Shown here: piece after piece, positions 1-64,000 of the stretch
Layout: the number at the start of each line of letters is the position of its first letter
Numbering within the stretch: position 1 is the first letter of the stretch
Assembly (NCBI RefSeq): GCF_037038585.1
Contig: NC_092541.1
Coordinates: 1,373,445 to 1,437,444 of the forward strand
Length of the DNA: 64,000 bases
Source: Patagioenas fasciata
Lineage: Eukaryota; Chordata; Aves; Columbiformes; Columbidae
Reading direction: 5' to 3'
Notes under the pieces: model-generated
Seen by the model: the letters and a program-made list of their open reading frames with translations, nothing else
Database searches by the model: none
Told to the model about the DNA's origin: nothing
Made by a program: the position numbers and the translations under genes

Positions 1-3000
1 TAATACAGTGAAACCACTCCAAGTGCTGGCCAGAAACAATGAACCTTCCTGGAAGTGACAGTGTGGGAAAGAATAAAGCTTCATCTACATCTGAAAAGGA
101 GCGTTTTCCTCCCCTGGAGCACGGGAATGAGCTGCTGGAGTAGTTCTACATAAACAGATAAGAAAAGGCCGACTTCTGTGTTTGCTTTTGTTTGGTAGAG
201 CTCCAAATCAGGAGCTGCTAGAGGCGAGAGATCTCTGTGCAGTCTGGGAAAGATAATATGAAGGTCACTGACTCTTTTGCCGTGAAGATGGCAGTTTTCT
301 GCTTCGGGTTAATGATCTCGCCTTGTTCACAGGGCTTTTGGTCAGAATGAAGCTGTGTCTTTTGAGGGTGTGCTGGGCAGTGGGCAATATGAAGGGTCTT
401 GGCTGCAGAACTGAGAACTTGATGCTGTTGTTCAGTTTGTAGCTGGTCCAGACTCTGCTTGTGAGCTGCTCCTTCAGCCTAGCTGAGCCTCATCTCCTGT
501 GGAACAGGACTAAGTTCCTGCAGTGTCAAGGGTCACTAAAAGTAGGTGAGACCTCCAGGAGGGAGTTAGTTTGGGGACAGGGGACAACTAGTGAGAAGGT
601 GAGGTGAGATGAAGACGATGCAGAACCCTTCCACAAACGTCTTATGCTGCTGTTCATGCTGTTTCTCATTCTACTCTTCTTAGAGCAACCTTTGCAAGTG
701 TATTGTGTCCAAGCTTAGCTAAGTAGAGCTTGACTGAAGCTGTGCTGAAGGTTTCCCTCACTCAGGTCTGGTGTGAGTTCACTTGTTCTTGTGTGAACAC
801 AACTGCGGGGTCGGTGGCCCCGAGGCGACACCTCCGTCTGCCCTCGCCGCGCGTTGCTCTGCTCAGCTGTGCTGATCTAACAGACACAAACTGCAGTTTC
901 AAAAGCAGTTAGTCACACTGTTCTGCAGAATTTAAACCCCCACTGGATTAGGCTTGGAACTTCCTTGTGTGACCCAACGGGGTGATAACTCTTTTTGCTG
1001 CTCCCCAGTCAACTCTCTGTATAAAACCTGTAGCTCCAAGGCAGCATCAGTAAGTGTAATGTCTTTTTACCTAATGAGCCGTTTTCAAGGATTTGTGGTA
1101 AAGGATAACTACTTAAACCTAGGAAACCCTTCGGAGGGGATGTGTATGGGGTTAAACTGGCTAGAAGGTGGATTGAGGGAGCATCATGATTCCCTTTTCT
1201 GGCCCAACACTGTGCTTGGCTCAGTCCTGCAGGCTGGGATCTTGGCCTGGTCTTCCAAAGCCAGATCAGGGCACGCTGCCATCACAGTTTCCGAACAGTT
1301 TTAGAGCTGCCCTGCCTAGTTCAAGCAGATGCCATCTCACAGGTGAGATTTGGTCTCAGACTGCGCAGTAGCTTTGTGTATTTAACAGTGTGTTCCGATT
1401 TGGCTTGAGCTTCAGATCTTGCCCAAGCGCATCGCTGCCCGTCCAGATCAGACCTTCGGTTTGGCCACTTAAGAACCCTGAGAAGCAACAGAGACTTGGC
1501 CTTCATCAGGATTTCTTCCCTGGGGTTTGTCTTGGCTTAAAGGCTTTGTTAATCCCCCTTTAGAGGGAAATGGCTTCATTTCAGTGTGCTTCACAACCCA
1601 GGCTCGGGGAGCGATGGAGAGGCCTCTGCTGCTGGCTCGGCCCCGGTGGCGCAGCCGGGGGCGGCTGCATGTTGTGCCCTCCTGTATCCAGCATGTGTGT
1701 GGGATCGAGTGGTAACTGTGGGGTGGCAGCCTTGAAATCTCTGATAGAATTTGTTTTTGAGAAGCTGCTTTGAACAAACAGCCGGCTGCTGGGGCCGTTT
1801 TGGAGGCCGTGGCTCTGCAGGTGTCGGGAAGCAGATGCATGTGGGAAAAGCATGAAAAGGAGCTGGCGTTGCAGATCCCGCTATGCATGTTTAGGACTAG
1901 CTACCAACAAAAAGTAATTTAACTTTTTGCTGGTGTAAATCTTATTTATCTCTAGATTAAACTCAGTGTGCCCAAGTCTTTGGGAGGCTTGTTCGCAAGG
2001 CTCTACAGAGAAATTGTGACTTTAACTTCTGGTAGCTTAACAACCATCAGAATACTCCTGGAACTGCTCTCTGGGCTGGTTTAGGTCTGGGAATCTACAT
2101 TTTAAGGCTGGAGCGCAGCTCCTGACAACTGCAGTGACTGGTTCCCCAATTCAGAGCTGTTACTGAAGCTCCAGGTTACAGCCTCACTGATCTGGAGACT
2201 GAGTGTTCCTTGTCTGCGGAGGGAGGTGCATCTTGTCTGGAGAAACACGAAGCATTAAAACTGATCAGGCTTTATGGGCTGAGGTCTGTACTTCCAGTTC
2301 TGTTTCCTGGTTTGTTGGTGGGAGCTGGACCTGTTACTTCATCCTCAGCAGTGTGGACCCTCCTGCTTTTGGAGTTCTTATTAATCATATGAATGTGTTG
2401 AAGTCAGGTTTGATGGTCCACGGGATGCTGATCTGGGCTCGTGGAGTCTGTGTTATCACACCTGATGCTGGTCCTGCTTGTGGAAGCTGCTTGTGAATCA
2501 GAGAATCATTTTGGTTCACAAAGACCCTTGGGATCATCAAGTCCAACCGTTGACCCAAACCTGGCCTGTGAATCTGGGTCCTAAAGCTGGGCTGCCAGTT
2601 CTGGATGGGAGTGAGGGAACAGCAGCCTCCTGCTGCCCAGCCCGTGTTAGGTGAAGCAGAACCACTCAGTAACTTCAGAGGTTGCTTTGCCAAGAAATTC
2701 ATGTAACGCTGTCAGCTATTTAACAAGATAAATACTTCACTGGGGCTTTTGTCTTGAGTATTTTGAATTGAAGCCAACGAATCCCCAGCGAAATGGCTTC
2801 TTGCACAGCTGAGAGCAGCAATGGTCTTCTTGGGTAACTAAGTTCTTCAGGGCTGGGTTTCTGTGTATCGCCAGCTTCCAGAGTAGTGAACACAGGGCAA
2901 AAATATCAGATCCTGTAACTTCTGACACTAATCTAGCAGCTCCCCTGCGCTGGGGAGGCTTGTGAAGCAGTTTTCTTATGCAGGGGTTAATGTGGTAATT

Positions 3001-5167
3001 GTCCTGTGGACACAGCATTTAATGTGCACAACATTAGCCTGCAACAGCCACGGAGCTTATGTGTTGCTAATAGACTGCCTGGGGAAATTAATACAAGGTT
3101 AAACAAGCAAAAGCTGCTCCCTTGCAGACTCTGGCCAGAGGAGAAGCTCTAAGAGGTGGGAATGTTTTCAGGCTGATGGATGTGGAGCTGCTGATGTGCT
3201 TTTCCAACCTGGTGGTGACTAAGACGCTCCTACCCAGAGCTGCAAAGTGCCCCTTCCTCACTGCCCAGCAAAACAAGGTGGTCATTTACTTCTTATCAAG
3301 CTTTTTTGTCCTGTCAAAATAGCCTTTGGGGAGATGGGGCTCCTGAGGGTGTTACCAGCCTTTGCAAGGACCCAGCTCTGAACTGCAATCTCTTCACTGA
3401 CTTAACCCAAGCCTGGACAGGCCACTCGAATCAACGGTTTCTTCACAGCTCAGGCCACCAACACATCTCGCTGCACCGAAGTTACTCCTCGTGGTTTCGT
3501 TTCTGCCCATGAGCTTCAGTGAAGGGTGCTGCCGAACAGCAGGTGTCTGACTCGCCTCCTGGTCAGGGCGATTTGTTTAGGTGGAATGTGTCTGTAGGTC
3601 AGAGCGTGCTCAAGTGCTGTTCTGAAAGCTGTGGAGTTTTTCCAGCCGATGACACCTGGAATGGCTGTAGATTTCCCATCACTCTATGGAACTGAGTTTA
3701 AACTTGAGATGGAGTTGAAGTAGCCCCACAGCAATCACACCCGGGCAGGCTTTGCTCTGGAAGGTGGAGATTTAAAACTCCTCATGGCTAAGCCTCTGTT
3801 TTGAGCCAGGCCTGAGGCTTGTTCAGAGGACGTGCTCCAGTTCAGACCCAGCTTAACTTGCTTGAAGCATCTGATTCGTAGGAATCTGGTATTTGCTGGG
3901 TAAGTGCTGGATGTCCCCTGAGCACACCCGGAGTTTCCTTGGGGGTGCGCTGAGGACTCAACATAAGGAGAAACAAGCGTTTGGGGGATTTTCTTTTGTT
4001 TTGGTTGTCTCTGTCAACAAGAAGCTTGGAGGGAAAGCGGTGATACAGAACAGATGCGATGGTTTATAGCATTTATCATTGTCAGGAAGTGGGAGTTGTG
4101 ATGAGAACAGGAAATGTCCCTAAATCTGTGTAACTGTGCACTTGGAAAACACTCCTGCTCTGGGCTGTGTGCAGCCGAGCTCAGTGCTTAGGAAGGGGCT
4201 GAGACTCAGGTTTAACTATGAGACAGCTTGTCTTGCTGCTCCTGCTGGGGTTTGGTGCTTCTGCACAGATTTGGTGATGGGATGGCAGTTCTGATTGTGG
4301 GTGATGCTGCCTGTTCACTGCTCAGCATAGCTGGATGTGAACAGTCTCCTCGTCAAGAATGTGGCCGGTAGCCTGATGACCTGGAACGATGTGGGATAAG
4401 GGCAATAAGGGAACTGGGATGGGGTGTGGGAAGTGTTGGGTGTTGGCTCTGCGCTTGGATCAAGCTGTCGAGACTCTCGGTCCGTGGTTTGTGCCCATTT
4501 GCCGCAAGGGATGGGGAGCAGTAGTTGCTTTTATTCTCTGAATACTCAGCGTGTACCCAGGGAGCAGCTGCTGCCAAGGGATTTCCCTGTGCCAGGTAGC
4601 GATTCAAAGGCCTTTTTTAGTGCTGCTCTGAGGTGCAGTGTTCAATGGCTTGGTGTGAGCGCCTCTGAACCAACAGACTGAATGTGGAACTCCCTTTCAT
4701 CTGAAGGGCTGACGTACCGGGCTGCTTCCCATCACAGCTCGTGTGTGGCACTCCAACAGCTCCATGTTGCATTGACAGCCTGAAGTCGCTGCTTTGAACT
4801 CGAAGGAGCTAAAGGTCAACCTGAGTTACCTCTATGAACCAAGTAATTGTTTTAATAGACGCAGCTCTAATGACACCGATCGGTGTGCTGGCTGTTCTTT
4901 ACTTGCCTCACCCTAGCAAGGTATGTGTGACATCTACACCCCAGTGGAAGTGCTGGAGGGCCCACTGGTGGGGAGGAAAGCCTGTGTTACCAACATCCGT
5001 TCTCCAGGGAGGCTCAGACATCCCAGATGCTGCTTAGGGACAGAACCAGCCCGATGCTGCTGTGGTACAGCTGATAACCTCCCACTGCGGGTGGGAGTCA
5101 GACCCACCTTCTAGAACTGGTGCAGTTGGTCCATGAGCACGTCCCTAACTCTGCCCTCCTCTTGCAG
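1..5167 (+). other. RAB5C 5' intron / upstream DNA, no coding gene seen
   Basis: This is about 5.2 kb of unremarkable DNA before the first coding exon of RAB5C. A good splice acceptor (pyrimidine tract, then CTTGCAG) ends at 5167, so at least the 3' part should be the intron that follows a noncoding first exon, as is known for RAB5C in other vertebrates. The promoter and first exon were not recognised and may lie left of the window. Open frames here are short and match no family I know. The only repeat recognised is a CR1 piece near 2.5 kb. Confidence 0.6.
2494..2563 (-). mobile_element. CR1 LINE 3'-end fragment
   Basis: The segment reads GAATCATTTTGGTT...AAGACCC...GATCATCAAGTCCAACC, which is the reverse complement of the usual avian CR1 3' terminus. 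The element therefore lies on the minus strand. Only about 70 bp is recognisable, as expected for old, 5'-truncated CR1 copies. Confidence 0.8.
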
Positions 5168-5239
5168 TTGCAACCTGCCTCCGGGTGGATCCCAGCGCAG
5201 AGCCTGCAGCATCCCCCGCGCTCCCGCGCTTAGGCCACG
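5168..5239 (+). other. RAB5C: RAB5C 5'UTR part of exon 2
   Basis: After the acceptor at 5166-5167, 72 nt of GC-rich leader precede the ATG at 5240. The start has A at -3 and G at +4, a strong context. The exon continues into coding sequence without a break. Confidence 0.75.
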
Positions 5240-8200
5240 ATGGCGGGTCGAGGTGGAGCTGCCCGACCGAACGGACCAGCTGCTGGAAACAAAATCTGCC
5301 AGTTTAAGCTCGTTCTCCTGGGAGAGTCGGCGGTGGGGAAGTCCAGCCTGGTCCTGCGCTTCGTCAAGGGGCAGTTCCACGAGTACCAGGAGAGCACGAT
5401 TGGAGGTGAGTGCCGGCTCCAGGTGCCTGTGGCCACAAGATGCTGCCCTTACTAATGCACACCAGGGCTGTCACAAGGAATAATGACTATTTCAGTCTGC
5501 TCTGGGTTCTTTTTGCTATAAATAGAGTCAAGCAGCTAATGCTTTAACTTTTGGTTTACAAATTGGTGGGAAGATCAGTGCAGCTGAGAATAATGCTATG
5601 GCAACTGTGCCTTCTGCTTCTAAGGCATCTTCACTTCCAGTGCTTGAATTCCTGCTTCTAATTAGAACTGAGCCCTTCAGTTTGGTTTATAGCCCTTAAT
5701 TATCTTTTCAGACCATGACCTGGGATTTTGAGGCTGTTTCTAGCCTCATGCTATTAACTGCTTCCACAGCTCTTTCAGGTCTAGTAGTTCTTTAGCTTGA
5801 AATCATTAGCACAGTGTCACTAATCAAAGGTTGGTCAGCACCTGGGTCTCTGGGCAGCAATATTGGGAGGTGTGTGCTGAGAAAAGGTTTGATTTGTCCC
5901 TGTAGTAACACATGCGGGGAGCAAGTGTAGCTGTAGTATGGGCACAGAGGGCTTAATGCTCTGTGGACTCTGTTCTGCTTCAGCCTGTATCCAGGCCTGG
6001 TGCCTTTATCCTATTTGTAATAAGCAAGAAAATAACCCATTACTAAATTGGGGAGTGATGTGTTAACTGGGCTGACTTCAGAGCTTTGGGGAGCACCTCG
6101 CTGGTGATGCTGCAGCTGAACTGTGTCACCTGTGAGAGGAGGTGGCTCTGCTGCTCCAGTGGCCACCTGGGCTCTTGGGCCACCTCCCTGTCAGCTGCGT
6201 GGTGGCTCTTGTGCTCCTGTGTGCAAGGAGCTTGTGATAAAGAGCTGCAACTTCCACAGCAAACAGCACTGAAACGGCCTCTGTTTGGGGCTCCTGCTCG
6301 CTCCAAGGTGCAAACAGAACCTCTCCGAGCTCCTGGCTCTGGATGGGGATGCTCCAACTGGAGGGAAGGCCAACACACACCTTGTCTTTCAGCTGCCTTC
6401 CTAACACAGACGGTCTGCCTGGATGACACAACGGTGAAGTTCGAAATATGGGACACGGCGGGACAGGAGCGGTATCACAGCCTGGCGCCCATGTATTACC
6501 GAGGCGCCCAGGCGGCCATCGTCGTCTACGACATCACTAACACAGTGAGTACTGGGGGGGCTGTGGGTGTTGCTGAGCTGTGTTTGCTGGTGCTTCTCGT
6601 TTCCACGGGAGAGCATTGGGGTTCAGAGTCCCTGCAGGTATTGAGGTTTTTAAGCTAACGGCCTCTTCCTCAGTCTGACCGAGGCTAAACTGATAGAGGA
6701 TCCTGCTGCAAAGTGCTGTAGAGGCAGAACACTTCTTACAGGAAAGACTTGTTCTAATCATATCTTCGCTGTGGGTTTGTAAGAGGCTGCCCTTCCTGAC
6801 TGCTGCCTCCTCTTTGCTTCCAGGACACATTTGTACGGGCCAAGAACTGGGTGAAAGAGTTGCAGAGGCAGGCTAGCCCCAATATTGTAATTGCACTAGC
6901 AGGAAACAAGGCAGACCTTGCTACCAAGAGAGCTGTGGACTTCCAGGTGAGTGGGAATCCAGATCAGTTGTTACCTGAGCAAGTCAGGAAGGCAGCTTTT
7001 TGCTGAAGCGAGGGAGGTGGTATGTGCGGAGTGCTTTGAGGGAGAGCCAAAGGCGAGATTTATGCTGCTGAGGACCCCAGGATGCTGTTCCAAGGGAGTT
7101 TCAGCCTGTCTTTCACATGCACTCCTGTCAGAGCCCTTGTAGCTCTTGTTGGTAACATGACAAATGTGGAGAATAAGGTGCAGAGAGCACAAGCTTCGGC
7201 CTTCTCTGGTGCCTTACTCCCCTGGGGCTGCCTTTATGAAGCAAAATCTCTTAGATACAAGACATGTGAAGAATCATTCCCAACTTGTTCTCTACTCCTC
7301 GCAGCTCTTTCCTTGTCTAAGTCAAACATTCAGCGAGAAGCTCTTATCTCAACCCTGGGTTGCTTGTGCTGCATTTACAGTGTGTGTTACTCTCCCAGCC
7401 AACCAAAGTACAAGGTGTTGTGCTGCTTGGGACACGCTGTGTCTTTATTTGGCTCAAGCAGCTCACAAACAGCCTGTGCTGCTGTGCCCCAGCTCAGTGC
7501 TGGGACACCAACCATGTGATATTGTCACTGTGGGGCTCCCAGTTGTCCCAGTCAGGGAGCTGGGGTGGGACAGAGCGTTTCTTCAGTGTTCAGTTTGCCA
7601 AGGAGTGAAAGCTGTTTGGACCTCCCCTTGGCAGGCTGCCTTCAGCGCTCTAATGTGATTGTTTGTAGGATGCACAAACATACGCAGATGACAACAGCTT
7701 GCTGTTCATGGAGACGTCGGCAAAGACAGCGATGAATGTGAACGAAATCTTCATGGCAATAGGTAAGGGCTGGAGTAGCAGTGAGCAGCCCCATGGAAAC
7801 TGGGAGCTCCATCTCTGTGATTTCCTAAGGGATGTCTCACAGAGGCACCCCAGAAGGCAATTTAGGGAGGCCATGCGCTCCAAACAGAATAACCAGAACT
7901 GTTTAGCAGAAAGTCAACTAGAAACAGGGATTTATCAGCTGGGGTCTGGAGGCTCTTACTGGGTTAGATACCTGGTTTGCTGGACTTTGTGAACAGTTGT
8001 TCACTGGGAGTTTGGAGCCTTTGCCTTGCAAAGCCTGTTCCCTCTCCCTTTATCCAGGCTGGTAAGGAAGGGGCAGGATTGACAGCACTAGAAGGGTTGG
8101 TTTGCTGTACTCGTGCTGCTGGCAGCATCCAGGCCTAAATATCTTAGTACTTGCAGCCTTAGGTCAGAGTGGGGCTGAGCCAGCCTGTGGCCCACAGCGG

Positions 8201-8366
8201 GGAGCAGGCTGGCCTCTGTTAGCCTACTAACGTCTATTCTTTCTTTCTAGCCAAGAAACTGCCAAAAAATGAACCCCAGAATGCTCCTGGAGGGCCAGGT
8301 AGGAATCGGGTGGTTGACCTTCAGGAGAGCAGTCAGCCCAGCAGGAGCCAGTGCTGCAGCAATTGA
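5240..8366 (+). CDS. RAB5C: RAB5C, Ras-related GTPase of early endosomes
   Basis: There are five coding exons: 5240-5405, 6393-6544, 6824-6946, 7669-7762 and 8251-8366. All introns are GT-AG, and the spliced length is 651 nt, or 216 aa, the same as human RAB5C. The protein is a Rab GTPase that drives homotypic fusion and cargo sorting at early endosomes. Visible motifs are the P-loop GESAVGKS (28-35), switch I threonine T53, DTAGQ (76-80, catalytic Q80), NKAD (134-137) and ETSAK (162-166). It ends in CCSN, so C213 and C214 are the prenylation sites that anchor it to membrane. The N-terminus [12 protein letters not shown] is the C paralogue's signature rather than RAB5A or RAB5B. No defect is seen. 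The downstream neighbours (small HSP, KAT2A, DHX58) support orthology with the human 17q21 gene. Confidence 0.97.
7797..7935 (+). repeat. Interspersed repeat copy A (in RAB5C intron 4)
   Basis: About 130 bp from GGAGCTCCATCTC to GGGATTTAT is closely similar to 9783-9914, with only scattered differences and small indels. Both copies are in the same orientation. The family was not identified. It is not CR1, and it could be a fragment of an LTR-type or non-autonomous element. It lies just after the exon-4 donor and does not touch coding sequence. Confidence 0.7.
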
Positions 8367-9290
8367 GCGGCCGCCCCTGCCCGACCGAGCCCTCGAACGA
8401 CGTGACTGGAACCCACGCTAACAATCGCACTTAACCGTAGAGCGGCCGCCGCCGGGGCCGCTGTGATTTCTCCATCCCTTTCTGATCATAGGCTGGAGGG
8501 GAGTTCTTCCACCTGCACCTTTCTGTACAAATACTAATTCAATTCTAAGTCTTAAGTCACTTTTTTTAATATATGAACTTCTGCTCTTCCCTCTTCCTGG
8601 TGGTGGTGGATGCACGGCCTGGTGTCTGCCCAGCCAGCCCATGGGTGGGGGCCAGCAGCACCCAGGTCCCACAGTACTGTAGTTCACTATTGGAAACAAA
8701 GGGATATTGAGACTAGAAAACCTTGTTTAAAACGACCCGTGTGTAAAAGCTGAGGCTCATACCAGTATGATATTGCCTAGAACAACCACTAAACTGTAGC
8801 ATTATAGTGACAAACTCTGGCTTTTCAGCCACTTCTTGACCAAATCAATCATGAGTATTCTGGGGTGGGGCAGAGGGAAGCAAAACTGGTTTCTTCTGTA
8901 TTTTGTATTGTATGTTTCTTCATGTAACCAATCAGTATCTTGTCAATATAGTACATACAACTAGCTGCCTGTTGTCTTTATTTGTGTTGGACTCTAGCAT
9001 GCCAACTCTTTTCTATCTCCAGTTCTGTTGTAATGCACTAATCCTGTTGCAACTTTTGCAAAAAAAAAAAAAAAGATCTTGTATAGAAAATTGTCCTTTT
9101 TTTGAATGGTTGTGATGCCACTAATGTTGTTAACCCTGCTCTGGTGTGAACACACATGGTTCCGATGTACAGAGGTGGGGTGGGGGAAACCTCGGATAAC
9201 TCGCCAGTGGGAAACAATATGTATTGCAAAAGCCTGTAATTCCACAAAGTATGAAGGGAGGTATTAAAATGGCTTCTGTTGCCAGACTCT
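8367..9290 (+). other. RAB5C: RAB5C 3'UTR
   Basis: Sequence after the TGA at 8364-8366 is moderately AT-rich, with U-rich stretches, no splice-like structure and no other gene. It contains an A16 run near 9060 and a candidate polyadenylation hexamer at 9263. The length of about 0.9 kb is typical for RAB5C. The end point is inferred from the hexamer. Confidence 0.65.
9263..9268 (+). terminator. RAB5C: RAB5C polyadenylation signal (ATTAAA)
   Basis: This is the commonest variant hexamer, followed within about 30 bp by a GT-rich stretch (GCTTCTGTTGCC...GATGTTGGCTG). It is the best candidate in the expected range for the end of the RAB5C transcript. Confidence 0.55.
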
Positions 9291-9299
9291 GATGTTGGC

Positions 9300-10224
9300 T
9301 GCTGCCTAGTGCCTAATGCAATGTCTTATGCATACTGGTATTTAAGAGGAACTGTCAACTCTAGCGTTCATCATGAACTTCAGTTTTGTGTGATGATAAA
9401 CAAAGAAATTTTTATAAACCTATCCTAATCGACAATGTTCATGTTTCTTAATCAGCTCGGAGCAGGAGGGGAGTGGAGCAGAAGGTGACGGTTGTGCTGG
9501 AGGCTGGTGACATCTCGGCTGGAGCACGAGCTGCATGTGGAGTGGGGGTCCAGGGGGGCTCCGAGGGGCTTTGCTCACCGGGTGCTGCTTCCTTGAGGGA
9601 CTCGGGGCCTCTGTGGGACTCCCGAGGTCTCATCGCTTCCCCTGTGGGACAGACTGGTGCTGCTGTTGCAAAAGGGCTTCCCCAGTCCCAGCGATCCTGT
9701 GAATGCGAGGTGCTGTTGCCATCTGCTGGTTTCTGTGGTTCCAGGTTCACAGGGCTCGTTTCTGGCTCCTCTGAGGATTCTGGGGCTCCATCTCCGATTT
9801 CCTAAGGGATGTCTCACAGAGGCACCCCGGGAAGCAATTTAGGGAAGAGATGCTCTCCAAACAGAATAACCAGAACTGTTTAGCAGAAAGTCGACTATAA
9901 ATGGGGATTTATGAATTTTTCAGTGCTCTGGCAACAGTCAAACCACAGGTTTGATGAACCGGTTGGAGATGGATGTGGGGTCTCAGGTGGGGCCCCCATG
10001 TTATAGCCTGGTTGGATCTGCTTGTGGTCACCACGAATGAGGTGCAGAAGCTTCTCTGGTCACCGAGGGTCCTGCTGCCCAGCTGGGGGAGGTGACTTGA
10101 GTCTCATTGTCCCAGTAACGCTCTGGATCTCATCCCGTTGTGGGGGGGTTGCGATTGCTGCAGGGGGTCTGGCTGCTGCCTCAGCACCTGCTGCTGAGCT
10201 GGGAGGGACCCAGTACCGGGTTGG
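9300..10224. other. Intergenic DNA between RAB5C and the HSP pair
   Basis: No gene was recognised. The stretch holds the second copy of the interspersed repeat (9783-9914). After that comes a further 120 bp (about 9915-10040) that could belong to the same element. The rest is GC-rich unique DNA. Confidence 0.5.
9783..9914 (+). repeat. Interspersed repeat copy B
   Basis: This is the direct-repeat partner of 7797-7935. The segments TTTCCTAAGGGATGTCTCAC and CAGAACTGTTTAGCAGAAAG are identical in both copies. The two copies are about 2 kb apart. Similarity stops near 9915, while in copy A it ends near 7935. Confidence 0.7.
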
Positions 10225-10575
10225 GGATGCTCTAAGGGACTCCGAATTGGACTTGGGACCCTCTGTAGGACTCGGTCCTCAGTCCAATTCCAAATCCCTT
10301 AGAGGGTCCCCAACCCAACACCCTCTAAGGGACTCTGAATCGGACTAGGGACCCTCTATAGGATTCGGTGCTGGGTGGGGGACTCTCTAAGGAACTTGGA
10401 ATCAGACCAGGGGCCATTTAAGGGACTTGGTACTGGATTGGGGAGCCTCTAATGGATTTGGTACCAGGTTTGGGACCCTCTGTGGGATTTGGAATTGGAC
10501 TGGGGACCCTCTGTGGGACTTAGTGCTGGGTTGAGGACCCTCTAAAGGATTCGGTGCCAGGCTGGAGCCTCTCTG
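10225..10575. repeat. Diverged minisatellite with one inverted unit
   Basis: About ten imperfect units of roughly 33-38 bp are built on GGGACCCTCTAAGGGA followed by TTCGGTGCTGGGTTGG or TTTGGAATTGGACT. The stretch 10271-10314 reads the unit on the opposite strand (CAGTCCAATTCCAAATCCC, then TTAGAGGGTCCCC), so an inverted copy is embedded in a direct array. It lies downstream of the minus-strand HSP gene's 3' end. No coding role is evident. Confidence 0.8.
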
Positions 10576-11239
10576 AGACGCTCGGTGTGGGGCTGGGGGC
10601 TGTCGCTGGCTGCGGAGGGTGCAGCAGAGCAAACCCCCCTCACTGCCGGGTGGGGAAGGGCTGTCTGAGCTGCAGAGCACTCTGCACAGGTGTGCCTGTC
10701 TGTGTACCTGCTGCATGCCTGCTGCCTGCCCGGGCCTGAGCCTGAGCCTGCCTGCCTGCGCTGCTTAAACACCGTCTGGAGTCGGGCTTCACCCTCCGCC
10801 CGCTGGGCTCTCGGCTCCCACACAGCTTGGAAAGGGGCTGCAGGACACCCCAAGTGTGGCTACAACAGGGGCACCAGCACCCAGCCAGGCTGTTTGCTGT
10901 GGTTTTTTCCATCACCCAGGGAGGGGCTGTGGGGCTGGTGCAGATGCGGGCAGTGCATGAGGGGCTGATGGAGCTCCCCAGGAGAGCTGCCCCTGCCCTG
11001 GTGCAGGTGAGTGGGGCTGATCCTCCCCCTTGAAACCTTCCTGCCTCCCCCCAGCATCACAGTGCCTGCAGATCCCTCCCCACTCTGGGTCCACTGTCAG
11101 GCCCATTTTGTGCTGCCCTGAGGCACCAAGAGAGGTTTTTTTCCCCTCTCTGCACATCCAGATCCTCCGGCTTAACCAGCTGAGACCAGGGCCAAGCCTC
11201 CCTATCAATCAACACAAGGAGAGCACAAACAGGTTCTAT
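10576..11239. other. GC-rich intergenic DNA, nothing recognised
   Basis: Open frames on both strands here are of low complexity or short and match no family known to me. No CR1, TATA/HSE pair or RNA gene was seen. Confidence 0.5.
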
Positions 11240-11250
11240 GCAAAAGTATT

Positions 11251-11256
11251 TTTATT
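11251..11256 (-). terminator. Polyadenylation signal of minus-strand HSP gene
   Basis: TTTATT on the plus strand is AATAAA on the gene strand, about 125 nt past the stop codon. That makes a short 3'UTR, as is usual for small heat-shock genes. Confidence 0.8.
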
Positions 11257-11381
11257 GGATACAAAAACATTCCAGTATAGTGAAAAAAGAGATATAATTG
11301 CTGGTGGAGCTTGTCTGGGCTAAAAGCCGAGATTCGCTGCTCTCCGCTCTGGTCCTGCCGCAGCCGTAGCTTCTGCTCCCA

Positions 11382-11969
11382 TTACGCCTGGGCTTTGCTG
11401 GTGGCTCCGTTCTCAGGGGCTGGTCCGGGCTGTGGTGCTGCAGGGCTGACCTGGATGGGCACGTTCCTCTCCCCGCTGGCCGTCAGGGCCAGCTTGGGGG
11501 CCTCAATGAGGAGCTGCCCCTCCTTGGACAGGGAGCAGCTCAGCGCCTCCACATCCACGTCCTCGGGCACGTCCCACTCCCGCTTCAGCACCTCGTACTT
11601 GTAGGAGAAGCAGCCCTTCTCATCCGTGTTCTGCATCTCCTTCTGCCCCACCAGCACCACCTTCCTGCCCACCACCTTCACCGACAGCTGCTCGGGAGCG
11701 AAGTTCTTCACGTCCTGGCAGACGGAGAAGCCGTCCCCGGTGCTCTGGGCCAGCGCGGTGCTGGTGCTCGGGGCTCGCTCCATAGCGGTGGTGGCTCCGT
11801 GGCTGGTCAGGAGCTGCTCGAAGCTGCTCATGAACTCCCGAGCCTTCTCCATCTCCTGCTGCAGCTCGGTGAAGATGGTCTCTGCGTGCGGCCAGAGGGT
11901 CCTCACGGTGCCCAGGCGGCTGGCCAGGGAGCTGGAGGCGAACGGGGCGAGATGCATCCGGCAAAGCAT
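11382..11969 (-). CDS. Small heat-shock protein, avian HSP25/HSP30C (HSPB9-like) clade, copy 1
   Basis: This is an intronless gene of 195 aa. Small HSPs are ATP-independent holdase chaperones that form oligomers and bind unfolding proteins in the cytosol. The N-terminal arm (1-77) has MLCRMHL, RTLWPH and a helical EKAREFMSSFEQLL. The alpha-crystallin domain spans about 79-161, from GDGFSVCQDVKNFAPEQLSV to SLSKEGQLLIEAPKL. The tail carries NVPIQ (169-173), an I/V-x-I type motif. The ATG at 11969 was chosen because its start MLCR matches the sister gene and it lies downstream of the TATA-like box. An in-frame ATG at 12149 is upstream of that box. The gene sits where human HSPB9 lies, between RAB5C and KAT2A. 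Avian names in use are HSP25 and HSP30C; I cannot tell which of the two this is. Confidence 0.9.
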   Translation of the reverse strand: MLCRMHLAPFASSSLASRLGTVRTLWPHAETIFTELQQEMEKAREFMSSFEQLLTSHGATTAMERAPSTSTALAQSTGDGFSVCQDVKNFAPEQLSVKVVGRKVVLVGQKEMQNTDEKGCFSYKYEVLKREWDVPEDVDVEALSCSLSKEGQLLIEAPKLALTASGERNVPIQVSPAAPQPGPAPENGATSKAQA

Positions 11970-11971
11970 CG

Positions 11972-12060
11972 CGGCTGCTGTCGCTGCTGCTGCTGTCGCT
12001 GCTGCTGCTGTCGCTGCTGCTGGTGTCGCTGCTGCTGGTGTCGCTGGTGTCGCTGTCACC
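11972..12060 (-). repeat. 15-bp GCN-type repeat in HSP copy 1 leader
   Basis: The plus strand shows repeated GTCGCTGCTGCTGCT units, then shorter GTGTCGCTG units, about six units in all. On the gene strand this is a GC-rich leader of GCAGCAGCGAC units directly before the ATG. It is open in the coding frame and would read as Ala/Thr-rich, but no in-frame ATG lies between it and the TATA-like box. Confidence 0.8.
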
Positions 12061-12107
12061 TCTCCGCTGAGCTGAGAGCGCGATGCCCCAGCTCTGCCGC
12101 CCGCAGC

Positions 12108-12114
12108 TTTTATT
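12108..12114 (-). promoter_or_regulatory. TATA-like box of HSP copy 1
   Basis: The gene strand reads AATAAAAG here. Transcription would then start near 12080, giving a leader of about 110 nt. Confidence 0.6.
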
Positions 12115-12181
12115 CCCTGCGCGGGGAGGAGTGGCCTCGTCCCGCCCATCGCGTCACCCCCGTGGAGAAGCGCTCGGCTCT

Positions 12182-12204
12182 TTCCAGCCCGTTCCAGCTA
12201 ATTC
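12182..12204 (-). promoter_or_regulatory. Gap-type heat-shock element of HSP copy 1
   Basis: Three TTC triplets begin at 12182, 12192 and 12202, exactly 10 bp apart (seven bases between each). This is the known gap-type HSE layout bound by HSF trimers. It lies about 70 bp upstream of the TATA-like box of the minus-strand gene. Confidence 0.7.
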
Positions 12205-12209
12205 TTGTT

Positions 12210-12930
12210 ACTCATCCCCGAGCGGAGGCACCTCGCAGGTTTTGCCCAACATACCTTTATCCTGAGTCTTGCGGCTCCGCTCTCCCGGCTTATAATTAGC
12301 AGCATCACCTCAGCCTCTGAACGGGAATCCTGAGCCGCCCCTGCCAAAAATCTCTGGACTGTTTCCCATTCAGGGAGCTGGGTTGGGCTTCTCTCCTTCG
12401 AACCTTTGCCCCCTCACCTGTGGCCTGTCCCCCCCCATTTGCAGGCAGGAGAGCCCCTCTGCCCCCCCCACCTTTCCAGGAGCCTCAGCTGCTCCCAGGT
12501 GAGAGCAGAAGCCCATCCATGGGTGGGATGCACAGGTGGGGTGCTGGGACAGAACATAAAGCATCCTCTGGGAACGGGAGGCCCCTAGAAAGTGCGAGAG
12601 GCGCCTGGCAGCGGGTGACGTAGGGACACGTTGCTTTGGGAGGGGACTGTCCCTGTGTTGGGTGCAGTCACGAGCTCCTGGCACAGCGCAACCTGTGCTC
12701 TGCGGGGACCCCAGCGTGGGGGCCACGGGAAGGGCTTTACTCGCCCCCCGGCCGGTGGTCCCGTGGGTGCCGCTGCGCCGCGGCGGCTCTGCAGAAACCC
12801 GAGCTCCCGGCGGTGACTGCAGCTCCCTATTTGTGGCGTGTGACTCGTCTCCAGAAACAGGCGCTGCTATTTCAGCTGACGGATAATCAGCCTCTCAAAA
12901 ATAGGCGATGGCTCTGGGAGAGTGCGTGGG
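12210..12930. other. Spacer between the divergent HSP promoters
   Basis: About 700 bp separates the two HSE/TATA sets. It is GC-rich with no recognised gene. An open frame on the plus strand runs from 12636 into the next HSP gene, but its upstream part has no homology to small HSPs and includes the promoter. Confidence 0.6.
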
Positions 12931-12934
12931 GAGA

Positions 12935-12947
12935 GAGTGTTCTGGAA
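12935..12947 (+). promoter_or_regulatory. Heat-shock element of HSP copy 2
   Basis: The sequence GAGTGTTCTGGAA gives three alternating 5-bp units (GAG imperfect, TTC, GAA). It sits 25 bp upstream of the TATA box. This fits a standard, perfect-type HSE with one degenerate unit. Confidence 0.65.
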
Positions 12948-12971
12948 GGGGCACACCCCTGGGCAGGAGAG

Positions 12972-12978
12972 GATAAAA
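12972..12978 (+). promoter_or_regulatory. TATA box of HSP copy 2
   Basis: GATAAAA lies about 30 bp before the expected start near 13003, leaving a leader of about 70 nt. The spacing to the HSE is typical for heat-shock promoters. Confidence 0.7.
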
Positions 12979-13070
12979 CCCGCCGCTCCCCAGCACCAGC
13001 CCAGAACCGCTCCAGCCCCTGCACGGAGCCGAACCGCAGCGCACACCGGGAGCGCACACCGGGAGCAGAG

Positions 13071-13679
13071 ATGCTTTGCCGCCTGCACTTCATGCCGCCC
13101 GCATCCAGCTCGCTCTTCCCGTGGCTGGGACCCGTCCGCACCCTTTGGCCGCATCCAGGCACCCTCTTCGCCGAGCTGGAGAGAGAGTTGCGACTGGAGA
13201 TGGAGAGGGCTCGGGAGTTCATGAGCAGCTTCGAGCAGCTTCTAAGCAGTGGGAGCAGCCCCAGCCGGATCGGCATCACCGCGGAGCGAGCCCCGAGCAC
13301 CAGCGCAGCCCTGACCCAAGGCTCCGGGGACGGCTTCTCCGTCTGCCAGGACGTGAAGGACTTTGCGCCCGAGCAGCTGTCGGTGAAGGTGGTGGGCAGG
13401 AAGGTGGTGCTGGTGGGGCAGAAGGAGACACAGAGCACGGATGACAAGGGCTCCTTCTCCTACAAGTACGAGGTGCTGAAGCGGGAGTGGGACGTCCCCG
13501 AGGAGGTGGACGCCGAGGCGCTGAGCTGCTCCCTGTCCAAGGAAGGGCAGCTCCGCATCGAGGCCCCCAAGCTGGCCCTGCCGGCCGCCCCCGAGAGGAA
13601 CGTGCCCATCCAGATGGAGCCAGCGGTGGCACAGCTGGCAACCAGCACCGACGACGGAGCCGAGCGTGCCAAGGCGTGA
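13071..13679 (+). CDS. Small heat-shock protein, avian HSP25/HSP30C (HSPB9-like) clade, copy 2
   Basis: This is an intronless gene of 202 aa. It has the same architecture as copy 1: arm 1-85 with MLCRLHF, RTLWPH and ERAREFMSSFEQLL; alpha-crystallin domain about 87-168; tail with NVPIQ (177-181). Expected role is as an ATP-independent chaperone in stressed cells. It lies head to head with copy 1, with about 1.1 kb between the ATGs. The central domain is nearly identical to copy 1 at DNA level, including a 58-bp exact match, while the arm and tail differ. This is unlike plain ageing of a duplicate. The start is supported by G at -3, by the shared MLCR start, and by the TATA box 93 bp upstream. 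Human has a single HSPB9 at this place, so two copies here are a bird or sauropsid state. Confidence 0.92.
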   Translation: MLCRLHFMPPASSSLFPWLGPVRTLWPHPGTLFAELERELRLEMERAREFMSSFEQLLSSGSSPSRIGITAERAPSTSAALTQGSGDGFSVCQDVKDFAPEQLSVKVVGRKVVLVGQKETQSTDDKGSFSYKYEVLKREWDVPEEVDAEALSCSLSKEGQLRIEAPKLALPAAPERNVPIQMEPAVAQLATSTDDGAERAKA

Positions 13680-13813
13680 TGGGGGGCAGCGCAGGGCCGG
13701 GCTGAGCCTGGCTACTGGGGCAGCTGCTGGTCGCAGAGCGGGACTGTGATGGGGACTGCGTGACGGTCTGGTTGGGGGGGCTCTGCCCAAAACATGTAGC
13801 TTTTTTGATATGT

Positions 13814-13819
13814 AATAAA
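13814..13819 (+). terminator. Polyadenylation signal of HSP copy 2 (AATAAA)
   Basis: The hexamer is 135 nt past the stop codon and followed by a T-rich stretch (GACTTTTATTTG). The short 3'UTR matches that of copy 1. Confidence 0.85.
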
Positions 13820-14238
13820 TATTATTGACTTTTATTTGCGTGGCTTCCGTGCTTTGCAAGGCTCCCGGCTGTGCCTGTGCGGTGGGATGGCAGCCTGGGG
13901 AGCTGGGCTGTGCTGGCACAGGGCATGTCCCTGGCACCTCTCCCTAGCTCTGCCTCGATGGAGCGGGGGGAAGGTTGGTGGAGGGACTCCACACGGTGCT
14001 GAGCATCCCCCCCAGGCAGCCTTTGGGCAGCCGAACCGCATCTTCGGGATGGTTCTGGAACACTCCCGTGGGGTACCTGCCAGTGCCAGCATCCCCCGTG
14101 CCCTGCCCGCCCCGGCATCACTCGTTCCGTGCCCCCCCGTCCCGCTCCATTGCTGGCAACTTCCAGGCGCTCCCTGCTCCTTCGCGACGCGGCGTGCGGC
14201 CAAGCCACGCCCCTCCACCGCCAAATGGGCGTGGCCTC

Positions 14239-14453
14239 CCATAAATGGGAAGAAGGGGAGGGCTCACCTTATTTAAACAACCTGATAGGCGGAGCTACAC
14301 TCCATATTAGGCAGAGGAGGCGTGGCGCGACGGTATGACCACACCTCTTATTACAATGAGGCGGTGGGGCGGGGCCTCACCCCATATTTGGTGGAGAAGG
14401 CGGGGCCGCACTCCATATATGGCGGAGAAGGCGGGGCCGCTCTCTATATTTGG
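14239..14453. promoter_or_regulatory. Array of CArG (SRF-type) boxes upstream of KAT2A
   Basis: Four exact CC(A/T)6GG boxes occur at 14239-14248 (CCATAAATGG), 14302-14311 (CCATATTAGG), 14382-14391 (CCATATTTGG) and 14413-14422 (CCATATATGG). Near-matches lie at 14267-14276 and 14444-14453 (CTATATTTGG). The last three boxes are spaced exactly 31 bp apart, within a tandem unit that also carries a GC box (GGCGGGGCC). The array ends about 335 bp before the KAT2A ATG. CArG boxes are the known binding sites of SRF; binding here is inference. Confidence 0.6.
14360..14453 (+). repeat. 31-bp tandem repeat carrying CArG and GC boxes
   Basis: Units starting at 14382 and 14413, and a partial one at 14444, share CCATATNTGGNGGAGAAGG followed by CGGGGCCGC. 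Weaker, differently spaced relatives extend left to about 14230. The array therefore looks like an old minisatellite in the promoter. Confidence 0.75.
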
Positions 14454-14788
14454 AAGATTATGAGGGGCACTGAGCGCGCCCTGCAGCGCCCAGCGCCGCC
14501 GAACCGGGCACGGTACCGGTTACCGGAGGGGCAGCTCATGCGGGCAGTGATGGCTCCGCGCCACCGGGACCGGTGTTGTCGATGCCCGTCGGGCCTGGAC
14601 CTCGACTCTCCCCGGCCGGTGCACGCCGCCCGCAGCCCCGGGCGGGAGCTCCGCTCCCGCCCGGGTCTGCGGGCGACGTGCGCCGGCCCCGGGGCCACCG
14701 GATCTGGCCACCCCTCCCCAACGAACTACCGATCCCGGCGTTCCCGGCGCGCAGGCGCAGTGAGCGCGGAGCGCACGCCGAGCCCGGC

Positions 14789-20608
<5,820 letters not shown>

Positions 20609-21490
20609 GGGAGGCTGACCTGGACTCGCCTTGGTCACCGGACCCCTGTGGGAGGGACAGGGCAGCCTGTGGGCCCCAGCCCTGCTCCGTGGGCAGCTGT
20701 TTTTGGAGGGTTTGATGCTGCTGAGCAGCCTGGGGGAGCTGGGATGCTGATGCTTTTATCCCCGAGCTGTTGGCTGCCTTTCCTATGGGGGTGTGAGCAG
20801 CGGGGCTGGAGCCACCTCATTGGGATCTACCCGGGGCAGGGGCAGCACTGAGTTCCTGCCTCTCCCTGGGGGCCGGGAGCCCCCCAGCACTGGTGCTGCC
20901 CCCCTCCCCAGGGCCGTGCCTTCTGCCCCGGCTCCCCACAACGGGGCGGTTTGGTTTTCTGCTGCTGCCCGCGCACAGGCAGCCCCTGCCCCTCTTGTTG
21001 AATGTACGGCAGGGCCAGCCCTGCCTGCCCCAGCCTGCGGGCAGAGCTGCTGCTCGTGGGCTGGGGTCCTGCTGGGATGGGGGCTCTGCCTCTGCACCCC
21101 GCAGCTGCCTCTATCAGCTCTTCCCTCCCATTGGGAGCACGTCTGCCCCCAGCCCAGCCCAGCCCTGCGTGTGGGCTCGGCTCCTGCTCGCCTCCCCCCT
21201 TGCTGCCCTGTCCTTGCACCTCGCGGGCTGTTTTCCCTCTGCCCCTCGGTGGCTGCTGGGCTGGGGAGCATCCCCCCCCCGCATTGATTGTCCCCCACCC
21301 TTGCTTGGTCCCCTGCTGCCTTGCCCCCCGTGCTGTCATCGCTGGGTGGGCGCTGGTGATGCCCTGCGGCTCGCTGACCTCGTGGGGGTGGGAGCAGCCC
21401 CTGCCGCCCCGTCCCACTTGACTGTTGTTTCGTTTGGTTGATTGTTTGGTTGTTTTATTTTTTAAATAAATGTTCTTGTGCAGAAGCGGC
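20609..21490 (+). other. KAT2A: KAT2A 3'UTR
   Basis: About 870 nt of C/G-rich sequence runs from the TAG at 20606-20608 to the AATAAA at 21465. No exon-like segment or second gene was seen. An open frame on the minus strand here is a composition shadow. Confidence 0.8.
21465..21470 (+). terminator. KAT2A: KAT2A polyadenylation signal (AATAAA)
   Basis: It is preceded by a long U-rich tract (GTTTGGTTGATTGTTTGG...) and followed by TGTTCTTGTG, a good GU-rich downstream element. Confidence 0.9.
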
Positions 21491-21547
21491 TGCATCCGTG
21501 TGTCACCCCACAGGTGGCAACCTGGGGTGCTCAGGGTGTGTGTACAG

Positions 21548-21872
21548 GGAAGACTTGCAGGAAAGCCCTTGAGGTGCTGGAGTGAGTTGGGAGAAGGGAA
21601 CGGAGCTGGTGAGGGGCTGGAGCACAAGTGTGATGGGAGCGGTTGAGGGACCTGGGGGGTTCAGCTGGAGAACAGGAGCTGAGGGGAGACCTTCTGATCT
21701 CTGAACTGCCTGAAAGGAGCTTGGAGCCAGGGGGGTCGGGCTCTGCTCCCCAGGAACAAGCGCCAGGAGCAGAGGAAACGGCCTCAAGTTGCCCAGGGGA
21801 GGTTGAGGTTGGATCTTGGGAACAATTTCTCCCCAAAGGGCTGTGGGGCATTGGATCAGGCTGCCTGGTTTC
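21548..21872 (+). mobile_element. CR1 LINE fragment between KAT2A and DHX58
   Basis: It contains GAAAGCCCTTGAGGTGCTGG, GGAACAAGCGCCAGGAGC, GGAAACGGCCTCAAGTTGCC and AACAATTTCTCCCCAAAGGG, then stops at GGATCAGGCTGCCTGG. Both ends are cut: the usual 3' terminus is absent. It takes up about half of the 0.65-kb gap between the two genes. Confidence 0.9.
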
Positions 21873-22098
21873 GGTTTCTCTCTGGGGCTCCCTGGGGGGG
21901 TTCCCCGGCCGCTGCAGCCAGGCAGGCACTGCAGTGGGGGGGTTGGCAGCGTGGGCAGCGCGGTCCAGCCTGGCTCAGCCCCCCATTTGGTTCCCCCCAG
22001 CCTGGGTCAGCCCAGCTCCACTGCCCACCTGCTCCCGGCACTGCGGCCGGCGGAACCCCCCTTGCTGGGGCTCCGGTAACACAGGATGCGCCGCCCCC

Positions 22099-22112
22099 AG
22101 TTTCGTTTTCTG
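22099..22112 (+). promoter_or_regulatory. DHX58: Interferon-stimulated response element (ISRE) of DHX58
   Basis: AGTTTCGTTTTCTG fits the ISRE consensus AGTTTCNNTTTC exactly (on the other strand GAAAACGAAACT). It lies 34 bp upstream of the ATG. LGP2 is a known interferon-induced gene, bound by ISGF3 or IRFs through such sites. If this is the promoter, the leader must be very short. Alternatively, the CCCCCAG just before it is a splice acceptor and the element is in a 5'UTR exon. Confidence 0.65.
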
Positions 22113-22145
22113 ATGTGAACAGCCCGGACAGCATCAAGGAGCAGG

Positions 22146-25970
<3,825 letters not shown>

Positions 25971-26385
25971 CATGGGTTCTGCTCAGAGGCGACTATTCCC
26001 AGGCCATCTCCTGGGACAGTGGGACCCTTCCCGTCACCCTTGGTGTGGGACCCTCCCTCCACGCTCCTCTTCTCCTTGCTGGACTGAACCGTTGTAGCAT
26101 CCCTTGCTGGAGCCTGCGACTGCAGGAGGAGGCTTTGCTGAGCCCGGGCACAAAATTTGAGACATTGGGATGGGAAAGTACCAAAACCCTTTCCTCCTCG
26201 CTGGCATCTGCTCTTTGGGATGCTGCCTTCCCCTGCTGCCCCCCAAAGCTGCCGGATGCTGGGGACTGTATCCATGACCCTGTCAGAACCAGCCATTTCA
26301 CATGGGCACAGCATTTCTCTGGCAGCCGGCAATCTGCTTTGGGAATGCAATGGTCCTCCATTAAAGAATGTGTGTATGCACTGGG
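25971..26385 (+). other. DHX58: DHX58 3'UTR
   Basis: About 400 nt of noncoding sequence follows the TAG at 25968-25970 and runs to the candidate ATTAAA at 26360. No other gene feature was seen. Confidence 0.6.
26360..26365 (+). terminator. DHX58: DHX58 polyadenylation signal (ATTAAA)
   Basis: The hexamer is followed by GAATGTGTGTATGCAC, a GU-rich downstream element. It is the best candidate within 1 kb of the stop. Confidence 0.6.
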
Positions 26386-26486
26386 AACGAAGGAAGCGGT
26401 GGCAGTTTCACTTGCTGTGCGCAGAGACATTCAAACCCGCCTGGACGTGACCCTGTGTCATCTGCTCTGGTGAGCTTGTGTTAGCA

Positions 26487-26551
26487 GGGGTTGGGCTGGG
26501 GGGATCTGCAGAGGTCTCTTCAAACCCCAACCATCTTATCACTCTGTAGAA
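26487..26551 (+). mobile_element. CR1 3'-end fragment downstream of DHX58
   Basis: GGGTTGGGCTGGGGGGATCT, GCAGAGGTCTCTTCAAACCC and CAACCATCTTATCACTCTG correspond to the CR1 terminus, moderately decayed. Confidence 0.8.
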
Positions 26552-26639
26552 CCCTCCCATGGAAGGAGCCTCAGACCATCCAGGGTGGCTGGGCTTTTAT
26601 GTCCCCGCAGCTCCGGGTGTCCCCACGGGGCTCTGCGGG

Positions 26640-27230
26640 CTCAGCAGGGGCTGCCCCAGGGATGCTGGGCCATAGAACCCCCTGTTCCCAGCCGAGGAGC
26701 CTGAGGGAGCCGCGGGGCTTGCGGCAGGACCACGATCTCGGAGTGGGGGTTTCGGTTCCGGGGGCTCCGGTTCCCCGCGCCCGGCCCGGGATGCTGCAGC
26801 CCCGGATCCCGCTCCCCTCCCCGTGTGCTCTCCCACCGCCGGTCGCTAGAGGGAAACCCCGGCCCGGCCCGGCCCGGCCGTGGGACGGGGCGATTCCCGG
26901 GGAGAGCCGGGGGACGCCCGGGGCAGCGGGTCCGGCCGGGAGGTGCCGAGGATGCTGCGCCGGTGCCCGGCGGGTGCCGAAGAAGCTGCGGCGGTCGCAC
27001 CCGCTCCGTGCGTGTCCCTTCCCCGCGGGATCCCAGCACGCGTGTCGGTGCCGGTAAGCAGCGCGGGTGTTCGGCGGGTTGGGGGTCGCTCCGGGAGATG
27101 CGGGGGGGCCGCGGTCTGTCCGTGCTCCCTGCCCTGTCCTACCGGCACAAGGAGCTGCCGCGAAGGGCAAGAGGCGGCTTTTCCACCGGCTACCGGCGGC
27201 AGGGGCACCTGGATGCCCGAGAGTGATGGC
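26640..27230. promoter_or_regulatory. CpG island, possible ZNF385C (or unknown gene) promoter
   Basis: About 600 bp is very rich in CpG (CCCGGCCCGGCCCGG and similar), standing out from the flanks. A strong splice donor (GGTGCCG then GTAAGC at 27054) follows, so the island could hold a noncoding first exon on the plus strand. The next + strand gene is ZNF385C. Joining that donor to the exon at 53846 does not put the upstream ATG at 26952 in frame with the ZNF385C start, so any such exon would be 5'UTR. Confidence 0.45.
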
Positions 27231-27982
27231 TGCCCAAATCTCGGCCCCTCTCTGGGCTGCCACCCCTGGGAGTGCGGTCCCCCAGTACCACCAGCTCTTC
27301 TCACTATGGGCCATTATCTCCAGCAAGGATGTGTGCTTGGAGCAAACTCCTGCCTGACTTTAAAGGCAGCAAACAGCTTCTGCTGTAATGAGGTGTAGCC
27401 CAGTTTCAGGTGGTGTTAGCCCCGGGGGAAACATGAAATCAATCTCCTGTTCATCAGAAAGTGGGTAACGAGGCCGTTTGAGTTATTTGTAGCTCTCTGT
27501 GGGCTGGGATGGCCTCTCCTACCTCTCCCCAGGCAGGTTCCCTCCTGCAGGGACCCCAGATCCTTTTTGATAAGCTCAAATTGCCCTGATTTGCGCTCGG
27601 GCAATCCAGGCTGTGAGTTAACCTGATGGGTGCCTGCAGGAATGGGTGCTACAACCTCTCACCAGCCTAGACAGATCAGGTTGTCCACTTTGGTGCTCAA
27701 AACCAGAATTTCTGCAACATTCACCCAAACTTGCCCATTTTTGAGGGTGTGCATCTTGCCCCATGGGGCACAGGGCCAGGACAAGCATTGCTCTGTGGGA
27801 CTCTGCAGGTTTTGGAAGTGGGGCTGCATCCAGCCTCTGCTTGTTCTTCCCTGTGCGTCTCTGCTTTAATGCCAGCCCCGACCTGGCTTCTCCTTCCTGG
27901 GGGCTCGGTCACCTTGGGCTTGGCGGCAGGGAGCAGCTGAGCTGCAGCGATCGGTGCTGTGACCTTGGCCAGCGGCCTTCAG

Positions 27983-28106
27983 AGCCAGCATCCTTCAGTC
28001 CGCATCCTTCGGAGCCAGCATCCTTCAGAGCCAGCATCCTTTAGTCCGCATCCTTCAGAGCCAGCATCCTTTAGTCCGCATCCTTCGGAGTCCGCATCCT
28101 TCAGAG
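27983..28106. repeat. 14-16-bp minisatellite
   Basis: Eight units alternate AGCCAGCATCCTTCAG and AGTCCGCATCCTTCGG. They are short and only slightly diverged, so the array is likely length-variable. Confidence 0.9.
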
Positions 28107-31100
28107 CTGGCCTCGCGTGGCTGAATCCCCAGGCTGCCTCTGGCCAAGCCAGCCCGTGTGAGGGTGCAGGGATGTGCATCCGTGCAACCCCATTAATCCA
28201 TCCTGGCCATCACTGCATCCCTCAGCCTGAGGCAGGGAGAGGCTGATCCCCTCTGATCAGCCATTCGGGTCACTCCCGTGTCGATAAGGTCTGGAGCGTG
28301 CTGATAAACCGATTTTGGAGCCACAGGGACTCAGGGAGACTGAAAGTCCGTGTCTCACCAGGTCTGTGTGTGGTGGGGCTGCCCTGTCCCTCTGCTTCCC
28401 CAAGGGTGCTGCACCCTGCCCTGTGCCACCCTGTTCCCTTCTCCCTGTGACACAGCATGGCCGTGTCCCCAAGGAGAGTGACAGCTGTACCCGGCCCTTG
28501 GTGCAGCCCTGGGCAGGCTCATCCTGTGATTAAATCAACCTGAAGCCCCACTTCATCACTCCAATTGCACTGTCAATAGCTGGGTATCAGAGAGGGCTGC
28601 TGGCCTGGTTCTTGAGCGCTGACACATCCCCTGCCAATAACCTCTGGATTTAAGCCTGTGGCTCAGAGCATCTTTGCTTATCTCAGCTCCCTGAAGCACT
28701 TACATTCCCGGCCATCATAACTCCCTGCCTGTAAGTGGAGACAGGCACCATTAGCCCCGCAGCAAACAGCTGCTTAAGCAACTTTTGCTGGCAAAAGTGC
28801 GAAAAAGGTGTTTTCCACCTGTTCTTTCACAGGGTTGGTGTGGGGATGGACACAGCCCCAGGAGCACCCACATCCCCCTTCCCCATTCCCTGGTGTCTCC
28901 AGCAGCTGTGTGCGCTCACAGAGCAGAGCGAGGGCGATGCGCCGATTTATTTTTATACAGCCCATTTCATTTGTCATCGGTGCATCAGAAGGCAACAATT
29001 CACCTTTCAATGCACCAGCTGAACAAAGCCCAGCTCCGCTGTGCTTGGCAGCGCCTCAGATTGGCCCTTTCCCGAGGCTGGGTGTTTAGCACAGACTTAG
29101 AGCTCAATCTGTTTAGCTTATCGAAAAGTAGCCTGAGATGTGACTTGATTACAGTGTGCAAGTACCTTCCCAGGGAGAAAACTGCCAGGTATTAAAGGGC
29201 TCTCTAACTTAGCTGAGAGAGGAATGATAAGAACTGAGAGTTTGAAGATAAAGTCGGACAAATTGAGACTCAAAATCAGGCGCGGGTCTACAGCTGGAGG
29301 GGCTGGAGCAGGATCCTTGAGCATCTTTCTCCAAGTGATGCCCTGGCTGGGCCATGGGCATCCAAGAGTGGGGTTTCTGATATGGGGGGGTGCTTCATCC
29401 TGTCTCTGAGGCTCTGGCCTGGTGGCACCGTGGGTGAGGGAAGATGAGGGACTGAATTTTGCTTCCTGGGCACATCTGAAAATCTCGCTGTCACACAATA
29501 TCTCTGCAGAGCCTGGGAGCACGTCAGCCCCCGAGGTGACCTTTCCTGGGACAGCTGGAGCCTCCCTTTCTGTACCAGGGGAAATTCCAGCTCCGTGAAT
29601 GCTTCTCATTGTGGAGGAAGTCGGTCCTGAAAACCAAAAGCCCCCTCTCCAGGCTGCTCGTACCTCCCCTTTCCTTTGCTGCAGGGAGCGCGTGGGAACC
29701 CACAAAGTACGTGGGGACATCCTGGTGGGGACGTCCTCATCTTGCTCTGCTCCGCCGTCCCCACGACCCACGTCTAACGATTCCCCGCCGGGAGTTAATC
29801 TTGACTGTTAGCACATCAGGTTGCCGGTGGATTAAACAAGGGGATTAGCATCAAACAATTTCCCTCCCGCCCTGAGTGGGGAGGTATGAAATATAATCGC
29901 CGTGGTTTTATTCTGCTTAGGCTAAAAAAGCTCCCTGGCATGTGGCTGGGGATGCCAGCTGTGCCGGTGGCACCGGGGGCGCGTGTCTGGGGCGCTGCGG
30001 GGACAGCGCTGGCTCTGTCCCCCGTGGGTCCCCACTGGCACTGTGCTGGGGATGCTGAGATCAGGGGCTGCTCATCCTGGGGGGCTCAGGGAGGTGTCTC
30101 TGCTGGGTGGCGCCTGTGTGATGGCTGCAGGGACCCTTCACCAGATGCGACCAAAATTGGGAAGGGAGGGGATGCACCAGACTGTGGGTGAGACCCATGG
30201 GTGGTTTGGTGGGTGCCGGCACAGCCTGGGGATCACGGGGATCTGTGGCGCAAGTCACAATATTCGGAAAATTCCCAAACAAGAATTTCATGCCCTAAAT
30301 CGCAGGGCTGCGATTCTGCTGAGGCTCGGCTTTATAATTGGATCTGTCAGAAACCCGTCACACTCCACGCGCGGCTGCCAAGGCGCCGGTGCTGCCTCTG
30401 CCCCTCTCCCACCCGGCTGCTTCGCCTCCTGGAGCCGTGGTTATTTTGACCTTTGTTTGTTTAATTGTTGTTTGTCTTTCCCCCTGTGGTTTCTTTCCTA
30501 TCACTCAAAACGGGGCCCAGCGGAGTGGTGGCGGTGGGAGAAACAAGGAGCTGCTTCTCCTCCCCATCGCGTGCGGGACGCGCCACTCCGCATCACGGCT
30601 TTGGAGTCCTTTGTGTGTTTTATGTGAGAAGGTGGCACTTGCCAGGCCCACAGGAGGGACAGCGCATGTAACACGGGTGCTCCAATGCTCCAGTCGGGCA
30701 GTTGGGCAGGTCTGGTTTGTACTTTCTGTCGCTGGAGCCTGGGATGCTCAGCACTTTTGGAGGGGGGAAAAAAGCACGTTACGCGTGTTCCTGTAAGTTT
30801 TTCAAAGTCATTCACCCTCCCCGAGGCCCTGCAGAACCTCGGGATGTGCAGTGGGATGCTACAGCCCCTTGGTCAGGTCGGGCTGTGCCTCCCACCCACC
30901 CCCTGCAGAGGTGCGTTCTGCACCTGAGTAATCCAAACCTTTAGCCGGTGTTTGATTAAAGGCCACCAAGCATATTATCTTTGATTCTTTTGCTTTAATT
31001 TCTGCTCCTTTCGTTTGTCCCTCGGAGATGAGGGTTGCTCTGATACTTATTAGTCACAAAACCCTAACCTCGCGCTGCGTTCTTGCTATCTGAGGAATGA

Positions 31101-31319
31101 ATTATTAATGGTGCATTAAACAGAGACTGGAAAGGGGCCCTGGGACACTGATAATCAGGAGCTAATTGAGGAAGAAATGAGATACCGTTCTCATTGCAGA
31201 GCGAGAGCTGTGCAGTGCTGTGATACCAAAGGTGACCCTCCTGCAATTCCTGGCCAACTGCACCAGGGTTTGGCTGCCCGACCCTCACCGATGGGTCACA
31301 CGTGCATGGTGTGCCCGGC

Positions 31320-31780
31320 CTGGGGTGCTGTTCCATGGCTGGGATGCTGTTCCATGGCTGGGATGTTACTCCATGGCTGGGATGCTATTCCATGGCTGGG
31401 ATGCTCTGCCTTGGCTGGGATGCTCTGCCCTGGCCAGGATGCTCTTCCGTATCAGGGATGCTCTGCCCAGACTGGGATGCTATTCCATATCTGGGACACT
31501 ATTCCATGTTTGGGATGCTCTGCCCTGTCCGGGATGCTGTGCCCTGACCAGGATGCTCTTCCGTATCAGGGATGCTCTGCCCAGACTGGGATGTTGTTCC
31601 ATATCTGGGACACTGTTCCATGTCTGGGATGCTCTGCCCTCACTGGGATGCTATTGTTGTCTGGGTTGTTATTCCGTGTTCAGGATGCTCTGCCCTCACT
31701 GGGATGCTGTTTCATGTCTGGGATGCTGTTCTGTGTCCAGGATGCTGTGCTCTGGCTGGGATGCTTTTCATGTCCTGGAT
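31320..31780. repeat. 19-bp minisatellite with higher-order structure
   Basis: About 24 head-to-tail units follow CTGGGATGCTGTTCCATGG. A block of about five consecutive variant units occurs twice, six units apart, giving a 114-bp higher-order repeat. Because 19 is not a multiple of three and the unit lacks stops, all three plus frames stay open. The resulting frames are not genes. Confidence 0.93.
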
Positions 31781-31807
31781 GAGGACCATGGGGCACCAGC
31801 AGACACT

Positions 31808-31908
31808 GGTGGGGTCTGGAACACTCTGGTGGGGTCTGGAACACTCTGGTGGGGTCTGGAACACTCTGATGGGGGTCTGGAACACTCTGGTGGGGGTCTG
31901 TCCCGCTC
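31808..31908. repeat. 20-21-bp minisatellite
   Basis: Five units of GGTGGGGTCTGGAACACTCT, three of them identical, start about 30 bp after the 19-bp array. The sequence is unrelated to the 19-bp unit. Confidence 0.9.
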
Positions 31909-32291
31909 AGACATCATCTGAACTTCTGCATCTTTTATTTATTCCCTTTTACTGCTTTTCTACAGTTTTGAGCCATGGGCCTGTCAAACTTTTCCTCTTC
32001 CATGCCAGCTCCATTAAAGCATAAAAAATGTCTCCTTTTAAGCCTGAGCCAAATGTGTGTGAGCCGTAAAACTTTCTGCAGCAGCTGAGGCGAAGCTGTG
32101 GAAAAGGCTGCGGCACAGCTGATGTCCCCTCTTGCTGCTGAGGAACCGAAAACCTCTGCCCAGGTGGGGCCATTGAGCATCCCCACCCTGGGCTGAGGGT
32201 TTAAAGGTGAGTGGTGCTGGGTGGGAGGTGCTGGTGGTCCCTGGGGTTGGGAAGGAACAGAGAAGTGGGTTCATTCTGTGGGGAAATGGTT

Positions 32292-32548
32292 ATCATAGAA
32301 TGGTTTGGGTTGAAGGGACCTTCAAAGTTCACCCAGTGTCCCCCCTGCCATGACAGGGACATCTTCACCAGCTCAGGGTGCTCAGAGCCCCGTCCAGCCT
32401 GGCCTGGGATGTCTCCAGGGATGGTTCATCCACCACCTCTCTGGGAACCTGGGCCAGGCTCTCACCACCCTCAGGGCAACAATTCCTTCCTCATACCCAG
32501 CCTGAATCTCCCTCCTTTAGCTTCAAACGATCACCCCTTGTTGCTGGG
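32292..32548 (-). mobile_element. CR1 LINE 3' fragment
   Basis: It begins with ATCATAGAATGGTTTGGGTT (the reversed CR1 tail). It continues through GACATCTTCACCAGCTCAGG, GGGATGGTTCATCCACCACC and CAATTCCTTCCTCATACCC, the reverse complement of the CR1 3' region. It shares an almost identical core with 58888-59076. Confidence 0.92.
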
Positions 32549-32884
32549 ATGGAGTTGGCCTCAGTGATGCTTCCTGAGCTCCAAGGCAGGAGAAACCTTC
32601 AAGAACAGGTGGGTGTGTGGGGCTGGGGCAGCTCTGACAGTTCCCAACGAGACGTGGACTTGGAGACTGGAAGATGATGGTGCAGCCACTTCCATCACCC
32701 ACCTTGGAACGTGCAGGGGATGTCACTGCACAATGTGCCCCAGTGCCTCCCCCCTCCAAACCCGGGTGGTGATTTGGGTTTGGGACACAACTGTCCCGCT
32801 CCCCTCCCAGCACCCATGGGCTCTGTTCCCCCCAGGAGCCCACCCAGAGCTCCGGCTCCGCTCCACCGTCGCACCGAAGCAGCC

Positions 32885-33430
32885 TCAACTCATCCAGACT
32901 CTTTGCATAAATATTTATGCACTGATACAGCGCTCTTCTAAATATAAAGCTTTATCTGGAATTTCATTTAAACATTAAGTGTAGATAATTTATTTATAAT
33001 TAATGTAGACATCAAGCCCCATCTTTGGAATGCCTGTGAGCTTTCATTTATAATTGGGAGGTAAGTCAGAAGCTAGAGGCTGGGACTCTTATCAGTTTCA
33101 TTTTAATTTTCCTCCTACAGCAAACGAAGCTGGTGCAATTCATCTCTCATTAGGAGGAAGCACAAACCTCCCCTAAAATAACAGTTTTATAGGAAACATG
33201 TAATAAACCCATCTTTGTTTCTCTCCTCGCCTTTGATAACGTTACCAGAACTCGCGGCTCCCTTCAAAGTGTTGCTCTTCCTTAAAAATAAGTCTATTAA
33301 AAATTAAAACCGCTTCTCTATAGCATAAAATTTACTCCCCGCAATTATGCAGAGGGACTTAGTTATCTTGCTTTTGTAGATTTTAATTAAAAGTTACAAT
33401 GGGAAGGAAAGAACAACGGCCATGAAATAA
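32885..33430. other. Unique AT-rich island, candidate conserved regulatory element
   Basis: About 550 bp of AT-rich, CpG-poor unique DNA stands in a GC-rich setting. It contains an 18-bp perfect palindrome at 32904-32921 (TGCATAAATATTTATGCA), TTTATAATTAATG, several TTTAAT and ATTAAA cores, and no match to CR1 or tandem repeats. No coding potential is seen. Reading it as a deeply conserved enhancer is inference from composition and motif density. Confidence 0.4.
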
Positions 33431-36370
33431 TAGAAGTCTCGCCGCTAACGCCGGGTTGTTGGTGCCTGTGCTGGGAGCCGATGCTGCAGCCAAGGTGCTG
33501 GTGGTGACGCGGGGCTGCGAGGACAAGCGGTGACAGGGGGGCAGGGCTGGGGGTGTGGGTGCCTTGGGAGGGGGGTGGTTTCCAGGTGCTGGGGGTCCCT
33601 CTGTTGTCCCTGCACCCAGCGAGGGGTTTCTCGCGCCCATGGGAGCTCGGCTCAGGTTGATCTTCAAACCGCACACCCTGGAGAGCTGCTGGTACGGCCT
33701 TGTCTCACAGAAGAGTGCTGAGATTTAATTAACGAGCTGTTTGCAAAGTGCTGGTGTGGAAAGGGCTGTGTAAACGGGAAAAAATGGCAAAGCTTATCCC
33801 ATTTTTACAGCACCTCTTGCAGAGCACAAACCTTTGCCTCCGGGGGCACCGTGGGCTCCTCTGAAGCCAAATGTGGGTGTTCGCCCTGTCTGATGGTCGA
33901 TCACCGATAAAGGCATCAGGTCGGAGCCAGGGAATCATTTTGGCGTCGTTTCTTCAAGCGCTTCTGGCTGTTGAGATGTTCTGCTGCCCATTTCCCCACC
34001 TCTGACTGCAAAGACACAACCAAACCCAATGATCTGGAGCTGAAACATTGATGAAACTTTTATGGGCTCTTGAAGAGATTTTTAATTCCCTGACAGTGCG
34101 GCTATCACCAGCAAAACCAAAAGATGACTCGCTGAACAATTATAGGCTTAACAGCTGCTGAACGGCCGCGGCAGCTGCGGGAGCAGCTTGGCAGGACTCA
34201 GCATGGAGGGTTCCTGGAAAGTGACGCTGGGACTGAGCCACCCCAAGCATCCCAGGCTGCGGGACCCCAACCCAGCATTGGGTTCATTGTAAAACCTCTT
34301 ATTTACTGAATGCGAGCTGCTGGACTCCAGCAACGCGAGGGAAGGTGAAGTCTCAACCCTGTTTCCTGGTAGGATCATCTCTTCTGAATGCAAAAACTGC
34401 TGTGAAGCGAGCACAGGGGTGGGAGAACCTTCGTGAGCAAGCACAGAGGGTTTGGATGTGCTGTTCCCCAACTAATCTGTCCCACAGCACTTCTCTGTGC
34501 AGCTGGAGACGACCTTCTCTTTGTTTAGGCGTTTGTCTTTGTTTTCAGAGATATCTGCAGCGAACCAAGAGGTTGAAGGGCAATGAGGCTCTGTTGGCCT
34601 TGCACAAACAATATCTTGGGGAGAAGCTGAGCTAAACACAAGAAAAGAGGGGTCTTTGGGAGGATTGGACTGCACTGCTGAGCTGCGTATTGCATTGATT
34701 GCCTTGCCCTGTCTTTGCGTTTCTGGATGGGAAAACAAGTTTGCTCACAGCCTGTTGGAGTTTTGTTTGAAGGCAGTTGAGGTTGGGTCTGCGTGGGAAG
34801 GAGATGGGAGTGAGATAGGGCTGGGTTGTACGGAAATAAAGAACAGATTGTGATATTGGTGTTTAGTGAAAACTTTTTCATCAGTAATTTGATCATCAAA
34901 GTCTGTTTGGTCCCTTCCCTGGCTAGAAAGGGGAGTGAATTGTCTGTGTTCCCCGGTGCTGGAATGCTGGGAGATGTGGGCTGGGTGAGACCCCCCAAAC
35001 TGGTGATGGAAGGGGGGTACAACCCCCTTCCTTGCAGCGTGTTGGGGGCAGGATGAGGCTGTAAAGGGTAATGGGAATGAAGCAAAGTCTGTGGAGGAGC
35101 TGCAGCCCTGTCTCTGCTCCTTGGAGAGGAAGGCTACACCTTAATCGTCAAGCTCCCGACAGCTAAGGTAATGCAAGGTTTGAGATCCATTAGAGCGCCT
35201 GTAATTATTTATAGGGAGGGAAAAAAAAACCACTTTACATTGTGAACATCAGCCGGCACGGCAAATAAATGCGCCAAGCTTGGGAGAAAGGATTCGTAAA
35301 AATCAAAGTCATTTCTAATGGGAGCCACGCTGGGGCTCAGTGGTGCTGCGCTGCTGGCCCGTGGACACAACCCTGGCTCTGGTGGTGGCGAGGAAAGGGG
35401 CTGCTGGTGTGGATGGGGCTAACCCAGTGCTGCTGGGCCATCTGCTTGTATTGCAGCATCTACAGACATAGAAATAGTGTCTGGAGAGGAACTCCAAGCC
35501 TGGTCTCTTTGCTCCTCGTTCCTCCCCGGTAGCTGGGGGTCCTCAAGCCATTCTCAGCCATAGGGTCTGTCCTCGTTCCCAGCAGCATCCACCCCTCTGC
35601 CGGAGACTTCACAGGGCTGATCAGACTTCTTCATCTTGGCAACAACTGTACTTTTTAGTGGAGGCAAAGCAGCAAGCGGGCGAGAGCTCCCGGAGCACAG
35701 AGCCCCCGAGTGCGTCTGTGCTGGAGAAGAGCGCTCGTGGCCACAGCGATTCCCCCCCAGCCGGGCTGCAAAGCTTCGTTAGCAGCTTTGCAAAGTGCTT
35801 GGAGATCCTCTGCAAGAAAAAATGTCCTGGAGGAGGGCAAAGTGTGATTATATAATGTGTCTAGACAGTATATTCCTTGGGGTGGGGAGCAGGTCGTTTT
35901 TATATCTGCTCTTCGATGTCAACACTGCACGGCCCCGCTTAAAGGTTCTGGGAGCTGCTAAAATATTAATAACAACGACAACGATAGGAAAACACATGCT
36001 TTTGCACTCAAAAAATGTTGATCTTAGCACAAGGCAGCTGTATGTCAGCAGAGAAGCCTTTGCCTGGCAGGTGCCTTGTGTTCCAGCTATGATTTCAGAG
36101 CAAACAGCATCTCCCTGCAGCTTCCCTCTATCTCCCCCACCTTCCTGGGGCTACAGGGCTGGGGACCCTCATCCCGCACACCAGGATGAAGGGGAAAACT
36201 CGGTGGGCAGAACTGGGACCTGTGCTGGTGCCACTGGGCATCTCCGTGCCCCAAAATCGGCGTGTCCTCCCAACATCCTTGCTGGGTCACCCTCCTCCGT
36301 GTGCCCATTCATGCGCCTTACTGACCTCCCAAATCATCTGGGAAGGGTCTGGGGTGCCTCTGCGCTCCCC
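33431..36370. other. Noncoding region, middle-left part
   Basis: No gene was recognised. AT-rich unique stretches lie at about 33720-34160, 35130-35290 and 35840-36060. Short open frames have no recognisable domains. Confidence 0.5.
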
Positions 36371-36379
36371 TGAGCGGGG

Positions 36380-37000
36380 CTGCAGGAGCCCTGTCCCGAC
36401 CCGAGGGGGGGCCCCGCTGCGGGATGCAGCACCGGGATGCGCCGCCGCGGTTCCCCCCGCCTCCCAACCCCGTACGGGCGCACGGCGCCGGTGGGGGGGG
36501 ACGGGACACACGGCGGCGGCGCGCACGCTGCCTTCATCCCCCCTTCCTCCTCCTCTTCCTCCTCCTCCTCCGGGAGCGCGCTCGCCCAGCCGGGAGCGAG
36601 CAGCCGGCGGGAGGATGCTGCAAACGGCGGCGGAGCCGGGTGGCTGGGCAGGTAGGGCGGGCAGGGGCGGCCCCGGTTCCCTCGGTACCGCCGGTGCTGC
36701 TCGGCGAGGGGACTGCGGGCCCGGGAGAGTTGTGGCCGTAGCAAAGTTGTCGGAGAGAGGGGGGATACGTAGGGAGAAGGACGGGATTGTCCGCCCGGGG
36801 GATGCTCCGCTCCCCCCGCGCCATCCCGGGGAACGGAGAGCCCGGCTGCGCAGCGCCGTGCACGGCGGAGAAGGTGGGGGGAGACGGCAGAGCCCCCCCG
36901 GTCCCGCTGACCCCATCCTCGGGCTGTCCGCTCAGGAGGGAAACTTCTTCCGAGGAACTTTGCCCGGTCGCAGCCCCTTGTCCCTGCGTGGGGCCGCCGT
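36380..37000. promoter_or_regulatory. CpG island, second possible ZNF385C promoter
   Basis: A dense CpG stretch on GC-rich background has an ATG at 36614 (ATGCTGCAAACGGCGG) and a donor-like CAG/GTAGGG at 36651-36652. This would fit a short first exon on the plus strand. Frame does not carry over to the ZNF385C exon at 53846, so an exon here would be noncoding or belong to another transcript. Confidence 0.45.
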
Positions 37001-38883
37001 TCCCACAGCGAGCGGGACCTGCGTGGGTGTGCGGCGGGTGGCGGTGTCCCCTGGGTCATCTCCACCAAGGTGGCTCCGTTTTTGGGGTGCACGGTGTGTG
37101 AGCCCCAGGGTGTGCGGTGGGCTCGGCTCTGCCAGCAGCGCCTGGGCCCAGGCAGGGTTTGCCAAGGCTTGGTTGTGCCAGGGTGCGCGGCATGAACCGA
37201 ATGGGTGGGCGGTGGAGCTGTGTCCGTGGGCCCTGCTGTGCTGCCAGGGTGTCGGGGTGCTCAGCACCCCCTGCGCATCCCGTGTCTTGGGGTGCCAGTG
37301 GCTGCTCACACACATCCCTGCTTAGATTGAGGGTTGTGCTGGAAATGGAGCCGAGGCTTTCTGGCTGCCTCCACAAGGGGTACTCGGCTTTTAAAGAAAA
37401 GGACTTTGACTGGAGCCTTACAAAAGCGCTTTCTGTGAGTGATTTGGGTACTGAGCGCTGTGTCTTGGGGTGGCTGCAGCCCAGGGCAGAGCGTGGTCCT
37501 CCTGACCAAACACGCACCGAGCAGGAGCGAACTTGGATACAGCAGCAACCTCATCCAGAAGATCGCTCGCTCTCTCTTCACCTTTTATCAATATACTTTG
37601 CTATCAACCCGAAGCAGTGGAGTGTTATCGCTGAAGCTTTTGATGCTCTGTGCATGGGGTAGGGCTGGAGGTTTCCCGAGAGCAAACCCTGCGCACCCCG
37701 CAGAGCAGGCGTGTGCCCGCAGGGCCCTTCGTGCCGCTCGCGCTGGGTGTGCGTCTGGGAAAAACAACTTCTTGCACAGGACCAGAGCTCCTCAGCTCTC
37801 TCCAGCACGTGTGGCTGCTTTCTGTTTTCACAGCAAAGCCTGAAAGTGCATCTTAAACACAGGAGATGGTTCTGCAGGAAGGTAAGGGGTCCAGGACCCA
37901 GCTTTGCGCTCCTGGAGGCTTTAAGGGTTTTCTGGGTTAATTCGCCTGGGTGAAGGGGATCAGCACAAGCTCTGTTGCCACTTTGTGGCTTGAACTGCCT
38001 GCTGGATGTGTCTGTGTGCCCTGAGTGGAGCACAGCAGCAGTTTCAGTGAGAATGTGAGGCAGGAGCTGCCCTTGCGCTGTGCAAAAATAGTCTTGATTT
38101 CCGCGATTATCTGGGGTGTCCGAGCCGGGAGCCGGGATGTTTTGTGTAAGCTGCTGTGTCTGCATGTGGGGCACGACGCCTGAAAACAGCATCAACGGGC
38201 AGTGCTGCTGGATGTGACAGCCCGCAAATAAACGAGGCTCTGTCCCCGGCTGCCAGCCCGGCCGGGAGCTTCTCGCAAGTCAAATCATTGACTTTTTCTT
38301 AACGTGCTTTTAAGTGGCTGCAGGTGTTTTCCAATGGAGCATCCAGCTCAGCATCAGCTGCTCTGAGTGATGTTTGTCACTTGGCTGAAATGGCTCTGTG
38401 GGGACAGGAGGAGCCGTGCCGCTCCCTCCGTACCTGCTGGTGTAACTACCGGGATGAGCTCTCCCGCCATACATAGAGTTTGGGGTTGGGCTGGTTCTGA
38501 CGCTGCTGTGGGGTTGTTGCTTGTTCCGTAACCTGCCACGTGTGTCAAAAGAAACCAGACTCGTGGAATGCTGGATGCAGCTCTCTGTATGTAAATGTAT
38601 AGCTTTGCTGTGCCTTACGGTGATGTCACGCCGAGCTGCGACTTCCCGCTGTGCGTCTTGTGCACGAGCATCCCTGAGCTCTCGGCTCCGCTCGGGCTGC
38701 TCAAGGCGGGTTCGGCTTTAATGACACAGAGTAAATCTGGAGGTTGGTTTAATAGTCCTGAGAATAAGTGATGTTTCTTAGGGCTGGTGGCTCGCTGGCC
38801 TTGGAGCGTTGTCCCCATCACTGGGGGACACGATGGGTGAAGGTTGGGGATCAAACAAAGCGCGATGGTGAACCCACACAAGG

Positions 38884-38960
38884 GGATGGGATGGGATGGG
38901 ATGAGATGGGATGGGATGGGATGGGATGGGATGGGATGGGATGGGATGGGATGGGATGGG
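38884..38960. repeat. (GGATG)n microsatellite
   Basis: About 15 copies of a 5-bp unit GGATG run with one variant (GATGA). A short interruption near the left side separates 4 copies from about 11 pure copies. Long pure runs suggest that it is polymorphic. Confidence 0.95.
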
Positions 38961-39819
38961 GCTGTTTCTCCAGCCCTCCCCTCCTGCCTTGCTTCTCCCA
39001 TCTCTATCAGTGCAAAGAGGCGAGACACCCACCTCAGATGTGCCGAGTCTATTTTTTGCTGGCAGGAAAGGGTATAAATACCACAGAACCTCAGGCACAA
39101 AGCTGAATTGGCTGCACAGCAACATCACACCCAGAACGGTGGGGTTTCCCCTCCTGTTCGCGGTGCTCCCCGCCGGGCTGGCTCTGCAGGCTGTTCCACT
39201 CTGTGCTGTTTATTTGTGGTGGTTGTTGGCCGCCCGGTGTAGCCGGTGGTAGCAGCATGGGATGATGCTCCCATCCATAGGAGGATGAGGATGGAGCAGA
39301 GCTGCCCCAGAGCAGCATCAGCATCTCCCCTGGCCATCCACAGCCATCCCAACCCAAAAATATTCCTCAAGCATTGCCCCAGCATCCTTGAACATCAGCT
39401 GGTGAAGTCTTGGGACTGTTATTTGGGATGTTTCTGGAGGTCTTCCCTATGCTTTGGCTTTTATCTGGTGTTTCTGGGGAGATCTACATATTTCTACAAG
39501 TGCTCAGTATATCTGCTATTGAATAAACAAGAGCCTTTGCATAGGTGCTCTCAATCGAGTACTGAAGGTGTTAATCAAGTTGCTTTACTGTTGAATTCCA
39601 AGGGCTGGAGGGAAACCGGTCCTAGAAGCACAGAGCAACCTCCAAAGTGATGGGAGCAGAGTCCATCTCTGAGCTCCGCATCCCGCATCTTTCTCAGCTC
39701 CATCGGGGCTGGTGTTTGATTTCCGAACCCACAGCTCTGCAGCCCTCCAGTCACTCCTAGGGAAAATCAAATGCAAAAACGTGCACCCGGAGCAGAGTAA
39801 TGAAGCCCATGAGGGTCTA

Positions 39820-40050
39820 TTTGTCAATTTAGAAACAATATTGTGATGTACGAAGGCTGTTTCTTAGTCTGATGTTCCGAGATTGCCTCCAAAATAGTGT
39901 CATAATGGATGTGTCGGGAAGCCCCTGTCAAGAATTATATCTGTGCTCTCCAGAAAATCCAGTGTGCGGCTGCATGGTAACAAGGGCTCATTTTTTATTG
40001 GAACCACAACAATTTACTTGCGAGTCGTAAAAGGGAACGTGGGTATTTAA
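39820..40050. other. Unique AT-rich island with SOX-type inverted site
   Basis: The stretch has ACAATATTGT at 39835-39844, a perfect 10-bp inverted repeat of the SOX core ACAAT, followed by about 200 bp of unique sequence including TTTTTTATTGG and AACAATTTACTT. No transposon match was recognised. Candidate regulatory DNA only. Confidence 0.35.
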
Positions 40051-40765
40051 GAAGCCTTGAGCCGCTCTGCAAGCACGGGGTGAATTGTGGCAGAATTGTG
40101 TCTTTTGGAGGATTTACAATGTTTTTTGGTGGCCAAACTGTTGCTGTGCCCAACCTGGCTGGGGCTGAGGTTGAGCGCCCCAGGTCTGAAGGCAGAGAAG
40201 GGTCTTCCCGCTGCTTATAATTGTATAGATAGATAGATTTAAACAAACCCCACCACTTTTCTCCCTCTGCACTGCAAACAGCCCTTTCCCCAGAATGAGT
40301 CCCAGGGAGAGGGGCCAGTGGTGGCCATGGGCTCCTGTCCCACGGTGACGGAGCAACGTGGGGACCCCCATGGATGGGCTGGGGGGCAGGAGGCTCCGAG
40401 CCCTCGATGCGGAACAGATCTGTGCTGCTTTGAAACGGGAACGTTACTGAGTCGTGATTTTCCCCTGGCCTAATTACGGAAATTTTTTAATTAGTTGATA
40501 AGGAAGATCACTTGGAAATTGCAAAAGGAAACGTTTTGAGGTTAAGTCCTAATCCGTGCCTGTGTCTGCCTGGAGACGGGTGCTGCTCCGGCTGCGTGAA
40601 TCTCCGCGAAGGCAGCAGACACGGGGTGACAGGGTGTCCGTGTCACCTCCTGCGGTGACACGCTGGGCTCCGTTGGCCAACAGCTTTGATCCCGGAGGAA
40701 TTAAACCAATCTGGGTTTCGCTCGGCTCGGCTCTGAGGCCGGGCTGTTATTTCATACCCCACAGA

Positions 40766-40850
40766 GTCACGGGGTGGTTGGGGTCACAGGGACCTCTGGA
40801 GATCCCCACCCCAACCCCTGCTGATGCGGGGTCACCAGAGCAGGTTGTGC
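40766..40850 (-). mobile_element. CR1 LINE fragment
   Basis: AGAGTCACGGGGTGGTTGGG, GTCACAGGGACCTCTGGAG and ATCCCCACCCCAACCCCTGC match the reversed CR1 3' end of the subfamily also seen at 45593. Confidence 0.8.
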
Positions 40851-43800
40851 GGGGACATTACTGGGGGCTCGGGACAGATGTTTTATCTCCGGTTTGGTGT
40901 TTCTGGCTCTGATGTCTGGTCGCTGACTCTTGCTCCGCGTCGGTGGGGGATGGAGGAGCTGTTGAAAGCAGGGTGGGTTTTGCCATTGTAAGATCAGAGG
41001 CTGATTCTCATCTTCCTTTCACCTCCCAGTTCTCTGAGACCTCTGGTGCCTTTGAACCGGGAGAAGAACCTGGGGGAGCAGCAGCTCATCTCCTTCTAAA
41101 ACCATGTGGCAAAGGGCCAAGAGCTTTTTGGGGTCATTTTTCACCTTTATCTGGTGGAGCAGGAGAGATATGGGACCAGCAACCTGGGATTTCTGCTCCT
41201 TGCTGCAGGGAACCGTGTGTCACACACCCAGAGAGCGAAGCCGAGCAGCCTTGGGGGGGCCTGGGTGTTTATTATCATAGCAAGAGCAACACCCGCAGCC
41301 CAGGTGGGGCTGTATTTCCGTCTTCATGTTTGAAGTGCTGCCTTCCCATCAGTGTTTGTCACCGGGTCCCCTCGCCCTGCCCGGGACCGCGTGCCGTGGC
41401 GGATGCCGGCACCGTGGCTGTTTATTTTGGTCGGGAGCGCCGGCGCTTTGCATTCGTTTGAAGCGCGGGGGCACCTCAGCACAGAGCCGGTCTGTGCGCT
41501 GGGCTTGGAGGCTTTTCTGACAAACCCTGAAATGTTTTTAGGAAAAGAAACCTCCCAAACAAGGGCAGCTTGTTGTGAGCTGGGGGAGCGGCGCAGAGCG
41601 GGTCCCCCCGGCTGCGGAGCCCTCCTGCCCGTCGCTGGCATCGCTTCATCGCACGCCAAGGCAGAGCCTATAAATATCCCAACTCCACGTTTTCAAGAAG
41701 TATTAGGAACTCTCTGGGCTTTTTTTTTTTTTGGTTTGTTTTGAGCGCTGTTACGAAAGGGCTTGAGAGGATTAAAGCGCACCCAGCTTAATCTGCGCTC
41801 CGGCAGCGCGGGGTGCGGGAAGGGCGGCTCTGGCACCCCACAATAGGGCGAGGGGGTTTCACTGGGGGTACTGGACCCCCATCCCCCTGGGGAACAGGGT
41901 GGCAGCAGCTTTTGGGTCACGGGAATATGGCTGGAAGGGTAAGGAGGGAGCGATGCTACAGCAACCACCACCATTCAGGTCCCCCCATTGCCCCCCAGCC
42001 TCACTGGGCACCCCAGACCCGGCAAACATCTGCAGGGCTGCAGATTTTCACGGTTCAATGTCACATTTCTGTCCTCTCCGGTTTCCAGAGGAGGTAATTA
42101 ACCAACAGGCACAATAGCAATTTAATAAGTGTGTCAAATTAGTGAGCCAGTCACGGTGTAGGGCACATTGTGCCCTCGGAGAAGCCGTCCGTGGGGTTCG
42201 CTCGGATAGGGGGACATGGCTGTGACGGTGGTCGCTGGTCCCTTTGTGGGACCGTGGATGGGCGCCCATGGCCACAGCCCGGAGCCCTCTGCCCGTTATT
42301 GAGGTGGGTGTCAAAATCTCTGCCCTTTTTCCACCTGCTGACAGGGCATTTGAAAAGGGAGGATTTCTTTTCAAACAGAAACCACCAAATAAAATTAGAT
42401 CTCCTGGTAAGGGATTAAATCGGTGCCCTCAGCTGTATTTATAGAAGGTTCAAAAGTAAATCTGTTCCTGGACCGAATAAGTATTTTGCTCAGGCAGGCG
42501 CGATCTTCAGTTCATCTGTCTGGGAAAGACTTGAGCGAGAGGGGAATTGATTTTCTTCAGCTTGAACAAGGCGAGCAGCTCTCAAACCCAGATAGATAGT
42601 GAGGTCCCATTATCAGCTCAAATGGGGAAGCAGCTGGGAAATCATTAAAGAGGGAGTGAGAACAAAGGCACTTTAGGGAGGCAACGATTCCCGTCTCCCC
42701 CATGGCTGGGCTGCTTTGGGGTCGTGTTGGTCCAGCCCATGAGAGCGTTTGGTGATGCTGGGTGACCTTCAGCCATCCGCACCAGCAGCTCCACCTTGTA
42801 CTGGTCACACTGGTGCAGGACCACCTGCCAACGTCCCTTTGTCAGGGAGGTGGCATTTGGGATCCAGGGGTGGCTGAGGTGGGATGGATGGGGATCAGTG
42901 CAGATGCGGTGACAGCGCCAAGGACGTGGCTGTCACCCTTTGCTCCGGCACTGGTCACCCAGAGGTCTGGAAGCAGCGGGAGCTGGGTCAGCACCGCCGG
43001 GCACGGAGCCACCGCGTTGTGCTGTTGCTGATGTGCTGCGGCTGCCCTGTCTGTACAGATGACAAGGAATTCATGACACGTCCCTGCCACTGTCCCCAGC
43101 CTGCTGAGAGGCTGCCGGTCCAGCCTGGGCAGCGCTGGTGCCCCCGATGGCAGGGACAGAGGTTCTCCCCTCTCCCCGGTGTTGCCTGTTTCACAGCAGA
43201 ATTCCAGCTCGGAGAGCTGGTTAATTCAGCCTGCACCTGCTGTTTTCAAACAGCAGCTACCGCTAAGACAAGAGCTCAGTGCTTTGCTCTCAACAAAACC
43301 CGCTGCCCGGTCAGCTCCGGCGTGGCATGAACCGCCTGCACCTCCCCGCTACCAGGACGATCGCGCTCCCCTTTGCTTTTCCCAGATCTTAAAAGACAAT
43401 ATTGAAAGGCAACTTAAGAAAAAGCCAAAGCTCTTGTCAGCGGTGTCTGATTTCTTCTGGTAAAGCTTGTTTTCTGGGGGAGAACCGTGTGGAGCGGGTG
43501 CTTGTCTTCAAAAGCTCCCCAGCCCCAGTGCTGGGATGCCTGGGGAAGGGGGACCGAGCAGGGATGGTGCTGGGCGAGGGTTTGCCGTGTGAGCTCTGTC
43601 CGCCCCGTGCTAAAAACAGCCGTGAGATGAGCAAAATTACCCACTGAGTCACTAATCATTCAGCCGCTGCTTTAGTCACCAGCTTTCCCACGCTGGGGGG
43701 ACTTTTTGCCGCTGAGGGGGCATCAGCTGAATTGTAATGGCGTTAAATAGAGGTGGCTGAAGTGAAATAAAGTGGTGCTGGTGCACGCGCGGCTTCTGGC

Positions 43801-45592
43801 ACCAGATGGATCATCGGGCTCTGCGGCCACCGAAGGTGCTCAATTAATGATGACTCTGTAACAAACTAATTGATTATTAGTGCTGGCGTGCTGAGGTGCG
43901 CTCCCTGCAGCGGTGGTGGCGGCTGCTGGATGTGTCCTGTGACAACACGGATCACTGTGCCCTGGTCCCTGCCCCTCTCCATGGGTGTCACAGTTCCTCC
44001 TTGGGGACATGAGCTGCTTTTCCGTGGGGTGCTGGTGTGGCACCACGGCCATCAGCTCCCCCATCACTTCCCAGTCCCCTCTTTGTGCCGTTACATTGGT
44101 GCCAGCAGCAGCGTGTTTTGCTTTGCTGTTTGTGCCAAAGCATCTCAGATGAGGAAAGAGAGATCGTTGCTCAGGTGTCAAGAGGTTTGCAACTGCAAAT
44201 GCAGAGGGATAGATGCTGGTGGGGCTGCTGCCCTACACTGCCTAGGACTGGGTGTCGTGTTGTTGGAGCCTCCAGACACAAACAGATCCCTGCACAGCCC
44301 CATGTCCAGGGAGTGCTCAAGGCGGTGATTGCTACATGGGAGAAAGGAGCTCGGAGCTGCAGGGTAGCCCTGAGATTGCAAATCATGTCTGTGTGTGCAT
44401 GGAGCAGGGGGTTTGGTGCAAAACAGTATGGGACTGGGCTATGGTTGGGCCCTTAATCCGCTTGTCCAGTGTCACCTGTGTCAGAGGGGACCAGCTGGCA
44501 CTGGGGTGTCCTGGATGCCCCAGGACAGGCACAGGGTGCTCCTGGCCAGACACCGTGTGGCACCTCAGGTGCCCATCTGGCTGTCCCCATCGCTGCTGTC
44601 CTCTGCCCTGCCCCAAACTGGCTTTTGTCCCATCCTGGCTGGGTACCGGTGTGGTGGGGCAGTGCCTCAGTCTCCCCAGCTACCGGTGCCTTCCCTGTTC
44701 CTCCCCACGCCCAAAACCAAGAGCAATTTTAGCCGAGTACCCTCCCTGTGCAGGAGCCAGGCGCATGTGAAAGGCCCCGTCTCAGAGCAGGAAAGAGCCA
44801 CAAAGAGCCTATTTATGTAGCTGGCTCCTCGCAATGTTTTCAGACACAGCCCTCGCATGTTTTCCTAACAGCAACGCCTCCACCTCTCGCCAGCTGCCAG
44901 CACCGAGGAGCCTTTTGCCGCCATCCTCCGCTCGCGTCCCCGCGCACCGGGGGTCCCGGGTGGCCGCGGTGGGTGTTGGGGCGGCGCCGGGCGCGCAGGG
45001 ATGGGTGCGGGATGCGGGTGCTGTGCCTGGCTGCCTGGCGCTGAGCTGGCACACAGCAACGCTCCAGCTGCATCCTTGCAACGCGCGGGGCTGCAGCCAG
45101 CGTGGGCGCACGTGTGCTGGGGACAAAAGGAGGAGCGCGCTCCCCGCTCCCTATTTGGAGCACGTGCTGCTCCTCTTGGCTCCCATCCGCCCGGGAGCCA
45201 CGCTGGCCCCGGTGAGCTCTGGCTGCCGCGGTTCCCGGTGGGATGCCGACCCCAGCGCACGTCCCTGAGGCAGCTCCAGGACCGTGCCTTGGCTGCCTCC
45301 CCTGGTCCCGGTTGCAAGGGTGGCACCGTGCCCACGCATGGACACGCTCGGAGCCTTTGGCATGGATGGGCTGCGTTGTCTGGTGGTTGTGCATTCTGGA
45401 GGTGGACTTGCCAGCACCTCTTGCCTGGGGCCACCTCGTTGCTGTGTTTCCCATCACCTGAATTCGCTGGTGGGCACAGGGCTGTGTGTCACACCCGGCT
45501 GGAGGAACCACAGCTCCTGAGCTTCACCCTGGGGATGTCCGGCCTCTCATACAGCCACGGCTTCCGTGCTGCTCATCGGCCGTGCGCGGTGG

Positions 45593-45986
45593 TCACAGAA
45601 TTAGGGGATGGTTGTGGTTAAAGGGACCCCTGTGGATCCCCAGCCCTGCTCACGCAGGGTCCCAGAGCAGATCACACAGGATCCCAGGGGGGTTGAATGG
45701 CTCAGAGAAGGAGACTCCACACCCGCTCTGGGCAGCCTGGGCCAGGCTCTGGCACCGCAAAGGAAAGAAGTTTCTCCTCGTGTTCAGATGGAGCCTCCTG
45801 TGCTTCAGTCTGTGCCCGTTGCCCCTCACCCTGGCGCTGGGCACCACTGAGCAGAGTCTGGTCCATCCTGACACCCACCCTGAGATATTGATCCATTGAT
45901 CAGATCCCTCTCAGCTTCTCTTCCCCAGCTCAACAGCCCCAGCTCTCTCAGCCTTTTCCCACCAGACCCCTCAGCATCTTTGTAGC
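45593..45986 (-). mobile_element. CR1 LINE 3' fragment
   Basis: It starts with TCACAGAATTAGGGGATGG. It continues through AAGTTTCTCCTCGTGTTCAG, TGGAGCCTCCTGTGCTTCAG and CAGCTCTCTCAGCCTTTTCC, the reverse complement of a CR1 3' region. It is one of the longest CR1 pieces in the window (about 390 bp). The core is nearly identical to 58306-58560. Confidence 0.93.
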
Positions 45987-46639
45987 TTTGGGTCGGTGTG
46001 AGTTGTCCCCTCTGTGCCCAGGGGACAGTCAGGCAGCCCCTGCGGTGACAGGGCGGTGTGGGACACAGGTGAGCAGCAGAGGAGGGAGATCTTCCCCGTT
46101 TGGCGCGGTGTCGCAGTGCAGGTGCAGAACTGCATAGGGAAAGGGCACAGGCAAGATGTCACTAAGTCCCATCACCGGTCCCTCTTGCACCAGCTGAGCC
46201 TGGGGTGGAACCTGCATGTTCTGCTGACACAGAACCCGCCTGTTTTGCTGTTACGAACCTGCCCGGAGCCGCGGCCACAGTTCTGCTCGCAGCCCATGTC
46301 CACGTGTTTTCCATGGCAGGGAGACAAGCAACTTTTCATGAGTCCATTTACGAATTCCTTTCAAACAGGAAAGCTGACCCACTAGAGCTCATTAAATAAC
46401 GTTAACGGCACTGCCCAAATAAATATTAGAGCTGCCACCTGCGCTGCCGACCAACACTTGCTGCTTTCTGCCTTTCTCGGAGCAAAGGTTCCTCAGTTTA
46501 ATGGGACACACGTGCTGGTCTCCTGACACCGGTGACCTCTGCTGCAGCAAAGGGTGCTCACGCTGGGTTCCTGCAGCTCCATCCTGGCGCTGCAAAGCAG
46601 GGGAGCGAATCCTCGGCACGGGCTGCCGAGCTTGGAGAT

Positions 46640-46880
46640 AACCAAAGAAACCAAAGAGGTGACTAATTCAGGCCACGCTTATCAGTGAACTGATTAAAGC
46701 CCAGCTCTAAAACTCTTTTCCTTCAGTCCTGCAGCCAGCGAGTAATGTATAACTTCATTAGCCCATCTCCAGGAGACACTGAAAGACATGGACAACTAAT
46801 TATCATCTGTCCTGTTTAATCTCCCTGCCTGTCAGTGATGGCTTCCCGCAGACAAGTTGGTGTTTTAAGGCTTAAGCTGC
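46640..46880. other. Unique AT-rich island, candidate regulatory element
   Basis: The stretch contains CTAATTCAGG, CTTATCAGTG, CTGATTAAAG and CAACTAATTATCATC, i.e. closely packed homeodomain (TAATTA) and GATA-type cores. It is CpG-poor and has no recognised repeat. Function is inferred only. Confidence 0.35.
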
Positions 46881-47294
46881 GGCTTAAGGTCAGCACTCCT
46901 GCAGTTTAGGTCCATGGAGGGACCCTGGAATCCACATCCCTCTTGGGGGACCCCTCAGCAGCATCTCCTGGTCCTTGCTGCCACCGCCGTGCTGTGTCAC
47001 CCCCGGGATGTGGGACCACCCTGAGCAGGCTGGGGCTCGAGGGGCTGACAAGTGGCAGGATCCAGTGTGGGTTGGGAAAAACCTCCAAAATGTCTGTAAA
47101 CAAATAGAATAGTGCAAAACCAACCTCAGATGGAGGGATTGCTGTTGCTCATCTGAAGCAGCAAGCGCTGGCTGTGCGGTCCCTCTCCAGCCCAGGTGTG
47201 ACTGGGGGGATGCAGAAGTGAGGAATGGGTTTGGACCCTGGTTTCTGGCTCCTGTCCTCCCCACGGCTCCGACGCTGCCGTGCTTTGCCTTCCT

Positions 47295-47343
47295 CAGACC
47301 CAGCCTTAGACTCAGACCCAGCCTTAGACTCAGACCCAGCCTT
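47295..47343. repeat. 18-bp tandem repeat, under three copies
   Basis: CAGACCCAGCCTTAGACT is present twice exactly and once in part. Confidence 0.9.
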
Positions 47344-50300
47344 CCCGCTGGTGTTGCCACCTTGGCCGTGTCCCCCAAGCGGGTACCAAAGCCCCACTGA
47401 TGCTCCGCAGCCCCGAGGACGACAGCAGCAGCTCCCAGGGGTCCAGCCCACACAGCACCGCCTCAGATCCCACTCCCTAATTACTCTGCAGAAAGCATTC
47501 CTCACAAGTTTCTTTCAGAAGAAACGGTAAGCACAGCCTTTGATTTATCCCTCTTTTTCCTTTCTTCCTTCTTTTTTCTTCTCCCTTCCCACCTCAAATG
47601 AAGAAACCCTTTTGATCACGCCGGGTTCAGACCCCGTAACAAGCATCCCTGTTTGTATTGTGGGCTTGTCAGCGCGATAACATGACAACGTGTCTCCTCA
47701 TCATCTCGCACACAATGAATTATTTCTTCCACTCTTCCTTTGTACCGTCTCCAGGATAAATTACTGCTTCCAGTGTTAGCAGATGGGCTCGTCAACCACT
47801 GAAGCATCCTTAAACTCTGAGATTATACGCTGCCCAGCACGGAGCGCCGGCCACCGCGGCCAACCGGGGCTTGTGTGGGGAATTGTCAGCCTGGCTTGAA
47901 AGCAAATTGCTTCGCCAATTTATTTTCTTTCCTGCGTGTGAATGTATTTTTCTTAAAGGGATGCTGTCACGTTAAATATGGAACTGCCAACTGCAGGCAT
48001 TAAAAAATCATGGGTCGTCCCATTTTCCTTCCTCCCACTCTAAATTCTAAGAAAACAATAAATCCGGGGCTCTTTTGACTTGTCAGCTGCCTTTCAGCTC
48101 AAGGTGTTTTTTCAAGCTCTTGCCGGCAGTCGGGAGGTTCGGGAACTTCAGAGTGGTAAATAAATGTACCCCAGATTTGTCATTGAACTCGTGCTCGTCA
48201 TTAAACCCCATCCTGCTGCCTGGACTCTGTGTCACCTCTGCAGAAAATCCTCCCCCAGCCTTTACCTGTGTGCATTTCAATCCCGGCGTGGGCGGTCGTG
48301 GAAGGTTCGGGAGGCAGAAGTAACGCAAACTCTCTTGCTAGCCTTCAGTTTTTAATAAAAATATCGATCAAAGCTGTGTTTTAATGGCAGGCTAATGGGT
48401 CAGTAGGGCTCAGCTTATTCACTGCCCTCCGAACCGCTTGAGCTGCACTGCGTGGGCTCCAGAGCCTCCTCCAGGAGATCAGGTGCTTGAGAGCTCTGAT
48501 TTTAATAAAGCCCTGGGCTTGTTTTGCTGGACCGATGCGAAGCATTACATGGATTTAAACAGATCCTGTTGCAAATATCTTTATCTGATACCCCTGCAAT
48601 GACTGCATTTCAAATGTCACTTGCTTAGCACCATGAAATATTTAATTTAGGTTGTAACGGAGTAGCTTGCAAGAGCTCCGACTTCAATTGGTCTCCCGCG
48701 TTCGTCAGCAGCTCCCCACAAACATGCTTAAAAGCCCGTTTCTGCCCCAAAAAGCTGCTGATCTAGATGTGGGAGTGGGGGGAGCCCCTGCTGTGGGTCA
48801 GTGCTGGGTGCTCGTCTGTTTGCTGTAAGTTACGCTGGGTGGGTGTCCCCACGGGACACGTGTGGGTGGGGGGGACGTGACAGCCGCAGGCGCCGTCTCA
48901 GCGCGCCGGGGGTTTGGAGTAGGTGGCTCTGCCCTCATCGCTGTGCTAATCACAAGAAACCCGAAGGATCTGGTGATCTGGGAGCGCCGTGCCGGGCGGC
49001 GCTGAGCCGGGAGGGGAACAGCAGCCGGGCGGGATGGGTGATGAATCGCTGGCGCCTCAGTCTTTCCTCTCCCGCTGCTCCCTTACGCTGCGCAAACATT
49101 TACAGCTGAACCCCTGGGGACAAAATATCAGCCTCCCCGCCTCGCTTTGCGTTGCTTTCTCTTCCCTCTGCTGGGGTGGGGGTGGTGGGTCCCGCTGGGA
49201 GCCCACCCTGGGGTGCAATGGGGCCGGTTGGGTGCGTGCCCAGGACAGTGAGCTCCCTGCACCCGGAGCCATCTCATCTATCATTCTAAAAAGACACAAC
49301 CCATGTGTCCTGCCTGCCCTGCATTTTCTCTCTCGTTTGGTCCCTGCTGAAGCTGGTTAATCAACTTGTGAGGAACCGAGGGGCTGCAGGACCCTGGGGT
49401 GGGAACTGAGGCACTTCCCGGGGTTTGGTTCCTGGGGCGGATGGGCACGTTCTCTGCGTCGCTGCAGGAAAGCAGCGTTGTACCCTCCACGGCATCTCCT
49501 TCGGTTCGGGTTTTAGCTGTCCTGGCTGTTCGGGACTGAGATCTGAGATCTGCTGACTCAGGGGACACGCAGCCTGCGGCGTCGATGATCTCTGGTGTGC
49601 AAACCAGAGGACAAGCACAGCAGCATCACTGTGCCCGCGCGATGCCCTCTGCATGCCCCGGAGCTGCAGGATGTCCCACTGCCCTTCAGCAGGGATAAGG
49701 AGGACCCTGGGGGGACATCTAAGGGTAAAACCCAGCCTGAGTGTTTGGGGGGATCAGTTCTGAGGTTTAAGGATGGTCTGAGCCCCCCGGTCCCTGTGCC
49801 AGGAGCCACCACGCGGCCCTGAGCTCTTTGGGAGCGGCTGGCTTGCGCTAATCCTTGCTCTGACAACGGGTGGTTTATGCACTGATCCTAAAAAGCGCCT
49901 TGCTCGGGCATTAGCGGAACATATGTCAGAGTTTGGGGGGGCAGAGAGGGCTGGTCTGGTGTATTATGAAATGCTGAAAGCAACGCGGGCATGGCCAGGG
50001 CTCTGTGGTCTGTCTGCTCAGCTCTTAGTCTGGCACAGCAGAGCATCTGATGCTGTGCCGGGTCTCCCGGGCCACCTCCATTGCCGGGGGTTGAGCACCC
50101 ATCTGCTCCCCACACCCCGGGCCGGTTGCCTTCACATCCCTCTCCCAGTGCCTCTTTATGGATCTGCACGGGGCATTTTTTGTGTCCGAGCTCAGCGGGA
50201 GCTCCCCCGTCTCCCTGCTCCCTGGCAGCAGGTGCATTCGCCCGCTTTCGGCTCACAGCAGCTCCTCCTGCCAGCTGGCGCCGGCTTCCCCGCATGACAC

Positions 50301-51984
50301 TGGGGCTCTTTGGAAACTTTGCTGAGCTGCAGGCACCCCACTCGTCCTCAGCCCGGGCTCCCGGCTGCTGATGAGGGCTGATTTAGTGGCGACCGAACCG
50401 CATTTGAAGTGCTCCCTTGAAATGTGAGCCAAGTGTCGGCAGCTCTCCGGGCGTAGGGGTGTCTGCGGTGCTCTGACGGCCACGGCACACAGGCAGGACC
50501 GGGCTTGGTGGCAGCAAAGGGCTCGGTGAGCAGGTAAGAGCGTCCCCACGCTGAGCTGGGGCACCAGGTGTTGCCTCTTTGGTGTAACTTCATCCTGAAC
50601 CCAAATGGGTGGGTGGGCTGGAAATCACAGTTGCCTCCCCCCAGCTGGGCTCTTCTGTGCCCCATAGGGGTTTGTGGGTCCCCAAGGGGCCTGGGGGGTG
50701 ACCACAGCTGCAGATCCTTAGTGCAAATACCCCCCTCCGCCCTCTATGCATGGCAGTGATGGGATCACAGAGCTGCTCCGTGGCTCGAACTGCCCCTCTG
50801 CTGAGATTTGCACCTCCCAGCATGGTATAACTATTGGCTAATTGGCACAATCAAGCCCATTTTAACGGGGTTGTGCTATCAGCTGGGATGGCAAATTTCA
50901 GTAGAAGGCAGCAAACTGAGCCAGCAGTGAGATGCAGTGATTTGAGTGGTGCTGGGGCAAGAGTTTGTGGTGTTTTCTGGCTTTCCTGTGGGTCCTTGTA
51001 AATGCAAATGGGGCCACTGTGAATAAGGTTGTTGTGTGAGGGGTTCAAGTGAGTTTTGTGAGACTTTCCTACTAATTCTTATACTTCCATTGCTTTTATT
51101 TGCTATTACCTGCACTCAAGCAGAGATACAGGAAGCTGGTTTGGTGATACAGAGTCATGTGAACTCAAATCAGACTTTTTTGTTTTAGATTTCATGCTCT
51201 TTTATCGAGTTCATCCAGATTTTAGGTCCGGGTGGTGTTTTCCTTGATTCCATGTTGCTGAATGGGATGGATCTTCAGATTAGAAATGTTGGTGCCGCTT
51301 CAGCTCTGTGGCAAAGGTGGTTTTATTATATTAATTATTATATTAATACTTGGGTGGAGGTTCAGGCCCCATGTGTTTGATCTGGTGTTCAGATCCCATA
51401 AAAGCCCCACGGACACAAATTGGTGCTGGTGGCAGGAGGGAACCTGAGCATTTTCTGCACGCAAACCTGTTTTCCCTGCTAAAAAGCAGCTATTTGGGGA
51501 TTTTTGGGGGGCTGTAGCGTGGAAGGTGGGTGGCTGCATGACCTCTGCCACGTGCCCTGAGCTCCAGCTCCTTCTTTGCAAGGCTGAGGGTGCGTAAATG
51601 TGTCAGCACGCTGCAGATGGCTGCTGGCATGGCCTCTGCTATTCCCCCCGTGCCTCCCTGCTGGCATAGGGGCTGCTGTCACCCACAAGCCCCTGGCTGC
51701 CCAGCAGAAGGTGGCCAAGTGTGGCACAAAGGACTGGTCACCGAGATGTGACCGTCCCCAGGTGATGGAGCGTGTTGGCACGGAGCCTGTGTAATGATTT
51801 AAAGTTGCTGAAGAGTTTGGTTTGCGTTTAGGAGGTGAAGTAAAGGTTGTCCCGGTGTGGGGCTGTGTCAAAAACTCAGCTGCTGGTCACACAGGGATGT
51901 CCCCTGCGGAGGGGACCAAGCCTGGGTTCTGCAAAGGGAACCTGGGGGTAGTGGGGTTTGTCGCCTCACTACAAGGTTTGGGCT

Positions 51985-52080
51985 CCTTGCTACAAGAAAG
52001 ACCTTGAGGTGCTGGAGTGAGTTCAGAAAAGGGAACGGGGCCGGAGCACAAGTGTGATTGGGACCCCTGGGGAGGAACAG
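51985..52080 (+). mobile_element. CR1 LINE internal fragment
   Basis: GAAAGACCTTGAGGTGCTGG, AGTGAGTTCAGAAAAGGGAA and CGGAGCACAAGTGTGATTGG match the 5' part of the CR1 copy at 21548-21640. The normal 3' tail is absent, so it is cut at both ends. Confidence 0.8.
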
Positions 52081-53845
52081 GGCTGTGGAGCTGGGGTGCG
52101 GTGACCCTGTGTTTCATGCTGGGTTTGGCTCAGAGCACCTGAGTCACCCTGGGGACGTGGGGGTGTCCCCTAACCTTTGCTGTGCCTCAGTTTCCCTCCT
52201 GTGAAAGGGGGTAACAGCCCCCAAAAGACCCTCAGTGCTTGGCTGAAAAGGTGAAATCCACCCCAAAGCAGCTGTTGGTCTGGGAGCCGTGGATCCTCAC
52301 AGTGACCTGTCCCAGGCACAAATGGCCAAATTTATGGTCCCGATACCTGAGAAGCAGAACAGGCACAGTGGAAATTGAGTGAATGAAGTGTGTGTGTGCA
52401 ATTAGGAGAGACCTTTTAAACACTGTGACAAGAGCCCGCACAGGGACCCTCAGTCTAATCAAAGCAACAGCAGTTCCTTTTTTAAGACGGGGGAGACTTT
52501 TGGGATACTTTGTCCACATAATGTTCCAATTTTAACTCCGCATCCCGGGATGTAATTGCTTTAAAAATACCCGGGGAGGGGGAGGATGCAAAGGGCACCC
52601 GGGGACCCGCGGCTGCTGGCGCGTCCCCACCAGCGCTCCGGGTGTCCCGCTGCGTCCCGAGGCCCCGGTTCACATTCCTGCTGCCGATCAGCTCCCAGAT
52701 CTGCTTTCTGGCCGCTCAGCTAATGGTTATTCTGGTAAAGGGACTCTACCCGGGGTCCTGCAGGACTCCCTGCTCATCTGAGTGTGATCCGGCATCGGTC
52801 GCGGTGAGTTTTGGCGAGTGACCGCGAATGATGCGGTTTGGTTGGACGGGGCAGCTCTGCCGCTCTCGGTGCAGCGCAGCTCCGTGCGCCAAGTCCGGGA
52901 GATCTCATTTGAAAAACATCAGCTGGTTTTTTCATTACCAAACAAAATTTAGGGGGTTTTAGCCTTTCAGGACTGGGCGATGGTTTTTGTTTGCATTTCA
53001 ACGTTGGAGCATGGTGGGCAGGTTCTGCCCCATCCCCACGCGCAAACTGAGCAAAAATGATGTTAATTCAGGAGATGGTGACACAAGTGCTGCAGTGGGA
53101 TCCCTTGGGGTGACACTCTGCTTGTGAATTAAGGAAAATGGGGGTGCAGACAGGGCTGCCCCCCAACCCCGACTTTCACCTCAGGCTCAATGAACAGCTC
53201 GTGGAAAAAAACCTCCTGTTACTTTTTGCTAAATATAACTTTTCAGGGTGATGTTTGTTGTCACCTCCAAGGGAGCAAAACGGCTCCGGCGCCTCGGAGG
53301 TGCCAGAACCCGCTGAGATCGGGGCGTTCGCTGCACGTTAGGGGAGGACAGACCCGGGGGGGCTTTCTGGGGTCCCTCCTTGGAGTGGGACCCCCGTTCC
53401 CATCCATCGTGGAGCGTCTGCGCCCCCGCGGGGCCGCGGCCGGGGCTGCAGCGCCCGGTGCCGCCCCCGCCACGCTCCGGGCGCTTCAATTTTCGCTTTC
53501 CTGCAATTCCCGTTGAATTTCTCACCTGTGGAGGTGGTTGCCATCCCGGCTCTGCCTTGGGCCAACCTACAGGGCTGTCCGGGAGAGGGAAACAGGCGTT
53601 AAGCGACACGAGGAGTATCGCCTGGTGCTAGAAACTTGGAAGAAGTGGGGTGTTCCCTGCTCCAGCGGAACCTCCTAGGAATTGCTGCTCATGTCGTCTT
53701 GCCTAACGCGACTCCTTGCAGAGATGCAAACGCTGCTGCTTTTGCTCAGTCTTCCTCCATATCCAGCAGCATGGCACCTGTGCTGGGTTTTCCCATCTCG
53801 CCAGGTCCTTCTGTCCTCACGGTGGGTCTGTCCTTCCTCCCGCAG
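52081..53845 (+). other. Presumed ZNF385C intron before the first coding exon
   Basis: No exon was recognised. The last 30 bp form a good acceptor (CTGTCCTTCCTCCCGCAG) ending at 53845. A GC-rich stretch at 53270-53480 is CpG-dense and could be a third promoter-like island. Confidence 0.5.
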
Positions 53846-54094
53846 GCATGAAGCGACCGCTGAGCCCGTCTCCCAGCCCTGAGAGCGGGGTCCGGCTGGT
53901 GGAGGCAGCCAGCTGCCCGCCCGGCCAGCCCGAGCAGCGCATGAAACGGGAGAAGAAGCACCAGTCGTTCACCCTCTGCGAGGTCTGCAACATCCAGCTC
54001 AACTCGGCCACGCAGGCGCAGATCCACTACAACGGCAAGTCCCACCAGAAGCGCCTCAAGCAGCTCAACAAGGGCAAGATGCCGGCAACCCAAG
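53846..54094 (+). CDS. ZNF385C: ZNF385C, exon with start codon and first zinc finger (gene continues past the window)
   Basis: The exon has an acceptor at 53844-53845 and donor GTAGGA at 54095. The ATG at 53848 gives 82 codons plus one base: MKRPLSPSPSPESG..., a basic EQRMKREKKHQ, then a zinc finger. The finger FTLCEVCNIQLNSATQAQIH has spacing C-x2-C-x12-H-x5-H (H at YNGKSH), the U1/matrin-like type seen in the ZNF385 family, which binds RNA or DNA. C was chosen over A, B and D because in human ZNF385C is the neighbour of DHX58 and KAT2A. An in-frame ATG exists further left at 53716 but lies before the acceptor. Later exons with the other fingers were not found up to 64000, so most of the gene is off the right edge. 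Confidence 0.85.
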
Positions 54095-56029
54095 GTAGGA
54101 GCCCACCCGTCAGGTTGAGGTTGCCCAAAGGTTGTCTTTGCTCTGGGAATGGCTGCTCCGCTGGATTTGTGGGATGTTTGGGAATGATGCGTTGTGTTCT
54201 TGGTGTCTGAGCTTCGGGGGCTTCCCCACCCCACTGGTGTTGCTGGTCTTCAAGTGGTTTTGGGACCTGAGAGCCCACGGTGCTGCGCTGGACAGATGGA
54301 CACACGTGGGTCTGTCTGTGTGCAAGTGCGTTTGATGGTGCTCTGTGTCTTCATGAGCATCTTTTTGGGTTTCTGTAGATGACTTTCCATAGATGCAGAT
54401 GGGATGAGCACATCCAAGGATGGGGTGGCTGTTGGTTTCTGGGTTCCTGGCCACCTGCTTTCCAGGTGCCACCATGTCCCTGTCCCTCCTGTTGCGTGCG
54501 TCTCCTGTAACTGTGGTGAGTTTGGCTGTTGTTGACTCAAAATGCTGGTCAGATCTTAGTGCTGAGGGTTAGAGATGGACCGCTACAAAGCTCTCGGATG
54601 ACGTTTTCAGATATGGTTGAAGGTTTTGTTGGAAACTATGATCTGAAGAGAGCAGCTCAGCATCATCCCTGTGGCAGATTTGATGTCCGCTTGATGCTGC
54701 TATCACCTCTGGGAGGTGCAGAGCCGCGTATTAACCGGTGCAGCCCAAGGAAGGAGCGCATCCTCCCACGGCTGGGCAAAGTTTGACTGAACCAAATCTC
54801 TGCCTTCCTGCCTGTTTTCTTTCCCCAAATATCCCCCTTTGTTTTCTGAGGACGCTTTCTGAGGGTACAAGAAGGGTTGGTACTTATCTCCAGGGGCTGG
54901 GTGCTCCTGGCCCCTCATCCATCAGCCTGGCAGGGTGCTGGCACCCCCGCTTTGCTCTGCCCTCTGGGCCATTGGTTGGCATTTCCCTGGCTGGGAAATC
55001 TGCTGCAGATTTGCTTCTGCATCAAGGCAGGGAAACGTGCCCGCAAATGTCACCCTGCGACGACCAGCAGACCTTCGTTTGCAAGGGTTTGCGTGGTATT
55101 AACCGCAAAACAAGGGAGTTTGTGCTTCCCGGGGCTGGTGCAGATGTGTGTCCCCAACCTGGTGTCCAGGGTCAGCGCTTCCCCTGGGAGCCCATTTCTT
55201 TTTGATGGGGCTGTGCCCCCTGTGCCTGCTCCACGGGGAGGGGGAATCCAGGGGTGACCCCCTTTGAGCTGCAGGGAGCAGCCGACTCGTTAACTGCCCT
55301 CCTTTCCTTACACACTAATTACAAGGTGGATTAATGAGCTGAGGTCTCCAAAGCGCTTTGTAGCTAATTGATGCTTTTATGTGGTGTGAGGGTGATGAGA
55401 AGTCGAGGGGATGGGGAAAGGGCAGGAAAACGCTGGAATCCTGTAAAACAGCGCATTTGGTGCCAGCCCCTTGCTCCGGGCACCCTGAGCCTCCTCTGCC
55501 CTTCGCTGAGCTGTCCCCCAAGGAGCTGCTCTGGAGCCCGGTCCCGGTTTTGTCAGGAAATATTTGTTTAATAACATCTGAAGGCTTGGCAGGCAAATCC
55601 CCAATGCTTTTGCAAACAGCAAAGCAGCAGCGAATCGCAGGGTGGTGAAACCTGTGTTCATCCCCCCCGCTCAGGTCCTCTTTGCAGGATGGGTGCTCAT
55701 GGCAGCATCACATACGTGTCCAATGTGTGGGGACCGAGGTGGCTGTGCTCGGTGTCACCAGTGCCCTCATTGCTGGGCTCACTGGTGGCTCCTGGTACAT
55801 CTGGACTGGGGGGTCTGGGGTACAAACCCGGACCCGTCGCCCCCTTCCAGCACTTTCCATCCTGCTGAACACCCGATTTCCAGGGAAGTGCTGATGGGAC
55901 CTGGCTCACAGCTGGGTCAGGAGGGTGCTTGTCCCCTGAAACCAGGAGGGTGCTGTGGTCAATGCCCTGGCAGACCCAGGGATCAGTCTGTATAAATACC
56001 TGCTCTTGCTAGAGCCGGGCCAGGCTGGA

Positions 56030-56210
56030 GCCATAAATTCCTATCATGGCAATGGTCACCCGTATGCCAAATCCTGCCCTCCCTGGTGGTGGTTTTATTT
56101 GAGCAAGGCCTGGGATATGCAAAGGAGCCGCTCTGTTTATCGTTTACTGACAGATGGAAATATTGCCTGCTATTTTAATGAGAACAGGGCCCATAAATTC
56201 CAGCCTGCAG
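56030..56210. other. Unique island with octamer-like and E-box motifs
   Basis: The stretch includes GGGATATGCAAAGGAG (POU/octamer-like), TTTATCGTTTACTGACAGATGG (split here as TTTATCGTTTAC and CAGATGG) and two CATAAATTCC segments about 165 bp apart. CpG-poor, no repeat recognised. A candidate intronic enhancer only. Confidence 0.35.
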
Positions 56211-56343
56211 CTTCCAGATTCTCCCCCCGGACCGGTCGTGGCTCAATGGGAGCCTGTCCAGGGATGCGTGTCCTACTGAGCCAAAGAATCCCGGAGCACG
56301 CGAGCGTGCTCTTTGTACATCTGCACCGTCCCTGACCTCGCCG

Positions 56344-56428
56344 GCGGCCGGGGCTCCAGCAGGCGGCCGGGGCTCCAGCAGGCGGCCGGGGCTCCAGCAG
56401 GCGGCCGGGGCTCCAGCAGGCGGCCGTG
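56344..56428. repeat. 19-bp GC-rich minisatellite
   Basis: Four exact GCGGCCGGGGCTCCAGCAG units are followed by a partial fifth. Exact identity between units suggests recent expansion. CpG-rich. Confidence 0.93.
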
Positions 56429-56862
56429 GCCCTGGGGCTTTGCTGCGCTGGCAGCCTCCTGCACGCCTTGCTCTGGTGTTCAAGGTGACGTTGGCTTCTG
56501 CTCGCGCAGGGCTGCGATTTGCTTATGTGGGGAAATTGCAGATGGCATCCGCTCCCCTCGTCCCTCCTGTCCCCCCCGTGGGGATGCGGGGCCGGTGCAG
56601 GACGCTGCTCCTGCCGCAGCCTCCGACCTTCTCCCCTGGTTGAAAATGTCATTCCCAGCTTTGTCACTGGCATCATTTCCTGAGGCGGGGGCACGTGGCT
56701 GTGCATCACAAATTAGGGCCAAGAACCGGTTGGTGTGATGAACACGTCCCCTCTGCACCGGTCACAGTGTGTGATGCCAGCACTGTGGCTGCTGTGTCAC
56801 CTGTGCTGGGAGAGGGGCTGACCCCCCATAGCCGACCATCCCCTGCTGCTGAGAGCAGGGAG

Positions 56863-57120
56863 CAGCCCTTTGAGAGGAAACGGCCTCAAGTTGCACCAGG
56901 GGAGGTTGAGGTTGGATCTGGGGAACAATTTCTTCCCCAAAGGGCTGTGGGGCATTGAACAGGCTGCCCAGGGCAGTGCTGGAGTCACCATCCCTGGAGG
57001 GCTGGACAGACGGACCTGAGGTTCTCAGGACATGGGGCAGGGACAGGGGTGGGGGAACGGTTGAACTCCATGAGCTTGAGGGGCTTTTCCAACCGAAATG
57101 AGTCTGTGATTCTGGGGCAC
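56863..57120 (+). mobile_element. CR1 LINE 3' fragment
   Basis: GGAAACGGCCTCAAGTTGC, AACAATTTCTTCCCCAAAGG, GGGCTGGACAGACGGAC, TTTTCCAACCGAAATGAG and TCTGTGATTCTG form a complete CR1 3' end. It is very close to 17878-18168 in KAT2A. Confidence 0.93.
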
Positions 57121-57179
57121 AAGGCATGGAGAGGGTGGGCAAACGTGTGTCTCAATGTGTCAGCGCTGGGGGAGCCCTG

Positions 57180-57660
57180 GGAGAAGAGGGGTTACTTTTT
57201 AAAGACTATGGGTTAAATCAAATAATTGAGTTAGACAAAGACGGGCTGTTCCTCTGAGCTGGAATCTCTGTCTCGCACTGACATCTAGAGCTACATCAAA
57301 GGCAGCTTTCGCAGACGCTGCTCGATCTCCCCCGTCCCCCCTCTGGCTTCGCTGGGTTATTTCTGCAAAGGCTGTAATCGCTCGCATTTCGCAGAGCAAA
57401 GCTGCGGAGGAGCTTAGCTGGCAAACAGATGTGATAATCAGTATCATTACAATTTATTAGCTCTGCGCCAGCAAGACCCCCCAACTTACAAACAAATTAT
57501 TGTCCGTCAGGCATTTCCTTGCGAGGGAAAATCACAGATTCCTGTTGTCTCGTGTTGAATTGTGGTGCAGCAGCAATTAGGCACGGGATGTCCGCAGATG
57601 AAAGATGTTTTCATATTGCAGATGCCAGTTCAAATACAACTGGGTCAGGAGTGATTTAAT
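57180..57660. other. Unique AT-rich island, candidate regulatory element
   Basis: The stretch contains AAATAATTGAGTTAGAC, GATAATCAGTATCATTAC, AATTTATTAGC and ATTTAATTAGTGCC. It has low CpG and no recognised repeat, directly right of a CR1 end. It could act as an intronic enhancer; this is inference. Confidence 0.35.
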
Positions 57661-58145
57661 TAGTGCCTGTGATTTTTGTTTCTCAAGGGTGCCCAAGTGA
57701 GCTCCGTTTGGCTCTGGGTGTCCCCGTGTGCCCACGACCAGGAGCTGGACCCCCCATTCTGGTGCTGAATGAGCAGAAATTGCTGTGTCTCCCCCCAAAT
57801 GCAGAGTGGTGGCTTTTGTGCTGGTGCGAACTGCTGGGTGGGGACAGGGGACGAGGGTTTGCTGCCATCTGTTTTCTCCTGGGTGACCCCCAGGACTGCC
57901 CATTGCGGGGTGGGCTGAGCCAGGGCGTTTCAGGAATTCGCTCCCTTGCTGTCTCCCAAAAAAAGGCCTTTCCACCAGTGTCCCAAAAAAGTCACGGGAT
58001 GTAAAGCGCAGCTCGTGCCGGCGTCCCCGGGCCCTGTCAGTCTGCATCTCGCTGAAGCGCAGCAGGGCGAGCTCTCTCCTTTGCAGCACGATTGTCCTGG
58101 CTTCCCGAGATCTGAACTGACAGCAGCTCCTGCCCCCTTGGCCAG

Positions 58146-58213
58146 GGATGGTGGGTGCTGGGGATGGTGGGTGCTGGGGATGGTGGGTGCTGGGGATGGT
58201 GGGTGCTGGGGAC
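58146..58213. repeat. 16-bp minisatellite
   Basis: Four near-perfect GGATGGTGGGTGCTGG units lie next to the minus-strand CR1 that begins at about 58306. Confidence 0.92.
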
Positions 58214-58305
58214 CGTGGGGAGGACACCCTGCCCAGGCATCCCTGGTGTAAGCGGGTCTGTGCAAACCCTGAACCCACCTCAAACCAACTTTCCTGGCCT
58301 TGGAG

Positions 58306-58626
58306 CTTCTCCTCGTGTTCAGATGGAGCCTCCTGTGTTTCAGTCTGTGCCCGTTGCCCCTCACCCTGGTGCTGGGCACCACTGAACAGAGTCTGGTCCA
58401 TCCTGACACCCACCCTGAGATATTGATCATTGATCACATCCCTCTCAGCTTCTCTTCCCCAGCTCAACAGCCTCAGCTCTCTCAGCCTTTTCTCATCAGA
58501 TGCTCCAGACCCCTCAGCATCTTCGTGTCCCTCCCTGGACTCCCTCCAGCAATTCCTTGTTAAACTGGGGGCCCTGGTGGCATTGTGTACCCAGACGGTC
58601 TCCAGGGCTGCCCAGTGCCGTCCCCA
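58306..58626 (-). mobile_element. CR1 LINE fragment
   Basis: CTTCTCCTCGTGTTCAGATG, TCTGTGCCCGTTGCCCCTC, CAGCTTCTCTTCCCCAGCTC and TCAGCCTTTTCTCATCAG are the reverse complement of CR1. The 3' tail is missing here, unlike the related copy at 45593. Confidence 0.92.
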
Positions 58627-58887
58627 CCCGCTCGGCAGCACCGCACAGAAATAACAGCCCCTTGCGAAGGGGGAGACCCCGGTTTCCCCAATCAGCCGCT
58701 GAAATGTCTGTCTGTGCGTGTTTGCAGAGCAGAAAGCTTTGAGATGAGCAGAGAAATCGGTGTGACAGCTTCAGCATCGCTGGGTCCACAGCAGAGGGAG
58801 GGGATGGGGCCCCCCCGCGAGGGGACGTGGGGACCCCATGGGAGCCTGTGCTGCTGTGGATCAGGCAGGGGTTGGTCGTGCTCTGTT

Positions 58888-59076
58888 ATATGATAGTTTG
58901 TGTTTGAGGGACCTTCCCAGTGCCACCATGAGCAGGGGCATCTTCACCAGCTCAGGGTGCTCAGAGCCCCGTCCAGCCTGGCCTGGGATGTCTCCAGGGA
59001 TGGTTCATCCACCACCTCTCTGGGAACCTGGGCCAGGCTCTCACCACCCTCAGGGCCAACAATTCCTTCCTCATGT
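58888..59076 (-). mobile_element. CR1 LINE 3' fragment
   Basis: Starting near ATGATAGTTTGTGTTTGAGG and running through GGGCATCTTCACCAGCTCAG and TGGTTCATCCACCACCTCTC, it is the reverse complement of CR1. It shares long exact runs with 32345-32490. Confidence 0.9.
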
Positions 59077-62000
59077 CTCGTATGAGCTGGACAGTGGTGC
59101 ACGATCCTGCTCTGGGTGCTCCGGCATAGAACAGGATCGCAGGATTCTATTCTATCTGGAGGTAGCTGCAGGGAGCGTTTTGTCCTGCTGCTCTCTGCTG
59201 TCGGAGCCCTTCAGCTCTTAATTACCAAGGAAATGGGTGCCAATTTAGTTTTTTCTTCACTTCGTGTTATGCACGGCATCCTTTAATTGTCTTTAATAAA
59301 CAGGGTGATGCTCAGTGGTGCTTTGTCAGCCATCAGATCCAATGTATTGATTAAAATATGCAAACATGCAGCATTATATGGGGTGCAGGAGCCACGTTGC
59401 TGGTTGGGTTGGGCCATCCCGGAACCCAGGGCAGGGACGTAATCCCCGAGGATGCTGATGCACCAGGGTCTCCTGAAACTGCCCCCAGCAGATCTATGCC
59501 CCTGTGTGTTAAAGGGTCTTGAGTACAGACGCTGCACCTCCCTATGTATTAATTGATAATCTTATGGCCAAATGGTAGCGGGGTTCGTATTTTAAGGCTT
59601 CTGTAGATTTAGCGAAGGACAAGCATACGGAGTCATCCTGCTCGGCTGCTCCCTTCAGCTGCGAGCAAAGATGATTAAAAATAGCTTTTCAGCTCAGATT
59701 TGAGTAACCTGGGATCTCAGTGGGGGAAATGGAATGGTTTTTCGTGTCTTCAAGATGTTTGCTGGGATCAGGTGCCGTTCGGAGGAGCGCGGTTGTGTAA
59801 TTGGACATTTTGCCTTCTCTCTGTTTATTCCCAGGCTTCTCCTGTCCCCATTTGGGGACAGGGATGTCCCTCGAGGCTCCTGCTGGGGGTGGGTGCTGTG
59901 CAGAGCTGGGGGGGTGGAATTCACCCCCATCACTGGGAGCTGGCAGAAAATCTCAGTTCTGTTAAATAAACCTCTTGCAAAAGCCGTTTTGCATGGGGGG
60001 AAAAGGCCCCGTGGGCTCCGTGCGAGCCCAAACCTTCCCCTTGGCGCGTTAGGCTGGTGCCAGCCCAGTAATCCGGAGAAAACTGCTCCCTTTGTAAATC
60101 CACTGAAAATACCCCATTAACTTGCTCTCCGTCTGAAAAGCCCGGGTATTCAGCTTATCACAGACTAATAACTGTATCATAATTAATCTCTGATTTTTAT
60201 TGAGTCGGTAACTTCCAATAGAACCAATGAATTGATCAGCTGTGATTACCCCCCCGGCTCTGCCCGTGCAGGTTGTTGTGTGATGCTGGGGAGCCTGGGC
60301 TGATGCTCCGGCTGCATCCGTGGGAAGGGGTTGCTTTAAAAACTAAGAGACCAAGCCAAAAGATGCCGCTGGATTGTCTCCTGAGTATTGAAATGGCTTT
60401 GACCTTCACCAGGTGCTTCTTGGGGGGGGTGCAGGTTCACCCGCTGAGGATGGGGCACCACTTGGGAGCTTTGGTCCCACCGCCCCATCCTGTGCTTGGC
60501 TGCGTGGATGATTCCTCCTCTGATAACGTGCCAGACTAATTTTTAGTGCTGATTCTTCTTTTCCCCCCTCTTTTCTCCATCAAAAAGCTACGATTGTCCC
60601 TGGCAGTTGGGATAAAGGGGTTTAGTCCTTGGATTCCCAGGAGGACGCAGCAGCCGTTCCCCTGTGTCTGTCTCGCTGTTCTGCTGCTGCCCAGGCTGGG
60701 ATTAGCTGCTTAGGATGAGCTTTGGGAAACCCATTGGTTTAAATCACAGCTTGGGGTGCTCAGGGGTCCTTGGTTGAGCCTTCTGGGGGGTTGTTTGTGC
60801 CATGTGGGTGCTGGGCTGTGGATGTGGGGCCATAACGTGGCAATCGGGGGGGTAAGGGCTGCGTTTGGCACTGGGTGCTGCTGAGATGCAGAGCCAGGGA
60901 GGCAGAAGCTGTGCTGTGTACAGAGGTGGCGATTTTTTTCCCCCAAATCGTGAGGAAATTGCCTCATGTTATTTTTAAGCACCCTATTTGGCGAGCCAGT
61001 TATCCTTAATCTTGGATTTTGCTGTAATTTTCTTCTATTTGGTTTGCTATCAAGTTGCAACAATAGCGTTTTATGGCCACTTAGCTCAGGCATGCACCAC
61101 ACGTGATCTTAATTAGAAGCGGATTAAGAGCGATGGGGAACATGCCGTCATGGAGCATTTCACAGTTTCCCATGTAGCATCCGCTTGGCAGATTTGGAAG
61201 AGGAAAGCCTGGGATTTATTTTAAGTGTGTGTGCGGGGAGAAATGGTAAAAGCAGCAGTGAACCGTGAGTGTGTCCCAGTGGCCGCTGAACCGCATCCCA
61301 GCCTGGTGGGGACTTTCCTGGGGGGGGCTGAGGTATCATCCCAAAAATCACCAGGGCTGGATGGATGAGGGGGACCAGGGTGGGGTGGCAGGGGTCTGAT
61401 GAGCAGCAAGGCTGGGAACTCAGCTCATCTCCCCCATCTCCAGCTCTGGGTCCCTCTTGGTGCCCGATGCACATCGGTCGCTTCTCTACATGCGTGTGCA
61501 CACACATGTGTTGCTCTCCCAGGGAAGAGATGGGGGAATAAGGGTTTAAAAACCAGAAAACGGGGAGGCGAGGTGGGTAGGACTGAGCTGGACGAGCGCG
61601 AGCGGAGGTTTGTGGGTAGTGTAAAGCTGTCACTGTGATTTAGGGCCGGCGGGTTGAACTGTCTTATGTTCGCAGACAGTAAGTCGTAAGCAATATACAA
61701 TTTTCTCTGAAGAGATGATCTCCCCTCGTCATGCTTTATGCCGCCCTTCCTGCACTGATCTCTCCTTTCCGTAACCCCGCGGTGTCGCGCCGTGGCCGTG
61801 CAGAGGGAGAGAAACCGGGTTCTGGCAATTGGAGAGATGGGAACAGCCCCGGAGGTTGGGGATGAGCTGTGGTCTCGGTGCTCAGCTCCATCACACGGGT
61901 GCTTGGAGCCACGTTTTGCTGTGCAAGGGCTGCGATGGAGGGTCCGTGATGTTCGACGGCTGTGCATGGAGCCCATGGCGGGGTGTTATGCTCTGTTAGA

Positions 62001-62639
62001 GCAGGGCTGTGTTTAACAGCATTTAATCATTTTAATTAGTTTTTATTCCTTTCTTTTGCCTCCACGTTGTTGCCGATTTTGAAAACGCGCGCACGCAACG
62101 CTGCTCCGCTTCACCTTTGGTATTTGCTGCGGCCGTAGATTTGTGAGGAATAGTTGCATTGATTTTTAGCAGCGCCGTGCCAGCGGGAGCGTCTCGGGCG
62201 CCCTGCACCGCGGCGCTGGAGCGCATTGCCCACCCCGGCAGTGACACGTCCCCGAGAGCCCCCCCGGGGACACAGAGCTGAGCGGGGACCTCACGGGTGA
62301 GACCCGAGCCGGTGTCACCCCCTGGGTAATCGCACATCGAGGAGATTTTGGGTAGCTGGTTGCCATAGCAACCCCCAGATGTGCTGGTATAGGGGCTCAG
62401 GGTGCCCTGTGCCCATAGGGGTGGGAATCTCTGCTGGTTGAGCTCAGGATTTCACACCGAGCCCAGGGCATGGGATCCATGCAAAGCGTTTCCTCGCATG
62501 CTCAAGTTGTGGTTGCAGGTGAAATCCTCTGTTCTGCTTTGTTTTTCCTAGGAGGGGCCTCCTAAACGAGGTGGAAAATATTACACCCTCTCTTTCTCTC
62601 TCTGCAACCATTTACAGGTGTAATTTCCATCCCTTTTCC

Positions 62640-63140
62640 CTGATAATTGAATATTTTTTAGGTCATGCAGTTTCTCCACCCTATTTGCAGGGCCTGTCCT
62701 GGATGCCTTTGTAATTAGACATCATCTCCCTGGGAAAGATGATTAACGCGGGAGCGCAGCCCCGGATCTCGCTCGTCCTTGAGGCTCCTTGTGGGCATCC
62801 AGCCTTGGGGACGCTGAGTCCTGTCCTTTTGGGGGGTGACAATAGATAGAGCAGCCCTTGTTTAGTGTCCCCAAACCTGGGGACACAGTGGGCATCCCCT
62901 GCAGTGACACCCAGGCGCCAGTTATTAGGATTTGGAGAATCCACATCTAAGCGATTTTAAGCTGCTTTTTTGTTTGGATTCTTACTAAACCGAGGGGGAA
63001 ATGATGTTTTAATGCTTCGCTCTGCAACAAAAAGGCCTTGAATGGAGGAGTTTCCATCCTGGTTTAAAGCTGAGGCTTCGCACAGGAGCTGGGATTAATG
63101 AAAGGGCAATGTTGTTCTGAAACGGCGAAGATTAAAGTGG
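62640..63140. other. Mixed AT-rich unique DNA near the right edge
   Basis: Stretches such as TGATAATTGAATATTTTTTA and TTTGTAATTAGACATC alternate with GC-rich DNA. No gene or transposon was recognised. Confidence 0.3.
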
Positions 63141-64000
63141 CCCAGGGAAGAAAAGCCGAGGTGTTTGGCTGTTATCCTGGCTCTTAGCAACACGATGGGA
63201 CCCGACCTTCCCTTCCTGGGGAAAACGGAGGTTAAACCCCAGCTGCTGGCTGGGGCTGCATTCTGTGTGTGTCCCCCGGGGACACCCAGCACCGAGGTCC
63301 CCAACTTGATGTGGGTAAACGCATCATTAGCTCCCTTGGTTTGCTCTTTTTGTTGTTTTTTAACGCATGAAAGCGGAAATCTGGAAGAACTAATTAAAAA
63401 TGAGGCCGCTCTGAGCTGATCAGGGTGGGCATCTGCCCACGGACTTGATGGTTTGGACAGGGACTCTGTTTATCGAGGGGGGGTTGTGGGGGGAACGTGA
63501 GCCACAAACCCCATCCTCTTTGTGCTGGAACCCCCCCAGGGGAGGATTCAGCCTTTAAAATGTGTTATCTTAATCCTGAGCAAACTCGGGAGCAGGAAAG
63601 GTCAGCGCCCGCCTTCCCGGCCTGGTGGGGATGAACCGCCGGCGGCTGCGCCTTCTGCTTCTGCTGGGGCTCAGGTTACCGAGCAGAAGAAAACCGATAC
63701 ACGTCCTCCAGGTGTATCAGTCTTGATCCTATCTGGCATCTTTCACCCCCAAATTATACCCTAAATCTTTAGTCAGCCAGAAAGGCTCTGGAAAGCTTGG
63801 CAGACTGGGAGGGTTGGGGAGGCATCCTCATGTTTTCTTATTCCTGTGTCTCATTTATTGATGTGTGTGCTTGCCCAATTCTGGTTGCTGTTTGCCAGGT
63901 TGCTTTTGGAGTCTAAGGCTGGGGAGAGCCTGCCCTGCTCACCTCCCAGCCAGCGAGGATTTTAACGGTGCCATCGATAGGTTTCAGAGTAAACGCTCTG

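Follow-up and report, generated by a model that had tools for sequence, protein, structure and literature searches.

Why should six CArG or CArG-like boxes lie in front of KAT2A, the gene for a general histone acetyltransferase: do they give it SRF input, or are they bystanders of a tandem repeat? In the window (the whole stretch of 64 kb that was analysed), exact CC(A/T)6GG boxes were found at 14239..14248 (CCATAAATGG), 14302..14311 (CCATATTAGG, which we take to be the c-fos SRE core 10-mer), 14382..14391 (CCATATTTGG) and 14413..14422 (CCATATATGG), together with a near CArG box with one mismatch at 14444..14453 (CTATATTTGG) and a degenerate one with two mismatches at 14267..14276 (CCTTATTTAA). 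These positions agree with those of a first-pass annotation, which had counted four exact and two near boxes within 215 bp. The six lie 345-550 bp upstream of the KAT2A start codon, and the four exact ones, which span 184 bp, 376-550 bp before it; this is a CArG-cluster promoter (at least two exact boxes near the transcription start) when distance is counted from the ATG.

That the last three boxes share one face of the helix, as had been claimed, also held: at 10.5 bp per turn the boxes at 14382, 14413 and 14444 have phases of 0.05, 0.00 and 0.95. The box at 14267 has a phase of 0.10, and those at 14239 and 14302 both have 0.43. With the last three on one face and those at 14239 and 14302 on another, 0.43 turn away, the six do not form a single phased row.

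CArG box density compared with chance

The window contains six exact CArG boxes where 3.7 are expected, a count reached by 15 of 100 shuffles; as the window as a whole is thus not enriched, the excess is local, and four of the six boxes lie inside the 215-bp stretch. Scoring against shuffled sequence had been suggested in the first-pass annotation. When the stretch was shuffled 20,000 times with dinucleotides preserved, the mean was 0.04 exact boxes and the maximum three, so that the observed four were reached in none; boxes with at most one mismatch numbered five (reached by 2 of 20,000 shuffles), overlapping 10-mers with at most two mismatches nine (65 of 20,000), and for the 1 kb around the array four exact boxes were reached in none of 5,000 shuffles, figures not readable as independent gains, because the boxes of the firm repeat units described below are copies by descent. 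A same-contig sample of 200 kb (20 stretches of 10 kb each, spaced 150 kb apart, drawn from the first 3 Mb of 9.5 Mb and including 5,405 N) contained five exact boxes, and no stretch had more than one per 215 bp; when boxes with at most one mismatch were counted, the densest 215 bp held three (2 of the 20 stretches). On the strength of the shuffles and this sample, the view that the CArG boxes are chance matches at this composition was set aside. The next densest place in the window (at most one mismatch) is a minisatellite near 10353, with four boxes. For mouse, the available part of one report gives 15 of 6,875 promoters (-1000 to +200) as having more than one exact box (PMC516031).

The boxes lie on a decayed minisatellite

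Three clear 31-bp units, each with a GC box and a CArG or near-CArG box, were delimited at 14367..14459 by TRF and repeat comparison. The TRF row covers 14368-14453 (period 31, 2.8 copies, 87% matches) and contains two of the four exact boxes. Further upstream, 14287-14326 is a diverged copy that matches the later ones at 70-80% over 40 nt, the unit of the box at 14302 being 14287-14317. To assess membership, the box of each unit was masked and the match of the remainder to the clear units compared with that of 2,000 shuffles. Only 4 shuffles matched as well as the unit of the box at 14239 (about 14227-14255), and 23 as well as that at 14302; the unit at 14267 is marginal, 103 shuffles being as good, and membership of 14318-14358 in the repeat is not demonstrable, with 839 of 2,000 shuffles matching the clear units equally well. 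The segment that separates the array's two halves (14318..14366) carries GGCGTGGC at 14319 and no box with two or fewer mismatches. The array therefore has the head-to-tail copies and the unit length (10-100 bp) of a minisatellite, with 2.8 copies of 31 bp and two older units upstream. The TRF array, the diverged copies and the masked-box tests all support the earlier proposal that a minisatellite has multiplied an SRF-type site next to a PCAF_N gene. For the five firm units, which are copies, it is untenable that the boxes are independently evolved sites.

A census of minisatellites (period 10-100, TRF score at least 50) in 264 kb, that is, the window and the 20 stretches of the sample, returned 74 arrays, among which the KAT2A array is the only one with at least two exact boxes. 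Four of the 74 have at least two boxes with no more than one mismatch; three of these, the KAT2A array included, are in the window, and one is in stretch L010. An unrelated minisatellite with periods of 31, 62 and 93 bp, at 10320-10577, has acquired one exact and three near CArG boxes by copying alone; it likewise has a 31-bp period, and is useful as a negative control. A long 19/57-bp minisatellite at 31320-31781 (about 24 copies of 19 bp) has three near boxes and no exact one. Intron 1 of KAT2A (15060-15692) consists mostly of overlapping G-rich minisatellites, with TRF periods of 9-121.

The main rival to a role for SRF is a neutral minisatellite, in which a slippage-prone GC-rich stretch would have copied one CArG-like core, the boxes being bystanders that SRF perhaps binds with no effect on fitness. 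We regard this as almost as likely as the SRF-MRTF input argued for below. The region forms minisatellites readily, as the many TRF rows in KAT2A intron 1 indicate, and the array at 10320-10577 illustrates that copying alone makes CArG clusters. Two of the six boxes at KAT2A are degenerate, and none lies in 14318-14366. All but the first of these observations also count directly against SRF-MRTF input. A neutral origin is less easily reconciled with the census, in which none of the 73 other arrays has two exact boxes, with the position of the array at the edge of a CpG-rich promoter, or with the retention of the boxes.

Retention of the boxes among the repeat units

In the five firm units (boxes at 14239, 14302, 14382, 14413 and 14444), four of the five boxes are exact despite differing flanks. 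From the divergence of the flanks, about 1.3-1.4 exact boxes of five would be expected under neutrality, or 1.6-1.7 without CpG columns, and it is this difference that speaks against the neutral repeat. Neutral simulations were run with a consensus unit chosen by eye, a star phylogeny and an assumed A/T-swap share of 0.12-0.33; the 14267 unit was excluded from the five-unit runs, and the 14318 unit from the five- and six-unit runs. With five units and varied mutation spectra, P came to 0.0035-0.0073; removing the hypermutable CpG columns raised it to 0.013-0.024 (in this run the 14239 unit was aligned manually, a gap of 3 bases being disregarded); with seven or six units, P was 0.004-0.010 for four exact boxes. 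In the first simulation the flank counts for the units 14239, 14267 and 14318 were estimated by hand, and all these P values are post hoc, since the sites had been chosen for looking like CArG boxes. That the four exact boxes differ by A/T swaps only follows from their being exact by definition.

The columns of the four ungapped units (14287, 14367, 14398 and 14429) were also compared in 22 ten-column windows. When bases were scored by W/S class, the CArG box was the most conserved of the 22; by plain identity two other windows, including that of the GC box, had the same 0.15 mismatch as the CArG box, which counts against SRF-MRTF input. Retention of the boxes above the flank prediction is modest post hoc evidence of constraint.

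Partner motifs within the array and at the EGR genes

The motif GGCGKGGC occurs seven times in the 64-kb window, six of them within 14204-14437, and is intact at 14228, 14319, 14368, 14399 and 14430. A motif scan identified the Sp/KLF-type site GGCGTGGC at 14228..14235 (plus strand); the GC box GGCGGGGC lies at 14368..14375 (plus strand), with further copies at 14399 and 14430. The first-pass annotation had assigned a GC box to each unit, which is correct for the three clear units (14368, 14399 and 14430) but not for the units 14267 and 14302, where GGCGKGGC was not found. The scan also returned CCATNTT at 14302 and 14382, and ATGGCG at 14419.

These motifs allow a reading in which the GC/KLF box, bound by Sp1/KLF, is the constrained part, with YY1 possibly reading CCATNTT or ATGGCG, and SRF is not the main user. 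The crowding of GGCGKGGC into the array agrees with it, as do the GC-box window, conserved as well as the CArG box by plain identity, and the three YY1-type matches; in the accessible part of one source, YY1 is a repressor of myocardin/SRF/CArG transcription (PMC7732823). We nevertheless consider this reading improbable, given that by W/S class the CArG box is the best kept window of the four units compared, and that of the two units in which GGCGKGGC was not found, 14302 keeps an exact CArG box.

No strict ETS motif, (C/A)(C/A)GGA(A/T), was found in 14200-14470, and none of the six boxes has one within 25 bp; by this measure the array is not a TCF-type SRE. A loose GGAA/T lies within 25 bp of three of the six, the boxes at 14239 and 14267 sharing one and that at 14444 having another. 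Because GGA alone is absolutely required in a TCF site, according to the part available of one study (PMC516031), weak TCF binding at the KAT2A array is possible. In that same part, the flanks of CArG boxes did not separate TCF and MRTF target classes (PMC516031).

In the same genome, three EGR genes, which served as positive controls, were found by the family DUF3446. We take these loci (L023, L024 and L025) to be EGR1, EGR2 and an EGR3-like gene. EGR1 has four exact CArG boxes in 316 bp, against four in 184 bp at the KAT2A array, and one of them (L023:593) is the same 10-mer as CCATATATGG; EGR2 has three in 269 bp, and the piece of the EGR3-like locus examined, which may miss the promoter, has none. 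Strict ETS motifs number three in the EGR1 cluster region and four in that of EGR2; 2 of the 4 EGR1 boxes and 2 of the 3 EGR2 boxes have one within 25 bp, and a loose GGAA/T is equally near to all seven. Set beside these controls, the shortage of ETS motifs at the KAT2A boxes counts against SRF-MRTF input, as does the boxless EGR3-like piece. An SRF-type MADS exon is also present in this genome (G000:C3, E 1.7e-4), presumably that of SRF itself.

Position of the array relative to KAT2A and the HSP genes

The first coding exon of KAT2A lies at 14789..15025 (plus strand, end approximate). Its PCAF_N match (E 7e-5) scores 23.1 bits, slightly below the curated Pfam cut-off of 24; PCAF_N was matched again in the stretches at 15944 (E 3.6e-7) and 16464 (E 4.2e-36). 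We assume the gene to be KAT2A rather than KAT2B from the gene order, with HSP genes before it and a DHX58-like helicase after it; the frames further downstream presumably represent acetyltransferase- and bromodomain-like exons, followed by that helicase. The observed/expected CpG ratio is 0.4 near 14.0 kb, 0.6-0.85 over the array and about 1.0 at 14.4-15.0 kb. Shortly before the ATG, at 14749..14758, an NRF1-type palindrome (GCGCAGGCGC) is found, and the region around it is probably the KAT2A core promoter. In the available part of a rat study, reporter assays and ChIP show NRF1 acting on the KAT2A promoter (PMC11107004).

The interval from the array to the KAT2A ATG contains four other ATGs (14460, 14538, 14550 and 14582) and, at 14605-14697, a near-perfect GC-rich inverted repeat with 36-nt arms that are 92% complementary and separated by 3 nt. 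Its RNA fold has an energy of -89.2 kcal/mol (z -10.4; none of 200 shuffles as good) and its DNA fold a z of -9.9. Only one other hairpin with 30 bp or more and no more than 4 mismatches turned up in the 264 kb, at L021:2157-2244, with 44-bp arms and no loop. Neither the hairpin at 14605-14697 nor the rest of the 64-kb window gave an Rfam match at gathering thresholds. If transcribed, the hairpin should hinder scanning ribosomes. Together with the four upstream ATGs it suggests that the main KAT2A transcription start is probably downstream of 14697, unless these elements are spliced out, which would place the array about 240-460 bp upstream of the start. The ATGs and the hairpin lying between array and start codon count against SRF-MRTF input. 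The possibility that the array is itself the TATA/start region of KAT2A was rejected: TATAWAW is absent from 14100-14800, and the four ATGs and the strong hairpin point the same way, although none of these is proof.

Upstream of the array there is a divergent pair of HSP20-domain genes, at 11382-12149 (minus strand) and 13047-13679 (plus strand), which fits the avian HSP25/HSP30C pair as described in the accessible part of one report (PMC5101479). An HSP gene had been said to end 420 bp upstream of the array; this fits the poly(A) signal at 13814, but the coding region ends at 13679, 560 bp upstream. When the neighbouring HSP protein was searched against two other sequence collections, 22 and 7 pattern matches were obtained, and no relative by tblastn. 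The idea of a heat-shock element acting on the HSP genes was discarded, GAANNTTC and TTCNNGAA being absent from 14100-14800. That the array serves the HSP25/HSP30C-like gene, or the divergent pair, as a distal element, and not KAT2A, is very improbable. The short distance of 560 bp would allow it, and the pair has special regulation, since chicken HSP25 and HSP30CL were detected in blastoderm but not in embryonic fibroblasts, with quail and zebra finch similar, in the part of the source available (PMC5101479). The array, however, lies 3' of the HSP poly(A) signal and within the CpG rise that leads into KAT2A.

A candidate SRF-MRTF input to KAT2A

The reading we favour, at a probability of roughly 0.45, is that a minisatellite has spread an Sp/KLF plus SRF module through which KAT2A would receive SRF-MRTF input. 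On the distal edge of the CpG-rich promoter, a short GC-rich minisatellite would have multiplied an Sp/KLF site with an SRF box a few bases further on. Next to Sp/KLF proteins, SRF dimers could then occupy all four exact boxes and, weakly, the one at 14444 as well. As the array lacks strict ETS sites for ternary-complex factors, MRTF, the actin-sensing coactivator, is the likelier SRF partner. Actin polymerisation or serum would be predicted to raise KAT2A transcription, from a start that would lie downstream of the array, probably close to the NRF1-type palindrome (14749).

A more far-reaching version, which we hold to be doubtful, is that the lineage-specific birth and expansion of the minisatellite put this SAGA-type acetyltransferase gene under actin/MRTF-SRF control, with copy number acting as a dial. 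Should KAT2A then assist SRF target genes, a feed-forward loop could arise. An active array would mean that, in one bird-like lineage at least, cytoskeletal signalling is linked to a general histone acetyltransferase.

Comparison with known systems

The first-pass annotation knew of no report that SRF controls KAT2A by way of a CArG array, and none was found among the matches listed in a literature search short of most subscription papers, several sources being available in part. The search on the four exact 10-mers gave no match, and no paper joining CArG box and VNTR was found in this search, with subscription papers mostly outside its scope. CArG clusters and synthetic CArG repeats are already known; a natural minisatellite version at KAT2A was not found among the matches listed, within those parts of the sources that were available.

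KAT2A is a general coactivator and, to our knowledge, not known as an immediate early gene, in which it differs from EGR1. The EGR1 promoter resembles the array in packing several exact CArG boxes, together with GC boxes, into a few hundred bp; for human EGR1, five SREs in two clusters are described in the available part of one source (PMC2686679). EGR1 and EGR2 have strict ETS motifs beside some of their boxes, whereas the boxes of the KAT2A array have none and sit on a tandem repeat. In regulatory promoter VNTRs, a tandem repeat near a promoter carries a factor site in its unit. The KAT2A array resembles them in having such a site in a promoter-near repeat unit, as seen in one assembly and at one matching locus.

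With CArG and Sp/KLF sites repeated at 31 bp, and no strict TCF sites, the array resembles laboratory SRF-MRTF reporters. It shares the head-to-tail CArG repeats of the synthetic constructs (the BC-STAR-PROM SRF group; eight 84-bp CArG repeats, 41-3t3 line), and for tandem CArG promoters of this kind the accessible part of the report describes induction by jasplakinolide and a need for SRF and MRTFs (PMC5024686). Those reporters are engineered, whereas the KAT2A array is natural and has decayed units; if it is active, a minisatellite in a promoter would have multiplied an entire SRF site along with the Sp/KLF partner, which would make it the natural counterpart of the tandem-CArG reporters.
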